A DNA stretch of 64,000 nucleotides from Vasconcelosia minhoensis LEGE 07310 (lineage in GTDB: Bacteria; Cyanobacteriota; Cyanobacteriia; Phormidesmidales; Phormidesmidaceae). This document shows positions 1 through 64,000 of the stretch, piece by piece. The stretch covers positions 1-64,000 of the forward strand of contig NZ_JADEXG010000001.1 of the NCBI RefSeq assembly GCF_015207255.1, written 5' to 3'. A model generated the notes under the pieces. That model saw only the letters and a program-made list of their open reading frames with translations, was not told where the DNA came from and did not search any database. Positions within the stretch are counted from its first letter, which is position 1, and every line of letters begins with the position of its first letter. The translations under genes and the position numbers were made by a program.

Positions 1-54
1 GCTGCGGCTGAGTCTGCGCCGGTTGCCCTGACGGCTCCTGCTATCAACGCCTAG
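1..54 (+). CDS. psbA: Photosystem II protein D1, C-terminal end (partial)
   Basis: Only the last 17 codons are in the window; they read AAAESAPVALTAPAINA and then TAG. This matches the C-terminal extension of cyanobacterial precursor D1, which the CtpA protease removes after Ala344 so that the manganese cluster can assemble. If the protein has the usual 360 residues, the first codon in the window is Ala344 itself, at the cleavage point. D1 is the reaction-centre core subunit of photosystem II in the thylakoid membrane. The rest of the gene lies upstream of the window, so nothing can be said about which D1 isoform it is. A rho-independent terminator follows 43 bases after the stop. Confidence 0.85.
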   Translation, partial: AAAESAPVALTAPAINA

Positions 55-97
55 GCTTAGCGTGGGCCTCGCCGCGAGGTCTGAATAAGTGAAGGCG

Positions 98-128
98 AAA
101 AGCTCTTCCCGCCTGGGGAGGGCTTTTT
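98..128 (+). terminator. Rho-independent terminator after psbA
   Basis: A G/C-rich stem (98-110 with 115-128, two G-U pairs, loop GCCT) ends in a run of five T. It lies 43 bases after the psbA stop and points the same way, so it should end the psbA transcript. Confidence 0.8.
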
Positions 129-264
129 GTTTGGGGGGTGCGATCGCGCGTTCTGATTTTGATGGGGACGCGATCGCTCACTGCAATGGGGATGGCTTCC
201 CCGTTGTCGCCAAGCACAACGTAGGTAGAGCTGATACTGAATGGATCAATCGTGCCGTTAGTCA

Positions 265-603
265 TTAGCCTGATTCCAGATTTTTCGACTTAAACCTGAT
301 AAAGCTGTATCAGGTTTCCGCAAGTATCATCCAAAACGGCAGTGGCTACCTCACTGGCTGTTGTGTCGTCACTAGCATCCCCATAGCGGCAACACAAACC
401 ACTCGAAGCTGGTCTTTGGGCTGAAGGCGAGATATAAATTTATACAACAATTTGCTCCAGTCGCTGATATGGCTCCATAATGAAACCAGCTGATGTTTTT
501 CTCTTCAGCTTGGTTTTGCCATTCCATTGCCGCTTGGGAACTGGAGTTTTTTTGCAATCTTGCAAGATTTACTTTATGCTTTTCAGCCTAGAAAGGTAGC
601 GCA
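265..603. other. Intergenic region with a 10-bp perfect hairpin
   Basis: No convincing gene is seen between the psbA terminator region and the next gene. It holds one perfect inverted repeat, 292-301 with 308-317 (10-bp stem, 6-base loop). No T-run follows on the plus strand, so it may be a weak minus-strand terminator or a structural element. The rest should contain the promoter of the gene that starts at 604, but no clear boxes stand out. Confidence 0.4.
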
Positions 604-1680
604 ATGATGGATCCTAAAGTCTTTGACCAACTGTCTTTGACGACACTTGCAACCCTAAAGGGAGCCAGTCCTAGGCAAGTGACGAGCCTTTTTTTGTCGT
701 GGCTGACCGAAGTCGCCAGACCAGACAGAGTTAATTACGCCGTCGCCGGCTTAGTACAGGTCGGAATCGAAGTCCGGGGATTGGACAAAGCGGTCTTTGA
801 ATGGTGCCAGGAAGACCCGGAACAGAGGCTTGAGTCCGCAGCCAGCTTCGCAGGGGAGTACTGGGCGTCTCAAAAAGAGGTCTTTCCTCCCCTTGCCGAA
901 CAGATTATCGCGCGACTCGAGAAACCTTCCCCACGGCTCCAAAGTGATGAGTTTGAATGTTTGAAGGCGGCGATTTCGCTTTATCGGCTTAACCCTGAAT
1001 TCCGACCTGGATTTCAAAGCGAGAACCTAAAAAGGTTGCTAGAAAGCTACGAACGAGAACTCCGGGCGATTGGGAACCAACTTGGGCTACTGAAGTGGCT
1101 ACAGATTGTGCTGGGCGAAGCAGAGGCGCAACCTCCTGTGACTACTCTTGAAATGACTTCGCAAATGTTTGACCACCTCTACGATAAAGACCTGCCGCAA
1201 TTAAGGAGAGCTGACCCAGAGCAGGTTAAGCAGCTGTTTTTATTGTGGCTGACCGACCTGGCTCACAAGCGGAGACAAAGTGATAATGCCTTCTTCACCG
1301 GCTGCGCCTTAGGAAATAGTGGGATCTCAGGATTAGACGAGGCGGTTTATCAGTGGCTTCTGGAAGATCTAGATTGCAGACTGATTTACGCGGCTGACTT
1401 TGCTAGGGGCTATTGGGGTTTTCAAGAAGACGTGTTTCCTCCCCTTGGCGCAGTGATCATCGCCCGACTCGGACCCGATAAGCTGGACGAAAGTGATGAA
1501 GAGATGTCTTGTTTGGAAGCGGCAATGGTGCTTTATCGAAAGCCTCTGTTTCGCGGCGAAAGACTCAAATCGTGGCTTCACTATTATGAGCTAATCTATG
1601 ATTACTCAGATCGACAACCGGGGTTGGTAGCCGCTATACGTAGAGTGCTTTACGAAGATCGAGATGCCAATGACTGCTGA
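604..1680 (+). CDS. Hypothetical protein with two internal repeats
   Basis: This 358-residue protein is not a family I recognise. It is built from two copies of a unit of about 150 residues (roughly residues 7-165 and 187-350). Both copies start with a Phe-Asp-x-Leu segment, then carry xxLFLxWLT, a GLDxAVxxW motif, FAxxYW, xFPPLxxxIIARL and an L-x-A-A-x-x-x-Y-R segment. There is no signal peptide or membrane segment, so it is probably cytosolic and alpha-helical. The start at 604 lies 6 bases after an AAAGG-like purine stretch; an ATG three bases later (607) is equally possible. It stands alone, with decayed genes downstream. The repeat copies have diverged clearly at DNA level, so the duplication is old. 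Function unknown. Confidence 0.7.
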   Translation: MMDPKVFDQLSLTTLATLKGASPRQVTSLFLSWLTEVARPDRVNYAVAGLVQVGIEVRGLDKAVFEWCQEDPEQRLESAASFAGEYWASQKEVFPPLAEQIIARLEKPSPRLQSDEFECLKAAISLYRLNPEFRPGFQSENLKRLLESYERELRAIGNQLGLLKWLQIVLGEAEAQPPVTTLEMTSQMFDHLYDKDLPQLRRADPEQVKQLFLLWLTDLAHKRRQSDNAFFTGCALGNSGISGLDEAVYQWLLEDLDCRLIYAADFARGYWGFQEDVFPPLGAVIIARLGPDKLDESDEEMSCLEAAMVLYRKPLFRGERLKSWLHYYELIYDYSDRQPGLVAAIRRVLYEDRDANDC

Positions 1681-1838
1681 CACCCGCTAGGCTCAAGCAG
1701 GCCAAAGCTGCTTCACCTTTAGACCCTCGGGCGTCGATAAGACACACCTAGAGAGGTATTATTTTGTGCTATGCTCTAGCAGAATTTCCTGTGAAGCTGA
1801 TCCAGTCCCGTCCCTGACTGCTGGTCGCAGGGGTATGG

Positions 1839-2051
1839 GTGGGGTTTACTTCGTCCCAATTTGCACAAGCGATCGCAGCTCAGTTATTCGTCAGCCTTGC
1901 AGTGGACAAATGGCAGGCTCGTAATATCTACAGCAAGCTAGGGGTGAATGACCGCACCCAAGCGACCGTCAAAGCGACCGTCAAAGCCACTGTCAAAGGT
2001 AGAGAGCTGACCCTCTTGCCGTCTAATACAGCTCTTAGAAATCAACCCTAA
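1839..2051 (+). pseudogene. LuxR/NarL-type helix-turn-helix fragment
   Basis: Residues about 10-60 match the C-terminal DNA-binding domain of LuxR-type regulators: IAAQLFVS, then K-W-x-A-R-N-I-Y-S-K-L-G-V-N-D-R-T-Q-A. This is the recognition-helix region seen in cyanobacterial response regulators and MalT-like proteins. The receiver or sensor part that should precede it is absent, and so is the start of the HTH (the L-T-x-R-E motif). A 12-bp unit repeats three times at 1962-1997 and adds TVKATVKATVK. The frame is open but the gene is only a remnant; expression is doubtful. Confidence 0.6.
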
Positions 2052-2099
2052 TGCCCCTCGATTCAGTAAAATAGACCCATCAACCGTAAGGCAGCACCC

Positions 2100-2777
2100 A
2101 TGGTTCAAACGCCTCCCATCCCCCAGGTTTTGTATCCAGACTCCGACGGTAAACCCATGGCTGACAATACCGTCCAGTATCGTTGGATTGTCCGTCTGGT
2201 AACTAATCTCAAGCAGCTCTTAAAAGATCAAACTGCTTTTTCTCGCAGGGGATTTGCTCTGGTACACCGTCAAAGTTGAGGTTCCATCTGTGCCTGCGCA
2301 AGCGCCAGATGTGATGGTCGTGCTAGGGCGTCCGTATGGGGACCGTGGCAGCTATAAACAATGGGAGGAAGCCGACATTGCCCCGCAGGTTGTTTTTGAG
2401 ATTCTTTCACCTAGCAATAGTGCCAGAGAAACGCTAGCAAAGCAGGCATTCTATCGGCAGTACGGGGTTCTAGAGATGTTCTTTTATGACCCAGACTCCC
2501 ATGATTTCTGGGGATATGTGCGTGACCGTCAGACGCAAGGTTTTTCCCTGATTACCCCGCTTAACTTCCCGTGGGTTTCGCCGATATTAAACATTCGGTT
2601 TGAACTGTTCGAGAATGACCTAATGGTGCTTCATCCCAATGGCGAACGATTTAAAGAACCCGGAGACTAAATTGAGGAGCGCAACCAGACCCAGCAGGAG
2701 CGTACCAGGTACAGCACGAACGCGATCGCGCCTATGCCAGGCTTCGCGAACTGGGGATTGATCCCAGTCAGCTTTAA
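2100..2777 (+). pseudogene. Uma2 family endonuclease (DUF820), frameshifted
   Basis: The reading starts at ATG 2100 (MVQTPPIPQV...) and shifts at a T5 run (2237-2241). Removing one T joins the first part to FLAGDLLWYTVKVE and the long second part (2254-2670), giving the usual Uma2 order: QAPDVMVVxGRPxGDRGSY, then APQVVFEILSPSN, then a conserved Lys and Tyr, then YDPD. Family knowledge: a PD-(D/E)XK-like nuclease fold of about 190 residues that is very common and multi-copy in cyanobacteria; its role is unclear. A TAA (2668) interrupts the tail, and a second frame change is needed to reach the typical end RLRELGIDPSQL at 2777. With at least three lesions it is most likely a pseudogene. Confidence 0.8.
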
Positions 2778-2933
2778 GCGATTTACTTGATGCTCATTCA
2801 CTTTATCCACTATTATTGGAGGGCGAACCCTGATCTCAGTTTCTTCATTTAGCGACGGACTGTTTCCAGCTCTGACCTCAGATTTGGCCTCAGATTTGGG
2901 AACTCTGGAAGCTGAAATCAGAGCAAGTTCGCC

Positions 2934-3284
2934 ATGCTGAAACGCCTCCGAGCATTCTTTTCTTTTAGACCAGACCGGCTGGTTATCCGTAGCAAAGGCC
3001 AGCAAACCTGCGGCGTTTCCAGGGCGCAAATTCGAGCAGTGATCGAATGGCTGGGCTTGCGAGCCACGGATTATGGCGCCATGGCACATCTGATTTGGGA
3101 CAACCCGGAGATTGCGATCGCGGATTTGGACGCCAGGGTTAAAGATGGTCTACAACGCAAGCAGCCGATTTTCCTCTATCGCTGCGGCGATCGCCCGTCA
3201 GTGACTCCACCGGCAGGCTACGACTGGCGGCTTGTACCGGAGTATCCCAGCCTGCGATTGTATCGGCTGGAGAAGGATGAGTGA
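2934..3284 (+). CDS. Small hypothetical protein (116 aa)
   Basis: A basic-to-neutral protein of 116 residues that I cannot place in a family. It starts MLKRLRAFFSF and ends with an aromatic, proline-rich segment (FLYRCGDRPS, then YDWRLVPEYPSLRLYRLEK). No signal peptide or membrane helix is obvious. It lies 47 bases upstream of ppsA on the same strand and could share its transcript. Codon use resembles that of its neighbours and no other frame in the stretch looks coding, so it is probably real. Confidence 0.6.
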   Translation: MLKRLRAFFSFRPDRLVIRSKGQQTCGVSRAQIRAVIEWLGLRATDYGAMAHLIWDNPEIAIADLDARVKDGLQRKQPIFLYRCGDRPSVTPPAGYDWRLVPEYPSLRLYRLEKDE

Positions 3285-3331
3285 TAGATGAGATCGCGCT
3301 AACCTGTTACTGCAGCAGAGGATGACTTGGG

Positions 3332-5716
3332 ATGGATAGTAATGCTGACTATGTGATCTGGCTGGACAGACTCACCCATCGGGATGTGGAGCGCGTCGGC
3401 GGTAAAAATGCTTCGCTGGGAGAGCTGACGACGGCCCTCCAGCAGGAAGGTGTGCGGGTACCTGAGGGGTTTGCGACCACGGCCAGCGCCTATCGGGCCT
3501 TTATTGAGACCAATCAGCTGGCGGCAGAGATCCAGGCTCAGATGTCTGCGCTGGAACAGGGCAAACAGTCGCTAGAAGCCACGGGTAAGGCGATTCGCCG
3601 ACTGATCAAGACAGCGGACTTCTCAGAGGAGCTATCTAACGCCATTCGGCAGGCCTATCGCGAGCTGAGCCAGCGCTACGGTCGGGATGAGGTAGACGTA
3701 GCGGTGCGCAGCAGCGCCACGGCGGAAGATTTGCCAGACGCTAGCTTTGCCGGTCAGCAGGAGACCTTTCTCAACATCAGCGGCGAGGCCGAGCTGTTGG
3801 AAGCCTGCCGCAAGTGCTTTGCCTCCCTGTTTACCAATCGGGCCATCAGCTACCGGCAGGAAAAGGGCTTTGACCACAGGGCGATCGCGCTTTCAGTCGG
3901 CGTGCAAAAAATGGTGCGGTCTGACCGGGCCTGTGCCGGGGTGATGTTTTCCATCGATACCGAGACCGGCTTCCCCGATGCGGTGCTGCTCACCGGGGCC
4001 TGGGGGCTGGGTGAAACCGTTGTCCAGGGCAGCGTCACGCCGGACCAGTTCACCATCTTTAAGCCGCTGCTCCAGTCGGGGCAGTTTCGGCCAATCATCG
4101 AGAAAAAGAAAGGCTCGAAAGCCAAAAAGATGGTCTACTCCAGTGAGGGCACCAAGACGACCGTGGCGACCATCGGCACCAGCGGCAAAGAGCGCCAGGC
4201 GTTTGTGCTGGACGACGATGAGATTTTGCAGCTGGCCCGCTGGGCGGTGCTGATTGAGCGCCACTACGGCGGCCCGATGGATATGGAATGGGCTAAAGAT
4301 GGCGATAGCGGCGAGCTGTTTATCGTCCAGGCCCGGCCGGAGACGGTGCAGTCGCAGCAGTCCGGCGGTCTGTTAAAAACCTATAAGCTGAAGGAATCGG
4401 GGCCACTGCTGCTGACCGGGTTGAGCATTGGCAGCGCGATCGCGGTTGGGAAAGTCTGCCGGGTGCTCCATCCCAAAGACATCGATAAAGTGGAAGCGGG
4501 CAGCATTTTAGTCACCGAGATGACCGACCCCGACTGGGTGCCGGTGATGAAGAAAGTCGCAGGCATTGTCACTGACTACGGCGGTCGCACCTGTCACGCC
4601 GCCATTGTTAGCCGCGAGCTGGGCATTCCCGCTGTCGTCGGCACCGGCGACGCCACCCGGCGGCTGTCCTCTGGGCAAGAGGTGACCCTCTCCTGTGCTG
4701 AAGGCGACCAGGGCCAGCTCTATGCAGGCCGACTGGACTTTGAGTCGATTGACGTCGATCTCAACGATATTCCTGAAACCCGCACCCAGATTATGATGAA
4801 TATCGCCAGCCCGGCGGCGGCCTTTAACGGGTGGCAGCTCCCGGCTAAGGGGATTGGCCTGGCCCGGATGGAGTTTATTATCAATAATCTGATCAAAATT
4901 CACCCAATGGCCCTGGTCCACTATGACGAGCTAGAAGATCGCGACGCCTGGCAGACGATTCGCGACATGACCCAGGGCTATGACGATAAATGTGAGTACT
5001 TTATCGACCGGCTCTCCCAGGGGATTGGCAAAATCGCCGCGTCCCAATTTCCCCATCCGGTGATCGTGCGGCTCAGTGACTTCAAAACCAATGAATATGC
5101 CGACCTGATTGGCGGCCACGCCTTTGAGCCGAAGGAATCTAACCCAATGCTGGGCTTTCGCGGCGCGGCCCGCTACTACAGCGATCGCTATCGGGCCGGG
5201 TTTGCGCTGGAATGCCAGGCCCTGAAGCGGGTACGAGAGGAAATGGGCTTCGATAATATTGTCATCATGGTGCCCTTCTGCCGCCGCTTAGATGAAGCCG
5301 ACAAGGTGCTGAAGATTCTGGCTGAGCAGGGGTTAGAACGGGGTAAAAACAACCTACAGATCTACGTCATGTGTGAGATTCCAGCCAACGTATTGCTGGC
5401 AGACCAGTTCGCCGAACGCTTCGACGGCTTTTCCATCGGCAGCAACGACCTGACCCAGCTGATCTTGGGCGTTGACCGCGATTCGGCGGAGCTGGCCGAC
5501 CTGTTTGATGAACAGGATGAGGCGGTGAAGACCGCAATTCGGCAGGTGATTGAAAAGGCCCACGCCGCCGGGCGCAAGGTAGGCATCTGCGGCCAGGCCC
5601 CTAGCGACTATCCCGAGTTTGCTCAGTTCTTGGTGGAAGCGGGCATCGACTCAATCTCACTCAATCCGGACAGCGTCGTCCAGGTGAAGCGGCGAGTCGC
5701 CGAGCAGGAAGGCTAG
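3332..5716 (+). CDS. ppsA: Phosphoenolpyruvate synthase
   Basis: Converts pyruvate and ATP to phosphoenolpyruvate, AMP and phosphate (EC 2.7.9.2), for gluconeogenesis. At 794 residues it is the usual length and keeps all three domains. The N-terminal ATP-grasp domain starts at GGKNASLGEL and includes VAVRSSATAEDLPDASFAGQ. The swivelling phosphohistidine domain has GGRTCHAAIVSRELGIPAV, with the catalytic His at residue 422. The C-terminal TIM barrel binds pyruvate/PEP, with GSNDLTQLILGVDRDS and a catalytic-Cys region KVGICGQAPSD. A strong inverted repeat lies just downstream. Another protein in the window (35089-38064) reuses the first two domains without the barrel. Confidence 0.95.
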   Translation: MDSNADYVIWLDRLTHRDVERVGGKNASLGELTTALQQEGVRVPEGFATTASAYRAFIETNQLAAEIQAQMSALEQGKQSLEATGKAIRRLIKTADFSEELSNAIRQAYRELSQRYGRDEVDVAVRSSATAEDLPDASFAGQQETFLNISGEAELLEACRKCFASLFTNRAISYRQEKGFDHRAIALSVGVQKMVRSDRACAGVMFSIDTETGFPDAVLLTGAWGLGETVVQGSVTPDQFTIFKPLLQSGQFRPIIEKKKGSKAKKMVYSSEGTKTTVATIGTSGKERQAFVLDDDEILQLARWAVLIERHYGGPMDMEWAKDGDSGELFIVQARPETVQSQQSGGLLKTYKLKESGPLLLTGLSIGSAIAVGKVCRVLHPKDIDKVEAGSILVTEMTDPDWVPVMKKVAGIVTDYGGRTCHAAIVSRELGIPAVVGTGDATRRLSSGQEVTLSCAEGDQGQLYAGRLDFESIDVDLNDIPETRTQIMMNIASPAAAFNGWQLPAKGIGLARMEFIINNLIKIHPMALVHYDELEDRDAWQTIRDMTQGYDDKCEYFIDRLSQGIGKIAASQFPHPVIVRLSDFKTNEYADLIGGHAFEPKESNPMLGFRGAARYYSDRYRAGFALECQALKRVREEMGFDNIVIMVPFCRRLDEADKVLKILAEQGLERGKNNLQIYVMCEIPANVLLADQFAERFDGFSIGSNDLTQLILGVDRDSAELADLFDEQDEAVKTAIRQVIEKAHAAGRKVGICGQAPSDYPEFAQFLVEAGIDSISLNPDSVVQVKRRVAEQEG

Positions 5717-5771
5717 ACCAGCGCAATATCACTCGCCCTCATAGCCTGTCTGACAGGCTGCGTTTGTCTAC

Positions 5772-5809
5772 CCAAATTTAGCCCAAATCTATGTCTGGGC
5801 TAAATTTGG
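5772..5809 (+). terminator. Perfect 14-bp inverted repeat between convergent genes
   Basis: 5772-5785 pairs perfectly with 5796-5809 around a 10-base loop. It sits 55 bases after the ppsA stop and 19 bases before the end of the convergent DUF3500 gene, and the arm ends are A/T-rich. It probably works as a bidirectional terminator. A smaller hairpin (5743-5758) lies just before it. Confidence 0.6.
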
Positions 5810-5827
5810 ATATCTTGTATCAGACGG

Positions 5828-7180
5828 CTAAGGCGTTACCAACGAAGCATGATGCTGGCTTAAATGGTCCCCCAAGGAATCATGATCCCAGTCGCTCTCT
5901 AAATCCCGGAAAGAAGCATGTACGTGATTTGCTTCGACCTCGCTACTCACCACCCCAAAAGTATTGGACTGAAGGAGCTCAATCAAATAGCGGTCGCTTT
6001 GAACACGAATATAGAGTTCGCCATGCTCATCATCGCGATCGCCAAACCACCAGACGCGAGATTCAGCTAGTGACTGCTTTAAGGCTTCCTCATCCACTTC
6101 ATGATTGGGCTGTAGCTCCAAAAACTCATAGGCATAATCCCAAAGGAGCCTTTGCTGTATGGGACTCAGCTCAGCCACTGGGATGCCTGGCTTCTCACCT
6201 TCTAGGTAGCTGGCCGCATCTAAAGGAACATCGGCTCCACCTGCTAATACCACATCGGGTAGCCTTGACCAGGCCCCTTGTTCCATCGCTTGCGCGTCTA
6301 AAGCCTGCAAAAATGAACGGGCTAGCCAGGCTTCTCGATGGAGCATTTGCTGCCCTTCCTGGGCTTGCCACTGGCGATACTCTCCTTCCTCAGGCGATGG
6401 ACTTGCAGGCACGATCATTGGACTTGATCCAAAAAACATAGGCATTGCGCTAACCAGCGGCTGAGCCCCTTTGCCATCGAAAGTAAGATTGAAGCTGAGG
6501 TGATGTCCTTCAAATCGAATTCCCCATGGCTCGGCCAACAGGCGACTGTCAGCGGCGTCAGGTTCTCCAAAAATAGCGACGAAATACTCAGATCCATCGC
6601 GATAAGGGGGTGGGGTCCACTCGGGCACCAAAGGACTGCCGACGACCTGATATTTCTCAGGATTAGCCCGATGGGCATTTTCCATTTCTCCAATCAGCCC
6701 TTCGTTGTTCATCGTTTGAATAGCCCTTGAATACCCTGCGCTGCTGAGACTTTTCATTAACACATTGTTCAGCGCAATTTTTTGGATGGGGCTGAGTTGC
6801 GACATCCGTAGACCGACATAGTCGTCTTTGCACCGGGCGAGCACATAGCAAAAGCCTCGGGTTCGATAGGGATTGTCGAAGGACAAGGTAATCGCTGTCC
6901 GCTGCTCTTCGTCTAGCAAGGCCAAGAAGTCCTGGGTCGCTGCGACTACTTCTCGATAGCGAACTGATTCAATGGATTGAGATGATTGAGATAGTCCTGG
7001 ATCAAAAACATTGAGAGAATTTTGGAAATAGCTTTGAGTGTCTGTCTGATGGGAGTGACTTTGGTAATTTGACTCATTATGATGATTAAACCGGTCTGCA
7101 TAACGGATAGTTCCTACCGCTAAAAGCGAAACGGCTAAGTACAGAGATGTTTGTAAAGGCGAGAAAAGCGAGAATTTCAT
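5828..7180 (-). CDS. DUF3500 domain-containing protein
   Basis: A 450-residue protein of the DUF3500 family, whose function is unknown. Residues 10-25 form a hydrophobic segment, so it is anchored or exported. Family-like features are LDEEQRTAITLSFDNPYRTRG, the L-S-P-I-Q stretch, SEYFVAIFGEPD, and the core PWGIRFEGHHLSFNLTF with paired histidines. The C-terminal part has VWWFGDRDDEHGELYIRVQ and ends in a His/Asp-rich tail that could bind metal. The gene stands alone, convergent with ppsA. The start at 7180 gives a good N-terminal membrane segment. Confidence 0.8.
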   Translation of the reverse strand: MKFSLFSPLQTSLYLAVSLLAVGTIRYADRFNHHNESNYQSHSHQTDTQSYFQNSLNVFDPGLSQSSQSIESVRYREVVAATQDFLALLDEEQRTAITLSFDNPYRTRGFCYVLARCKDDYVGLRMSQLSPIQKIALNNVLMKSLSSAGYSRAIQTMNNEGLIGEMENAHRANPEKYQVVGSPLVPEWTPPPYRDGSEYFVAIFGEPDAADSRLLAEPWGIRFEGHHLSFNLTFDGKGAQPLVSAMPMFFGSSPMIVPASPSPEEGEYRQWQAQEGQQMLHREAWLARSFLQALDAQAMEQGAWSRLPDVVLAGGADVPLDAASYLEGEKPGIPVAELSPIQQRLLWDYAYEFLELQPNHEVDEEALKQSLAESRVWWFGDRDDEHGELYIRVQSDRYLIELLQSNTFGVVSSEVEANHVHASFRDLESDWDHDSLGDHLSQHHASLVTP

Positions 7181-7683
7181 AGTTGAGGCTAACTTCCTGA
7201 TTTATTCAATGATTGAGTCATCAGCAAACTAATAGCGATAAATATGCATTGGTTTGCTGCTGGATTAAAAGCCCCCAGTATTGAGGGCTTGAGGGCACAC
7301 GTAGACAGACAACCTGTTTGACTTTCTTGAACCCATGATGTTGACCTACTTAAGCATGGCTACTTAAAACGCAATCTGAAATATCAAGTTTTCCCTTGCA
7401 ATTTCCAGGATTGCGGGGCTTGGGAAACGCACGCAGAGATACTCACTAATTGAGTCAATCTATCGATTAACCTTTGTTTCGTTTATAACAGTTTGCGCTT
7501 AATCTATGAGAAGAAAAACAAAAGTTAATCCGGCTTGTAGGCTGTCATTTAAGGAAACGAGCAGCCAGCTGAATACTTACAAGTATATACCTGAAATTGT
7601 GCGTCTCCAGCTGAGAAATTAAAGATCTAGATAAAGCAATAGTAATAATTACAGCATGGGTAGTTTGGCTCGGCAGAGAACAC
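7181..7683. other. 503-bp intergenic region without a gene
   Basis: A/T-rich spacer between the TRAP operon and the DUF3500 gene. It should hold the DUF3500 promoter; no clear -10/-35 pair was identified. The one structured element is the hairpin at 7269-7290, listed separately. No RNA gene was recognised. Confidence 0.4.
7269..7290 (-). terminator. Possible terminator of the TRAP operon
   Basis: Read on the minus strand, AAGCCC pairs with GGGCTT around a 10-base loop and is followed by TT and A/T-rich sequence. It is about 390 bases after the last TRAP gene and about 90 bases before the DUF3500 start, so it would separate the two units. Confidence 0.4.
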
Positions 7684-9018
7684 TTAATTGCTGAGCGATG
7701 GTAGGTAATTTACCAGCCCTGGAAAGGCGATAATCAACACCAGCACGATCAGCTGCAAAGCGATAAACGGCAGGACGCCCCGATAGATATTGCCCGTTGT
7801 GACTTCTGGCGGGGCTACCCCGCGTAGGTAAAACAGGGCAAAGCCAAAGGGCGGCGTTAGGAATGAGGTTTGCATATTGGCCCCCACAATTACGCCATAC
7901 CATACCAGGCCGCTGAGGCCATACAGCTGCTCGGCAATGGGCGCAAATAGGGGAACGACAATAAAGGCAATCTCAAAAAAGTCAATAAAAAATCCCAGCA
8001 GAAAAATGGTCAGCATGCTGACCAGCAGAAACCCAACCTGACCGCCCGGCAGCTGGGTGAGCGCATCAAAAATAAAGCGATCGCCCCTGAGCCCGCGAAA
8101 GACCAGGCTAAAGGCGGTCGAGCCGATCAGGATAAACGTGACCATGCTGGTGGTTCTCAGGGTACTGTCGCAGACCTCCCATAGCCCTCTCCAGCTCAGC
8201 TGACGGTTGATTAGCGCCAGCAGCAGCGCCCCCAGCGCTCCCAGCGCGCCTGCCTCAGTCGGCGTCGCGATGCCAAAAAAGATACTGCCCAGCACCAATA
8301 AAATCAGCACCAGCGGCGGTATCATCACCTGCACTACTTTGAGCAATAGGCTGCGCCCTTTGACCCGCAGCAGCTCCACCGGCAGCGGCGGCACCAGTTC
8401 GGGACGAATCACAGCAATGACCGCAACGTGGGCAATAAACGCCAGCGCCATCAGCAGTCCGGGAATCAGGGAGCCGATAAACAGATCGCCGACGGAAATT
8501 CCCAGCTGGTCGGCCAGCACAACCAGCACAATACTGGGCGGAATGATCTGCCCTAGCGTACCCGAGGCGGCAATCACGCCTGCCGACAGGTCCTTGCTAT
8601 AGCCGTAGCGCAGCATGGTGGGCAGCGAGATCAGGCCCATGGTGACGACGGTAGCGGCGACGACGCCGGTGGTGGCCGCTAGTAGGGCACCGACAACGAT
8701 AACCGCGATCGCGAGTCCGCCCCGCAGCCGACCAAACACCTGACCCATCGTCTCCAGCAGGTTTTCAGCAATGCCCGATTTCTCTAGCATCGCCCCCATA
8801 AAGATGAAGTAGGGAATGGCCAGCAGCGTGAAGTTGTTCATGATGCCGAAAATCCGCTGCGGCATCGCGGTGAGAAATACCGGGTCAAAAAGGTCCAGCG
8901 ATATGCCAATCAGGCCAAACAACACTGCAACGCCACCCAGGGAAAACGCCACCGGATAGCCCAGCGACAGCAGCAGCAGCGCCCCGACAAACATGCCCGG
9001 TCCGAGCCATTCGGCCAT
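7684..9018 (-). CDS. TRAP transporter large permease (DctM type)
   Basis: The 444-residue membrane protein that forms the sodium-driven channel of a tripartite (TRAP) transporter, in the cytoplasmic membrane. It has about 12 hydrophobic segments, family signatures such as PYFIFMGAMLEKSGIAENLL, and GTLGQIIPPSIVLVVLADQ. It is the last gene of a dctP-dctQ-dctM unit. Its ATG overlaps the stop of dctQ as TGATG, which suggests coupled translation. Cyanobacterial relatives include the Gtr glutamate transporter of Synechocystis and a pyruvate transporter of Anabaena; the substrate here cannot be fixed from this subunit. Confidence 0.9.
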   Translation of the reverse strand: MAEWLGPGMFVGALLLLSLGYPVAFSLGGVAVLFGLIGISLDLFDPVFLTAMPQRIFGIMNNFTLLAIPYFIFMGAMLEKSGIAENLLETMGQVFGRLRGGLAIAVIVVGALLAATTGVVAATVVTMGLISLPTMLRYGYSKDLSAGVIAASGTLGQIIPPSIVLVVLADQLGISVGDLFIGSLIPGLLMALAFIAHVAVIAVIRPELVPPLPVELLRVKGRSLLLKVVQVMIPPLVLILLVLGSIFFGIATPTEAGALGALGALLLALINRQLSWRGLWEVCDSTLRTTSMVTFILIGSTAFSLVFRGLRGDRFIFDALTQLPGGQVGFLLVSMLTIFLLGFFIDFFEIAFIVVPLFAPIAEQLYGLSGLVWYGVIVGANMQTSFLTPPFGFALFYLRGVAPPEVTTGNIYRGVLPFIALQLIVLVLIIAFPGLVNYLPSLSN

Positions 9019-9641
9019 CAGGGGCGGCCTCCCGGCGGTTCGCGATCGGTCCGGGTTTCAGGCCCGGTTTCAGGCCCGGTTTCAGGTAAACTTGCAGGCG
9101 GACTGGCGGGTGGATGAGCCGGGCGATGCCCCGTTAAAATGGCTAAATTCTTAATCGCTTCTGAAATACCCTGGCCAATCAGGGCTATAAAGCTGATTAG
9201 AATTAGGGACTTAATCGGATAGCGCGGCAGCCCGCCCGGGTCGGGCGACAGTTCTGAAATGCGCCAGGAGGCCAGCACCCACTTCCAGGAAAAGACCAGC
9301 ACCAGCGCACAAAAGGGCAGCAAAAATAACAGCGTTCCCACCAGGTCGGCCAGCGCCCTGCGCCTGCCGCTCCAGCCCGACTGAAATATGTCTACTCGCA
9401 CATGATCATTGCGCCGCAGCGTATAGGCTGCCCCCATCAGAAACACCACGCTGAACAGATACCACTGGGTCTCAATTAGGGCATTGGAGCTGAGATTTTG
9501 GCCCACGGCCTGCCCAACGTAGCGGCCAATCACATTCCAGCAGCCGACCCCGATCATCACCAGCACCAGCCAGCCTGCTAGCCAGCCAATGGCCGAATTG
9601 ATGCGGTCGATCCAGCGCGAAAGGGTGAGCAGCTGATTCAC
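9018..9641 (-). CDS. TRAP transporter small permease (DctQ type)
   Basis: A 207-residue, four-helix membrane subunit that links the large permease to the binding protein. Family marks are the conserved FLMGAAYTLRRNDHVRVDI segment and helices at about residues 18-38, 55-75, 92-115 and 140-160. The cytoplasmic tail (from about residue 172) is rich in Pro, Ser and Glu and holds GPET repeats coded by three 12-bp units at 9051-9086. That tail looks like a recent expansion with little sequence constraint. It starts 3 bases after the dctP stop. Confidence 0.88.
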   Translation of the reverse strand: MNQLLTLSRWIDRINSAIGWLAGWLVLVMIGVGCWNVIGRYVGQAVGQNLSSNALIETQWYLFSVVFLMGAAYTLRRNDHVRVDIFQSGWSGRRRALADLVGTLLFLLPFCALVLVFSWKWVLASWRISELSPDPGGLPRYPIKSLILISFIALIGQGISEAIKNLAILTGHRPAHPPASPPASLPETGPETGPETRTDREPPGGRP

Positions 9642-9644
9642 CGG

Positions 9645-10766
9645 CTATGCGTTACCTTGATTCACAAATCGATTGAAGCTCAGCTCGTTGATCCGATTCC
9701 AGCCATAGACGTTTTCGCGGAACGCGGTCCACTGATCGTAGATTTCCTTGAAGGTGGCATCGCGGCTAGCGTTGGCTTCGTAAATTTCAAAGGAGGCTTG
9801 CTCCGCCGCTTTCATAATTTCGTCGCTGTAGGGGGTGAGCTGTACCCCTTTATCCACCAGCCGCTTCAGCGCCGCCCCGTTGAGCGAATCATACTTTGAT
9901 AGCATATTCAAATTGGATTCAAAAGCCGCCGTTTTGAGCACTTCCTGGTACTCGGTCGGCAGGCTGTCCCAGGCTTGTAGGTTGACCTGTAGCTCTAGCG
10001 TAGCCCCGGGTTCCCACCAGCCCGGGTAGTAATAATAGTCAGCCGCATCGGCCAGCCCCAGCTTTTCGTCATCGTAGGGGCCGACAAACTCAGCCGCGTC
10101 AATGGCATTGCGATCCAGCGCCAGAAAGATCTCCCCGCCCGGCAGCACCTGCACATTCACCCCCAGCGCCGCCATCACTTCACCGCCTAAGCCAGGAATG
10201 CGCATTTTGAGCCCTTGCAGGTCAGACACCGAATTGACCTGACGCTTGAACCAGCCTCCCATCTGGACGCCGGTATTGCCTGCTGGAAAGTTAATCACGC
10301 CAAAGTCTGAATAGAGCTTGTGCATTGCTTCCAGGCCGCCGCCGTGGTAAAGCCAGGCGTTTTGCTGCTGGGCGTTGAGGCCAAAGGGAACGGTGGTGCC
10401 AAAGGCCAGGGCCGGGTTCTTGCCGACGTAGTAGTAGCTGGCGGTATGGCCACATTCGACGGTCCCAGCCTGCACCGCGTCCAGGACTTCCAGCCCCGGC
10501 ACGATTTCGCCGGCGGCGTAGGGCTCGATGCTAAAGCGTCCGCTGGTCATTTCGCTGACCCGATCGCTGACCGTTTGGGCCCCGCCGTAGATGGTATCGA
10601 GCGCCTGCGGCCAGCTCGTCGCCATCCGCCAGGAAACGGTCGGCAGTGAAGCCGAATCGCCTCCACCTTGGGCGACCGTGGATGGGGAACCATCGCCACA
10701 GGCAGTGAGACCAAGCGCAGTGCCTGTGCCGGCTGCCAGATAGTTGATGAGATGACGACGTTTCAT
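9645..10766 (-). CDS. TRAP transporter substrate-binding protein, 2-oxoacid (TakP-like) type
   Basis: This 373-residue extracytoplasmic protein captures the substrate. The N-terminus has MKRRHLINYL followed by a hydrophobic stretch and a lipobox (LTAC, Cys23), so it is probably a lipoprotein, perhaps exported by the Tat route. WRMATSWPQALDTIYGGA, LKMRIPGLGGEVMAALG (with the carboxylate-binding Arg) and IDAAEFVGPYDDEKLG match the TakP branch, which binds pyruvate and other 2-oxoacids with sodium. It is the first gene of the unit. The A/T-rich stretch upstream (10767-10930) should carry the promoter. Substrate assignment is inferred from the family. Confidence 0.88.
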   Translation of the reverse strand: MKRRHLINYLAAGTGTALGLTACGDGSPSTVAQGGGDSASLPTVSWRMATSWPQALDTIYGGAQTVSDRVSEMTSGRFSIEPYAAGEIVPGLEVLDAVQAGTVECGHTASYYYVGKNPALAFGTTVPFGLNAQQQNAWLYHGGGLEAMHKLYSDFGVINFPAGNTGVQMGGWFKRQVNSVSDLQGLKMRIPGLGGEVMAALGVNVQVLPGGEIFLALDRNAIDAAEFVGPYDDEKLGLADAADYYYYPGWWEPGATLELQVNLQAWDSLPTEYQEVLKTAAFESNLNMLSKYDSLNGAALKRLVDKGVQLTPYSDEIMKAAEQASFEIYEANASRDATFKEIYDQWTAFRENVYGWNRINELSFNRFVNQGNA

Positions 10767-11015
10767 AGCGGCCTTTAAAGAGAGGATTTGTATTGGCTGA
10801 TACCTATGAAATTATTGATCAGGCACTTGAGCCGCCCTGTCAAGCCGTCAAATGTTAAGAACCAATAATCTCCAGTTTTTGAATAAAATTAAGCGCTCTC
10901 TAAATGTTGAATGCCCAAAGTGTAAAAGTGTAAGGTGAGTTCTGTGATCAGTATTGTTCTGTCGCGATCGCGACTGGCTACAGGACAAAGTAAACCCTTA
11001 GACCAATATCTGGAT

Positions 11016-11495
11016 TTAGAGTTTCTTGAAATATCTAGCCACTGGGAACAGCTCGAAGCCTACTTTTTCATAGGTGTGACGGGCCGGGGCATGACCGGGA
11101 TCGGCTCCGGTCTCCACCATCGCAATCGACATTCCAGCCTCTTTCAGCCAAGCCAAAGCAAACGCTATCAGCTCGCTGCCAATGCCGCGTCCTTGAAAGT
11201 CTGGATCGACTGCAACCATGTAGATTTCACCCATACTGTCATCCGAGTGTTGTTTCACGGCTATAAAGCCCACGGCAGAATCTGCATCAACAGCAACCCA
11301 TACCTTTGTGTCTGCCGCCGCGCAAACATCTTCGACAGCCTTTTGCTGGCTTGCCCGCCAGCTATCGGGATAGAAGGTCTGATAGACATCGGCGTTCATC
11401 GCTTTCTGAAGCGAATCAAAGACTGGCTCCCAAGCTCGAAGCGAAAGCCGAATGACGGCATCCAGCTGCTCAGCCGCGTAAGGTTGAATCCGCAT
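11016..11495 (-). CDS. GNAT family N-acetyltransferase
   Basis: A complete 159-residue acetyl-CoA-dependent acyltransferase of unknown substrate. The acetyl-CoA-binding motif A is clear at about residue 95 (VAVDPDFQGRGIGSELIAFA), and motif B (ARHTYEKVGFELF) is near the C-terminus. No membrane or export signal. It lies between the TRAP operon promoter and a small secreted-protein gene, on the same strand, and seems to be its own unit. Confidence 0.88.
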   Translation of the reverse strand: MRIQPYAAEQLDAVIRLSLRAWEPVFDSLQKAMNADVYQTFYPDSWRASQQKAVEDVCAAADTKVWVAVDADSAVGFIAVKQHSDDSMGEIYMVAVDPDFQGRGIGSELIAFALAWLKEAGMSIAMVETGADPGHAPARHTYEKVGFELFPVARYFKKL

Positions 11496-11581
11496 GCTTG
11501 TATGAATCCTGATTGATTAACTTCAGTCATATACCATCATCGGTCCCTACAGCTAGGCTGGCTCAGTCTGATGGTTTAGGT

Positions 11582-11618
11582 GCACCAGTAAGGACATTGG
11601 CAATGTCCCTACTGGTGC
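11582..11618. repeat. 18-bp near-perfect inverted repeat
   Basis: 11582-11599 pairs with 11601-11618 with a single mismatch and almost no loop. It sits just after (13 bases beyond) the stop of the small secreted protein and overlaps a HIP1 site on its outer flank. There is no T-run on either side, so it is not a classic terminator. It may be a mobile palindrome of the REP/MITE kind or an RNA-processing structure. Confidence 0.6.
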
Positions 11619-11631
11619 GATCGCGCCTCGC

Positions 11632-11892
11632 CTATTTGCTGCCACGGCTGTCCCGGTTGTGCCGAATCAGGTCAATAAAGGTTGCATCCTCGGAGATTTC
11701 ATCAGCAGAAGAAACCTGCTGATCCTTCGTAGAATTCTCCAGGATAGCAATAGATTTCGATCCGCCCCGGTCTAGCACTTCATAACGGCGCTGCTGGAGG
11801 CTGTCAGACTCAAATTCAGCAGCGTTGGCAGCCGGGATGGTGCCAGCAGCGGCAATGGTCAGGGCAACAGCGGTAAAGAAATAGCGTTTCAT
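11632..11892 (-). CDS. Small secreted protein (86 aa)
   Basis: The N-terminus MKRYFFTAVALTIAAAG, followed by a small-residue site ANAAE, is a typical Sec signal peptide with likely cleavage near residue 24-25. The mature part is about 60 charged residues (LQQRRYEVLDRGGSKS, later ATFIDLIRHNRDSRG) without cysteines. I do not recognise a named family. A good purine-rich ribosome site (AAGGAGA) precedes the ATG, which supports real expression. Monocistronic; function unknown. Confidence 0.75.
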   Translation of the reverse strand: MKRYFFTAVALTIAAAGTIPAANAAEFESDSLQQRRYEVLDRGGSKSIAILENSTKDQQVSSADEISEDATFIDLIRHNRDSRGSK

Positions 11893-12670
11893 GATGGGTC
11901 TCCTTAAGTGATAGGGATTTCGATTGCTTCGATACCCACTACCCTAAAGACCAATCGGGAAGTTCCAGAGATGGTGAAATTTCTTTTCTGATGGCTAGCA
12001 AACCTGTTACCTGAGGTTTATGCTGTAGTGCAGGCTCGCTCTTGGCCTAAACTGGGTCTCAAAAGTGCGATCGCGCTGTCTCCTCGTCGATCTGGTACGA
12101 CATAATCGACGGGCGCGAAATAAAAATTAGTCCAGCCCTATACGGTCGTTCGAGGAGATTGCGATTGCTAGCTAGAACGACCGCATATCAAAGGCTGGAA
12201 CCTTTTCCTCCTGCATGACCGCGAGCGAAAACGGCTGACTTCTTTCACTGGCCAGTTGCGATTGGGAAGGGGTAGCTCCGGGGGGCAAGAAATTAGCCTG
12301 CAATCACGACTGAAAACTTCTAGGGAACCGAACTGCGTCTTTATAAAGGGCAGAATACTATAGAGCTAGAAGTCTAGTAGCCACACAGGGCAGAGTTTGA
12401 GCAGTTGCACAGTGCTGCCCTCGTAAGCTAACAGAAACTGGCCAAACGGGTCCAGGCAGCATGGCATGAGCTGACGCGCAATGAAGCTCCCTACTAAGAC
12501 TTCTCTTCCTCAAGTCTGACGGGGCTGTGTTGCGATCGCACCCCCCATTCATTCTTCTGCTCCATCTGACCTTGGCTATTAACAACGAGTCGGTCTGGCT
12601 AGGAAGAAAACAATGCTCGAAGGCGTCTTAGCATAGGGGACTAGATCTGGGTTCAGCATCCAGAGTCTCT
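11893..12670. other. 778-bp intergenic region, possible structured RNA
   Basis: No gene-like frame is convincing here. The notable content is a nested inverted repeat, listed separately at 12131-12199. The stretch upstream of 11892 should hold the promoter of the small secreted protein. HIP1-like sites occur at 12067 and 12530. No tRNA, 6S, RNase P or tmRNA features were recognised. Confidence 0.4.
12131..12199. other. Nested inverted repeat, candidate small RNA or palindromic element
   Basis: CGGTCGTTC (12143-12151) pairs with GAACGACCG (12175-12183); TAT just outside extends the stem past one mismatch. TCCAGCC (12131-12137) pairs with GGCTGGA (12193-12199) as an outer stem. Two stems with an internal loop and a 23-base apical loop make a stable 69-nt fold in an otherwise gene-free region. 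No T-run follows. Could be a small RNA domain or a decayed miniature element. Confidence 0.4.
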
Positions 12671-12901
12671 CTAATCTTCTTGCCACCGTTCCTGGCTGAG
12701 TAAATCGATGACGCGATCGCGCAGTAGAAACTCATGTTCTGCCAGGTTTAGCTCTACGCATTCCCACTCTCGCCCGGTGATGTAGCGGCATAGAGCATAG
12801 AGCGGCTGCTGGCGATCGATGAGTCCCTGCTGAACTAGCTCATAGGCTTCATCGCGAAGCATATCGAGGGAGTAGAGTTGCTCGTACGGCGTGGTGATCA
12901 T
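12671..12901 (-). CDS. DUF4327 family protein
   Basis: A 76-residue cyanobacterial protein. It shows the family pattern YSLDMLRDEAYELVQQGLI, DRQQPLYALCRYI, REWECVELNL and LLRDRVIDLL. Soluble, no export signal. The family is widespread in cyanobacteria and has no known function. It stands as a single gene with its own upstream spacer. Confidence 0.88.
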   Translation of the reverse strand: MITTPYEQLYSLDMLRDEAYELVQQGLIDRQQPLYALCRYITGREWECVELNLAEHEFLLRDRVIDLLSQERWQED

Positions 12902-13026
12902 AGTGCGGCCTGAACGATGATAGCGCGGGAGAGTTACTGCTCTCTAACCCTCAAGATAGGCAGCAATAGTGAGGAAATCATGAAGAAATGGTATAGATAA
13001 ATACCGTTTCCCCGCCTACTCGCCGT

Positions 13027-13971
13027 TTAGGCTGTCATCCGGGCGTTGCGCACCAGATAGCGATCGCCAAACAGAATTGGTAGCGGATCGCCGTCTAGGG
13101 GGGCGGCGGCACTGCCGGGGCGTTGCGCGTGGATATGCAGATGGGGTTCAGACGTACTGCCAGAATTGCCGACGTTTCCCAGCGGCTGTCCCACTGTTAC
13201 CGGCTGCCCAGGGGCGACCTTAACGCTGCTCTGCTGTAGGTGAGCCAGCAGCACATCGGCGGTTTCACAGCGCAGCAGCACATGGTTACCTTCTCGATGG
13301 ACCGAGTCAGCCTGGGGGGGAATCAGGTCGGGTAAATCATTGGCCGTCGCAATCACACTGCCGCCGCAGGGCGCATAGACGGCCTGGCCATAAATCTCAT
13401 AGTTAATTAAATCCTTCGGCAAAATCCCGGGGCTGCGGACGCCGAACGGATTTAGCTTGGTGAGGTCTATGCCGTAGCTCTGGCCTCGATAGTCGCGGGC
13501 CTTGGCCGCCGCTAGCGTTTCGAGATGGGCATTCACTAGCAGATTGCTGCCGCCATTAGCCACGTAGTAGGTGCCATTTTTGAGCGGAAACGTCAGCGAA
13601 ATAGGAGCGGCGGCGGGAAGCCGATAGCCCAGGGCCGCTTGCAGCGTCACGGCCCAAAATAGTCCGGTCAGCAGGCCGCATCCGAACACTCGGCTCAGTA
13701 TCCAGGCATTGCGTTTGGGCCAGCGGCTCTGGCGTCGAGCGTCGAGCAGGGTCAATATCGCCAGCACGCCCCAGACCGCCCAGTAAAAGTAGGGCGTCCA
13801 CCAGGGTAGCAGCACGGCCCAAAGGCCAATTAGGGTAACCGCGCCCAGGTATCCAGCCACCATCAGCGTTTTGAGCAGCCAGCCCAGCAGGCTTTGGGAG
13901 CGGGAATAGGCCTGCCAGAGCAGCAGGCTGAAGGGAATCAAACCCTGGGTGATGAGAATTGAACTGTCCAT
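13027..13971 (-). CDS. M23-type peptidase-like membrane protein
   Basis: A 314-residue protein. Residues 1-125 hold about four hydrophobic segments, and the C-terminal half (about 145-310) is an M23/LytM-like domain that in relatives cuts peptidoglycan cross-bridges. The zinc-binding HLHIH motif (in GNSGSTSEPHLHIHA) and VLLAHLQ are present. The first metal motif, usually H-x-G-x-D, reads RGQSYGID, with no His at the expected place; another His (NAHLE) lies about 20 residues upstream. It may be a variant subgroup or an inactive enzyme. Upstream on the same strand is the DUF4342 gene, 41 bases away. Confidence 0.78.
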   Translation of the reverse strand: MDSSILITQGLIPFSLLLWQAYSRSQSLLGWLLKTLMVAGYLGAVTLIGLWAVLLPWWTPYFYWAVWGVLAILTLLDARRQSRWPKRNAWILSRVFGCGLLTGLFWAVTLQAALGYRLPAAAPISLTFPLKNGTYYVANGGSNLLVNAHLETLAAAKARDYRGQSYGIDLTKLNPFGVRSPGILPKDLINYEIYGQAVYAPCGGSVIATANDLPDLIPPQADSVHREGNHVLLRCETADVLLAHLQQSSVKVAPGQPVTVGQPLGNVGNSGSTSEPHLHIHAQRPGSAAAPLDGDPLPILFGDRYLVRNARMTA

Positions 13972-14012
13972 GGCTCATGCGATTTCTCAGACAATCGGAA
14001 ACCCGGCCTCGG

Positions 14013-14387
14013 CTATGAGCCTGAGTCTTGATCACCTGACGCATCCGGCCCCTGACGCTCAATCACAACGGTGAGATGAGCGACCATGGCCCCAATCACG
14101 CCCGCAGCGGCGACGACTGGAAAAACGGCGGTGCCGATCGCGCCGCCAATCACCCCGACCGTGAGGGGAATCTCGATCAGCGTGCGACCCTCTTCGTTTT
14201 TGATAATGATGCGGCGAATATTACCCTGGTGAATCAGATCTTTGACCATGGCGACGAGCGAATCACCGGAAATTTTAAATTCCTCTACGGTCACTTTTTG
14301 ATTGGGGTCTACTGGGGGCTCAGTAGGCGCGATCTCAGATCCATCGACTGCCGCTGCACCCGTAGGTTGTTCAAGGTTCGTATCCAT
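14013..14387 (-). CDS. DUF4342 domain-containing protein
   Basis: A 124-residue protein with the DUF4342 pattern VEEFKISGDSLVAMVKDLIHQGNIRRIIIKNEEGRTLIEIPLTVGV (about residues 34-79), split here only by the reading of the family. A C-terminal hydrophobic stretch (about 78-108) could lie in a membrane. The N-terminus is a low-complexity Pro/Glu-rich leader. Family function is unknown. It precedes the M23-like gene by 41 bases and could be co-transcribed with it. Confidence 0.85.
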   Translation of the reverse strand: MDTNLEQPTGAAAVDGSEIAPTEPPVDPNQKVTVEEFKISGDSLVAMVKDLIHQGNIRRIIIKNEEGRTLIEIPLTVGVIGGAIGTAVFPVVAAAGVIGAMVAHLTVVIERQGPDASGDQDSGS

Positions 14388-14477
14388 AGCGGTTTCTAAG
14401 CGGGCTACTCCTCTAGGCTACAGGGTACTTATGAGGAAGTTATGAAGGCTGAAGCTGTCTCCAGCGCAGAGCACCAG

Positions 14478-16151
14478 CTATTGGACTGCTTTCAAGATAG
14501 AGACTTCGAAAGGCGCTAGCCGCTTGGGTAAGGCAATCACCTGGCCGGGCGCTATGTCCGTCGTTGACAGTAAGACCTGCCAGCGTTTGGGCTCAATTGG
14601 CTGGTCGGTGACCAGGTCTTTGTCGTAGGAAAAATTGATCACGATCAGGACGGTCTCACTATCGGTCTCTCGCAGATAGGCTAAATGCTCATAGGGATAG
14701 TGAATCAGACTGCGCCAGCAGCCTTGGCGGAGGGCCTCATGCTCTTTCCTCAGCCGGAGCAGCTGACGATAGAAGGTTAAAATCGAATTTTTTTGATCGA
14801 TCTGAGCCTTGACGTTGAGGGTCATGTAGTTAGGGTTGACCGGCAGCCAGGGCTGAATAGCTTTACCAAAGCTAAAACCGGCTTGGGGGGAAGCATCCCA
14901 CTGCATGGGGGTACGGGCGCCATCGCGGGAGGGCAGGGATTCGCCGTCCACGTTTAGCACGGCCTGGTCTCTAGCCTGCTCTGGGGGAATGTCTTCGTGG
15001 TTGACCATGCCCAACTCTGCGCCGTAGTAGAGGATGGGGGTCCCACGTACCGTCAGCAGCAGGGCCGCTGCTGCTTTCGCGATCGCGGTTGAGTCGATAC
15101 AGAGGCTGCATTCGATCCACCGGGACAGGTGCCGGGGAATGTCGTGGTTGTCGAGAAAGTAGGCAGGCCATTCGCCTGGGGGCGTGACAATCTCCTTCTT
15201 CTCGATTTCCCGCTGAAGATAGCCGGGATACCAGGGGCTAAAGGCAAATTCAAAGGTGAGGGGAAGGTGGAGCTCATTTCCTTCGGCCCCGTAGAAGATT
15301 GTAGAATCATACAGGCGGCTGTCAATGAAGGTTTCGCCAATGATCACCCGCTCATCGTATGATTCGACCACTGCACGCATCTCCTGAATGATGCGGTGGT
15401 TTTCAGGCAGATTTTTGTTGTAGAGATGGTACTGGTTGTTGTAGTCATTGCGATCGGTCGCTTCAAACTTGACCGGATTGTTTCGAAATAGCTCATCTTT
15501 ACTGTAGACGCTAGAGGCATCTAGGCGGAAACCATCGACCCCTTTGTCTAGCCAGAAGCGCATCATGGCGTAAATCGCGGCTCTGACATCGGAGCTGTGC
15601 CAGTTGAGGTCGGGCTGGTTGGCGTTGAAGGAGCAGTAGTAATACTGCTGCCGGGTTTCATGGAAGGCCCAGCCAGAGCCACCAAAATAAGACAGCCAGT
15701 TGTTCGGCGGCCCTCCGTCCGGGGCCGGATCGAGCCATAGATACCAGTCACTTTTCGGATGATCCTGGCCGCTGCTTGACTCCAAAAACCACTCGTGCTG
15801 ATTGGAGGTATGGTTGACAACCAGGTCTAGAATGACTTTGATATGACGCTGGTGGGCGGCCTCCAGCAGGGTTTCAAAATCCTCCAGGGTGCCAAAGGTG
15901 GGGCAAATATCATAGTAGTCGCTCACGTCGTAGCCGTTGTCGATCATCGGAGATTGATAAATCGGTGAGAGCCAGATCGCGTCAACGCCTAATGCCGTCT
16001 GACTCTGGGGATTACCATCATTCAGGTAGTCCAGCCGCTGAATAATTCCTTGTAGATCGCCCAGCCCATCTCCGTTGCCATCGGCAAACGTAAGGGGATA
16101 AATCTGATAGATCACGCTATGCTTCCACCAGCTAGGCGCTCGGAACGACAT
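14478..16151 (-). CDS. GH13 alpha-glucosidase / oligo-1,6-glucosidase-like enzyme
   Basis: A 557-residue glycoside hydrolase of family 13, acting on short alpha-glucans or disaccharides in the cytoplasm. The (beta/alpha)8 barrel motifs are all present: DLVVNHTS, GFRLDASS (nucleophile Asp211), IIGETF (acid/base Glu273) and LDNHD (Asp337). The N-terminus WWKHSVIYQIYPLTFADGNGDGLGDL is typical of the oligo-1,6-glucosidase/trehalose-synthase branch. The C-terminal beta domain is complete. No signal peptide. Substrate (maltose, isomaltose, sucrose or trehalose) cannot be decided from sequence. Monocistronic and divergent from the DUF3179 gene. Confidence 0.9.
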   Translation of the reverse strand: MSFRAPSWWKHSVIYQIYPLTFADGNGDGLGDLQGIIQRLDYLNDGNPQSQTALGVDAIWLSPIYQSPMIDNGYDVSDYYDICPTFGTLEDFETLLEAAHQRHIKVILDLVVNHTSNQHEWFLESSSGQDHPKSDWYLWLDPAPDGGPPNNWLSYFGGSGWAFHETRQQYYYCSFNANQPDLNWHSSDVRAAIYAMMRFWLDKGVDGFRLDASSVYSKDELFRNNPVKFEATDRNDYNNQYHLYNKNLPENHRIIQEMRAVVESYDERVIIGETFIDSRLYDSTIFYGAEGNELHLPLTFEFAFSPWYPGYLQREIEKKEIVTPPGEWPAYFLDNHDIPRHLSRWIECSLCIDSTAIAKAAAALLLTVRGTPILYYGAELGMVNHEDIPPEQARDQAVLNVDGESLPSRDGARTPMQWDASPQAGFSFGKAIQPWLPVNPNYMTLNVKAQIDQKNSILTFYRQLLRLRKEHEALRQGCWRSLIHYPYEHLAYLRETDSETVLIVINFSYDKDLVTDQPIEPKRWQVLLSTTDIAPGQVIALPKRLAPFEVSILKAVQ

Positions 16152-16245
16152 TTTTGCTCCTCATACAGACATTCTCTTAACCTATCATCTAACCGATAGA
16201 ATCTGGTCCGAAGTTCCTGAGAAGAGGCTAAGGAGAGGCTAAGGA

Positions 16246-16268
16246 GAGCATAAAAATTTGTTATGCTC
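16246..16268. promoter_or_regulatory. 8-bp palindrome in a divergent promoter region
   Basis: GAGCATAA (16246-16253) and TTATGCTC (16261-16268) flank a 7-base A/T-rich centre, the usual shape of a dimeric regulator's operator. It lies in the 339-bp spacer between the divergent GH13 and DUF3179 genes, next to a direct repeat of GAGGCTAAGGA (about 16224-16245). The site's role is inferred. The rest of the spacer shows nothing else clear. Confidence 0.4.
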
Positions 16269-16490
16269 TAATTCTCCTTTTAGAGGATAGAGAAAAAGTT
16301 ATTGCGAGTAGAGGCACCCAAGCCGTTGATGAGTTGCTCAATTCTCAGCATTTTCTTATGGCGGCTTAACCTGGGTAGCAGCAAGTCAAAGTAATTTAGA
16401 AGATACAACTGCAACCCGTTGTCAGGCAAGGTTCTCGCTGTACTAAGCAGGACTCAACCGGGTGAGCTGTGTTTGTTAAAGACAATCGCT

Positions 16491-17537
16491 ATGAATATGA
16501 GAAAGATGACCATTGGAGCGCTGGCGGCTACCACACTGTTAGCGACTGCTGCCATTGCGCAGGCGGGAGGATGGGAAAACTTTAAGCTCAGGTATTTCTC
16601 TCTGACCCAGATTTTCCACGATCAGAGTCGGGAACTGGGCGATCTGCGTCAGCAAAACGTTGTACCGGAAGACAACAGCCGCATTGATTTAGATCAGCTC
16701 CTCAATGGCGGACCGCCTAAGGATGGTATACCCAGTATTGACGATCCTCAGTTCGATGCGGCTGAGGCAACGCCGTTTCAGGCAGAGGAGACCGTCATTG
16801 GCGTTGTGATCAATGGCGAAGCGAAGGCCTATCCCTTTAACGTGATGAACTGGCATGAAATCGTCAACGACAGCGTGGGCGGGGTTCCCATCACCGTATC
16901 TTACTGTCCCCTCTGCGATACGATTGTGGCCTTTGAACGGGGCGAGACCACCTTTGGGGTATCGGGTAAGCTCTATCAGAGCTGCCTGGTCATGTATGAC
17001 CGGGCGGACGATACGCTGTATGCCCAGCCTTGGGCTACTGGAGTCGTCGGTCCTAAGGTGAACCAAATACTAGATCGGGTGCCTGCGGTAAAAACGTCCC
17101 TGGGTGAATGGCTCGCCCAATACCCCGACAGCCAGATTCTGTCTACTCGTACCGGCTACAGCCGGGACTACCAGGGCTATCCCTACGGGACTTACTATAC
17201 CAACGACCAAATTCTCTTCCCTGTTCGTAATCAGGAGCAGCGGGAACGCCATCCCAAAGCGATTGTCAGCTACGTGTGGGAGGCTAATGATCAAACCCCC
17301 CACAATCAGTTTTCAGGCGATAGCCACTCGTTTGCCCACGAAGCACTGGCGCAGATTGGCAGCCAGGAAGTACAGCTCGCCGGGCAAACCATTCTAGCCC
17401 GCTGGGATCCGGCCCTGTCTACGGTTGTGGTAGAAGCAGCGGACGGGACTGTGGTCCCGAGCACCACCGCCTTCGCCTTTGTCTACCCGGCATTTTTTAC
17501 GGGAGATGAAGGATTGGGGAGAGCCGATGAGCCTTGA
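16491..17537 (+). CDS. DUF3179 domain-containing exported protein
   Basis: From ATG 16491 the protein has 348 residues and begins MNMRKMTIGALAATTLLATAAIAQAGG, a good Sec signal peptide; an upstream in-frame start at 16419 would bury it, so 16491 is preferred. The DUF3179 core has VINGEAKAYPFNVMNWHEIVND, VTYCPLC-type motif SYCPLCDTIVAF, FGVSGKLYQSCLVMYDR and RTGYSRDYQGYPYGTY. Family members are periplasmic and of unknown function; the conserved Cys-x-x-Cys suggests metal or redox chemistry. The stop overlaps the start of the next gene by 11 bases. Confidence 0.88.
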   Translation: MNMRKMTIGALAATTLLATAAIAQAGGWENFKLRYFSLTQIFHDQSRELGDLRQQNVVPEDNSRIDLDQLLNGGPPKDGIPSIDDPQFDAAEATPFQAEETVIGVVINGEAKAYPFNVMNWHEIVNDSVGGVPITVSYCPLCDTIVAFERGETTFGVSGKLYQSCLVMYDRADDTLYAQPWATGVVGPKVNQILDRVPAVKTSLGEWLAQYPDSQILSTRTGYSRDYQGYPYGTYYTNDQILFPVRNQEQRERHPKAIVSYVWEANDQTPHNQFSGDSHSFAHEALAQIGSQEVQLAGQTILARWDPALSTVVVEAADGTVVPSTTAFAFVYPAFFTGDEGLGRADEP

Positions 17538-18162
17538 GTACTGGTTTATGTTTCCGATTTCGGTGCTGATTGCCGCGCTTTTTTTACTTCCCAGCGACGT
17601 GCTGAAGGGCGTCTTAGGCGTCGGGCTGTTTGCGATCGCGACCCGTTTTTTGCGCTCTCCCGAGCCAGATGACCTGGCGACAGCAGACAAAGGTATCCAG
17701 GCCCACCAGGCTAAGGACCCCCAGACCTGCATCACCTCAACCGCAGGAGAAACCTTCTGCTACACGGTCGCCAACCGGACCGAGGGCCGTCTGCTGTCGG
17801 GCATTGGAGCGCTATTTATCGGTATGGTTTCCACCGGCTTAGGCGAGCTCAACGGCTATTTCTTAATTCAGCGCTGCCGGGTTCCGAGCAAGGTGGCTGT
17901 CGCCACCAGCGTATTCATCGTCGCGATTACGGCCCTGGTCGCATCCATCGGTCACGTTGTGCAGTTTGCCCAGGTGGGCGGCGAAACGCTGGCAACGGTT
18001 CTGAGCCTGGTCATCTTTACCGCCCCCGGTGTCCTGATTGGGGCGCAGCTGGGCTCGATGGTCGCCAGTCGCCTGCCGCAAAGGGTGCTAGAGCGCAGCA
18101 TGGGAATTTTATTCATTCTCGTGGGCACGACTGTACTTGGGGAAATCTTGCTGCAAAGTTGA
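17527..18162 (+). CDS. TauE/SafE (TSUP) family transporter, shortened
   Basis: A membrane protein of the sulfite-exporter-like TSUP family. From ATG 17527 it has 211 residues; full cyanobacterial members that I recall are near 290. The C-terminal half is intact, with TEGRLLSGIGALFIGMVSTGLGELNGYF, VPSKVAVATSVFIVAITALVAS and GAQLGSMVASRLPQRVLERSMGILFIL. The beginning (MSLEYWFMFPISVLIAALF) jumps straight to DVLKGVLGVGLFAIA, so the glycine-rich segment and about three N-terminal helices seem to be deleted in frame. It may be non-functional or work as a half-transporter. It overlaps the DUF3179 gene by 11 bases, which implies one transcript. Confidence 0.75.
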   Translation: MSLEYWFMFPISVLIAALFLLPSDVLKGVLGVGLFAIATRFLRSPEPDDLATADKGIQAHQAKDPQTCITSTAGETFCYTVANRTEGRLLSGIGALFIGMVSTGLGELNGYFLIQRCRVPSKVAVATSVFIVAITALVASIGHVVQFAQVGGETLATVLSLVIFTAPGVLIGAQLGSMVASRLPQRVLERSMGILFILVGTTVLGEILLQS

Positions 18163-18372
18163 TCGCCTGAGAAACTCACGCCAGTATCAGAGCACCGAGG
18201 CCAAGGAAACCGGCCTCAGGCAGCTATCTGCCTCTACGTCCGACAGCTGCCGATGACTTTCCTCGGTCTACTGTGGCTAATTCAGGCGGTGAAAGCACTC
18301 AATCCAGTCAGGTCAGAAGTCGGCTCAGCTGGCTTAGTCACTATGAAAGTTAGCTAGGTCATTAGCCTATCG

Positions 18373-18402
18373 AGGTTCATAACCCAACGTCGTTGGGAAC
18401 CT
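18373..18402. promoter_or_regulatory. Nested palindrome upstream of the DUF1816 gene
   Basis: CCCAACG (18383-18389) and CGTTGGG (18391-18397) form a tight palindrome inside an outer AGGTT/AACCT pair (18373-18377 with 18398-18402). It sits about 80 bases before the start of the DUF1816 gene and could be an operator or leader hairpin. The remaining spacer (18163-18482) also has AGGCAG/CTGCCT near 18218, perhaps the terminator of the TSUP gene. Confidence 0.35.
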
Positions 18403-18482
18403 TTAGTCAGGGGCGTATGTACGCCTCGCCTGCCAACAGATACCACTACGCTCACTCGTTAGCTTTACGGATTAATAGCCCT

Positions 18483-18722
18483 ATGGAATCTACCAGTTTT
18501 CGTTCTCTGACGACCGTAGACCAGCAGCAGCACTGGTGGGTTGAGATTCAAACCCAGGTGCCTGCCTGTACCTATTTCTTTGGCCCCTTCGACAGCGATA
18601 GTGAAGCCCTGCTATTGCAGGAAGGCTACATTGACGATCTGGTTCAGGAAAGCGCTCAGAACATTACAACTGAGATCAAACAAATTCAACCCCAGATGTT
18701 AACTATCGATAACAACGGTTAA
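18483..18722 (+). CDS. DUF1816 domain-containing protein
   Basis: From ATG 18483 the protein has 79 residues and covers the family domain: HWWVEIQTQVPACTYFFGPFDS, then EGYIDDLVQE, then a short strand TTEIKQIQPQMLTI. An upstream in-frame start at 18393 would add 30 residues that do not resemble the family and cross the palindrome, so the shorter form is chosen. The family is common in cyanobacteria, and its fold resembles CpcD-like phycobilisome linker pieces; its role is not established. Soluble, single gene. Confidence 0.82.
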   Translation: MESTSFRSLTTVDQQQHWWVEIQTQVPACTYFFGPFDSDSEALLLQEGYIDDLVQESAQNITTEIKQIQPQMLTIDNNG

Positions 18723-18740
18723 ATTCTAAGGCGTCGCAAG

Positions 18741-19157
18741 ATGGAAGCAGGTGCTCGAAAGCTAGACTCGTCAGCGCATTTGGCTAAAATAACACGGGCT
18801 GTCGCGCTGGCCTGCGACTATCCCAGCGAATATGACTACCGCAAGTCAGTTCATTTTGTGCCTGCCGGTAGCCTAAGCATTATTCATCCTGGCGAGATGC
18901 ATTCTGGGACGGGGCGGGATATCGGAGATCGCCAGACGCCTGCTATATTTCGCATGATGTATGCTGAACCTCGGGCTGTCAGTCAGGTCTTTGCCGATGC
19001 GTTTGGGCAGAGCAGCCTGCCTTTCTTTACCAGCTTAATCATTTTGGATGATGCGCTAGCCTCTCTATATCTGAGATTTCATCAGGCGTCCCAGGGAAAA
19101 GCCTCACGGCTAGAGCAAGATGAGCGGCTTCAGGCGTTTTTGACAGAACGGAACTAG
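18741..19157 (+). pseudogene. AraC-family regulator, N-terminal fragment
   Basis: 138 residues matching only the cupin-like ligand-binding half of AraC regulators: VPAGSLSIIHPGEMHSGTG, then FRMMYAEP, then LPFFTSLIILDDALASLYLRFHQA. The two C-terminal helix-turn-helix motifs are missing. It is clearly related to the complete AraC gene at 21232-22077 (shared PxGSLSxIHxGExH, LPFF and LEQD/N segments). The frame stops about where the complete protein enters its linker, and an SDR tail follows directly, as if one deletion removed the HTH and the start of a following SDR gene. Confidence 0.7.
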
Positions 19158-19210
19158 GCGGGCCACAGACTGAGGAAGCTAGATCAGAAGCTGACGAATG
19201 GCTGATAGCT

Positions 19211-19354
19211 AACTACCACCAGCTACCGGTAGGACTGCTAGAACCCGAAGACATCGCTGGAATCGTCATTTTTCTCGCCTCACCAGCGGCTCAATACATC
19301 ACGGGCATTACTGTAGATATCGCCGCAGGTGCTAACGCCAGATATACTGCTTGA
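19211..19354 (+). pseudogene. Short-chain dehydrogenase, C-terminal fragment
   Basis: The frame ending with TGA at 19352-19354 gives LPVGLLEPEDIAGIVIFLAS, then AAQYITGITVDIAAGA. This is the classic end of a classical short-chain dehydrogenase/reductase, which forms the last strand and cofactor-site lid. There is no start codon, no Rossmann glycine motif and no catalytic Tyr-x-x-x-Lys, so it is a remnant. It follows an AraC fragment, repeating the AraC-SDR order seen intact at 21232-22581. Confidence 0.65.
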
Positions 19355-19404
19355 GATATCTTGGTCTGTTATAAAACCTTAAGCGGCTTTGCGGAAGGAA
19401 TAAG

Positions 19405-19902
19405 GTGAGTTTGATATTTCGGCCCCTTGAGAGTGAACAGGCGCTAGCAATCCTTTGCTGGCGCTACCCGTCTCCCTATGACTGTTACAATTTTGATGTC
19501 AACAATACAAAAGGAGACTTGCTCTATCTACTTGACCCAAACAACGCCTTCTATGCAATCTTGAACCTACATGGAGCGCTAGAAGGCTATTGCTCTTTTG
19601 GGATAGATGGTCAAGTGCCGGGCGGAGACTACAGCACTGAAGCTCTCGACATTGGGATGGGAATAAGACCCGATTTGGTGGGACTGGGCCGCGGAAAGCA
19701 TTATGCTCAAGCGATAGCAAGGTATGGAGTTTGTCAGCACGGGGCACAGGTGCTGCGGGTAACGATAGCAGCGTTCAACCAGCGAGCGCAGCAAGTATGG
19801 AAGCAGCTAGGATTTGAGCAAGTCGATCAATTTGTCAAGATCGGTAGCAAAGAAAGATTCGTAGTTATGGTCTGTGCAGGAACTCAATGGCTTGCTGACT
19901 AG
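19405..19902 (+). CDS. GNAT-like N-acetyltransferase
   Basis: A 165-residue protein with a GTG start (19405) preceded by a purine-rich GGAAGGAATAAG. It has the GNAT shape: an acceptor half (RPLESEQALAILCWRYPSPYDCYNF), then the cofactor loop DIGMGIRPDLVGLGRGKHYAQAIA (about residues 83-106, split motif LGRGKHY) and motif B with VTIAAFNQRAQQVWKQLGF. Substrate unknown. It is convergent with the PIN-domain gene, with 11 bases between them. Confidence 0.8.
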   Translation: MSLIFRPLESEQALAILCWRYPSPYDCYNFDVNNTKGDLLYLLDPNNAFYAILNLHGALEGYCSFGIDGQVPGGDYSTEALDIGMGIRPDLVGLGRGKHYAQAIARYGVCQHGAQVLRVTIAAFNQRAQQVWKQLGFEQVDQFVKIGSKERFVVMVCAGTQWLAD

Positions 19903-19913
19903 ACGCAGCTACT

Positions 19914-20390
19914 TTACTCAACATCTTCGAGCGACATTTGCCTTTCAACATTAGGCAGAGGTCTCACGTCAATGTAATCCTGAGCGAACCTTCTGAGACC
20001 TATATCTTCGCTGTAAATGCAATCTGCGCCTCTGGCAAGTGCTGTGGCAGCAATCATAAAATCGGCTTTCATTTCTGATCTCGATATTCCGTTTTCCTGG
20101 ATTCGCTTTTTATTTCTCCATAGCTCTGCAAAGCGAAGCGCGGCCTGCGTATCAAAAGGTGGAACGACAAACCGGCGGTGCATCAATTCGCTGACATTGC
20201 TATGCAGTCTAGGCTCTAAAGCACATAAAATTTCTGCAACAACTACAGACAGTACCATAATCTTGACACCGTCCTTCTCACATTTATTGATTAGGTATTT
20301 AGCTTTCTCAATATTATTTTCCTGGCCAGCGGTCGCTTCCCCTCTGATACCCCAGATAATGATATGTGTATCAAAACAGACCAACTTCAT
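19914..20390 (-). CDS. PIN domain protein (VapC-like ribonuclease)
   Basis: A 158-residue PIN-domain protein, probably a magnesium-dependent RNase. The acidic site is complete: Asp7 (CFDTHI), Glu53 (VVAEIL), Asp110 (KADFMIAATA) and Asp129 (SEDIGLRRF). VapC toxins are usually paired with a small DNA-binding antitoxin of 70-90 residues. Here the upstream gene codes for 261 residues instead, and its TAG stop is followed immediately by this ATG with no gap, so the two must be translated together. Role as toxin, RNA-processing enzyme or defence effector is open. Confidence 0.85.
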   Translation of the reverse strand: MKLVCFDTHIIIWGIRGEATAGQENNIEKAKYLINKCEKDGVKIMVLSVVVAEILCALEPRLHSNVSELMHRRFVVPPFDTQAALRFAELWRNKKRIQENGISRSEMKADFMIAATALARGADCIYSEDIGLRRFAQDYIDVRPLPNVERQMSLEDVE

Positions 20391-21176
20391 CTACGCCTCC
20401 GAGCGTCCATAGCGTATCTCGGAGATAAATTGATCTACATCGTTAATCTTGTCAAAAGAATCACCAACCAGCTCGGCCAATTCTTGAAAGGCTACCGTTG
20501 GTAAAGCCTCTTCATAGTCAGAAATGTCATTGATGTGAAAGTTCTCAACCTCATGTGTTTCAGAATTCCATTCTGCAGTGCCGTGCAACTCTACCTTGGT
20601 ATAGAGTTTTGTACCTGCCTTCTTAGCCATGGGCTTGCTAATACTGCAATAAATAGTCTTGTTGTCTAAAGTTTTAAACTGGACTCTGGGTTCGGCTCCG
20701 CCAACGCGCGTTATTTCTCCATGTATAGTTGTTTCTCCAGACAGCGGATAGCTATCAGGTATTTTAGTTTCCGGGGTAAGAACGGCTAGCGATTCTAGTT
20801 TGCCATTTTGAGTGAAAAACTCAGCGTTGCACTGGTGCCGCCGCGTAAAGGTAGAGAGCTTTCTCAAAGAGCTGATCGTGCTGATTGGCAATGCGCTGAA
20901 GTCATTCTCGGCAATTGATTGGGTAATGCGAAGGGTCGCAGGCAAAGTTAGTTCTGGCAAATTTGGACAGAACTCTAGGCCAATACTACCTTGATGAATG
21001 TTCTGTAAGCCTATGACGATACGTTCTTTTTTTAGATCTGGGTGATCGCGAAGCACCATAGAAGCTATCATCTCCTCTACGGATTCAATCAATTCCGCAA
21101 CTTCCTTGGAGCGGATTTTGCCTGGTGACATTCCCTCACCAGTCAGCAGTATTTCGACAGTTGTATCGTGAGCCAT
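20391..21176 (-). CDS. Conserved hypothetical protein paired with the PIN gene
   Basis: 261 residues, first gene of a two-gene unit with the PIN-domain protein. I do not recognise a named domain. It begins MAHDTTVEILLTGEGMSPGKIRSKE (shown in part), followed by a helical LIESVEEMIASMV, a QNIHQGSIGLEFCPNLPELTLP stretch, and a middle segment (about 145-215) that looks like a beta-rich small barrel (GETTIHGEITRVGG, RVQFKTLDNKTIYCSI, VELHGTAEW). The acidic C-terminus resembles the tail of a partner-binding protein. No RHH, AbrB or HTH motif is visible. It may neutralise the PIN protein or supply it with a target. The start lies 2 bases into a divergent upstream frame. Confidence 0.75.
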   Translation of the reverse strand: MAHDTTVEILLTGEGMSPGKIRSKEVAELIESVEEMIASMVLRDHPDLKKERIVIGLQNIHQGSIGLEFCPNLPELTLPATLRITQSIAENDFSALPISTISSLRKLSTFTRRHQCNAEFFTQNGKLESLAVLTPETKIPDSYPLSGETTIHGEITRVGGAEPRVQFKTLDNKTIYCSISKPMAKKAGTKLYTKVELHGTAEWNSETHEVENFHINDISDYEEALPTVAFQELAELVGDSFDKINDVDQFISEIRYGRSEA

Positions 21177-21231
21177 GCAGCGATCTCACCACCTTATAGG
21201 TATAAAAGTATTATATAGTTCTAACGTATTT

Positions 21232-22077
21232 ATGGAACACAAGGCAGCTCAAGTTTCTATTACCGCCTGGGCATCGAACGGCATTTTGCTAGAGCGATAT
21301 GCCTATGGGGCGGGTGCCGTGGAGCCGTTGCCAAAACATGCCCACGAGGAGTATCAATTTGGGCTGAGTTTTGACTGTCAGGGCGAGTATCGCTATCGAG
21401 GGACGCGACATGCGATTCCGACTGGGAGCCTGAGCGTCATTCATTCGGGGGAAGTGCATGCGCCGAGCGATCGCACGTCCCTCCCAAACCCAGCTCATTT
21501 TGCCATGATGCACATTCATCCCGGTTGGCTACAGACCGTTTTGGCTGAAATGACTGAAAAATCTGCGGCGCTGCCCTTCTTTCCCGCGGCATTTTTCACT
21601 GACGCAAAGTTGAATCGGCTGTTTCTGGCCCTAGCGGCGGCGGATTGGCAAAATTCCAAACTGGAACAGAATGTCGCGCTTTGGGAATTCCTTTCCCATC
21701 TGATTCGGCACTACGCCTCAGACCGTGCTGCCGTCTCTTCCTCTCCGCCCGCCCATGGCGCTGTGGAATTAGCCCGTGACTATCTACATGCTCACTACGC
21801 CAGCGATGTTTCGCTAGAAGAGCTAGCCGCGATCGCGGGTCTAAGCCGCTTCCATTTCTGCCGTGTTTTTCATAGAAAAGTCGGCGTATCTGTCAGCGCC
21901 TACCAAACTCAGCTCCGCATTGCCCAGGCCAAAAAGCTTTTGCTCCAGGGCTTGCCGATTGCTACGGTGGCCACAGCGACCGGCTTCTACGACCAGAGCC
22001 ACTTTGGCGGGCAGTTCAAGCGGCAGGTCGGGGTGACGCCCGCCAGATATGTCAGCAGATTAGCAATAATTTCCTAG
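21232..22077 (+). CDS. AraC family transcriptional regulator
   Basis: From ATG 21232 (MEHKAAQVS) the protein has 281 residues. The N-terminal cupin-like sensor has PLPKHAHEEYQFGLS and PTGSLSVIHSGEVHAPSD; the C-terminal 100 residues carry two HTH motifs (SLEELAAIAGLSRFHFCRVF and PIATVATATGFYDQSHFGGQFK, followed by GVTPARY). The upstream start at 21175 would overlap the divergent gene and is less likely. It probably controls the next gene, an SDR 60 bases downstream, or itself. Confidence 0.9.
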   Translation: MEHKAAQVSITAWASNGILLERYAYGAGAVEPLPKHAHEEYQFGLSFDCQGEYRYRGTRHAIPTGSLSVIHSGEVHAPSDRTSLPNPAHFAMMHIHPGWLQTVLAEMTEKSAALPFFPAAFFTDAKLNRLFLALAAADWQNSKLEQNVALWEFLSHLIRHYASDRAAVSSSPPAHGAVELARDYLHAHYASDVSLEELAAIAGLSRFHFCRVFHRKVGVSVSAYQTQLRIAQAKKLLLQGLPIATVATATGFYDQSHFGGQFKRQVGVTPARYVSRLAIIS

Positions 22078-22137
22078 ACGCTTCTCAGGCTTCTACCCTA
22101 TGCTGAGCTGATCGTCAGTGTTGAAGGGGTGAGATAC

Positions 22138-22581
22138 ATGTCAGCAGTCAGTCGCCGTCAGATACTTACGGTTGGGGCGCTGGGAGCCGCAGGGTTGGCA
22201 GCGGCACAATCGGCTCGGGCCAATACTCAAAATCCGCCTGAGCCTCAGGCTAGCGTCAATCCCGATGGGTGCTTCGCAGGCAAAGTCGTCCTGATTACCG
22301 GAGCCACATCGGGGATTGGTGAAGCCACTGCCCGAGCCTTTGCCGCTGAGGGAGCCGCCGTACACTTTGCGATCGCGCCAGGTGCCGTCGATACCCCCAT
22401 GCTCCGACGCGCTTTAGAGGCTTGGAATACGGACTTTGAAACGGTTTCTCAGGAATATCCGATCAGGCGAATTGTCATGCCCGAAGAGATCGCCAGAAGC
22501 GTCATGTTCCTCTGCTCTGACCAGGCCAGCTGCATCACAGGCATGGATTTAGACGCAACCGGCGGCTATTTGACAAAGTAG
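22138..22581 (+). CDS. SDR family oxidoreductase with internal deletion
   Basis: From ATG 22138 (MSAVSRRQIL) the protein has 147 residues, against about 250 plus leader for the family. It opens with a Tat-like signal (SRRQILTVGALGAAGLAAA), then the cofactor loop KVVLITGATSGIGEATARAFAAEGAAVHF. It then jumps to AIAPGAVDTPMLRRAL and a normal C-terminus (PEEIARSVMFLCSDQASCITG). The catalytic Ser, Tyr-x-x-x-Lys and NAG motifs are lost. The junction falls exactly on a GCGATCGC octamer (22369-22376), which codes for the AIA of AIAPGAV. The frame is kept, so a product may be made, but it cannot be an active reductase. Confidence 0.8.
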   Translation: MSAVSRRQILTVGALGAAGLAAAQSARANTQNPPEPQASVNPDGCFAGKVVLITGATSGIGEATARAFAAEGAAVHFAIAPGAVDTPMLRRALEAWNTDFETVSQEYPIRRIVMPEEIARSVMFLCSDQASCITGMDLDATGGYLTK

Positions 22582-22644
22582 ATCAGGCTAGAAAAGGTGT
22601 TAGCCACCTGAACTTATAGACCTCAAAAAACTGGATCTATCGCG

Positions 22645-23166
22645 ATGAAAAAACTTTTAATGCTTGGGCTAGCCGCGCTGTGTATCTCGTTTTTGACGTT
22701 AGGACAAACGGGACTGGCCAGCGAATCTGACATCAGCCAGGAACAAGCCAATATTCAGGTGATTCAAGACTACTACGCGGCCTATGCGGAAGGCGATCTT
22801 GAAAAAATCAAAAGCTTCTTTGCACCTGATATCGTCTGGCGAATTCCTGGCCATCATCCCTTGGCTGGGGAGAAGCAGGGACCCGATGAGGTTGCTGCTT
22901 TTTTTACTCAGCTGGACAAGGGAAACTTCCAAGCAGACCCGATCTTCTTTCAGTCTCAGGGCGACTACGTGGTAGATATCCATCGCGGCTGGAGTAACGT
23001 TGAGGATGGCGGCGCTCAGGTCGATCAATTGTTCACCCTGATGTTCAAAATTGAGAATGGCAAGATTGTAGAGGCGCAAAATTTTCTGAGCGATCAGCAC
23101 CAGGCGGATGATTTTTTCTGGCGGGTCTATCCTCTCAAGCCTTTACCCGAACGGCTAGCACAGTAG
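22645..23166 (+). CDS. SnoaL-like / NTF2-fold exported protein
   Basis: 173 residues with a Sec signal peptide (MKKLLMLGLAALCISFLTLG, likely cleavage after GLAS). The mature part is a SnoaL-like alpha+beta barrel: VIQDYYAAYAEGDLEKIKSF, APDIVWRIPGHHPLAGEKQG and an aromatic C-terminus. SnoaL folds bind small hydrophobic molecules, and some are cyclases or isomerases; no specific activity can be assigned. It sits between the AraC/SDR pair and an aldo/keto reductase on the same strand, in what may be one oxidoreductase cluster. Confidence 0.82.
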   Translation: MKKLLMLGLAALCISFLTLGQTGLASESDISQEQANIQVIQDYYAAYAEGDLEKIKSFFAPDIVWRIPGHHPLAGEKQGPDEVAAFFTQLDKGNFQADPIFFQSQGDYVVDIHRGWSNVEDGGAQVDQLFTLMFKIENGKIVEAQNFLSDQHQADDFFWRVYPLKPLPERLAQ

Positions 23167-23208
23167 AAGAATATCCAAAACAGCAGAAGCTAAAGGAGCA
23201 GCGAATTT

Positions 23209-24336
23209 ATGGACTATTACACCCTGGGAAATACAGGTCTCAAAGTCAGCCGCTTGGCGCTGGGCACGATGACCTTTGGCGATGACTGGGGCTGGGGCGC
23301 AGATGCCGCCAATGCTCGCCAGATATTTGACACCTATCTGGAAGCCGGAGGTAACTTCATTGATACCGCTGATATGTATACCAACGGTAACAGTGAGCGG
23401 ATGCTGGGTCAGTTTGTGAAAGAGAGTGGAAGTCGCGATCGCGTCGTCATCAGCACTAAATTTAGCTACAACGCTGAGCCGGGCAATCCCAACGCGGGAG
23501 GCAACGGACGTAAAAACATCCTCCGAGCGGTGGAAGGCTCTCTAGAGCGGCTGGGTACGGACTACATCGACGTTTATATGCTGCATACCTGGGACCAGGT
23601 GACCCCGGCGGCGGAGGTCGTCAGCACGCTCGATAGCCTGGTAAGCTCGGGCAAAGTGCGCTATGTTGCTCTGTCAGATACGCCCGCTTGGTATGTCGCT
23701 CAGGCTCAAACTCTGTGCCAAGAAAGACATCTAGAACCGATCAGCACCGTGCAGCTGGAATATTCCTTAGCAGAGCGCAATATTGAGTTTGAGTATGCGG
23801 CTCTGGCCAAGGCGCTGGGCACGAGTATTATGGTCTGGTCGCCGCTGGCTAGCGGCCTGCTGTCGGGTAAATATAAGCCTTCTGAAAATGGCACAGAAGG
23901 GACTGGGCGTCTATCGATGCTGGCTGATAGCGGCAACCCGGCTTTTGACAAATTTACGGAGAAGAACTGGGCGATCGTCGCTGAGCTGGAGCAGGTTGCC
24001 CAGGAACTCAGCCGCTCTATGGCTCAGGTTGCGCTCAACTGGGTCGTGAATCGCCCCGTCGTTGCTTCAGTCATCATCGGAGCCACTAAGCTCCACCAGC
24101 TCAAAGACAATCTCGGCGCTTTAGAATTTGAAATTCCCGCCGAGCTACAGCAGCGTTTAGACCAGGTCAGCCAGCCCGAAGCGCGGTTTCCCTATACCTT
24201 TTTCGACGATAGCCTACAGGGCATGATCAACGGTGGGGCAACCGTAGGGGATAAGCCTGCCAGCTATCACCAGCCCATCCGAATTGAGGGGGCTGGAGCT
24301 GGGGTGACAGGCGCCCATGGAGTTTCTTCCGGCTAA
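23209..24336 (+). CDS. Aldo/keto reductase
   Basis: An NADPH-dependent carbonyl reductase of the AKR superfamily, 375 residues. The catalytic tetrad Asp52, Tyr57, Lys84 and His126 is present (FIDTADMYTNGNSE, STKFSY, LHTWD), as are the cofactor segment VWSPLASGLLSGKY and ASVIIGATKLHQLKDNL. The last 45 residues (after FFDDSLQGMINGG) extend beyond the fold and are Gly/Ala-rich. Its stop overlaps the next ATG as TAATG. Substrate unknown. Confidence 0.92.
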   Translation: MDYYTLGNTGLKVSRLALGTMTFGDDWGWGADAANARQIFDTYLEAGGNFIDTADMYTNGNSERMLGQFVKESGSRDRVVISTKFSYNAEPGNPNAGGNGRKNILRAVEGSLERLGTDYIDVYMLHTWDQVTPAAEVVSTLDSLVSSGKVRYVALSDTPAWYVAQAQTLCQERHLEPISTVQLEYSLAERNIEFEYAALAKALGTSIMVWSPLASGLLSGKYKPSENGTEGTGRLSMLADSGNPAFDKFTEKNWAIVAELEQVAQELSRSMAQVALNWVVNRPVVASVIIGATKLHQLKDNLGALEFEIPAELQQRLDQVSQPEARFPYTFFDDSLQGMINGGATVGDKPASYHQPIRIEGAGAGVTGAHGVSSG

Positions 24337-24590
24337 TGTCTTCCTTTGCGTATCTCAGTCAGCTGCCCGTAGACTATATCAAGATTGATGGCAGCTTTAT
24401 CAATAAGCTCAATGATCCCATCAACTATGCCATCGTGGGCTCAATCTGTAAAATTGGGCAGGCTATGAATATTCATGTCATTGCAGAGTGGCTAGAAGAT
24501 GACGCAGTCGGAGCGCAGCTCCAGACGTTAGGTGTGGACTCCGTCCAGGGCTATGGCGTCGCCAAACCGGCTCCATTTTTCCTCAGCTAG
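24336..24590 (+). pseudogene. EAL domain C-terminal fragment
   Basis: 84 residues matching the last part of a cyclic-di-GMP phosphodiesterase (EAL) domain: SSFAYLSQLPVDYIKIDGSFI, then IVGSICKIGQAMNIHVIAEWLED, then LGVDSVQGYGVAKPAPF. The Glu-Ala-Leu motif and the first catalytic acids are missing, so it cannot hydrolyse c-di-GMP. The ATG overlaps the stop of the aldo/keto reductase gene. It looks like the end of a decayed sensor gene captured behind an active transcript. Confidence 0.7.
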
Positions 24591-24787
24591 CGTTAGGGGT
24601 GCTTAGGTCGAAGGTTATGCTCGCCCCTTCGCTAGCGCCCTAGAATTTGACTTTTATCAATGATATATTTTTTTTGATAGACTTTAGTATATGATTCTAG
24701 AGGTTAGCGTCTAGGGCTTTGTCTCTGAATAGAGCGACACCTGGCCCGTCCTACGGCGCTATGGAAGTTGAGCAGCGGAGAGAAACA

Positions 24788-25141
24788 ATGCAGCAAGCAG
24801 CGACCCTACTGGAAGCATGCGTCTTTGCGACGATACTCTGCGGATTTTTCGGCATCATTCTCAAAAAGAACCTGATGATGAAGATCATCTCGATGGACGT
24901 TATGAGTACGGGTGTGATTGCTTACTACGTCTTGGTTTCAGCCAGAGCGGGACTGCTGACGCCCATCCAGGCGGAGGCTAAGTCTGGAAGGTATGCCGAT
25001 CCGGTGCCCCAGGCGGTGATCTTAACTGCAATCGTGATTGGCTTTTCGATTCAGGCGCTGATGCTGGTCGGGGCGATGAAGCTGGCCCGAGACAATCCGA
25101 CACTGGAAACGAGCGAAATTGAGCGGCACTATACGCCATGA
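24788..25141 (+). CDS. mrpC: Mrp antiporter subunit C (NuoK-like)
   Basis: 117 residues from ATG 24788, which follows a GGAGAG ribosome site; longer starts upstream lack it. Three hydrophobic segments and the NuoK/MnhC-like core (ACVFATILCGFFGIILKKNLMMKIISMDVM, shown whole only by family; later AVILTAIVIGFSIQALMLVGA) are present. First gene of a seven-gene mrp operon for sodium/proton antiport in the cytoplasmic or thylakoid membrane. The A/T-rich spacer upstream (24640-24720) has TATCAA/TTGATA arms around a T-run and may carry the promoter. Its stop overlaps mrpD as ATGA. Confidence 0.88.
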   Translation: MQQAATLLEACVFATILCGFFGIILKKNLMMKIISMDVMSTGVIAYYVLVSARAGLLTPIQAEAKSGRYADPVPQAVILTAIVIGFSIQALMLVGAMKLARDNPTLETSEIERHYTP

Positions 25142-26586
25142 GTACCCTGACGCTGTTTGAAGGCGCGCCTGCCGCGATCGCGTGGATTGCCCTTCCGTTT
25201 TTAGCCGGATTCAGTATCTATCTTTTCCCCAGAGCAGACCGCTACCTGGCATCGGCGGTAGCGCTGATTTCGTTTGGCTATGGGTTCCAGCAGCTATTCA
25301 TAGGGTCCCGGACCTTTGAGCTGCTAGATCATTTTGGCGTTACCTTGGCGATTGACCCGCTCAGCGGTTTTTTCATTTTGACCAATGCGCTGGTGACGGC
25401 AGCGGTCATTGTTTACTGCTGGAATGGAAATAGAACGGCTTTTTTCTACGCTCAGATGATTATTTTGCACGGTAGCGTCAACGCCGTTTTTATCTGCGCT
25501 GATTTTATCAGCCTATATGTGGCCCTGGAGGTGATTAGCGTTGCGGCGTTTCTGCTGATCGCCTATCCGCGCACCAACCGTTCGATCTGGGTGGGGCTAC
25601 GCTACCTGTTTGTCAGCAATACGGCCATGCTGTTTTATCTGGTGGGCGCGGTGCTGGTCTATCAGTCTAGCCATTCGTTTGCCTTTGCTGGGCTGAGGGG
25701 GGCACCGACCGAAGCGATCGCGCTGATTTTCCTCGGCCTTTTGACCAAGGGCGGCATTTTTGTCTCGGGCCTATGGCTTCCCCTAACCCACTCTGAGTCC
25801 GAGACGCCCGTGTCGGCGATGCTGTCGGGGGTCGTCGTCAAAACCGGTATATTCCCGCTAGTCCGCTTTGCGCTGATGGTGCCTGAGCTCGATCCCGTCG
25901 TCCGCATCTTTGGGGTGGGGACGGCGCTCTTCGGCGTCGGCTATGCCGTTTTTGCTAAAGATACTAAGCGGATGCTGGCCTTTCACACCATCTCTCAAAT
26001 CGGCTTCATCCTCGCGGCTCCTGAAGTGGGGGGCTTCTACGCTCTGACCCACGGTCTGGTCAAGGCGGCCCTGTTTATGATTGCCGGCAATCTGCCCAGC
26101 CGCGAATTCAAAGTCTTGAAGCAGCAGCCGATCCCAACTTCGGTCTGGATAGTGCTGGTCGTCGCCAGCTTCTCGATCTCAGGCTTTCCCCTATTGTCTG
26201 GCTTTGGGGCAAAGGTGCTGACGATGAAAAACCTGTTGCCCTGGCAGGTGATTGGGATGAACCTCGCAGCGTTGGGAACGGCAGTCTCATTTGCAAAATT
26301 TATTTTTCTGCCCCACGGCGGCAAGGAGAAGGTGGGGCCTGGTTTTTGGACCGCTATGGGGCTGTTACTCGGTGGCCTTTTCGCAGCCAATGTAGGCTAT
26401 TACGAAGCCTATACGATTGCCAATACGATCAAACCGCTAGCGACGATTGGGGTCGGTTGGCTGGCCTATCTTTTAATTTTTCAGCGGGCGACCCTCAAGC
26501 TGCCCCGGATGATGGAGCAGTTTGAGCACCTAATCGGGGTGATGAGTCTGGTGTTAGTTCTGGTTTTCTGGATGGTGCTGGCATGA
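25138..26586 (+). CDS. mrpD: Mrp antiporter subunit D (NuoM/NuoL-like)
   Basis: 482 residues with about 13-14 membrane helices, related to the proton-pumping subunits of complex I. The core KGGIFVSGLWLPLTHSESETPVSAMLSGVVVKTGIF holds the key Lys and the His/Glu pair used in proton transfer; VFAKDTKRMLAFHTISQIGFI is the second conserved block. It overlaps mrpC and mrpE by four bases each (ATGA). It is the only large ion-translocating subunit in this operon; a second NuoL-like gene (MrpA N-terminal part) is not seen. Confidence 0.9.
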   Translation: MSTLTLFEGAPAAIAWIALPFLAGFSIYLFPRADRYLASAVALISFGYGFQQLFIGSRTFELLDHFGVTLAIDPLSGFFILTNALVTAAVIVYCWNGNRTAFFYAQMIILHGSVNAVFICADFISLYVALEVISVAAFLLIAYPRTNRSIWVGLRYLFVSNTAMLFYLVGAVLVYQSSHSFAFAGLRGAPTEAIALIFLGLLTKGGIFVSGLWLPLTHSESETPVSAMLSGVVVKTGIFPLVRFALMVPELDPVVRIFGVGTALFGVGYAVFAKDTKRMLAFHTISQIGFILAAPEVGGFYALTHGLVKAALFMIAGNLPSREFKVLKQQPIPTSVWIVLVVASFSISGFPLLSGFGAKVLTMKNLLPWQVIGMNLAALGTAVSFAKFIFLPHGGKEKVGPGFWTAMGLLLGGLFAANVGYYEAYTIANTIKPLATIGVGWLAYLLIFQRATLKLPRMMEQFEHLIGVMSLVLVLVFWMVLA

Positions 26587-27005
26587 TTGGTTACCTGGAT
26601 TTACTGCTGCGGTTGACGATCTGGTTTTTGCTCACCGCCGACCTGAGCCTGGCTAACATTGTCATTGGCGTTAGCGTTGCCCTGCTGCTGCCGCGTAGCT
26701 ACACGTCACTGGCGGTATTAAAAGACCTGCTGCGGATACTGGGAGAAATTATTATTGCGATTCCAAAAGCTTATTTCGAAGCGTTTGAGATGATGTTTCG
26801 TCCGCACGGTCGAGAAGATATCATCATGGAGCGGGCCAAGCCCCGACGGACGCCTGGGCTGATATTTCTGGATATTTTTCTCATCACGTTCACGCCAAAA
26901 ACGATTGTCTTGAAATATCACGAGGACGGGTGGTATGAGGTGCATCGGGTAAGGAGGAGAAGAGGCAAGAGGGAAGAGGCAAGAGTGAAGGGAGGGACTG
27001 GGTAA
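26583..27005 (+). CDS. mrpE: Mrp antiporter subunit E
   Basis: 140 residues with two or three N-terminal membrane helices (LLLRLTIWFLLTADLSLANIV, then IVIGVSVALLLP) and a cytosolic part typical of MnhE (TPKTIVLKYHEDGWYEVHRV). The C-terminus is very basic (RRRRGKREEARVK) and looks extended. It overlaps mrpD by four bases; a gap of about 70 bases follows before mrpF, the largest in the operon. Confidence 0.9.
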   Translation: MIGYLDLLLRLTIWFLLTADLSLANIVIGVSVALLLPRSYTSLAVLKDLLRILGEIIIAIPKAYFEAFEMMFRPHGREDIIMERAKPRRTPGLIFLDIFLITFTPKTIVLKYHEDGWYEVHRVRRRRGKREEARVKGGTG

Positions 27006-27075
27006 TGGTGTGGGGCTAGGTTTTTCTATTCGTGCAGCAAGGGTTTCAGGTAAGAGGCGGTCGATGGGGTAATGG

Positions 27076-27375
27076 ATGATGGACTGGGTGCTGTTGGCGA
27101 TGATTTTGGCATTGTTGATTCCGATTTACGAGGCCTGTCAGGATGAAGACATTTGGCAGAAGATGTTGGCTTTTGCCAGCATTGCGACGAAGACGTCGAT
27201 GATGATTTTGGTAGTCTCGGTACTGCGCGACGACTGGATGATTGGGGTAGTTGGCGTGCTGATTTTGAGCGTCGGGAATGCGGCTTTGATGCTGTTGGCC
27301 CACGTTCTCAGGCGGATGAACCTGGGGCGGATGAATCTCGGACGGATGAATCTCGGGCGGATGAGCGAACGATGA
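27076..27375 (+). CDS. mrpF: Mrp antiporter subunit F-like
   Basis: 99 residues with three hydrophobic segments (WVLLAMILALLIPIYEA, a middle helix, and VVGVLILSVGNAALMLLA), the shape and place of MrpF. Sequence match to the family is weaker than for the other subunits, so the call leans on order and topology. The C-terminus repeats NLGRM three times from 15-bp units at 27313-27357. ATG 27079 is an alternative start. The stop overlaps mrpG as ATGA. Confidence 0.78.
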   Translation: MMDWVLLAMILALLIPIYEACQDEDIWQKMLAFASIATKTSMMILVVSVLRDDWMIGVVGVLILSVGNAALMLLAHVLRRMNLGRMNLGRMNLGRMSER

Positions 27376-27650
27376 TCAATATCTTGAGCAATATTTGTAT
27401 CGGACTAGGACTGGTTTTTTGGTTTTGGGGAACGTTTCCGCTGCTGGGCGAGCGCTCTGTCCTATTCAAACTGCACAGTCTTTCCATCGCCGATACGCTG
27501 GGTTCAATGAGTATCATCGTCGGTCTGCTGTTCAGGATTCCCCGAGAATGGCCGCTGCTGATTCTGGCGCTGATTTCTTTGGCAATCTGGAACACGGTAC
27601 TGGGCTATGTGCTGGCCTACTGTTCGAGCACTGGAGGAGAGAATGCCTGA
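27372..27650 (+). CDS. mrpG: Mrp antiporter subunit G
   Basis: 92 residues from ATG 27372, three membrane helices. MnhG/MrpG features are the first helix ICIGLGLVFWFWGTFPLLG and the following VLFKLHSLSIADTLGSMSIIVGLL, with the conserved H-x-x-x-x-A-D-T-L-G. Overlaps mrpF by four bases and the next gene by eight, so the operon is tightly coupled here. Confidence 0.88.
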   Translation: MINILSNICIGLGLVFWFWGTFPLLGERSVLFKLHSLSIADTLGSMSIIVGLLFRIPREWPLLILALISLAIWNTVLGYVLAYCSSTGGENA

Positions 27651-28263
27651 AGATTGGTATATGGTCGCGATCGCGGCTCTACTGCCCCTGACGGCCTGTA
27701 TGCTAGTTCTACAGGTCAACCCTTACCACGCGCTAGTGATTCGCGGCATTTTGGGCGCTGTTGCCGCTCTGGTCTATGCCCTCTTTGGCGCTGCTGATGT
27801 GGCGCTGACTGAAGCATTGGTGGGCACGATGCTGTCAATCACCCTTTATGCAGTGGCGGTGCGGTCGTCTATGAGTATGCGACTGGGTGTTCTAGAACCG
27901 CAGGCAGACCCACCTGAATCCCTACTGATGGCTTTGCGTGAAGTGCTGAGACAGCATCAAATGCGCCTTGAGCGGGTGCCTTACGCCAATCTGTCAGCCT
28001 TACGAGCGGCGTTGGAAGCCCAGGAAATTCACGCGGCCTGTATTCCAGGTCTTTCGGTAGCACAGTCGATGGCGGAAGAGGAATCTACCCCGCTCTCACA
28101 GGCCGATCGGCTTCCCCACCTGCAAATTCGAGTCCGGCGGCTTCACGACATTATGCAGGCAGAGCTGCCGCCGGGTCAGACCCGGCTCATTGATACAGCC
28201 CCATTCAATTTGGCTAAATCATCAGACATTAGCACTGCTGACTCTATTGGGGGACAGCTATGA
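27643..28263 (+). CDS. DUF4040 / MrpA C-terminal-like subunit
   Basis: 206 residues from ATG 27643, preceded by GGAGGAGAG. The N-terminal 80 residues hold three helices of the DUF4040 (MbhD-like) type: ALVIRGILGAVAALVYALFG, then ADVALTEALVGTMLSITLYAVAVR. In typical Mrp systems this piece is the end of MrpA; here it is a separate protein with a soluble C-terminal extension of about 120 residues (about 85-206) that I cannot place. Overlaps mrpG and mrpB. Confidence 0.82.
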   Translation: MPEDWYMVAIAALLPLTACMLVLQVNPYHALVIRGILGAVAALVYALFGAADVALTEALVGTMLSITLYAVAVRSSMSMRLGVLEPQADPPESLLMALREVLRQHQMRLERVPYANLSALRAALEAQEIHAACIPGLSVAQSMAEEESTPLSQADRLPHLQIRVRRLHDIMQAELPPGQTRLIDTAPFNLAKSSDISTADSIGGQL

Positions 28264-28922
28264 AGTGGGTCTACGTGGTCGCAGGAATAGCGCTCTATAT
28301 CAAGATGCTGGTCTTTCCCGATTTGGCTATGGACGCCGCCGACCTACCTGCAGTGGAGTCGGTGGTGCAGGATAGCGGCGTCCCCAATGCCGTATCTGGC
28401 CTGATTTTCAGAAATCGGCTTTACGATACCATCTTTGAGGTAGTGGTTTTTACAATCGCTATTATGGGAGTCCGATTTTTGCTATCCGATGAACAGCCCT
28501 CGCGCATCGTCTACCAGTTTACCGATCATCCTTCCATTGTTTTGGCTCGCTTAGGTGCCACAATTGCGGCACTGATCAGTATTGAATTAGCGATTCGAGG
28601 GCATCTGAGCCCAGGTGGCGGCTTTGCAGCGGGGGTCGCCGGTGGAACGGCCATCGGGCTGGTTGCAATTACGTCGTCGTCAGAATGGATGGAGGCCATT
28701 TACCAGCGCTGGCATGCCTCAGTCTGGGAAAAGGTTTCAGTACTCATTTTTATTGTGCTAGCAGTCTTGACGCTGATTGGGATGGAACTGCCCCATGGAG
28801 AGTTGGGCACGCTGGTAAGTGGCGGTTGGATGCCGCTGCTCAATATTCTGGTGGCGGTCAAAGTTGCGCTGGGTTCATGGGCTGCGATTTTGCTCTTTAT
28901 TCGCTACCGAGGGCTTTTGTAG
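28260..28922 (+). CDS. mrpB: Mrp antiporter subunit B (MnhB domain)
   Basis: 220 residues, last gene of the mrp operon. The MnhB core is clear: HPSIVLARLGATIAALISIELAIRGHLSPGGGFAAGVAGG (the G-H-x-x-P-G-G-G-F signature) and a C-terminal NILVAVKVALGSWAAILLF. The first 75 residues add two helices resembling the MbhE-like part of MrpA, so this protein seems to fuse that piece with MrpB. Starts within the stop of the DUF4040 gene (ATGA). Confidence 0.88.
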   Translation: MKWVYVVAGIALYIKMLVFPDLAMDAADLPAVESVVQDSGVPNAVSGLIFRNRLYDTIFEVVVFTIAIMGVRFLLSDEQPSRIVYQFTDHPSIVLARLGATIAALISIELAIRGHLSPGGGFAAGVAGGTAIGLVAITSSSEWMEAIYQRWHASVWEKVSVLIFIVLAVLTLIGMELPHGELGTLVSGGWMPLLNILVAVKVALGSWAAILLFIRYRGLL

Positions 28923-29124
28923 GGTAGCGTTTGCTGTATTGAGTTGCTACAGCTTCATCACCATGGGTGCCAGACGCTCGCATTCTACGCAGAAGAGCTG
29001 CCTGAATTTTAGCCTTAAAGTCAGGATCGTCAGCCAGAGCCCAGTTGCTACATTGCTATGTTTCTGGTTTAGAGGTGATTCAAGCAGAGTAGGATAAAGC
29101 TGTACTGTGTTGCTCAATGCCGAT

Positions 29125-29721
29125 ATGCGCTTTTCCTTCCAGCTTCGAATATCTCTATCTCGTCGCATTTGGCGGGTCTGGCTGTGTCTAGCGCTATCGC
29201 TGGCTCTGCTGCTGTCTGGGCTGCCGGGCATGCCGACGGCGCTGGCCGGGCGCGAGGACGATAATTACGATGGCAACATTTTTGCGCTGTATGCCGGGAA
29301 TGGTTCGCTGGTGCCGCCGCGGGTCAGCCTGGCCCAGTCTATCCAGTATGAAAAACCGGCGCTGGTGTTTATCTACGTCGATGACAGCAAGGACTGCAAG
29401 CAGTACGCACCCGTGATCTCGCAGCTTCAGGCACCCTACGGACGGGCGGCGAGTTTCATTCCGATTATGGCCGACGCGATTCCCCAAAAGGCATCCTATG
29501 AGCCGTCAGAGCCGGGCTACTACTTTGACGGTGTGGTGCCGCAGACGCTGGTATTTGATCAGTCGGGGGAGGTCAGGTTTGACCAGGCAGGCGCGATCGC
29601 CTATGAAGAAATCGACGATGTCCTGCGGGAGGTCTTTGACCTGCTGCCCCGGTCTGAGTCGGTGGAGCTGCGCCGTCGGACGCTGAATGAGGTAACGACT
29701 GAGCTGGTGCCGGAGGAGTGA
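29125..29721 (+). CDS. Thylakoid thioredoxin-like protein (photosystem I accumulation factor type)
   Basis: 198 residues from ATG 29125 (GTG 29107 is also possible). An N-terminal signal or anchor (WRVWLCLALSLALLLSG) is followed by a thioredoxin-like fold: GREDDNYDGNIFALYAGNGS, LVFIYVDDSKDCKQYAPVISQLQ and VPQTLVFDQSGEVRFDQ. The usual CxxC is reduced to one Cys (D-C-K-Q-Y), so it is not a normal disulfide reductase. Related cyanobacterial proteins are annotated as thylakoid-membrane photosystem I accumulation factors; that role is taken from family memory. Single gene. Confidence 0.75.
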   Translation: MRFSFQLRISLSRRIWRVWLCLALSLALLLSGLPGMPTALAGREDDNYDGNIFALYAGNGSLVPPRVSLAQSIQYEKPALVFIYVDDSKDCKQYAPVISQLQAPYGRAASFIPIMADAIPQKASYEPSEPGYYFDGVVPQTLVFDQSGEVRFDQAGAIAYEEIDDVLREVFDLLPRSESVELRRRTLNEVTTELVPEE

Positions 29722-29818
29722 GGGGGGTAATGGGTAGATAAGTAGGGGTAGGGTCTCCCTGCCCGTGCAGCAAGGTCAAACGGGTGAGCTTTAGGGTGGT
29801 GCGTGAAGAGGTGATGGG

Positions 29819-30199
29819 TTAGGGTTTAAAGCTAGGGCTGGCGATCGCGAGCAAAATCCAGCCCAGGATAAAGGCTGCGCCGCCTAAGGGGGTGATGGCT
29901 CCAAGCCATCGGATGCCTGAGAGGCTGAGGGCGTAGAGGCTGCCGGAGAAGATGGCGATACCGATGATGAAGCTCCAGCCGGTGGCGGTGAGCCAGGGAC
30001 TGTCTGGGCTGCGGCTGAGCAGGAGGGCGACCAGCAGCAGCGCCAGGGCGTGATACATCTGATAGCGGATGCCGGTTTCAAAGGTGCTCAGGGCCTTTTC
30101 GCTGAGCTGAGATTTTAGCGCGTGGGCGGCAAAGGCACCGCCAGCGACGCCGGTGGCGCCGAGCAGGGCCGCGATCGCGATAAATAAACGGGCGGTCAT
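29819..30199 (-). CDS. DUF423 family membrane protein
   Basis: 126 residues, four membrane helices. The family pattern is exact: GATGVAGGAFAAHALKSQLS, FETGIRYQMYHALALLL, FSGSLYALSLSGIRWLGAITPLGG. Function unknown. It starts 12 bases after chlM on the same strand, so the two are likely co-transcribed. Confidence 0.9.
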   Translation of the reverse strand: MTARLFIAIAALLGATGVAGGAFAAHALKSQLSEKALSTFETGIRYQMYHALALLLVALLLSRSPDSPWLTATGWSFIIGIAIFSGSLYALSLSGIRWLGAITPLGGAAFILGWILLAIASPSFKP

Positions 30200-30211
30200 A
30201 GGCGCAGTTTC

Positions 30212-30898
30212 TTAGCGGGTGGCTTCGATTAGGCGGGAAAAGTAGAAGCGGGTTTTATTCATCGCCTTGCGCTCAATCTGCCAGCCCTGGGTGGTTAGCG
30301 CTTTGACCACATCTGCTTCAGCGTGCAGGTAGGCCCGAGTCGCCTTGCTCGGGCCGGGAAAAAATTCACCCACTTTCTTCAGGGCGCTATAGAAGGTCGT
30401 TTTGGGCGCAAAGCTGAGGATCACCCGCGACTCGGCTAGCGTGCTCAGGTGAGCAATCATACCGGCGGCTTTGTCCTGGGGATAGTGAATGAGGACGTCC
30501 AGACAGATGACGGTGTGGTAGCGGCCCCCGATCTGCTCCAGGTCTTTAGCCTCAAAGGTTGGGATTTGCTCGGGGGAGAGTTCGGCGGCAGCCCGCTCCT
30601 GGGCTTCACCCACCATCTTTTCAGAAATGTCACTGGCGTAGACCTGCGCCCCGGCCTGGGCCAGTGGAATACTGAGACTGCCGACGCCGCAGCCCGCGTC
30701 GCAAATTTTTAGGTCTGCCAGGTTACCGTCATCCTGAAGCCAGCCGAGGACGGTATTAATCGTCTCCTGGTGGCCCTTGCGAATATCGAGCTGAACCTTA
30801 TTCACCTCGCCCTCGCCATAGATGCGCCGCCAGCGGTCGAACCCTGTGGCGTTGAAGTAGTCGCGGACAATCGTCTTGTCGTCGGTGGCGCTGGTCAT
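30212..30898 (-). CDS. chlM: Magnesium protoporphyrin IX methyltransferase
   Basis: Transfers a methyl group from S-adenosylmethionine to the 13-propionate of Mg-protoporphyrin IX (EC 2.1.1.11), a committed step of chlorophyll synthesis at the membrane. 228 residues, normal length. The start VRDYFNATGFDRWRRIYGEG is the family hallmark; the SAM loop is ICDAGCGVGSLSIPLA, and CLDVLIHYPQ and LSFAPKTTFYSALKKVGEFFPGPSKATRAY follow. A DUF423 gene is 12 bases downstream. Confidence 0.95.
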   Translation of the reverse strand: MTSATDDKTIVRDYFNATGFDRWRRIYGEGEVNKVQLDIRKGHQETINTVLGWLQDDGNLADLKICDAGCGVGSLSIPLAQAGAQVYASDISEKMVGEAQERAAAELSPEQIPTFEAKDLEQIGGRYHTVICLDVLIHYPQDKAAGMIAHLSTLAESRVILSFAPKTTFYSALKKVGEFFPGPSKATRAYLHAEADVVKALTTQGWQIERKAMNKTRFYFSRLIEATR

Positions 30899-31047
30899 AA
30901 TTTTCCGCTGGTTTTAGGTTGCTTTTAGAGATAGGCTCAGGCCTGATTTTATCGTGGCGAGGGGAATGAAGCGATAAAATCCGACCTATGGGAGACGATC
31001 GGGCCGGGCTGGGGTGAGATCCTTGAGACAAGCTTGAGGATCAAATC

Positions 31048-31599
31048 ATGAATACGCAGGAACGGGAACCCAGAGAGATTGCAACTCGCTCAACCGGTGC
31101 CGTCATTTTAGGCGTTCTGCTAATTATCTTAGGGATTATCGCGATCGCAGAGCCGGTCTTTGCGTCTGTCGTGATTGACTTGTTTTTAGGTTGGCTCTTC
31201 GTTATTGGCGGCATCATTCAATTCATCTACGCCTTTAAAAGCCGCCATACGGGCGCTGCCGTGCTTAAGATACTGGTCAGTTTGCTCGCGATCGCGGTAG
31301 GCGCATTTCTAGTGCTGAATCCACTCAGAGGCGTCCTTTCTCTAACGCTGATTGTAGGCATCTATTTCTTTATTGACGGTGCGCTGCGGGTAATTACGGC
31401 GTTTCAAATCAAGCCTAGAGCACGATGGGGCTGGATGCTCTTGAGCGGTATTTTGAACATTATTTTAGGCATTTTAATCTGGTCCCAGTGGCCTTTTGAG
31501 GCAGCCTGGATCATCGGTCTGCTGGTCGGTATTAGCTTGGTCGTCAATGGCACAGCGGCAATTCTGTTGGGCACGGTCCCCCAAGCCGCTGCTCGATAA
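31048..31599 (+). CDS. HdeD family protein (DUF308)
   Basis: 183 residues with six membrane helices arranged as three DUF308 pairs, as in HdeD, an inner-membrane acid-stress protein of enterobacteria. Typical motifs: GVLLIILGIIAIAEPVFAS, GWLFVIGGIIQFIYAF, and ISLVVNGTAAILLG. The actual role in cyanobacteria is not known. A GCTTGAGGA purine stretch precedes the ATG. Single gene. Confidence 0.9.
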   Translation: MNTQEREPREIATRSTGAVILGVLLIILGIIAIAEPVFASVVIDLFLGWLFVIGGIIQFIYAFKSRHTGAAVLKILVSLLAIAVGAFLVLNPLRGVLSLTLIVGIYFFIDGALRVITAFQIKPRARWGWMLLSGILNIILGILIWSQWPFEAAWIIGLLVGISLVVNGTAAILLGTVPQAAAR

Positions 31600-31682
31600 C
31601 TTTGGGGCTATCGATCTAGGAACGGCGAACAAGGTGATCGCCCAGGCTTAACTCGCTTAGGACAGTTATGATGCACTGAGCC

Positions 31683-31731
31683 GAATTTTGAGTCTTGTTT
31701 TACCCTAGAATTTGAGTCTCGTTTTACCCTA
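31683..31731. repeat. Two-copy tandem repeat of 24-25 bp
   Basis: 31683-31707 and 31708-31731 are near-identical copies (one length change and one substitution) placed 35-83 bases before the M28 peptidase start. Each copy ends TTTTACCCTA. They could double an operator site or be simple slippage. Confidence 0.6.
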
Positions 31732-31765
31732 GAAAGAGCGGTGCTATCAAGTTTGGAAAATATTC

Positions 31766-32734
31766 ATGAGGAGAAGCTTTTGGCTGCTGGCCTGGGGAAT
31801 TGCGATCGCGGTCGTCCTGCTCTGGGGCAAGCCCCTGGCGAATCCCAACCGTCTGCTGGGGGCCGCTAGCTTCGCGTCGATGCCCCGGCCGGTAGTAAAG
31901 GTCGATGCCGAGCGGCTGATGGCGGATGTGAGCGCGATCGCGGTGCCGCGACAGACCGCGGACGCGCGGGCCGCAGCACGGGCCTACCTGGTCAGGCAGC
32001 TGATTGAGGCAGGCTGGGTTCCCCAGCTCCAGCCCTACGAGAATGGCGATACCGGTGATACGGGTGTCAACCTGATCGCGACTCGGCCCGGTAGTCGCAC
32101 CGGTGCAGGCAGTATTTTAGTCGGCGCCCATTATGATAGCGTCGCCGACTCTCCCGGAGCCGACGACAATGCCAGCGGCGTTGCGGCGGTGTTAGAGATT
32201 GCCCGCCTGCTGGCCAACCAGCCGACGCCGAGAACCCTCCAAATCGCCCTGTTCGACCAGGAAGAAGAGGGGCTAGTCGGCAGTCTGGCCTACACGGCCG
32301 CAGCAGACCTGAGCCAGCTGCGGGGCGTCGTTATTTTAGAAATGCTCGGCTATGCCTGCAATACGCCCGGCTGCCAGAAGCTGCCTGCGCGGCTGCCGCT
32401 GCCCAATCGCCCCGACAAAGGTAACTTTCTCGCCGTCATCGGCCTGCGAGAACAGTCCAATCTGATCGACGCCTTTCGCAGGGCGGCCCTGCCTGTGATG
32501 ACGCTGCCCGTCCCTACCAGCGCCCTACGATTTGTGCCCGACCTGCTGCGCAGCGACCATGCCCCTTTCTGGCAGGCTGAGGTGGGCGCGGTGATGGTGA
32601 CGGATACGGCCAATTTCCGCAATCCCCACTACCACCAGCCCAGCGATACGGTCGATACGCTCGACCCCAGCTTCTTTGCCAAAGCCACCCAGACAGCAGC
32701 CGATGCGGTGGTCACGCTGCTGATGGAGAACTGA
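31766..32734 (+). CDS. M28 family zinc aminopeptidase
   Basis: 322 residues. Residues 5-22 form a signal anchor, so the enzyme is membrane-bound or exported. The two-zinc site is complete: His122 and Asp133 (GAHYDSVADSPGADDNASG), Glu167/Glu168 (FDQEEEG), a later acid in ILEMLGY and a His in NPHYHQPSDT. M28 enzymes remove N-terminal residues or cyclise N-terminal Gln. A tandem repeat and an A/T-rich leader lie upstream. Convergent with the TenA-like gene. Confidence 0.9.
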   Translation: MRRSFWLLAWGIAIAVVLLWGKPLANPNRLLGAASFASMPRPVVKVDAERLMADVSAIAVPRQTADARAAARAYLVRQLIEAGWVPQLQPYENGDTGDTGVNLIATRPGSRTGAGSILVGAHYDSVADSPGADDNASGVAAVLEIARLLANQPTPRTLQIALFDQEEEGLVGSLAYTAAADLSQLRGVVILEMLGYACNTPGCQKLPARLPLPNRPDKGNFLAVIGLREQSNLIDAFRRAALPVMTLPVPTSALRFVPDLLRSDHAPFWQAEVGAVMVTDTANFRNPHYHQPSDTVDTLDPSFFAKATQTAADAVVTLLMEN

Positions 32735-32758
32735 GTGCGTCTGCTGGAGCTGACGGCA

Positions 32759-33382
32759 TCATTTCGCCTCAAACGCCATCTGCCAGAAATCGGCTTCTTG
32801 CTGGGCAACCTCCAGAAATATTGCTTCGGCCTGCTCGGTAGTCGCCGCATCGGCCCCTTGCAGCGCCTGGTCGGCCTGCTGCGCCAGCAGCTTCACATAG
32901 TCGGTAAAGGCCGGATTGCCCCAGCGATCGGCAAATTCGGTATAGGGTTCAGGCATGGGGCTGTGTTTTTGCCAACCCTGATTGTAGGACAGCTCAATGG
33001 CCCAAAAGGCCGTCGCCTGGACGGCATAGGATTGGCTCGCTAGGTCGGTCATCAGCTGGCAATAGGCCTGACAGTTGGGCTGGATCGCGACTGCCAAATC
33101 GAGGCTGCGCTCTGCCGCCTTGGCCTGAAACCAGTTGAGCTCATCTTGCAGCGCGGCTATCCCACTCAGCAGCGGATTGAAATGGTCGGCGGGCGCTGCC
33201 GCCAGCAGCCGCCCTGCCATTCGGGTAAAGCCAATTACAAAATGATAGTCCTGCACCAGCCAGGTATTAAACTGTCCCGGCTGAATCGTGCCCGCCTGGC
33301 AGCGCTGCAAGAAAGGATGCACCGTCGCCGCCCGCCAGGCGTCGGGATGCTGGTCGATCAGCTGTTGACAGGTCAAAGGCAT
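32759..33382 (-). CDS. TenA family protein
   Basis: 207 residues of the heme-oxygenase-like alpha-helical fold of the TenA/thiaminase II type, which salvages thiamin breakdown products in known members. Visible family features are FLQRCQAGTIQPGQFNTWLVQDYHFV (start of the helical bundle), the helix with LQDELNWFQ, and the YVKLLAQQAD helix with the final E-x-x-F-W. No clear thiamin gene neighbours, so the substrate is open. Single gene. Confidence 0.85.
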   Translation of the reverse strand: MPLTCQQLIDQHPDAWRAATVHPFLQRCQAGTIQPGQFNTWLVQDYHFVIGFTRMAGRLLAAAPADHFNPLLSGIAALQDELNWFQAKAAERSLDLAVAIQPNCQAYCQLMTDLASQSYAVQATAFWAIELSYNQGWQKHSPMPEPYTEFADRWGNPAFTDYVKLLAQQADQALQGADAATTEQAEAIFLEVAQQEADFWQMAFEAK

Positions 33383-33523
33383 AGGGTTTGCTTGTAGGTC
33401 TAGCTGAGTTTAACAGCCTAGCAGGTCACCACTGGCTGAGACCTAAGCCATTGTACGGATTACGGTAGAACTGGGGCAGAAGGTTAACCTAAAATTAAGC
33501 GAGTCACCTGTAGGCTGTTCACC

Positions 33524-33757
33524 ATGACCTTCAAACTCGACCTTAAACCAGAAATTGAAGACCGGTTGATTTCTCAGGCAGCTGCGCAGAGGATTTCTGT
33601 CAGCCGCTATCTCGAACTGCTGATCGAACGTCACTTTGCAACTCAGGAAGAGCCCCACTGGAGAAAGGTTCTCGATCAGTTGGGTAGGAGTCCTTCTTTG
33701 ACAAGAGCACCGCTGCTGTCGGATGAAGCGATTAGCCGCGAAAGCATCTACCGGTAA
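33524..33757 (+). CDS. Small RHH/CopG-like protein, copy 1
   Basis: 77 residues. The N-terminus (FKLDLKPEIEDRLISQAAAQ, RISVSRYLELLIER) has the strand-helix-helix pattern of ribbon-helix-helix antitoxins. The C-terminus LLSDEAISRESIYR is nearly the same as that of the next gene. Five bases separate the two, so they are a tandem duplication. In cyanobacteria such proteins usually sit before a PIN or RelE toxin; none follows here. Confidence 0.72.
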   Translation: MTFKLDLKPEIEDRLISQAAAQRISVSRYLELLIERHFATQEEPHWRKVLDQLGRSPSLTRAPLLSDEAISRESIYR

Positions 33758-33762
33758 TAATT

Positions 33763-34020
33763 ATGAAAATTACCATCGAACTAACTCCAGATAGCGAAAC
33801 TCGCCTGATTGCCCGTGCAAAAGCCCAAGGGGTTTCCATAGAACACTATCTCAATGCACTAGTTGAGCACAATTTGGCGACTGAAGAAAAGCTTTTCCAT
33901 GAAACTGCAACGACTGAGGCATGGGTAGATGCCTTTACAAGTTGGGCAAGCGGACATTCGACCAACGTTCCGCCACTTTCAGATGAGGCAATCAGCCGTG
34001 AGAGTATTTACCGTGGCTGA
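33763..34020 (+). CDS. Small RHH/CopG-like protein, copy 2
   Basis: 85 residues, paralogue of the preceding gene: same start pattern (ITIELTPDSETRLIARAKAQ, GVSIEHYLNALVEH) and same end (PPLSDEAISRESIYRG), with a more variable middle. The frame downstream (from GTG 34012) gives only 19 codons before a stop, so no toxin partner is seen. Likely an orphan antitoxin or a regulator. Confidence 0.72.
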   Translation: MKITIELTPDSETRLIARAKAQGVSIEHYLNALVEHNLATEEKLFHETATTEAWVDAFTSWASGHSTNVPPLSDEAISRESIYRG

Positions 34021-34102
34021 AATTACCGCGATCGCGCCGGGCGAAATTCTGACAGCGGACGCGACCGAATAACATCAATCCGACGGAAGCGCTGACAGAT
34101 AC

Positions 34103-34975
34103 TCATGCGTTGTCCAAATGCTGATCCAGCCAGGCCAGCAGGTCGTGGATCACCTGCTGGGCGTCTAAGTCGTTGTGGGGCTCGTGGTAGGCCCCTGGAT
34201 AGAGGCGCAGGCATTTGTCAGAGAGCTGTATCTGCTGAAAAATTTCGCGGCTGCCCTGGGGGCAGATAATTGGGTCGGCTTCACCGTGAATCAGCAGCAT
34301 CGGCAGGCCCAGCTCGGCGATATGCCGCTTCACCCAGGCAATCGTCTTCAGCGTTTCGCTACCCCAGCGCAGCGTGGCGTAGGGATGCACCAGCGGGTCG
34401 GCTGCCGCTTCCCGATTGACCTCGGGATCGCGGGTCAGGCCGCTGGTATCAATGCCCACTTTTAGCGAAAAGCGGGGAAAGATGCCTGAGAGCAGGCGCG
34501 CGATTGCAACCCGATAGGGCTTGGCCACGCCCACCGGGCGAATCGGCGGCGCGCTGACAACCAGCCCCCGCAGCTGGCTGACTTCTGGCGCATCGGGATA
34601 GCGTAAGACATAGTCCAGTACAATCAGGCCGCCCAGGCTGTGACCCATCAAAAAGAGCGGTGCCTGGGGCTGCCGCTGCCGCACTAGCTGTAAGAACGCC
34701 CGCAGATTTTCCTGATAGTCCTGCCAGCTATCAATATGGCCGCGCTGCCCTTCGGACTGGCCGTGGCCCTGATTGTCGAAGGCGCAAACCGCATAGCCCG
34801 CCTGGGTAAAGTCAGCCGCGATCGCGGCATAGCGACTAGAGTGCTCACCCAGACCATGCACCAGCGCGAGAATGCCGAGCGGCGTTCTCGCCGGGCACCA
34901 TGCCTGATAGTAGAGTGACAGCCCATTCGCGCCGGTGAAGGTGCCTTCAGTCTGAGTCAGCTGAGTTGAGGTCAT
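34103..34975 (-). CDS. Alpha/beta hydrolase, monoacylglycerol-lipase-like
   Basis: 290 residues of the alpha/beta-hydrolase fold in the lysophospholipase/monoacylglycerol lipase branch. Oxyanion region LVHGLGEHSSRY, FDNQGHGQSEGQRGHI, nucleophile Ser113 (GHSLGG), catalytic Asp in LIHGEADPII and His in GAYHEPHND. No signal peptide. It lies 113 bases downstream of the PlsY-like fusion gene on the same strand, so a shared lipid theme is plausible. Confidence 0.9.
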   Translation of the reverse strand: MTSTQLTQTEGTFTGANGLSLYYQAWCPARTPLGILALVHGLGEHSSRYAAIAADFTQAGYAVCAFDNQGHGQSEGQRGHIDSWQDYQENLRAFLQLVRQRQPQAPLFLMGHSLGGLIVLDYVLRYPDAPEVSQLRGLVVSAPPIRPVGVAKPYRVAIARLLSGIFPRFSLKVGIDTSGLTRDPEVNREAAADPLVHPYATLRWGSETLKTIAWVKRHIAELGLPMLLIHGEADPIICPQGSREIFQQIQLSDKCLRLYPGAYHEPHNDLDAQQVIHDLLAWLDQHLDNA

Positions 34976-35088
34976 TGGGAGCTAGAGAATAGCAAACCGA
35001 GCCCTAGCTCCAGCCGATCGGGACGGCAAAGCTCAAGGACAGGTCGCCGGAGTGATTTGGACGACTTAAACTGTTTGTATTATCTCAT

Positions 35089-38064
35089 CTAAAGAATTTC
35101 GATGGTACCGTGCCAGCCATCTAATCGTACCCGCTGGCCGTCAGTCAGGGACTGGGTCGCTGCCGTCACATCCATGACCGCTGGAATGCCGTATTCCCGA
35201 GCGACGATCGCGCCATGGGAAAGCTGTCCGCCCACCTCAGCGATCAGGCCGCCCGCCCGAGCCAGCAGCGGCACCCAGCCGGCATCGGTATAGGGCACCA
35301 CCAGGACAGTCTGGCGATCGACTTCAGCCGTCATATCAAGCCGGGTGAGGATGCGAATCGTTCCCTCCACCAGACCGGGGCTGGCGCCAATGCCTTTGAG
35401 GCTGCTGCTCGGCAGCGCCGCTAGCGATTCATCAGGCGTAGGTGGATGAGGACCAGATGAATCGCCATAGACCAGGTAGGGCACCTGAGCCAGGGCCGCA
35501 TCGCGATCGCGACCGGCCCGGCGCTGAGCAATCTCAGCCTGAGCGGCAGGCCAGTCTGGCTGAGTTACTAAGCTCTGAACTTCGGCCCGGGTCAGAAAGA
35601 AGATATCTCCCTCAGCCTGGAATTTCCCCTGCCTCAACCAGCCCTGCTCTAGCTCGATGAAACAGGCCCGCAGCGCTGCCAGCAGGCGGTTATAGACTTC
35701 GGCGACGCGGCCCTTGAGGTCGAGCCGGGTCTGGACCTGACGGACTTTCCAACGAGCCGCCACCGGTTGAGCACTAGTATCAGAACTGCTATGAGAACTA
35801 GCATCTGCACTGACCGTTGCTTCGGCGTCTGGACCTGAGGCCATCTGCACCAGCAGGGCTCGAACCTGGTGGGGTGCTTCTCGCCAGGTGGGAACTGAAA
35901 TATCGGTTGCCACTTCGCTGAGGTAGCCGTAGCGGTCCAAAAACCGATCGACCTGCTCAAACACCGGCTGAGCTTCTGGCTGCTCTGACAGGGTGGCCCA
36001 AGCCGAGCTCGGTTCGGGGGGCGAGTCGAGCCGACTGAGGAGCGGACGGAGCTGGGTCGCGATCGCGCTGAGCTCTGTCATCGACTGGACTTCAGGATTG
36101 CTGCGGCTGCTGAGTTCGCTGGCGTCTACCTTGAGCAGCGCCTGCCGCAGGGCCAGGCCGAGGGGTGCCAGAATGTTGAAATAGGTCGCCTGCTCTAGCA
36201 GAGCTAGAATCGTTTCGACCCGCTGTAGCCAGTCCTGGGGCGATGTTTCCCCAGCCGCTTCTATCCGGGCTAAGGCTGGCCCAAACTGCTGCTGGTCAGC
36301 CCGGGCAAAGTCCTGGGGTAGCCGCCATTCCTGTCGGGCCAGCCGTAGCAGCCCTGGCAGGTTGCGCAGCGTTGCCGTCAGCGGCGGGCGGCTAAACCCA
36401 GCGCCGCGGGTGAGAAAATCTAGACTTTCGGGCGGCAGCCCCATGCGGCGGAAGAGATCGCCCAGCAGGGTGGCGTTGAAGTAGGCTCGGGAATAGCGCA
36501 GGCTGGCGGTCTGCTCAAAGTCGATGCCTGCCGCCCGCTGCTTCAGTACCAGGGTAAACAGCTGCCCCCAGACGCCACAGGTGAGGGGGCGGTTAATCGA
36601 CCAAGTGAGGGGCGGGATGACGCCGGGAATCACCTCGGCGGCAATCTTACGGGTCCAAATCGGCGATAGGTTAGTGATCGGTCGGCTTTGCAGCACCCAG
36701 AGCTGCTCGCCGTCAAAACTCCATTCCACGTCCTGGGGCAGGCCGTGATACCGGGCTTCTAAGTGACGGGCCAGAAAGGCGACCTGCTGTAGCAGATTGG
36801 CAGGAACCTGGCCGTGGCCCTGGATTGCCGGAGTTTGTTCGGCGGGAGGCAGCCAGGACTGGTCGGGGTCGATCAGCCGGTCATCGATGCTGACCCGGTA
36901 GCGTTCTGGCGTCACCTGGCCAGACACCACCTGGGTGGCAGCCCCGGGCAGAGCCTCGATCACGACGGCATTGCCGGCCTGGGCAACCGGATCGCGGCTG
37001 AAGGCCACGCCGGAAAAAACGCCCGGCACCTGCCGCTGTACCAGAACGCTCATGCCGCCCTCTGGCAGTCCTCGGTCTCGGCGGTAGCGGCGGGCGGCGG
37101 GGCGGTTATAGGCATTGAAGCAGGCCGCGATCGCGGCTTCCAATTCTTCTCCACTGGTCAAATCCAGTATCGACAGGTACTGACCCGCCGCCGAAGCGGT
37201 CAGCAGGTCTTCCCCTACTGCTGAAGACCGAGCGACGACGGGCTGGCTGGGCAGCGGATTGATCAGCTCAACCAGCAGGGTGGGGTCGTCTCCAGCGGGC
37301 AGCACGTAGCCCGGCGGCACCGGGTAGCCCCAGGCCGTGAGCTGAGATAGCGTCGCGGCCTTAGTGCCCACTTTTTCAGGTCGAAGCTTTTGACTCAGCG
37401 GCTGCAGCGCCCGCCCGCCGCGAAAAAATTGAAACATCCGCCGTGACTCTCCAGCTTGTTCGGGCAAATCTAAATCATCGGACAGCTGCTGATAGATCCA
37501 GGCCAGCAGCCCGGATAGGCAGGCGACCGCTAAGACTCGCGAGCCATCGCCATACCGCAGGCCGGTGAGAATTGGGAGTAAAATCAGCGGCACCAGCCGT
37601 CCCTGATGGCGGAGGCGAAACAGCGTAAAGCTGACCAGGCTGATCAGCAACGTCAGCCCTGCGATCACTGGGTCGTAGAAGATGAATCCCCAAGTCACGT
37701 TAGTTGCCCCCGCACCGCGACCCATCCAATAGCGGCCCATGACTAGAGCAATCAGCGCCAGTATGGGCCAAACCGGGTCAGCTCCAAAAAAGTATTGCGC
37801 GATCGCAACCGCCCCAATCCCCTTCAGCGCCTCAGCCACGACCGATATAACGCCAACCGCCGTCCCCCCATGGTAGAAGGCTGCCGAAACGCCCACATTG
37901 CCAGTCCCAATCTGAGCCAGCCGTTTTCCTGTCAGCCCGCGCACGATCCAGCCGCTCAGAGGCAGCCCCCCTAAGATCGGGCAAAAGATAAAAATCAGCA
38001 GCGCGCCATACACCTGAGCCATATTCAAGCCTACGCCATTCCCCTCAGATACCCACCCCATCAC
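35089..38064 (-). CDS. PlsY-like membrane domain fused to ATP-grasp and phosphohistidine domains
   Basis: 991 residues from GTG 38064; ATG 38022 (MAQVYGALLIF) is a good alternative. Residues about 15-200 resemble PlsY, the acyl-phosphate:glycerol-3-phosphate acyltransferase, with five or six helices and GTGNVG; however, the GHxxPxFxxFKGGKG site reads GRYWMGRGAGATN, so the usual His and Lys are gone. Residues about 225-465 are the ATP-grasp domain of PEP synthases (KVGTKAATLSQL, VVARSSAVGEDLLTASAAGQ, DVEWSFDGEQLWVLQSRPIT). About 470-880 is a helical region of unknown type, and 885-991 is the swivelling domain with catalytic His950 (GGQLSHGAIVAREYGIPAV). The pyruvate barrel is absent. The order after the membrane part matches rifampicin phosphotransferase, which phosphorylates a small molecule. 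The substrate here is unknown; a lipid is an inference. Confidence 0.85.
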   Translation of the reverse strand: MMGWVSEGNGVGLNMAQVYGALLIFIFCPILGGLPLSGWIVRGLTGKRLAQIGTGNVGVSAAFYHGGTAVGVISVVAEALKGIGAVAIAQYFFGADPVWPILALIALVMGRYWMGRGAGATNVTWGFIFYDPVIAGLTLLISLVSFTLFRLRHQGRLVPLILLPILTGLRYGDGSRVLAVACLSGLLAWIYQQLSDDLDLPEQAGESRRMFQFFRGGRALQPLSQKLRPEKVGTKAATLSQLTAWGYPVPPGYVLPAGDDPTLLVELINPLPSQPVVARSSAVGEDLLTASAAGQYLSILDLTSGEELEAAIAACFNAYNRPAARRYRRDRGLPEGGMSVLVQRQVPGVFSGVAFSRDPVAQAGNAVVIEALPGAATQVVSGQVTPERYRVSIDDRLIDPDQSWLPPAEQTPAIQGHGQVPANLLQQVAFLARHLEARYHGLPQDVEWSFDGEQLWVLQSRPITNLSPIWTRKIAAEVIPGVIPPLTWSINRPLTCGVWGQLFTLVLKQRAAGIDFEQTASLRYSRAYFNATLLGDLFRRMGLPPESLDFLTRGAGFSRPPLTATLRNLPGLLRLARQEWRLPQDFARADQQQFGPALARIEAAGETSPQDWLQRVETILALLEQATYFNILAPLGLALRQALLKVDASELSSRSNPEVQSMTELSAIATQLRPLLSRLDSPPEPSSAWATLSEQPEAQPVFEQVDRFLDRYGYLSEVATDISVPTWREAPHQVRALLVQMASGPDAEATVSADASSHSSSDTSAQPVAARWKVRQVQTRLDLKGRVAEVYNRLLAALRACFIELEQGWLRQGKFQAEGDIFFLTRAEVQSLVTQPDWPAAQAEIAQRRAGRDRDAALAQVPYLVYGDSSGPHPPTPDESLAALPSSSLKGIGASPGLVEGTIRILTRLDMTAEVDRQTVLVVPYTDAGWVPLLARAGGLIAEVGGQLSHGAIVAREYGIPAVMDVTAATQSLTDGQRVRLDGWHGTIEIL

Positions 38065-38099
38065 CCCTAACGCCTAAGGAGCGCTTCGCGAACACCCGA

Positions 38100-41000
38100 T
38101 CACTCGATCACCCCATCACTCTCCCATTCTCCTCGCTCGGGCAGCAGCTCAGCAGCCCTCTCCGAATTTGCAGCCAGATAGTCCCGCAGCCAGGTCCGCC
38201 CCTGCTGAATCAGTGATTCCAAGCATCCATTCCAGATCCAAATTGTATTGTCACTCGCTACGGCCAACCGTTCACCCAGCGGGTCAAAATCGATATCCGA
38301 AATCGGACTGCGATCGCGCTGAATCACCTGAATTGACTTTCCGTCTCGGCTCCACAGCCGCACGGTCTGGTCGTCACTGGCCGAGGCTAAGACCTGGCCG
38401 TTTGGGCTAAAGCAGAGGCGACGGACGCGATCGCGATGTCCATGGAGCTGACGCCGTTCCCGCCCGGCCAAATCCCACAGCCGAATGGTGCCGTCGCCCC
38501 TCGCTGTCGCAATCCGCTCGCCGTCCGGGCGGAAGCGAGCGCAGCAGGCACCACCGTCGTGTCCGCCAATGGTCCGTATTAGACCCTGGGCGAGCTGCCA
38601 CAGTCGCACCGTACCATCTTCACCCGCTGAAACCAGGTGCTGACCGCTGGGATCAAAGGCAACATCCCAAACCGTGCCGTCATGTCCAGTCCAGTGGCTG
38701 ACTAAGGTGCCATCTCGCTGCCACAGCCGCACGGTGCCGTCGGCTCCCGTCGAAGCAATCAGCTGGCCGTCGGGGCTAAAGCAAACCTGCCAGACTGCGT
38801 CGTGGTGGCCGTAGAAGGTGCGCAGGAGCTGGCCGTCTCGCTGCCACAGGCGCACCGTATGGTCGGCGCTGGCGGAAACCAGCTGCTGACCGTCGGGACT
38901 CCAGCTGAGGCTGTGAATGCTGCGTCGATGGCTGCCTAGCGTCTGAAGTAGCTCGCCATCCGCATTCCATAGCCGAATGGTGTCATCCTCACTGGCGCAG
39001 ATCAGTCGCTCTCGGGGATGCCAGCAAATGCTGTGAATGGGGCCGCGATCGCGCTCATAGCGGGTCGGCGGCAGACCGACTAGATCCCACAGCCGCACAA
39101 CCGGGTCTTCTCCGGCGGAAACTAGGTGACGTCCGTCCGGATGCCAATCTAGACTCGAAATGCTGCTAGGGCTGCGTAGGGTTTGCTGCGTGCCCCCGTC
39201 GAGATCCAAAATGGTGACCTGCCGACTGGCGCTCACTGTGCTCAGCCGCTGACCGTCGGGGCTAAAGCAGAGGTCGCGAACGCGGTCATGACCGACTTCA
39301 AAGGTCTTCAGCAACGTGCCGTCTAGCTGCCACAGCCGCACCCTATGGTCTTCGCCACCGGAGGCAATCAGCTGGCTATTGGGGCTAAAGACGGCGATTG
39401 AGATGCCGCCCCGGTGACCTTTCAAGGTCTGAACAGTTTTGTCTAGCAGATTCCAGAGCCTCAGTCTGCCGTCTGTACTCGTGGCCAACAGCCGCCGCCC
39501 GTCAAGGCTAAAGCGAACCCTCTGCACCTCGCTCTGGATTTCTAGGGTTTTGAGCAGCTTGCCCTCCAGGTTCCAGAGGCGAACGGTGCGATCGCGGCTG
39601 CCCGAGACTAAAAGTGCGGCCTTGGGATTGAAATGAACGCTGCTGACGCTGTCGGTATGGCGGTTGAGCTGATGCAGTAAGGTGCCGTCACGATGCCACA
39701 GGCGGACGGTGCGATCGCGGCTCGCGGTTGCCAGCTGCTCTCCATCGGGGCTAAAGCAAACGTCCAGCACCGCTTCCCGATGGCCGGTTAGGGTTTGTAG
39801 CAGTCTGCCCTGACGGCCCCAGAGTTTGACCATCCGGTCTTCACTCGCGGAGGCAATCAGCTGACCGTTGGGACTGCAGCAGACTCGATGTACTCGGCCC
39901 CGATGGCCCACCAGCCGATTTTTCTCGTGAATACCGCGCAGCACCTGTTCCAGTGCCTGGCTGATCTGAAGCTTCACCGTCGCACCGGTCTCTGTTTCTT
40001 GCTTCGCATCCACAAATGTATCGGACGCAGCCTGTTCAGCCCCCTGAAGCGCCGCCATCAGCGCCCCCAGCCCGTCGCCAGACTCCATTAGCGCTTGGGC
40101 CGCGATCGCCCAGGCCCGCACCGCTGCGATTTTCGTCTGCTGGCAGGACTGACCAAGCTGGGCCAGTGTTTGAGCCTGTTCGCATAGGGTGCTTTGCAGC
40201 TGGGCCTCAGGGCGGGGCTGCCGTCGCCGCTGGGTGGGGAGAACTTCAGCTAGACCGGCCTGCGGCGGGAGCAGGTCTCCCAAGGTACCGTGAACAAGCT
40301 GATAGCGTAGGCCAGACGGCTCAGATAGGATAAACAGCAGCCCAGACTGGGTGAGGATTTCTAACACCAGGTCCAGCTCATCGGCAGAAATGCCTGCTAG
40401 GGCAAGGGCGTCTTCCAACTCAGAACGAGTTTTGCAAGATGGGGGGGCATCTTCGCTCAGCAGATAGAGAATAGCCTCAGCCAAAGTTGCGTTTTCTGGT
40501 CCACAGTCCTGGATCGCCGCTTTGAGGAAGGTCTGTAACAGTATGGCTTTTGGCGCTTCGCCCAGCTGCTGATACTGACTTAAGGTGGTGATTCCCTGCC
40601 GCTGGAGCTGGGTTCCGATAGTCTGCATTGTCAGCGGGTGAATCTGCCCGTTGGCGTCGGCCAGGTCCGCTATCAGGGCCGAAATCAGGTCGTCCTCCAG
40701 GTAGACCTGAGCCTGGTCTGTAAGCTGACGGATGGCAGCAGCAGCGGCGTCCGGCTGAAAGGGGCGCAGCTCGTATCGAATTTTTCGGCTCAGAACGTCA
40801 CTATTGATTGGGTCTACAGCAATCTGGCGACCCCACTCTAGCAGCTGGGGCAGCGTGTCCTGCCGCAGCGAGAGCAGCACTTTGAGATAGGACTTTTGCA
40901 AACCGTCGCTCAGAAATTGATAGAAGCTGAGCCGCTGGGCCAGCCGCTGCTGAAAAAAATCTTCAAACTGGTCGAAGATCAGCACGATTTGGTCATACTG

Positions 41001-42791
41001 CTTCGCTAGCTGCTGTAGCCGCTGCTGTGGAGTTGAGGTATCGTTTTCGAGGGCTTTGGGCTGGCTTAGGGCCTGCGCGATCGCGCTTTCCCAAGGGTCA
41101 TACCAATCGATCAGGATCGGCAGCAGCGTCCGGCGGCTGTCTGCCGGCGGGGTTCGCAGCTGAGGCAGCAGACCGGCTCGAAGCAGCGTACTTTTGCCCA
41201 CGCCCGGCAGCCCGTGGAGCACCGTCAGGGGATGGTCTGAGCGCAGACGGGCGACTAGCGCCTCTACTTCTGCCTGCCGCCCTGCTGCTGAAGTCTCTAA
41301 AGTGGGGCTGGCGTCAAGTCCTGAGTTCCAGCTGGGAGGTTGCAGAGCGGGAAGCGGTGAGGCTCCGATGAAAGCCTGCTGCCCCAGTTGATACTCCACC
41401 TGCTGCTGCTCTCGTCGCAGCTCAAAAGCGCGGCGGTAGTCCTTTTGATCAACGTATAGCTGCCGTAGCAGCTTCAGGATCTGCCGATACAGAACCCGAT
41501 TATCGGCGGGGTTAGTCTGCTGCTGAGCCAGTTCGAGCTGTTCCTGGGCGACGCTGGTTTTTCCCTGGAGCAGCAGCGCCCGGCCCAGCAGTGCATGGTA
41601 GGAACTGCGGTGTTGAGCAGTTTCAACCCCCGTTTCGGAAACGCTGCGGTCTTCCGGCCCAGAGAGTTGTAGAGCCTGTTGAGCATAGGCTTGAGCCGCC
41701 GCCGCCGAAGCGGGTGCGGAGTCGCCCAGCTCGACCCTGGCCAGATAGCCATAGTCTCGCGCTAGCCGAATCGGGTCTGACTGATGCAGCGCTTTGCCCT
41801 CTTGGGCTACCTCAGCTAGGGCAGGCCAGTCCTCTAGAATTTGCAGCACCTCGGCTAAGGCGTGGATAAAGCGTCCCATCCGCGACTTCTGGCCCAACTG
41901 CCGCAATAGCGTCAGGCCGTCGGCAAAATAGTCCCGCGATCGCTGATAGGACGAAACCTCAGTGGCCCGTTTCCGCGCTGCCTGACTGCACCACCAGAGC
42001 CCCAGATGAAACAGCAGAACAGCCCGTTTGGCCTGGCCCGATGGCGTATCCTGCGATCGCCAGTAGAGCAGGCTGCGTTCGTAGCGATCGCGGGCCGCCT
42101 TTTGCCGCTGACGATGTGCCTGGCGGCCTTCGGCCAACAGCAGGCTGGCCCGCAGGTCTTCATCGATGGACGAGGCAAATTTTTCTAAATCGGCGAGGGC
42201 GAACGGCAATTCTGCCTGAAGCAGGGGCCGGCCGATGTCTCCGGGCCACAGTGGCGCATTCGGCCAGACCGGGGCATTGTCGAGAAAATGGCCAAATAAT
42301 GTCTCCAGCTCCTGCTGCAAAGCTGACCTTAGGGCAGCCTGCGGATATTCAAACCGAATGGGCGCGGCGGCCAGCCGCTGGAAATCCGGCGCATCCTGAC
42401 TGAGCTGCTGGATTTCAGCGTCGTTTACCCACAGCACCAGGGGATATTTGAACGTATGGGGCCACTGGTGGCGTTCTTGGTTAGCTGCTTTTAGGCTAGA
42501 CGACAGCTCGGATAGCTGCTCCAGCCCGGTCACCAGCACTAGCTCGGGCTGCGTTTCGGCAGTCTGTTGAACAATGGCCTGCCGCAGCCCCGGCCCCAAC
42601 GGCGACAGCGTTACCCTTTGAAACTTCAGGGTTTCTTGCAGTTCGGCGATGAGAAACTGCCGCAGCTGGCTGTAGTTCGCCCGCGCCAGAATCAGCGAAA
42701 ACTGCCCCGCGCCGATGGTCGCTGCCCGCCTCAGACTGTGCAGCGCGTTTTTGTTGTAGGTAATGATGTCAACGGATTTGGCAGACGGCAT
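38100..42791 (-). CDS. STAND-type ATPase with 14 WD40 repeats
   Basis: 1563 residues. Residues 1-180 look like a degenerate NTPase-like input domain (LILARANYSQLRQFLIAELQ, then PLVLWVNDAEI), followed by a TPR-like helical part (about 190-480). The STAND NTPase core has Walker A GLPGVGKST (about 526-534) and Walker B-like IVLIFDQFEDFFQQ, with the winged-helix region after it. From about residue 960 there are 14 WD40 units (GHxxxVxxVxFSPDGxxxASASxDxTVRLW), enough for two seven-bladed propellers. Such proteins act as switch-like sensors in signalling or defence. The next gene (PlsY-like fusion) starts 35 bases downstream on the same strand. Confidence 0.88.
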   Translation of the reverse strand: MPSAKSVDIITYNKNALHSLRRAATIGAGQFSLILARANYSQLRQFLIAELQETLKFQRVTLSPLGPGLRQAIVQQTAETQPELVLVTGLEQLSELSSSLKAANQERHQWPHTFKYPLVLWVNDAEIQQLSQDAPDFQRLAAAPIRFEYPQAALRSALQQELETLFGHFLDNAPVWPNAPLWPGDIGRPLLQAELPFALADLEKFASSIDEDLRASLLLAEGRQAHRQRQKAARDRYERSLLYWRSQDTPSGQAKRAVLLFHLGLWWCSQAARKRATEVSSYQRSRDYFADGLTLLRQLGQKSRMGRFIHALAEVLQILEDWPALAEVAQEGKALHQSDPIRLARDYGYLARVELGDSAPASAAAAQAYAQQALQLSGPEDRSVSETGVETAQHRSSYHALLGRALLLQGKTSVAQEQLELAQQQTNPADNRVLYRQILKLLRQLYVDQKDYRRAFELRREQQQVEYQLGQQAFIGASPLPALQPPSWNSGLDASPTLETSAAGRQAEVEALVARLRSDHPLTVLHGLPGVGKSTLLRAGLLPQLRTPPADSRRTLLPILIDWYDPWESAIAQALSQPKALENDTSTPQQRLQQLAKQYDQIVLIFDQFEDFFQQRLAQRLSFYQFLSDGLQKSYLKVLLSLRQDTLPQLLEWGRQIAVDPINSDVLSRKIRYELRPFQPDAAAAAIRQLTDQAQVYLEDDLISALIADLADANGQIHPLTMQTIGTQLQRQGITTLSQYQQLGEAPKAILLQTFLKAAIQDCGPENATLAEAILYLLSEDAPPSCKTRSELEDALALAGISADELDLVLEILTQSGLLFILSEPSGLRYQLVHGTLGDLLPPQAGLAEVLPTQRRRQPRPEAQLQSTLCEQAQTLAQLGQSCQQTKIAAVRAWAIAAQALMESGDGLGALMAALQGAEQAASDTFVDAKQETETGATVKLQISQALEQVLRGIHEKNRLVGHRGRVHRVCCSPNGQLIASASEDRMVKLWGRQGRLLQTLTGHREAVLDVCFSPDGEQLATASRDRTVRLWHRDGTLLHQLNRHTDSVSSVHFNPKAALLVSGSRDRTVRLWNLEGKLLKTLEIQSEVQRVRFSLDGRRLLATSTDGRLRLWNLLDKTVQTLKGHRGGISIAVFSPNSQLIASGGEDHRVRLWQLDGTLLKTFEVGHDRVRDLCFSPDGQRLSTVSASRQVTILDLDGGTQQTLRSPSSISSLDWHPDGRHLVSAGEDPVVRLWDLVGLPPTRYERDRGPIHSICWHPRERLICASEDDTIRLWNADGELLQTLGSHRRSIHSLSWSPDGQQLVSASADHTVRLWQRDGQLLRTFYGHHDAVWQVCFSPDGQLIASTGADGTVRLWQRDGTLVSHWTGHDGTVWDVAFDPSGQHLVSAGEDGTVRLWQLAQGLIRTIGGHDGGACCARFRPDGERIATARGDGTIRLWDLAGRERRQLHGHRDRVRRLCFSPNGQVLASASDDQTVRLWSRDGKSIQVIQRDRSPISDIDFDPLGERLAVASDNTIWIWNGCLESLIQQGRTWLRDYLAANSERAAELLPERGEWESDGVIE

Positions 42792-42893
42792 CAGGAGACC
42801 GATCGGCTGACTCAGCGTGGCATCTTAAGATACCGCCCTGACCGCAATCCTTCAACTTACTGGGCAACTGATCGAGCCAGCCTGCTGTTGTAT

Positions 42894-45800
42894 CTACGAG
42901 CCAGCCTGGGGCGGGTGCTCCGCTAAGACAGTCTTCAGGTACTGGCCGGTATAGGATTCGGACGACTGGGCAATGGTTTCGGGTGGGCCAACGGCGATCA
43001 CTTCGCCGCCGCGATCGCCACCTTCCGGTCCCAGGTCAATCACCCAGTCGCAGCAGCGAATCACATCCAGGTTGTGCTCGATCATGATCACCGAATTGCC
43101 CTTGTCCACCAGCCGCTGCACGACGTCCAGCAGCTTGTGCACGTCGTAGAAAGACAGGCCGGTGGTGGGCTCGTCAATCAGATAGAGGGTCTTGCCGGTG
43201 GAGCGGCGGGCCAGCTCGGTGGCCAGCTTCATCCGCTGGGCCTCGCCACCGGAGAGAGTCGGAGCCGTCTGGCCCAGGCGCACGTAGCCCAGGCCCACAT
43301 CCACCAGGGTCTGGAGCCGACTGGCGGCTTTGGGAATATTTTGGAAGAAGTCGAGCGCTTCCTCCGCGGTCATCTGGAGCACGTCGGAGATGGTCTGGCC
43401 CTTGTACTTCACCTGGAGGGTTTCACGGTTATAGCGAGCCCCCTTGCAGACCTCGCACTGCACATAGACATCGGGCAGAAAGTTCATTTCGATCACGTTC
43501 ACCCCCTGGCCGCCGCAGGCCTCACAGCGTCCGCCCTTGACGTTGAACGAGAACTGGCCGCGCTTGTAGCCCCGCGCCTTGGCCTCAATCGTCTCGGTGT
43601 AGAGGTCGCGGATCACATCGAAGACGCCGGTGTAGGTGGCCGGGTTGGAGCGGGGCGTGCGGCCAATCGGCGACTGGTCGATCACGATCACCTTATCCAG
43701 GGCCTTCAGCCCCTTCACCGGCTCCATTTCCTTCGGTTGGGGAATCTTACTGCCGAAGTGGTGGCGCAGGGCCGGGTAGAGCAGCTCGTTAATCAGAGTC
43801 GATTTACCCGATCCCGAAACGCCGGTAATGCAGACAAACTGCCCCAGGGGAATCTCGACGTCGATGTGCTGGAGGTTATTGCGGTGGGCGTTGCGAATCA
43901 GCAGACTGCGACCGCTGCCGGGTCGGCGCTCGGCTGGGGTAGCGATCTGGCGACGGCCCGAAAGGTAGGCCCCCGTAAGTGACGCTTCGGCGGCGAGAAT
44001 GTCGGCAAACTGACCCTGGGCGACAATCTGGCCGCCGTGAATGCCCGCTCCCGGTCCAATGTCTACCAGGTAATCCGCCGCCCGGATGGTGTCTTCATCG
44101 TGCTCCACCACGATTAGCGTATTGCCCAGGTTGCGCAGCCGGGTCAGGGTTTGCAGCAGCCGCTCATTATCGCGCTGGTGCAGCCCGATGCTGGGCTCAT
44201 CCAGCACGTAGAGCACGCCGCTTAGCCCGGCCCCGATCTGAGTCGCCAGACGAATCCGCTGGGCTTCGCCGCCCGACAGGGTCATCGCCGTCCGGTCGAG
44301 GGTGAGATAGTCGAGCCCCACATCGATTAGAAAGGTTAGTCGGGCCTTGATTTCCTTCAGCACCAGCTCGCCGATCTGGATCTGGCGCGGGCTCAGCTTG
44401 GGGGCCGCACCGTTTTCACCCACCAGGTCGTAGACGCGATCGCGGCAGTCCCGAATCGAAACGCAGGTAAAGTCGCGGATGGTGTAGGGACCGATCCGCA
44501 CCGCCAGAGACTGGGGCAGCAGCCGCGCCCCGTGGCAGGTTTCACAGGTCTGGTCGATCAGGTATTTTTCCAGCTTTTGCTTGTAGGTTTCCGAGGTAGA
44601 CTCGCGATACTGCCGCTCCAGCATTGGCAGGACGCCCTCATAGCGGCGGCTATAGCTCTTCGTCTGGCGGTAGCGAGAGTCGGTTTCAATGTGAATTTTT
44701 TCTTCTGAGCCGTGCAGGATGATCTGCTGCTGCTCTTCGGTGAGCTTTTCCCAGGCGGTTTGCAGCTCAAAGCCGAAGGCCTGACCGACGCTGTAGAGCA
44801 GCGAGAAATAATAGGTGTTGTCTTTTTCTGACCAGGGCGCGATCGCGGCATAGACCGGCAGGCTGGGGTCGGGCACGACCAGCTCGGCAGCGAAGGTGCG
44901 CAGGCTGCCCAGGCCGTGGCAGGTGGGGCAGGCCCCGTAGGGCGAGTTAAAGGAAAACAGCCGGGGCGACAGCTCATCCATCACCGCGCCGTGCTCGGGA
45001 CAGGCGAAGTTCTCTGAGAACACGAGCTGCTGAGGCACTCCGTAGCAGCCCTCGGGTTCGGCGGCCATGGGCATCGGGTCAGCATTACGGTCAGCTCTGC
45101 GGCTAGACCTGCGGTCAGACTGGGACTGCTCAACCACCCGGGACTGGGGCAGCACGTCGATCACGGCAATGCCGTCAGAGCGTCTCAGGGCAGTGCTCAG
45201 GGAGTCCACCAGCCGCTCCTGCAAATCGGCTTTTTTGACCAGCCGATCGACGACAACCTCGATGTCGTGCTTTTTGTTTTTATCCAACTCCACCAGGTCG
45301 TTCAGCTCGCGGGTTTCGCCGTCGATCTGGACTCGCACAAAGCCCTCCGCCGCCAGTCCCGACAGCAGCTTTTGATGGGTGCCCTTCTTGCCGCGCACCA
45401 CCGGGGCCAAAATCTGAAAGCGAGTGCGGTCCGGCAGCAGCATCACCTGATCGACCATCTGGTCGATGGTCTGGGGGGCGATGGAGCGATCGCAGATCGG
45501 GCAGTGGGGCTGCCCGGCCCGACCGTAGAGAAGCCGCAGGTAGTCGTAAATTTCCGTCACCGTACCCACAGTCGAGCGGGGGTTGTGGGAGGTCGATTTC
45601 TGATCGATCGAGATCGCCGGGCTGAGCCCCTCAATCGCATCTACGTCGGGCTTATCGACCTGGCCCAGAAACTGCCGGGCATAGGCGCTGAGCGACTCGA
45701 CATAGCGCCGCTGGCCCTCGGCAAAAATCGTATCGAAGGCCAGAGAAGACTTGCCCGAGCCCGACACGCCGGTAAACACCACCATCCGATTGCGGGGCAG

Positions 45801-45977
45801 CTCCAGGTCGATATTCTTGAGATTGTGCTGACGCGCCCCCCGAATCTGAATCAGGTCGTCTGAGAGATTGGGGAGATTGGGGAGATTTGGCAGCTTTCCC
45901 GGCAGTTTGCCATTGCCCCCGGCGAGGGACGTCGGCTGAGCGCGGCCTGGCATTTTCGAAGGTTTAGATCGGGGCAT
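42894..45977 (-). CDS. uvrA: Excinuclease ABC subunit A
   Basis: 1027 residues; the damage-sensing ATPase of nucleotide excision repair. Two ABC ATPase halves are seen: Walker [15 protein letters not shown] and [15 protein letters not shown], signatures [12 protein letters not shown] and [12 protein letters not shown], plus zinc-finger cysteines ([13 protein letters not shown]). The N-terminal 45 residues are an extension with three NLP units from a 9-bp repeat at 45864-45890, and an Arg/Asp-rich insert follows the first zinc region. Several internal ATGs could serve as start. Flanked by codA and the WD40 gene on the same strand. Confidence 0.95.
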
Positions 45978-46097
45978 GGGGGAATCGTTTAGTCGCTGGG
46001 CCTGCTCGTCATATTTTTTAATGATAGTAAACCAGTTCGCGCCTGGCTGGGGCTAGGTGACTGGGGCTGGCTGGGCAAGCGGGCTGGATAGGTAGGG

Positions 46098-47360
46098 CTA
46101 GGTCGATGAAGACGGCCAGGTGACGGCGGGCGGCGTGGTTTCGACCAGCAGCTGGCCGCGGGAAATGACGTAACGGACGGTGGCCCGCCGCTGGATCGCC
46201 TCGTAGCAATTCTGGGCGTCGAGCACAATCAGATTGGCGGGCTTACCCACCTCAATACCATAGTCTTTTTGCATCCCCAGCGTCCGAGCCCCGCCCTGAG
46301 TCACCATCTCGTAGCAGGCGTCGATCTCATCCGGGCCGGTCATCTGACAGACATGCACCGCCATTGCCGCTACATCCAGCAGGTTGCCGGTGCCCAGGCT
46401 ATACCAGGGATCTTGAATGCAGTCGTGGCCCAGGCTGACGTTCAGGCCGTTCTGCCAGAGCTCCTTCACCCGGGTAACGCCGCGACGCTTGGGATAGGTG
46501 TCGGTGCGGCCCTGGAGGGTGATGTTAATCAGCGGATTGGCAATGAAGTTGATGTCGGCCCGGCGCAGGGTGCCCATCAGCTTCAGGGCGTAGGCGTCGT
46601 TGTAGGAGCCAAAGGCGGTGGTGTGGCTGGCCGTCACCCGCGAGCTGAGGCCGCTGCGAATGGCGCAGGCCGCTACGCTTTCTAGAAAGCGGGACTGGTC
46701 GTCGTCGATTTCATCGCAGTGGATGTCCACCAGCCGCTCGTACTTCTGCGCCAGCTCAAAGACCTTTTGCACGGAGCGCACACCGTCTTCCCGAGTCAGC
46801 TCGTAGTGGGGAATGCCGCCGACCGCATCGGCACCCAGCCGCAGCGCTTCCTCCAGCAGCTCCAGATTCTGCGGGCTGCCGTAGACGCCGTCCTGGGGAA
46901 AGGCCACCACCTGGAGGGTAATCCAATCGCGCACCGCCTGGCGTACCTCCAGCAGACCTTGCAGCGCCGTCAGCCGGGCCTCGCTGACGTCGGCATGGCT
47001 GCGGACATACAGTACCCCCTGGCTGGCCTGCTGCCGCAGCGAGCGGATGGCCCGCTGCTTCACGTCGTCAAGAGTTAAAGACTGTTTGCGATCTCGCCAA
47101 ATCTCAATCCCCTCAAACAGGGTGCCGCTCTGGTTCCAGCGGGGCTGTCCGACCGTCAGGGCCGAGTCTAGGTGAATGTGCGATTCTACAAACGGCGGGC
47201 TGACTAGCTGGCCGTTGACCGCGATTTCCTGAGGGGCGCTGAGGTCGAGCCGGGGCGCGATCGCGGCAATCGCACCGTCGGCGATCGCGATATCGACTTG
47301 CTCGTCTGGCTTCAGAGTAGACAGACGGCACTGCCGCAGGATCAGCGTTGGAGTAGTCAT
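46098..47360 (-). CDS. codA: Cytosine deaminase-type amidohydrolase
   Basis: 420 residues. Metal-dependent amidohydrolase that converts cytosine to uracil in known CodA proteins. Metal and substrate motifs are present: HIHLDSAL, HCDEIDDDQSRFLE, ASHTTAFGSYND and SLGHDCIQDPWYSLG. Normal length, cytosolic. The upstream 190 bases hold a HIP1 site and probably a promoter. Related deaminases can act on isoguanine or other bases, so the substrate is likely but not certain. Confidence 0.9.
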   Translation of the reverse strand: MTTPTLILRQCRLSTLKPDEQVDIAIADGAIAAIAPRLDLSAPQEIAVNGQLVSPPFVESHIHLDSALTVGQPRWNQSGTLFEGIEIWRDRKQSLTLDDVKQRAIRSLRQQASQGVLYVRSHADVSEARLTALQGLLEVRQAVRDWITLQVVAFPQDGVYGSPQNLELLEEALRLGADAVGGIPHYELTREDGVRSVQKVFELAQKYERLVDIHCDEIDDDQSRFLESVAACAIRSGLSSRVTASHTTAFGSYNDAYALKLMGTLRRADINFIANPLINITLQGRTDTYPKRRGVTRVKELWQNGLNVSLGHDCIQDPWYSLGTGNLLDVAAMAVHVCQMTGPDEIDACYEMVTQGGARTLGMQKDYGIEVGKPANLIVLDAQNCYEAIQRRATVRYVISRGQLLVETTPPAVTWPSSST

Positions 47361-47550
47361 GGACTGGCCATAGCCGGATAGACGACCTCAGCCAATCTTA
47401 GTGCAAGCCTTGCGCTATGTGACATCTGGTGAGCGCGATCGCGTTCAGGGATAAAATGTGCTATGGATTGCAGAGACAGCAGGATTGCAAAGTCAGAACT
47501 GCAACGTTCAGACCTAAAAGATAAAGATATAGATATAGACGGGCAACGCC

Positions 47551-47928
47551 ATGGATCTCCAGCAGCGCCTCAGCCGCCAGCGCATTCAGCATATTGTAGA
47601 CAGCTACTCGCTGACGGCCGATCCGCCGGCCCGGGCCTATCTCGAAGCGCTGATCGGCCAGTATCCCCATCCCTTAGTTGAGCTAGCGCTGGCTGAGACG
47701 TTGGCGCAGCAGTGGCTCACCGTACCGATGGTCAAAGGGGTCAGCTTTCTTCAGCGGTCCCACGGGCGGCTTAAACAATGGCAAACCCAGCCTATCTTTA
47801 GCGCCATCACCCCCCGCCAGTTCGAGCAGATTACGGGGCTGGATGCCAGGCCAGTCTTTGGTCCGAATGCGGGGCTGGAGACGCCGATCAAGCCTGCGGG
47901 CGTGACGCCGCAGCCCGGTCCAGATTAG
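47551..47928 (+). CDS. Conserved hypothetical protein (125 aa)
   Basis: 125 residues, helical, soluble: MDLQQRLSRQRIQHIVDSYS, then YPHPLVELALAETLAQQWLTVPMVKGVSFLQ, then ITPRQFEQITGLDA and a Pro-rich end. I cannot name a family, though it looks like an ordinary conserved cyanobacterial gene. Its last 41 bases overlap the end of comF on the other strand, tail to tail. Confidence 0.7.
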   Translation: MDLQQRLSRQRIQHIVDSYSLTADPPARAYLEALIGQYPHPLVELALAETLAQQWLTVPMVKGVSFLQRSHGRLKQWQTQPIFSAITPRQFEQITGLDARPVFGPNAGLETPIKPAGVTPQPGPD

Positions 47929-48643
47929 CTCTGGCAACAACGCCTATACCGCAAACTTGCAGTCCGGCCTGGTTAATGGCAAAGGTAGCGGCATGGGCGG
48001 TGGTGCCGGTGGTGTAAATATCGTCGATTAGCAAAACCGGTCGGTTTCGCTGCTGTGCTGTCCAGGCTGGCCCCACCTGAAAAACGCCCTGGAGGTTTTG
48101 CTGGCGCGCCTGCGGTCCCAGCTGGTATTGAGCGGTCGTGGCCTGGGTGCGCAGCAGCCCCGTTGCCAGCAACGGTAAGCCTGTCGCCCGGCAAAAGGAC
48201 TCGGCGATCAGGGCCGCCTGATTGTATCCCCGCTCTCGCAAACGGCTGGTATGGAGGGGAATGGGAACGACCAGCGGCAGTGAGCCACTCGACAGCGATT
48301 GGGCCTGCCAGTGCTGTCCCAGTCGCCAGCCTAGCGGAGCCGCTACGTCAGGGCGATTGCCATACTTGAGGGCGAGGATGGCCCGCTTCAGAGCACCGGT
48401 ATAGGCTCCCACAGCAATCACAGGTAGGCCAGAAGTCGGGCCAGAAGTCGGGCCAGAAGTCGGGTCGGAAACTGGGCTAGCGGGTAGGGCCGGCTGGGCT
48501 GGCTCAAGCTGGCGATCGCAGTCTAAGCAAAAAACCTGACGGGTCGCCCGCTGACAGATTGGACAGGGGCGGGTTAAAAAAGTGCTGAGTAAGGGCTGGC
48601 AAACAGCCTGAGGCCGCTTTAGGAGTCGGGTTAAAAGGGACAT
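47888..48643 (-). CDS. ComF family phosphoribosyltransferase-like protein
   Basis: 251 residues. The N-terminal CPICQRATRQVFCLDC zinc knuckle and the C-terminal PRTase fold with VLLIDDIYTTGTT (PRPP loop) and PLHTSRLRERGYNQAALIAE define ComF, linked to DNA uptake in transformable bacteria. Residues about 60-72 hold SGPT repeats coded by three 12-bp units at 48427-48462. A 51-codon frame precedes it by five bases. The 3' end overlaps the convergent hypothetical gene. Confidence 0.9.
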   Translation of the reverse strand: MSLLTRLLKRPQAVCQPLLSTFLTRPCPICQRATRQVFCLDCDRQLEPAQPALPASPVSDPTSGPTSGPTSGLPVIAVGAYTGALKRAILALKYGNRPDVAAPLGWRLGQHWQAQSLSSGSLPLVVPIPLHTSRLRERGYNQAALIAESFCRATGLPLLATGLLRTQATTAQYQLGPQARQQNLQGVFQVGPAWTAQQRNRPVLLIDDIYTTGTTAHAATFAINQAGLQVCGIGVVARANLDRAAASRPQA

Positions 48644-48648
48644 GATGC

Positions 48649-48804
48649 TCAGTCCGCCGGCTGCTGGACGACGTGACCATCGGGGTAGACCAGGCAGATG
48701 TTTTCGGGGTTACGGCTACTGCCTGAACGGCTGGAGCGCCGGGTGTGGGTTTCATCGTGGGCTGGATCTACGGCTGAGGGCTGTGCAGGTCGGTCGGTAT
48801 TCAT
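48649..48804 (-). CDS. Possible small protein (51 aa) upstream of comF
   Basis: A short frame, ATG at 48804 and TGA at 48649, ending five bases before the comF ATG. It reads MNTDRPAQPSAVDPAHDETH, then a Ser/Arg-rich linker and a compact end NPENICLVYPDGHVVQQPAD that looks constrained. It is hydrophilic and has no known domain. The tight spacing to comF suggests co-translation. Real status uncertain. Confidence 0.45.
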   Translation of the reverse strand: MNTDRPAQPSAVDPAHDETHTRRSSRSGSSRNPENICLVYPDGHVVQQPAD

Positions 48805-49020
48805 CGGTTATGCAGGTTTGGCCTGATCGGCCGGAGAAATAAATCATTTGCTTACGCTGATCTAACTTTCCGCGATCGCGGCGGCCTCTGCCGAGCGTAG
48901 AAGCAGCGAATTATGGAATTGAAATTTGATGAAGCGCCTCCCCCTGATTCAGTAGTTTTAGGCCAACTTGGTAAAATTTGTTTAAAGCGACTCGCAAATC
49001 GCCTACGCCAGATAGCCCAG

Positions 49021-49051
49021 TCCTGTCTCAATTGCTGCGATTGAGACAGGA
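49021..49051. promoter_or_regulatory. Perfect 12-bp hairpin upstream of ccmP
   Basis: TCCTGTCTCAAT (49021-49032) pairs with ATTGAGACAGGA (49040-49051) around a 7-base loop. It lies 84 bases before the ccmP start. A TATACT box (49061-49066) follows 9 bases later. No T-run, so an operator or leader structure is more likely than a terminator. The rest of the 330-bp spacer (48805-49134) shows nothing else clear. Confidence 0.45.
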
Positions 49052-49134
49052 CGATGGCGGTATACTGATTGAGCCCGTTCCAGATCCGTATAAACGCGAC
49101 AGTCCGGTCGGCGTCCTAATTCTTAGCAAGCATT

Positions 49135-49779
49135 TTGGGTGTAGAACTTCGCAGCTACGTTTACATTGACAACCTCCAGCCGCAGCATGCCGCCTATATC
49201 GGTACCGTCTCCATCGGGTTTTTGCCCCTCCCCACCAACGCCTCCCTCTGGATCGAAATCTCGCCCGGGATTGAAATCAACCGGATTACGGACGTGGCGA
49301 TGAAGGCGGCGGTGGTGCGACCCGGCGTGCAGGTGGTCGAGCGGCTCTACGGCGTGCTCGAAATTCACGCCGACAAGCAGGGGGAGGTGAAAGCCGCTGG
49401 GCGGGCTATCCTCGATATCCTGGGCGTGAACCGACGCGACTGCCTGAAGCCGCGGCTGATCGCCAGCCAGGTGATTCGCAACCTCGACCCGCACCATGTT
49501 CAGCTGATTAACCGCACCCGCCGCGGCCAGATGATTCTGGCCGGGCAGACGCTCTACGTGATGGAGGTCGAACCGGCGGCCTATGCGGCCCTAGCGGCGA
49601 ACGAAGCAGAAAAGGCGGCGCTGATCAATATTTTGCAGATTTCGGCCATCGGTAGCTTTGGCCGGCTCTACTTGGGCGGTGAGGAGCAGGATATTCTAGC
49701 GGCGGCCCGAGCCGTAGAGGCGGAGCTAGGTGCGCAGCCCGGGCGCAACCACGACGATGACCGCCAGGAGAACGAGTAG
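49135..49779 (+). CDS. ccmP: Carboxysome shell protein CcmP (tandem BMC domains)
   Basis: 214 residues, two fused BMC domains that form pseudohexameric trimers with a large gated pore in the beta-carboxysome shell. The start [21 protein letters not shown] and the inner motif [18 protein letters not shown] match CcmP; the second half shows [19 protein letters not shown] and [20 protein letters not shown]. The only usable start is TTG at 49135, because a stop lies 18 bases upstream in frame; no strong ribosome site is seen. dnaG follows five bases after the stop. The other carboxysome genes are not in the window, as is usual for ccmP. Confidence 0.93.
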
Positions 49780-49784
49780 CCGCG

Positions 49785-51740
49785 ATGTCCTCCCCGCGTC
49801 TCCACCCCGATACGATCGACGCCGTCCGCCAGCGGGCCGATATCGTCGATATTGTTTCCGAACGGGTGGTGCTGAAAAAGCAGGGTAAGGACTTTGTCGG
49901 GCGCTGTCCCTTCCATGACGACCAGTCACCAAGCTTTAGCGTCAGCCCCAGCAAACAGTTTTACTACTGCTTTAGCTGTGGGGCTGGGGGCAATGCCTTC
50001 AAATTCATGATGGAGCTGGGCCAACGGTCGTTTGCCGACGTCGTGCTGGATCTGGCCCACCGCTACCAGGTGCCGGTCAAAACTCTGGAACCGACTCAGC
50101 AGCAGGCGCTGCAGCGACAGCTGACGCTGCGTGAACAGCTCTATGAAATCGTTTCGGTAACCGTTAAGTTCTACGAGCATGCCCTGTTCCAGACCGACGG
50201 GCAGGCGACCCTGGCCTACCTGCGGCAGCAGCGCCAGCTCTCAGACGAGACCATCCGCCAGTTTCAGCTCGGCTACGCGCCGGATGGCTGGCAGACCCTA
50301 TACGGCTATCTAGTCGAACAAAAGCGGTACCCGGTCGAGCTGGTTGAACAGGCCGGGCTGATTGTGCCCCAGCAGAAGAGCAGCGGCTACTATGACCGGT
50401 TTCGCGATCGCCTGATGGTGCCGATCCACGACGGCCAGGGGCGGGCGATCGGCTTTGGCGGGCGGGCGCTGGGTGAAGCCAAGCCCAAATACCTGAACTC
50501 ACCCGAGACGGAGCTCTTTGATAAGGGCCGTACCCTCTACGGACTAGACCGGGCCAAAGCCGCGATCGCAAAGCGGGACCAGGCCATTGTCGTCGAAGGC
50601 TATTTCGACGTGATTGCCCTCCATGCCGCCGGCATTCTCCACGCCGTCGCATCCCTGGGAACGGCCCTCAACGTGGGGCAGGTGCGCCAGCTGCTGCGCT
50701 ACACCGAGTCGAAGCAGATCGTGTTTAACTTTGACGCTGACGCGGCGGGGGTGAGGGCCACCGAGCGGGCGATTGGGGAAGTGGCTGAGATGGCCTACCG
50801 GGGCGATGTGCAGCTGCGGATTCTGAATATTCCGGCGGGCAAGGACCCGGACGACTACCTGCGCAGTCACCTGGCCGAAGAGTATCTGGCCCTGGTCGAT
50901 GCCGCTCCGCTCTGGCTCGACTGGCAGATTACCCAGACCATTCGCGATCGCGACCTGAAGCAGGCCGACCAGTTCCAGCAGGCGGCCCAGGCCGTCGTTG
51001 ACCTGCTCAGCAGCATCGCCAATGCCGACAGCCGCACCCACTACATTCGCCACTGTGCCGAAATTTTCAGCCAGGGCGACAGCCGCCTGGTGCCGCTGCT
51101 GGCCGAAAATTTTCTGGCCCAGGTGCGTCGCAAGCGCCGTCCGCAGGCGGCCAGCGGTTCTTCTCCAGAAATCCAGATTAGACAGCGCAGCTTTCTGGAA
51201 GAGGCCGAGGCGGCCCTGCTGCGCGTCTATATCCACGCTGAGGAGCAGCGTCAGGCCGTGCTAAGGGGGCTGGAGGAACGCGACCTTCAGTTCAGCTTTT
51301 CGCACCACCGCGCCCTCTGGCGGCTGCTCATCCAGCTCCAGCCTGCCCAGCCTGCCCAGCCTGCCCAGCCTGATAGCCAGAGCCTGCTAGAGACGCTGCG
51401 CAATCTGGCTGCCGAGGGCACCGGCCCCTGCTCCCAGGTGCAGCATCTGCTCTACCTGGACGAAAAGCACCAGCGCGACGTGCTGCGCGGGCCGCTGGTG
51501 GTGCGCGCCGCGATCGCCTGCCTAGAGAAAAATATGTGCGAAAAGCGCTATCGTCATTTTCTCAATCTCTGGGCCCAGACCGAAATGGCCGACCAGCCCG
51601 ACCAGCACGCCTACTACCAAAAGCAGATCTATGCCGAAAAGCGCCGCATCGCCGACCTAGAAAAAGAGCGCACCGTCGATTTCAAAGACCTGGCCGAAGT
51701 CCCCTGGGTCGGCGAATTTTACGCCACCTTAAAGCTTTAG
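49785..51740 (+). CDS. dnaG: DNA primase
   Basis: 651 residues; makes RNA primers at the replication fork. The CHC2 zinc finger (CPFHDDQSPSFSVSPSKQFYYCFSC region, shown in part here), the RNA-polymerase-like core with FRDRLMVPIHDGQGRAIGFG, and the TOPRIM acids (VVEGYFDVIAL, FNFDADAAG) are complete. The C-terminal helicase-binding part follows a QPAQPAQPAQP linker from three 9-bp repeats (51339-51365). Likely co-transcribed with ccmP. Confidence 0.95.
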   Translation: MSSPRLHPDTIDAVRQRADIVDIVSERVVLKKQGKDFVGRCPFHDDQSPSFSVSPSKQFYYCFSCGAGGNAFKFMMELGQRSFADVVLDLAHRYQVPVKTLEPTQQQALQRQLTLREQLYEIVSVTVKFYEHALFQTDGQATLAYLRQQRQLSDETIRQFQLGYAPDGWQTLYGYLVEQKRYPVELVEQAGLIVPQQKSSGYYDRFRDRLMVPIHDGQGRAIGFGGRALGEAKPKYLNSPETELFDKGRTLYGLDRAKAAIAKRDQAIVVEGYFDVIALHAAGILHAVASLGTALNVGQVRQLLRYTESKQIVFNFDADAAGVRATERAIGEVAEMAYRGDVQLRILNIPAGKDPDDYLRSHLAEEYLALVDAAPLWLDWQITQTIRDRDLKQADQFQQAAQAVVDLLSSIANADSRTHYIRHCAEIFSQGDSRLVPLLAENFLAQVRRKRRPQAASGSSPEIQIRQRSFLEEAEAALLRVYIHAEEQRQAVLRGLEERDLQFSFSHHRALWRLLIQLQPAQPAQPAQPDSQSLLETLRNLAAEGTGPCSQVQHLLYLDEKHQRDVLRGPLVVRAAIACLEKNMCEKRYRHFLNLWAQTEMADQPDQHAYYQKQIYAEKRRIADLEKERTVDFKDLAEVPWVGEFYATLKL

Positions 51741-51808
51741 AGCACAGCTAAGGGACTCTGAGGGACAAGACCTGGGAATCCTAGAGCAGTCCTAAACGGC
51801 TTTACCCC

Positions 51809-52270
51809 ATGACCGATCGCGACGCAGCCGAACTGGGCAGCTATGGCGAAGACCTAACCGCAACCTGGCTGATGCGGCAGGGCTGGCGCATTTTGCAGCG
51901 GCGCTGGCACTGCCGCTGGGGAGAAATCGATCTGATTGCCCAGGGCTACAACGCCCAGGCAGGCGGACGGTTGAGCAGCCCGATGCTTGCCTTTGTTGAG
52001 GTGAAAACCCGCAGCCAGGGCAACTGGGACGCCGACGGGCTGCTGGCCGTATCTCGCAGCAAGCAAAAAAAGCTCTGGACCACCGCCCGCTATTTTCTAG
52101 TCCGCCATCCCCACCTAGCCGAGCTGCCCTGCCGATTTGATATTGCCCTGATTGCCTGCCTGCCAGAGCCCCCACTCACAGCTCAGGCCAGCCGTCAAAT
52201 TCCCAATCGCCAGCGCTATATTTTCATTCAGGACTACCTGGTGAATGCCTTTGACTATACCGGGCGCTAA
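51809..52270 (+). CDS. YraN family protein (UPF0102)
   Basis: 153 residues with the endonuclease-like fold of the UPF0102 family. Motifs: [43 protein letters not shown] (the E-x-K of a PD-(D/E)XK site) and RFDIALI. About 20 extra residues between motifs ([15 protein letters not shown]). Biological role not settled. Follows dnaG by 68 bases. Confidence 0.9.
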
Positions 52271-52302
52271 GGGGGGGTGGGCGCTGGAAAGGCAGCCTGA
52301 CT

Positions 52303-52692
52303 TCAGGCCAGGGTCTCGGGACAGTAGCCCAGCCCCGTCACAAACTGCTGCCTGAATTCTTCAATCTCGTGGCGGTCGGGTTTGCCATGGGAGACGACGG
52401 CAATCTGATAGCGGCGCATCACATCCACCGGCGACTGGCCAGTCTCTAGCCCCCAGAGCGCCATCCGCACCCGAATACCGGGCTCATAGACCACGCCTAG
52501 CTCACGCAAAAAAGCCTCAAAGTCACCCGCCGCCCGCGGCGTCACGCTATCGTGCAGTTTCACCTTAACAATCCAACCGTTAATTTGATGAATGACCGTA
52601 ATAAACTCCAGGGGGAGCTGTGTCGGACAGAGCAGCCGTTCGACCGTACGCAGGGTTAGACTGGCGTTAGCAAGGTAATAGAGGTATTCCAT
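52303..52692 (-). CDS. Conserved hypothetical protein (129 aa)
   Basis: 129 residues: MEYLYYLANASLTLRTVERL, a beta-rich FITVIHQINGWIVKVKLHD, and a helical end with HEIEEFRQQFVTGLG. Soluble, no signal. I do not recognise the family. It is convergent with yraN and divergent from queA; its 210-bp upstream spacer is shared with queA. Confidence 0.68.
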   Translation of the reverse strand: MEYLYYLANASLTLRTVERLLCPTQLPLEFITVIHQINGWIVKVKLHDSVTPRAAGDFEAFLRELGVVYEPGIRVRMALWGLETGQSPVDVMRRYQIAVVSHGKPDRHEIEEFRQQFVTGLGYCPETLA

Positions 52693-52904
52693 CGTCCATG
52701 ATTGAGCGAATGTGATAAGCCTTTTGTCAGGCTACCAGCGTGCAGCGGCGTAAATTGTTGAGCTAGGTAAAAATTTCCTAAAGCGGCTTAGGCAATCGGT
52801 GCAACAGGCTATCCGGGCTAACATTCTAGCTAATGCCAGACAACTCAGGTTTCCCCAAATGAACCGTCTTTGAAGCATTTTCTCATCCTCAAATTGAACG
52901 ATCC

Positions 52905-53999
52905 ATGTATCCGACTGCTTCTAGCTCAGACCTTTCCCTCGCTGCCTATCGCTATCATCTGCCCGAGGCGCTGATTGCCCAAAATCCAGCGGCGCCTAGG
53001 GATAGCGCTCGGCTGCTGCTGGTCGATTCGCCCAAGAGCTATCAGCATAGACGCTTTAGCGACCTACCCGATTTACTCCAACCGAAAGATTTACTGGTTC
53101 TTAACAACACCCGGGTCATGCCCGCGCGCCTCCAGGGGCGTAAGCCCAGCGGCGGTGAGGTCGAGGTACTGCTGCTGGAACCGGCTAGCGCTGACTGCTG
53201 GCTAGCGCTAGTGAAGCCGGGGCGGCGACTTAAACCGGGCAGCCTGATTGAGTTTGGCGAGTTGCCTGAGGTTCCCTTGCTAGTCGCTCAGGTGGAAGAC
53301 TGCGATCGCGCTACCGGTGGCCGCATTCTCCGCTTTGAATCGCAATGCAAGTCTGATGTAGAAAGCCTGCTCCACCAACTGGGCACCGTGCCGCTGCCGC
53401 CCTACATTACCCAGTCTCAGTCTCAGCCCGAGCAGTATCAGACCGTGTTTGCCCAGCGGCTGGGATCTGCCGCCGCCCCGACGGCGGGTCTGCACTTTAC
53501 CCCCGCCCTGTTCGACCGGCTGAAAACTAAGGGCATTCAGACCGCCTTTGTCACGCTGCATGTCGGCGTCGGCACCTTTCGCCCGGTCGAGACCGCCGAC
53601 ATTACCGCCCACCAGATGCATCGAGAATGGGCTGAAGTCCCGGCTGAAACCGCTGCCCTGGTTCAGCAAACAAAAGCAAATGGCGGCCGGGTAATCGCTG
53701 TGGGGACGACTTCGACCCGAGCTTTGGAAGGCGCCGCTCACCAAAAGCCGATGGGTCAGCCCTTCCGGGGCCGAACCGATTTATTTATCTATCCCGGCTA
53801 TCGATGGCGGGTGGTCGATGGGCTGGTTACTAATTTTCACCTGCCTGAATCTAGCTTACTGATGCTAGTTAGCAGCCTGATTGGTCGAGAGCGGCTGCTC
53901 CAGCTGTATCAGGCGGCAATTGAGTCTCAATATCGGTTCTATTCCTTTGGCGATGCGATGCTGATTCTGCCGGAAGCCGTTCTGTCGCCCCAGCATTAG
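52905..53999 (+). CDS. queA: tRNA preQ1(34) S-adenosylmethionine ribosyltransferase-isomerase
   Basis: 364 residues. Moves the ribose part of S-adenosylmethionine onto preQ1 at the wobble base of Asn, Asp, His and Tyr tRNAs to make epoxyqueuosine. Hallmarks: LIAQNPAAPRDSARLLL, LVLNNTRVMPARLQGRK, PTAGLHFTPALFDRL, THLHVG-type TLHVGVGTFRPV, TTSTRALE and TNFHLPESSLLMLVSSLIG. A strong terminator lies about 180 bases downstream. Confidence 0.95.
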   Translation: MYPTASSSDLSLAAYRYHLPEALIAQNPAAPRDSARLLLVDSPKSYQHRRFSDLPDLLQPKDLLVLNNTRVMPARLQGRKPSGGEVEVLLLEPASADCWLALVKPGRRLKPGSLIEFGELPEVPLLVAQVEDCDRATGGRILRFESQCKSDVESLLHQLGTVPLPPYITQSQSQPEQYQTVFAQRLGSAAAPTAGLHFTPALFDRLKTKGIQTAFVTLHVGVGTFRPVETADITAHQMHREWAEVPAETAALVQQTKANGGRVIAVGTTSTRALEGAAHQKPMGQPFRGRTDLFIYPGYRWRVVDGLVTNFHLPESSLLMLVSSLIGRERLLQLYQAAIESQYRFYSFGDAMLILPEAVLSPQH

Positions 54000-54178
54000 C
54001 TCATGACATCAGAAAGTGATAGGGAACATGCGCCTACTCGACCCCGTCAAATGTTACGTCCCCCACGGAGAATCCGGTATTTCTTCCTGCCTCGTACAGC
54101 AGAAATGCCGTTCTCCCTTCCTCACAGTGATGCATTGCTCTTTGGGGAGACGCCACCTCAATTTTTCTACGAATGCAA

Positions 54179-54207
54179 AAAGCCCTCCCTGCTTTAGGGA
54201 GGGCTTT
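54179..54207 (+). terminator. Strong rho-independent terminator
   Basis: 54179-54190 and 54196-54207 form a perfect 12-bp stem around a 5-base loop, followed by TACTTTTG. It lies 180 bases after queA and separates it from the giant gene. The stem sequence resembles the psbA terminator at 98-128. Confidence 0.85.
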
Positions 54208-54615
54208 ACTTTTGCTGATTCAGTCTTCAGAGGAAAGCCTTTACTAAGACTCCATCACTTGGCCCTGCAAATCAATTTCTAGTAGGCCTACTCGTATTAC
54301 AACTGCAGTAGCACTTCAAGTCGGAACGAAACTAGAGACCTAATCTGTAACCCTACGGATGCCATTGGCTGATTGGGCTGCAATGTGTTCTGTGCGACCT
54401 TATTTTGTTCAATATTGCAACATAACTTGATGGAAACTTGCGTACAACTACCGAAGGGAAATTGCTGAGTTAGGCCGTAGCATTATCAGTCGTAGGGCAG
54501 CGTTTTCCCCATTTCAGCCCGCTGCTGCCCTTAGTCTTCTACCGAACTATAACCCCCTGTTCAACAGCTGTCTGCTGTTGGACCTAGAGCCTACTGGTAA
54601 AGCGAGTGGTTACCC
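54208..54615. other. Leader region of the giant gene with a 5' hairpin
   Basis: No gene is seen between the terminator and the start at 54616. A hairpin (54559-54568 with 54574-54583, one G-U pair, 5-base loop) lies 32 bases before the ATG and could affect translation. An A/T-rich patch near 54390-54430 is a possible promoter. The ATG has no clear ribosome site. Confidence 0.4.
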
Positions 54616-56781
54616 ATGAATCAGCCGTTGCGTGCAGATAGACAGGATTCCTTTGTTCCTGGTCTTCCCTGGGAAGAGGGCAACTTCCTCTTCCCCACTC
54701 TACAACCTGCTGGCCCCACCCTAGGACAAGACCAGATCGGTTTAGCCGCTGCGCTCAGCACTGTAGAAAGTCAGCTGCACTCTGACCTCGAGGTATCCAA
54801 AACGGCTTGGGTTAACTCAAATTCCAGCCCACTTAGGCAGACGGTTACCATACCAGACATCCTCACCGGCAGCGTAGCGACCGTGGACGCTTTGCTCAGT
54901 CGAGCGACCAACCCAAAAGCCCACTCAAACTTACCCGACCTCGTCGATGCCGCTGGCGACCTAAACTTCGATAAGGACACTGCTAATAAACCCGGTAAAT
55001 CCAGTAAGTTCAAGGTAAAGACTACCAGTCAAGGAGAGGCAGAGACTGCTGGAACGAGCAAGCTAAAGCTCTTTTCCTCGTCAAAGAAGACACTAGATTC
55101 TACCGCTATTGAAGTTGGTGAGGTGTCAACCCAGCTGAAGCTAAAGCCCAAACAGTCCAAAACAGTTTCAGCGGATATTCAGCTTCCAGATACCCTCTCC
55201 GACAGCTATACCCTCTTTGCCGCTGTCGATACAGATGACGCCATTTCAGAGACAAATGACTTTAACAACATTTCCATACCGTCTGCGAGCCTGCTGTCTG
55301 AGCCGAGGACAAACTCAGATGGGTCAGGCAGTAGTTCCTCTAGCAACGCTTTAATTAGCGGATTGGGTACGCCTGCGGCGTTTCAAGGTCAGGCCAATCC
55401 GCCTGAGTTTGGCGAAAACTACCTCGATAGAAACGATGATGACTCCAGCGATTTTATCGATATCACCTCTGTTTTTGAGTCTGGTATCAACTTCTTTGGC
55501 ACCACCTACACCGGCTTCTATATCAACAATAACGGCAACATTACGTTTAATGAGCCGCTATCTTCATACGTCCCCTTTGCGCTGACGGGAAATACGGGTG
55601 TTCCTATCATTGCGCCGTTCTTTGCTGATGTGGATACTCTAGGCGGCGCAGTTCCTCCTTCAGCAGGTGGAACTTCCACCGGTTCAAACCTGGTCTACTG
55701 GGACCTAGACCCAGTCACAGATACCGTCACCGTGACTTGGGATGACGTAGGCTCCTACAGCTTAGGAACGGTTCCAAATGCGTTTCAGGTACAGCTCAAA
55801 GACCGGGGTAACGGCAACTTCGATATGGAGTACATCTACGAAGCCATTGATTGGGTTTCGGGTGATGCTTCCAATGGGGTCGTCGCCCTGGCCGGGTATT
55901 CCGCTGCCAACGGCGTTAACTTCTACGAGCTGCCTGAGTCAGGTAACGCCTCAGCCATGCTGGAGCTTGATACAAACGGCAATAGCTACCAGTTCTCATT
56001 CGAAGCAGGCTCAGATAATCAACCACCCGTTGAACCACCCAGCACCCCTTTGATCTCTGGATTAGGTACGCCTACTGAGTTTCAAGGTCAGGCCAATCCA
56101 CCCGACTTTGGTGAGAACTATCTCGATAGAAACGATGATGGCTCCAGCACGCTCATTGATATCACCTCTGTTTTTGAGTCGGGCATCAACTTCTTCGGCA
56201 CGACCTACACCGGCTTCTATATCAACAATAACGGCAATATCACCTTTAACAGTCCAATCAGTACCTATACGCCCTTTGCGATGACAGGGAACACGAATGT
56301 CCCTATCATTGCACCGTTCTTTTCCGATATCGATACCCAGGGTGGCCCAGTCACGCCCTCTGCTGGCGGAACTTCGACCGGCTCGAACTTAGTCTACTGG
56401 GACCTAGACCCGCTCAGCGATACGGTGACCATCACCTGGGATGATGTGGGTGCCTATAGCTGGGGAACTGTTCCGAACGCCTTTCAGCTGCAGCTGAAAG
56501 ACCGGGGAAACGGTGACTTCGGCATGGCGTTTATCTATGAAGCGATTGAGTGGGTTTCTGGCGATGCCTCTAATGGCGTAGCGGCCCGGGCGGGCTACTC
56601 GGCAGCCAACGGCGTTGACTTCTACGAGCTGCCCGAGTCGGGCAACGCTGCCGCCATGCTGGAGCTCGATACAAACGGCAATCGGATCTGTTCTCGTTTG
56701 GAACTAGCCCCGATACAGAGGCCCCTATTGTCGCCCTGGACCTACAGCAGGATACGGGCGCGGATGCCAGTGACGGTCTGA
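54616..56781 (+). CDS. Giant multidomain surface protein, 5' part with two nidogen-like domains
   Basis: The first 721 residues of a very long protein; the frame ends at a stop only because of a shift near 56,683, after which the protein continues in the next frame (see 56685-64000). There is no Sec signal. Residues about 1-170 are not recognised; about 170-225 is CARDB-like (LKPKQSKTVSADIQLPDTLS). Two nidogen-like domains follow (about 248-455 and 475-692), each with GENYLDRNDD, FFGTTYTGFYINNNGNITF, PIIAPFF and a final FYELPESGNA; they are almost identical. Codons after the shift (ICSRLELAP) do not fit the first repeat, which supports a real or sequencing frameshift. Nidogen-like domains are found in adhesive surface proteins. 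Confidence 0.85.
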   Translation: MNQPLRADRQDSFVPGLPWEEGNFLFPTLQPAGPTLGQDQIGLAAALSTVESQLHSDLEVSKTAWVNSNSSPLRQTVTIPDILTGSVATVDALLSRATNPKAHSNLPDLVDAAGDLNFDKDTANKPGKSSKFKVKTTSQGEAETAGTSKLKLFSSSKKTLDSTAIEVGEVSTQLKLKPKQSKTVSADIQLPDTLSDSYTLFAAVDTDDAISETNDFNNISIPSASLLSEPRTNSDGSGSSSSSNALISGLGTPAAFQGQANPPEFGENYLDRNDDDSSDFIDITSVFESGINFFGTTYTGFYINNNGNITFNEPLSSYVPFALTGNTGVPIIAPFFADVDTLGGAVPPSAGGTSTGSNLVYWDLDPVTDTVTVTWDDVGSYSLGTVPNAFQVQLKDRGNGNFDMEYIYEAIDWVSGDASNGVVALAGYSAANGVNFYELPESGNASAMLELDTNGNSYQFSFEAGSDNQPPVEPPSTPLISGLGTPTEFQGQANPPDFGENYLDRNDDGSSTLIDITSVFESGINFFGTTYTGFYINNNGNITFNSPISTYTPFAMTGNTNVPIIAPFFSDIDTQGGPVTPSAGGTSTGSNLVYWDLDPLSDTVTITWDDVGAYSWGTVPNAFQLQLKDRGNGDFGMAFIYEAIEWVSGDASNGVAARAGYSAANGVDFYELPESGNAAAMLELDTNGNRICSRLELAPIQRPLLSPWTYSRIRARMPVTV

Positions 56782-59700
56782 CCGCGAACGCTACTATCGT
56801 TGGCACTGTCACTGACGCCAGCCCGGTTACTGTGCTCAAGGCAGGCTTTGGTGACACCTCTGCTGAGCAGTATGTTGACATTCTCAGCTCCTTGCAGGAC
56901 GGCAGCTTCACCCTCGATGCCGCAGCCCTAGAAGGTATCCTGGGCCAGCCGCTGAGTGATGGTAGTTATACCCTAAACGTCATCGCTGAAGATAGCGCCG
57001 GCAATGCTTCTCAGCCGGTGTCCTTTCAGTTCACACTCGATACGACTGGCCCGGCTGCCCTATCGCTGGTGAGCCCAGTCGCAGGCGGTACCCACAGCGG
57101 TCATGTCCATCTCGTTGGCTCTGCAGAAGAAGCCGTTACTGTTGACGCTAGCTTAAACGGCGCAGCGGCTGAAACGTTTACCCTAGCCGCTGGTGAGTTC
57201 GACCAGCTGCTACAGGCGCTGCCGCTGTCGGTGGGGGGACACCAGCTGGCGCTGACGCTGAGTGACGCCGCAGGCAACATAACTCAGACCACCGTTGCCT
57301 TTGAAGTAGCGGCAACGCCCTTTGTGACCGGGCCGCAGGCGGCAACCGGCTGGGCAGTGCTAAATGCCGATACGCTCTTGCTGGGTGAATCGGACAGCTA
57401 TGTGGTGCAGGCATCGCTGCCGGTCGCCCTCGGCTCCACTGAGGGGAGCCGTACCCTGCGCTTCGCAGTCGATGCGGGCTTTGACGTTTCTGATACGACG
57501 GCGGGGACAGAAGATCTCTTTGCCCTGTACTTAGTCGATGCGGCAAACCCGGCGCAGACGCTGCTCGATGGCGGCACGCCTGGGACGCCCCTATTCTCTC
57601 TGCGAGGAGAGACGGCTGAGTTTACGCCGGGCCTGGTGCGCTATGACGGACGCTTTGTCGAGGTTGACCTGAGCGGGCTGACGCAGCAAAGCGAAGGGCG
57701 ACTGGTGTTCCAGCTGCTGAATCAGGATGGCGATACCGGCAGCCGGGTCCAAGTCAGCGAGCTCACCAACACGCTTGACCCAGAGGGCATCTCCGGGCCG
57801 CGCTTCCCGGTCGATACCCGGCTGGCGACTATCGCAGGCGAGGTGGACTTCTCCAAGCTGAGTGTCAACAGTCAGGTTAAAGCGCTATTCAGCCAGGTGC
57901 GCTTCAATCCGGCGACGGGTGAATATACCGCTGAGCTGCGACTGCACAACACGGGCACGACCGCGATTGGACGGCAGGCGGCGGTGGTCTTTGAGGGACT
58001 GCCCACTGGCGTGACGCTACAAACCCAATCGGGAACAGACGCGAACGGCAATGGATATGTCAGCCTGCGCAATGCGATCCCGGCAGGTGGACTGGCAGCC
58101 GATGCAAGTACCGCTGCCATCTCAGCTACTCTCAGCAACCCAGACCAGCTACGGCTGGCACTGACGCCTCAGGTCTGGGTGAGCGGCCCCAACCAGGCTC
58201 CGGTGCTGCCCGAGCTCGGACCGCTGACGGCAACGCCGGGGCAGAAGCTGGAAATCTCCCTCGTGGCCACCGATGCCGACGGCGATCGCGTGACCTACTC
58301 CCTGCGCAGCGACGGGCCGCTGCCCAAGGGCAAGATCAGCGGTTCCGGGAAGTTAACCTTTGAGCCGACGCCAGAGCAGATTGGTGAGTACGGCTTTACC
58401 CTAGTCGCTACCGACGGGGCCGCGGAGGTGACCCAGTCGGTCTCGCTGACGGTAGCGGCTGACCCGCTGACGACAACAAAGATCTCAGGCCGCATCCTCG
58501 ACATCGACGGCAACTCCCTGGCTAACCTGCCGCTCGCCCTCGGTCGCTTGCAGGCAGTGACCGATGCCAACGGCAACTTCACGCTGACGATTCCAGCCAC
58601 CAGCTTCCCCACCGAAGAAATCAATATCCAGATTCCACTCGGCGATCCGGCCTTTGACCCCTTCCGCACTGGCACCAGTGAGATCAACCTCAGACGCACC
58701 ACCTTTGACGGGGCGACTGGTACCAGCACTAGCAACCCGCTGCGCCATCCCAACCTGGTCAGCACCTTCATGGATGCCAGCATGGTCTATGGCACGGACG
58801 CGGCCCGGGCCAGTGCGCTGCGGACAAATGACGGCACCGGTCGGCTCAAGGTCTCAGGCGCTGACCTGCTGCCGGTGAACAACGTGCAGACCTTCCCCAA
58901 TGGGCCGCTGGCTAACAACAACCGGGGACTGACAGCACCGGCTTCGCTATTTGCCACCGGCGACGTACGCGCCAATGAGAACCTGGGCCTGACGGCGCTG
59001 CATACGGTCTTTGTTCGAGAGCACAACCGGCTGGCTGATGAGATCAGCTTGGCCAATCCGGGGCTGAGTGGCGAGGAGCTCTATCAGAGGACACGGCAGC
59101 TAGTTGCGGCGCAGATTCAGCAGATTACCTACGCTGAGTTCCTACCGCAGTTCGTGGGGGCAGGCGCGATTGGCACCTACTCGGGCTATGACGCTGCGGT
59201 GGACCCGTCGGTGAGTCATCTGTTTTCGGCGGCGGCGTTCCGGCTGGGTCATACCCAGAGCGCCGATTCGTTCTTGATGATTGGCGATGACGGCCAGGCG
59301 CTACCGACGGTGGCGCTCAAGGACAGTACCTTCAATCCGGCGATCATCCAGCAGTACGGCATTGACCCGGTGCTCAGAGGGCTCTTTGCCCAGTCGGCCC
59401 AGGCGGTCGATACGAAGGTGATTGACGCGCTGCGCGACGCGCTGTTTGGGCCGCCGGGGGCGGGCGGGATTGACCTGGCGGCAGTCGATATTCAGCGGGG
59501 CCGTGATGTCGGGCTGCCGGACTACAACCAGGCCCGGGTGGATTTTGGCCTAGCGCCAGTGTCCTCGTTTGCTGAGATTACTTCGGATGTGAGCTTGCAG
59601 CAGGTGCTTCAGCAGGTCTATGGCAGCGTCGATGACATCGATGTGATTGTCGGCGGCCTGGCGGAAGATAAGCTGGCGGGCAGCATGGTCGGTGAGCTGT

Positions 59701-62700
59701 TCCAGCAGGTGATTGTGGACCAGTTTGAGCGGCTGCGCGATGGCGATCGCTTCTGGTATGAAAACAGCCAGCTGAGTGCCGATGAGCTCGCCTTTGTGCG
59801 GGGGACGTCGCTGAAGTCTCTGATTGAGCGTAATACGGGCATTGATGACCTGCCGGGGAACCTGTTCTCGACCGGGGCGGCTCTGTCGGGGCCGGGGGCA
59901 GGTGGAGCAGCGGCGGCTCAGACGACGAGTGAGTACCGCTCAATTGACGGTTCGGACAACAACTTAGCCAATCCTGAGCTGGGCAAGACGGGGACGCGGC
60001 TGCGGGTGGACTATACCCAGGCGTATGGCGATGGTATCCGCTCTCTAGCCGGGGCGAATCGGCCCAACGTACGCGAGATTAGCAACGCTATCTTTGACCA
60101 GGAGGGCTCGATTCCTGACCCCACCGGAGCAACGGCGTTTATGCTGGCCTGGAGTCAGTTTGTCACCCACGACATGACCTTTGCCCCGGACGGCGCTGCC
60201 GATACCCTCAAGGTCTATGGCAATCAGTATGTTTCCTCGCAGGGCGAGCAGTACCCCTTTGTGGCGGAGAAGCTGAAGCTGATGCTCGGCCATGAGGTCT
60301 ATGCCGGGGTGAACAACGTCATTGAGCGGCCTATCTATCTGCCTGCCCTCGATGTGGCTAACAATGTCCAGACCACCGATAGCAGCGGTAACATCACCAT
60401 CACCAACGCGGCGATTGGCTCGCAGGTGCAGGTGGCGGCCAATTCGATGACGGACAACCGGGGCAATCCCTTCACGGGCTCGCTCTCAATTTCGAAGGTG
60501 CCGACGGACCTGACGCCAGCGGCGCTGCCGGAGGGGCTTTCGCCTGACCTGGTGGTGACGATTCAGCCGGGGGAGATGCTCTTTACTCAGCCGGCGCAGC
60601 TGACCATGCCGAATGAAGCGGGCTGGCCAGCAGGGATGGAGATGGACCTCTGGTCAATCAATCCCATCACCGGCGAGTTTGAAATCGTCGGTAAGGGTGC
60701 CGTTTCGGCGGATAGACTGTCCATCAACACCATCGAAGGCGGTATTCGCAACTCATCCTGGCATTTCTTTAGTCCACCTGCGCTCGTACCCGAGCTCCGA
60801 GTTGAAGACAGAGGCTGCGTAGACTGTGCAACAAAGAAAGGGCTGACCTCGCAGGTAGAGCTCCATACCGGCGGCGTCACCGAAACTCATGACCTCTTGT
60901 CCTATCAGTCTCTAGGAGAACAGAGAGGGCTGCGGCTCACCTACGACTCCCTGCGCGCCGATGCTCGGCACATCGTTCAGTTTGGCGGTCAAATCACGGC
61001 CAATGGCGGCGCCATTCCCAGCAGTGCCCGGCTGGTTACCACCATGACCGTTCATGATGGCAACACCGGGATTGACTATCAGGTGCCCGGCTATACCGGA
61101 GATAAGAAAGGGCTCGACGGGGGCGAGCATATCTGGGATCTGCCCGAATCTGGTGGCGAAGTGAACGCAGCACTGCAAGCCGACTTGAGGGATTATGCCT
61201 CAGGCGTTTACGATTTTTCTTTGGAGCTAGGCGCTTATCTGGATACAGCTAATGGCTTTACTGGGTCTTCAAGCAGTCAAACTGGAGAGCTCGTCCATGT
61301 CAACACGCTAAATAGCGCCTTTGGTAGCGGCTGGGGCATTGCCGGGGTGCAGGAGCTGGTTGAGACCGCTGGCGGTTCAGTGCTGCTAATTGACGGAGAC
61401 GGTAGCGAGCTGGTCTACAAACGCGAAGGTGTGAGCTACAAACCCTCAGCCGGGGATATGTCAGTCTTCGAGAAGCTCGCAGATGGCACCTTCCGTCGTA
61501 CGACTAAGGAAAAGACCGTCTATTCTTTCAATGCGGACAATCGTTTGGTTTCCATTAAGGCAGCTAGCGGTAACGAGACCCGGCATATCTACGTCAACGG
61601 TCAGCTCACGAAGATCGTCGATCCGGTTGGCTTAGAGACAACCTTCACCTATACCGGCGACCGGGTCAGCGCCATCACCGACCCCGCTGGCCGCACAACG
61701 CAGCTCAAGTACGATGCTGCCGGGAATCTTACTCAGGTGATTGACCCAGATAGTTCAAAACGCACCTGGTCGTATGACGCGGAGCACCATATGACCGCAG
61801 AAGTCGATCAGCGCGGCAGTCGGGAAGAAACGGTCTACGACTTTGCTGGTCGTGCGACCCACGGCATTCGCAAAGATGGCTCGATGATTCGGGTGCAGCC
61901 GATTCAAACTCAGGCTCTGCTGCGGCCTGAGCAAACGATTAGTGTCCTCAAGCCACCAGCTGTCAGCACTAAACCCATTGACCGGGCAACCTATGTGGAT
62001 GCGAACGGGAACGTCTCAACCTATATCCTAGATGATTCCGGCCATCTTCTCTCAGGCGTTGACGGCGGCGGTTCGACCGGCGTTAGCGAGCGTAACTTTG
62101 ACAAGATGGTCACCCGTCGAGTCAATGGCAGAGGCAAGGAGACGCGCTATACCTACGATGAGCGCGGCAACCTGCTAACCGTAGCAGACGAGTTCTCTCG
62201 GGGCACGGGTGAAGGGGCTGGGGGTAATCCCATCAAGACGGATTTCTACTCGGGGCGCATCGTTACGTCTATCAACCCGGTCAGTATCAGCACGGGTGAC
62301 TTCAACAACGATGGCCATTTGGACTATGCCACCGCCAATGCCAGTTGGCAAAATGGGAACCAGTCTATCTTCTTCGGGGACGGTCAGGGAGGCTTCAGCA
62401 GCGCTCTGCCAATCCATGGCTGGGATGACAGCAGCAGCGTTCTGGCAGCAGACCTGGATCAAGATGGCAATTCAGATCTGATTGTCGTTGAGACCGGTAC
62501 TGGCTATGGGTCTGAATCTTCCGTCCATGTGCTCTGGGGCAGTGGCGAGGGTAGTTTTGAACGGGTCACTATCAGCAGCGATGTGTGGAGCGGATATCGT
62601 TCCGTGGTTATGGGCGATATTGATGGCAATGGCTATGGCGACTTGCTGGTTAAGGACTACACCTACGTTGACGGAGAAGGCAGTAAAAAGCAGGTGAAGG

Positions 62701-64000
62701 CGCTATTCAACGACGGCAGCCGAACCTTTGTCGAAACCCTCGTTATCTCTAACGATGAAGGCAATGGTTTCCCTGAAATTGAGCTGGGGGATGTCGATGG
62801 CGACGGCGACTTAGACGCGATCGCTTATTACACCTACTACGATGACAATTACAATCGGTCTTCCCTTATCCAAACGTTCCGCTACGAGGGCAGCTATGCC
62901 TTCAGCGCACCCAGCGTTGCTTTAGATGACAGGAGCTACGATTCCCCAAAAACACTGGTTTGGACTGTTGACGTCAACCAGGATGGCTACGACGATGTCA
63001 TCTTCCCAAATGGTTCGCAAAACCTGAGTATCGCGCTCAGCGCTGGCGATGGCACCTTTGGCAGCAGCTATAGCCATGACCTGGGCCTATATGCAGCGCA
63101 GGTGCTGTTTGCAGACGTCAACACAGACGGGAGGCAGGACATCATCGGGGTGAGCGAAGACGATGCCGTATCGGTATCTCTAGCAAACCTGCAGGGCGGG
63201 TTTGGAATCGCTTCGCTTTACGACATCGGGGACTATGACTTAAGCTTCACGTCCAGTGACTTTGACCTCTACGGGCTACATATTCCCTCTCTCAAAATTG
63301 CAGATGTAGACCGAGATGGCGATGCCGATATTGTTACGGCCAACTACAGTGGGAACAGCATCACAGTTCTCTATAACGATGGAGCTGGCGCTTTCGGCAC
63401 CAGAGCTGACTATGTCGCCAGCGTGCTACCCGCTGCTGTGATTGTTGACGACTTCAATCAAGATGGTCTACCTGACATGATCAGCGCAGGGGATACCAAT
63501 GTCTTTCTCAAGAATACGGGCGGGCAGTTTACAGCAGAAGGCAATCAGCCTTATCAAGCAGATTTTCAGATTCCGGTTGAATCTTCCGCTTCCGCAAACG
63601 CTATGGCGCTGGAGGATGTTGATGGGGATGGCTATGCAGACTTCGTCAGCCTAAATTGGGACGGTAGCTTGGTGGTTGCCTATGGTGGTGGCGGCTCGTT
63701 TACTCTGCCCATAACCCGGTCTATCGAAGATAGTGCCAAAGCGGTGAAGATTGGCGATATTGATGGTGACGGGACTGGTGATATCGTCTTCACCCGCTAC
63801 GGCTCAGCAGCGGTGTCCCAAAAAGTTTGGATTCTCAAGGGGGGCAGCAATCTAGAGCAGGGCGCAACGGAATCTATCGATGTCGGCTTTAACCCAGGCT
63901 ACTTGGAGCTCGGCGACTTCAATGGCGATGGTAAGCTCGATATCCTGCTTGCAGAACGGTATGGTCCGTATTCAAAGCTTTTGCTGAATGACGGACTAGG
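56685..64000 (+). CDS. Giant multidomain protein, main part: Ig-like, permuted heme peroxidase, RHS/YD, FG-GAP (3' incomplete)
   Basis: Continuous open frame of over 2430 codons to the window edge. Order: bacterial Ig-like (about 56700-57060); unassigned repeats; a cadherin-like Ig segment (about 58200-58470); a carboxypeptidase-regulatory-like segment (about 58480-58610); the body of an animal-type heme peroxidase (58615-59860) with DVRANENLGLTALHTVFVREHNRLADE (Arg and Glu of the active site) and proximal His in AAFRLGHTQ; then the usual N-terminal peroxidase piece (59930-60215) with distal QFVTHD. Next an RHS/YD-like region (about 60800-62200; DPAGRTTQLKYDAAGNLTQV) and at least 11 FG-GAP repeats with DxDxDG calcium loops. 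Likely exported by a type I system and surface-bound; the C-terminus is outside the window. Confidence 0.82.

Follow-up and report, generated by a model that had tools for sequence, protein, structure and literature searches.

The DNA analysed here, hereafter the window, comprises 64,000 nt of Vasconcelosia minhoensis LEGE 07310 (GCF_015207255.1, contig NZ_JADEXG010000001.1, positions 1-64,000, forward strand). It contains a frame, open over 991 codons, for a protein in which a PlsY-like membrane domain is fused to the modules of a phosphohistidine dikinase. The first-pass annotation had described one 991-residue protein at this position, and the frame agrees with it; that the gene lies on the minus strand is new. 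The frame opens with a GTG at position 38064. As similarity to orthologues begins only at residues 12-15, the start is probably Met15 rather than the GTG. The features of the locus are:

34103..34975, minus strand: alpha/beta hydrolase (Hydrolase_4, lysophospholipase/monoacylglycerol-lipase type), 114 bp downstream of the fusion, same strand
35089..38064, minus strand: fusion protein ORF, 991 codons opening with GTG; translation likely begins at Met15 (ATG 38020-38022)
37465..38022, minus strand: PlsY-fold membrane domain, residues 15-200 (PF02660; profile alignment to cyanobacterial PlsY; AlphaFold2 (AF2) domain model against 5xj7)
37864..37908, minus strand: motif 1, GTGNxxxSAAFYHGG, residues 53-67, with T54, S60 and Y64 at the positions of aaPlsY S35, T41 and R45
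37687..37737, minus strand: motif 2, GRYWxxxGAGxTNVxWG, residues 110-126, with R111 and G119 at aaPlsY H92 and K104
37474..37494, minus strand: motif 3 region, YxxxxDD, residues 191-197, with Y191 at aaPlsY H177 and D196-D197 nearly invariant
36664..37416, minus strand: ATP-grasp domain, residues 217-467 (PPDK_N; structural match to 5hv6_A)
35413..36663, minus strand: predicted middle acceptor-binding domain, residues 468-884, homologue of the rifampin-binding domain of rifampin phosphotransferase (RPH) (phmmer; structural alignment)
35710..35715, minus strand: Lys784-Gly785, at the site of the essential Arg666-Glu667 of RPH-Lm (alignment; PMC4844700)
35092..35412, minus strand: phosphohistidine swivel domain, residues 885-991 (PF00391; structural match to 2e28)
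35215..35217, minus strand: codon of the catalytic His950, conserved in 97 of 98 orthologues, the exception being a degenerate copy
38100..42791, minus strand: nSTAND1-WD40 repeat protein, 1563 aa, at least 14 WD40 repeats, 36 bp upstream of the fusion, same strand

The neighbourhoods of 30 fusion loci revealed no conserved partner gene. The alpha/beta hydrolase adjoins the fusion again only in two related genomes (L081 and L017), a weak association, and the nSTAND1-WD40 neighbour is not a conserved partner except in L081, where a larger relative precedes the fusion. Several other neighbours were named by eye: a bactofilin-like gene directly upstream of the fusion in L014, L016 and L021, a VTE5-like phytol/dolichol kinase gene upstream in one genome (L082/L020), and, downstream of the fusion in another genome (L092) at a distance of 81 bp, a YegS/DGK-like lipid kinase gene.

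The fusion is not a chance product, since 98 distinct orthologues align with it over its full length. A survey of other genomes, which the first-pass annotation had proposed, detected it in 177 of the 291 Cyanobacteriia genomes sampled (153/261 when restricted to good-quality genomes, and 96/130 genera), which rules out a chimera or assembly artefact. GTDB families mostly form clades in the fusion tree, in line with a gene passed on mostly by vertical descent. Its presence follows phylogeny, so that co-occurrence with other families would be confounded. Richelia intracellularis HH01, a diatom symbiont (L015), retains the fusion. In the sampled set it was missing from several families with small genomes, f2 among them (1.6-2.6 Mb in the genomes listed). 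Outside Cyanobacteriia, none was seen in the phylum sample, where most of the genomes lacking a match are not listed individually, nor among genome-contig pattern matches, a search that reaches close relatives only. A search of the open-access literature found no paper describing the fusion; Anabaena all2509 is labelled 'similar to PEPSs' (PMC6616624), and a tie between it and the fusion could not be made.

A Pfam scan matched PF02660 (G3P_acyltransf) at residues 28-189 (58.3 bits, cut-off 24.1), PPDK_N at residues 273-467 (133.7 bits) and PEP-utilizers (PF00391) at residues 916-986 (75.9 bits). It found no pyruvate-barrel family, the protein ending with the His domain, and no family covering the middle region. 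This upholds the order read earlier from the sequence: PlsY-like domain, ATP-grasp domain, helical middle and phosphohistidine domain, without a pyruvate barrel. The phosphohistidine candidate, His950, sits within GGQLSHGAIVARE. Lack of the C-terminal pyruvate/PEP-binding barrel, together with a TIGR01418 (PEP synthase) score of 156 bits against a cut-off of 739.75, rules out a PEP synthase or PPDK identity. A separate 794-aa PEP synthase-like ORF lies on the same contig, at positions 3332-5716 of the window.

The soluble half is closely related to RPH. By phmmer, residues 274-991 align end to end with the Listeria enzyme (5hv2/5fbs), and in the structural comparison the same is true of residues 217-991. 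The fusion thus has the RPH order of ATP-grasp domain, RIF-binding-type domain and C-terminal swivel His, as the first-pass annotation had recognised. The AF2 model of the fusion (10 sequences, mean pLDDT 77.7, pTM 0.51) places the membrane domain unreliably relative to the dikinase. Its residues 217-991 matched RPH 5hv3 with Z 34.5 over 674 residues; the high rmsd of 19 Å arises because domain placement differs, and the single domains superpose well. The ATP-grasp domain matched 5hv6_A with Z 22.1 (223 residues, 2.4 Å), and the phosphohistidine domain matched 2e28 with Z 14.4 (1.4 Å over 107 residues).

The middle region had been called helical and unassigned. It is helical, and judged by the phmmer and structural alignments it is the RPH acceptor-binding domain, a homology already known; these matches also rule out a new fold. 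A known domain with a different role had been named as a finding that would speak against the proposed phosphotransfer. The domain is a known one, and its role fits the proposal rather than contradicting it. Its signature, at residues 470-500, is WTRKIAAEVIPGxxxPLTWSINRPLTCGVWG, which includes the conserved basic residues R472 and K473. The middle domain was also absent from 10 genomes without the fusion, in a search without its own positive control.

RPH-Lm requires K22, R117 and His825 for activity (PMC4844700). K22, R117 and E297 correspond to K235, R279 and E447 of the fusion; K235 and R279 are each present in 98/98 orthologues, and His950, the equivalent of His825, in all but the one degenerate copy. 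Because these catalytic residues are conserved, transfer of the beta-phosphate via His950 is strongly suggested. The acceptor side is different. When Arg666-Glu667 of RPH-Lm is changed to Ala, transfer to rifampin is lost and the first half-reaction is unaffected (PMC4844700). The Glu667 position is Gly in 88, Ala in 7 and Asn in 3 of the 98 orthologues, and never Glu, as would fit an acceptor that does not have to be deprotonated. Among five stand-alone dikinases that we aligned, four had Arg-Glu and one Arg-Gly. Loss of the Glu alone therefore does not mean a carboxylate acceptor, and we set aside the argument that it proves one. With Arg666-Glu667 absent and an NF041857 (rifampin phosphotransferase) score of 202.2 bits against a cut-off of 999, the fusion is not RPH proper.

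The membrane half has the PlsY fold. Its hhalign match to a profile of 29 cyanobacterial PlsY proteins had 98.2% probability over 185 columns, and the domain modelled alone with AF2 (pLDDT 82) superposed on aaPlsY 5xj7 with Z 16.5 (174 residues, 2.9 Å). Four solved aaPlsY forms gave Z 16.1-16.5, compared to Z 5.3 for the next unrelated fold. The possibility, raised earlier, that residues 1-215 match an unrelated membrane family is thereby answered in favour of PlsY. The acyltransferase site is altered, as previously noted: R45, H92, K104, H177 and N180 of aaPlsY are absent in 98/98 orthologues, and the fusion scores 24.0 bits with TIGR00023, the PlsY equivalog (cut-off 137.2).

In aaPlsY, eight side chains hold the substrates (S35, T41, R45, H92, K104, S142, H177 and N180): S35, R45, K104 and N180 plus S142 and H177 clamp G3P, while T41, H92 and the glycine-rich Loop3 form the acyl-phosphate site (PMC5700162). 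In the fusion the S142 region varies, and Ile/Leu194 stands in place of N180. The S35 position is Thr in 96/98 and the T41 position Ser in 90/98 orthologues; changes of these types leave aaPlsY with about 17% and half of its activity, respectively (PMC5700162). H92 forms the phosphate hole for acyl phosphate, and no tested substitute is tolerated there (PMC5700162). Its equivalent is Arg in 98/98 orthologues, which counts against the best explanation given below, and the glycine-rich loop is altered to GxGxTN. The PlsY part has its own conserved set, with N56, E78, R111, N122 and W125 in 98/98 orthologues, D196 in 97/98 and D197 in 96/98. Since most of the G3P-holding residues are replaced by this different set, the PlsY-like part is, on the evidence of the alignments, not an ordinary G3P acyltransferase, and it has the look of a functional, though different, active site rather than of an anchor left by decay. 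The same genome encodes a canonical PlsY separately (contig C105), which rules out the fusion as this cell's ordinary PlsY. All but one of 116 sampled genomes had a PlsY-family match, nearly always canonical and of about 220 residues, and in this sample the fusion was a second, weaker match.

These changes bear on a phosphate-type acceptor, in which the enzyme would make a diphosphate (for example, from a prenyl or lipid monophosphate) while the PlsY-like domain holds the lipid phosphate. Such a reaction requires no deprotonating Glu, and R111, like R472 and K473 of the middle domain, is basic and conserved. PPDK, a relative, uses Pi as one of its acceptors. Against this, PlsY's cationic phosphate clamp (R45, K104) has gone, the acidic D196/D197 have been gained, and an adjoining pathway gene was not found. 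We consider this reading improbable.

Do the two halves work together? In G070 (C123, L125:3080-6012) they are encoded by adjacent genes, one for a PlsY-like protein (207 aa) and one for a dikinase (770 aa), which overlap by 4 bp. Other genomes carry degenerate forms: G001 (L126) has a second copy of 591 aa that lacks the middle, genus g110 (L123, L124) has stubs of 427 and 464 aa, and G169 (L127) has a 900-aa copy in which His950 is Gln; L187 and L176 are partially degenerate. We scored decay at 16 positions of the PlsY part and 12 of the dikinase in 102 sequences. Both halves were intact in 95, both were hit in 6, in one the only hit was a mild change in the PlsY part, and none was hit in the dikinase alone. 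The nominal Fisher value for joint decay is 5e-9, which overstates independence, as the six decayed sequences represent five lineages. Because the halves are overlapping neighbours in G070 and both sites decayed together in five lineages, the sequences suggest that the halves share one task and that neither is maintained for a task of its own. Relaxed selection on the whole protein could give the same picture of joint decay. The degenerate copies L123, L124, L126, L127 and L187, which are paralogues or orthologues, retain open frames of about 430-960 codons, having lost the PlsY motif and the ATP-grasp/His residues; they are possibly non-catalytic proteins with a retained role.

The same data weigh on the view that the PlsY-like domain is a membrane anchor only and that the dikinase acts, like RPH, on a soluble metabolite or xenobiotic. 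RPH and the closest named families are soluble small-molecule kinases, as this view would have it, but polar motifs invariant across 98 diverse sequences are unexpected of a mere anchor, and copies with a dead dikinase lose exactly these motifs. We regard an anchor-only role as very unlikely.

Taken together, we favour a membrane-anchored dikinase that acts on a lipid-like acceptor, a reading we hold with some confidence. The best explanation overall, that of a membrane-bound RPH-type phosphohistidine dikinase whose PlsY-like site supplies or consumes the acceptor, seems to us evenly poised. To judge from the conserved catalytic residues, the ATP-grasp domain would bind ATP and pass its beta-phosphate to His950, releasing AMP and Pi. 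The swivel domain would then carry the phosphate to the middle domain, whose fold is shown, and phosphorylate an acceptor there. The PlsY-fold domain, predicted to be unable to use glycerol 3-phosphate as PlsY does, would supply or consume that acceptor through its own conserved pocket; in true PlsY the active site opens at mid-depth of the cytoplasmic leaflet. A weaker inference is that a lipid, or a precursor of one, serves as this acceptor and enters the PlsY-like site as well. The first-pass annotation had proposed that the membrane part may present a lipid-like acceptor, which receives the beta-phosphate; the conserved residues speak for the passage of beta-phosphate via His950, while a lipid presented by the membrane part is plausible only.

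In the form that we prefer, the acceptor would be a carboxylate such as a fatty acid, and the product an acyl phosphate, the substrate class bound by PlsY-fold enzymes; the PlsY-like site would then hand the acyl group on, not to G3P but to another acceptor. Two points speak for this form: the PlsY fold is made to hold acyl phosphate, and the RPH Glu for hydroxyl transfer is missing. It fits slightly better than the original proposal, and we put it forward tentatively.

The main rival is a serious one: a lipid-alcohol kinase, in which the PlsY-like domain would do no more than bind a membrane alcohol (polyprenol, phytol, diacylglycerol or a glycolipid) for the dikinase to phosphorylate at the hydroxyl, with no acyl transfer. 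Known RPH-type dikinases phosphorylate the hydroxyls of rifampin and phenols (PMC4844700, PMC12167813), and the VTE5-like and YegS/DGK-like genes beside the fusion in L082/L020 and L092 agree with such a role, as single cases. However, Lys-Gly stands here in place of the Arg-Glu on which hydroxyl transfer by RPH depends, and mere lipid capture is not obviously in need of the invariant N56, E78, R111 and N122. We judge a lipid-alcohol kinase possible, if doubtful.

The comparison with known systems sets the fusion apart from each. RPH-Lm (5hv1-5hv3, 5fbs-5fbu; PMC4844700) shares its soluble domains and catalytic equivalents; the fusion adds an N-terminal PlsY-fold membrane domain and differs at Arg666-Glu667 and in its family score. 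Relative to aaPlsY (5xj5-5xj9; PMC5700162), it keeps the fold, with PF02660 above the gathering score, and has the five replaced residues, its own invariant set and an attached dikinase. The phenol-type dikinases HpeHI, CreHI and PpsAB (PMC12167813) have RPH-like modules and hydrophobic small-molecule acceptors, but are soluble, lack a membrane domain and are split into two components (ATP-grasp versus acceptor/swivel). If the acyl-phosphate form is true, FakAB/PlsX supplying PlsY would be similar in that acyl phosphate is made and passed to a PlsY fold, whereas there the proteins are separate and the acceptor is G3P (PMC9136124, PMC10146087).

Activation or modification of a membrane lipid, by a route not described so far, is the probable task of this large, uncharacterised membrane enzyme. 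Were the acyl-phosphate form true, it would be a single-protein, phosphohistidine-driven acylation, in which a membrane fatty acid is activated and its acyl group given to a lipid other than glycerol 3-phosphate, and a new ATP-dependent acylation route special to cyanobacteria. The kinase folds of FakAB/PlsX are unrelated to the fusion dikinase. We know of no other dikinase with a lipid site in an integral membrane domain, and the fusion would be the first. If both centres cooperate, phosphohistidine dikinases would be extended into the membrane. A domain match alone would have these proteins called, for example, 'PEP synthase' or 'G3P acyltransferase', and such labels are misleading. Over half of the cyanobacterial genomes sampled keep this protein of about 1000 residues with its two joined catalytic centres, which points to a step still missing from the known membrane-lipid metabolism of cyanobacteria.
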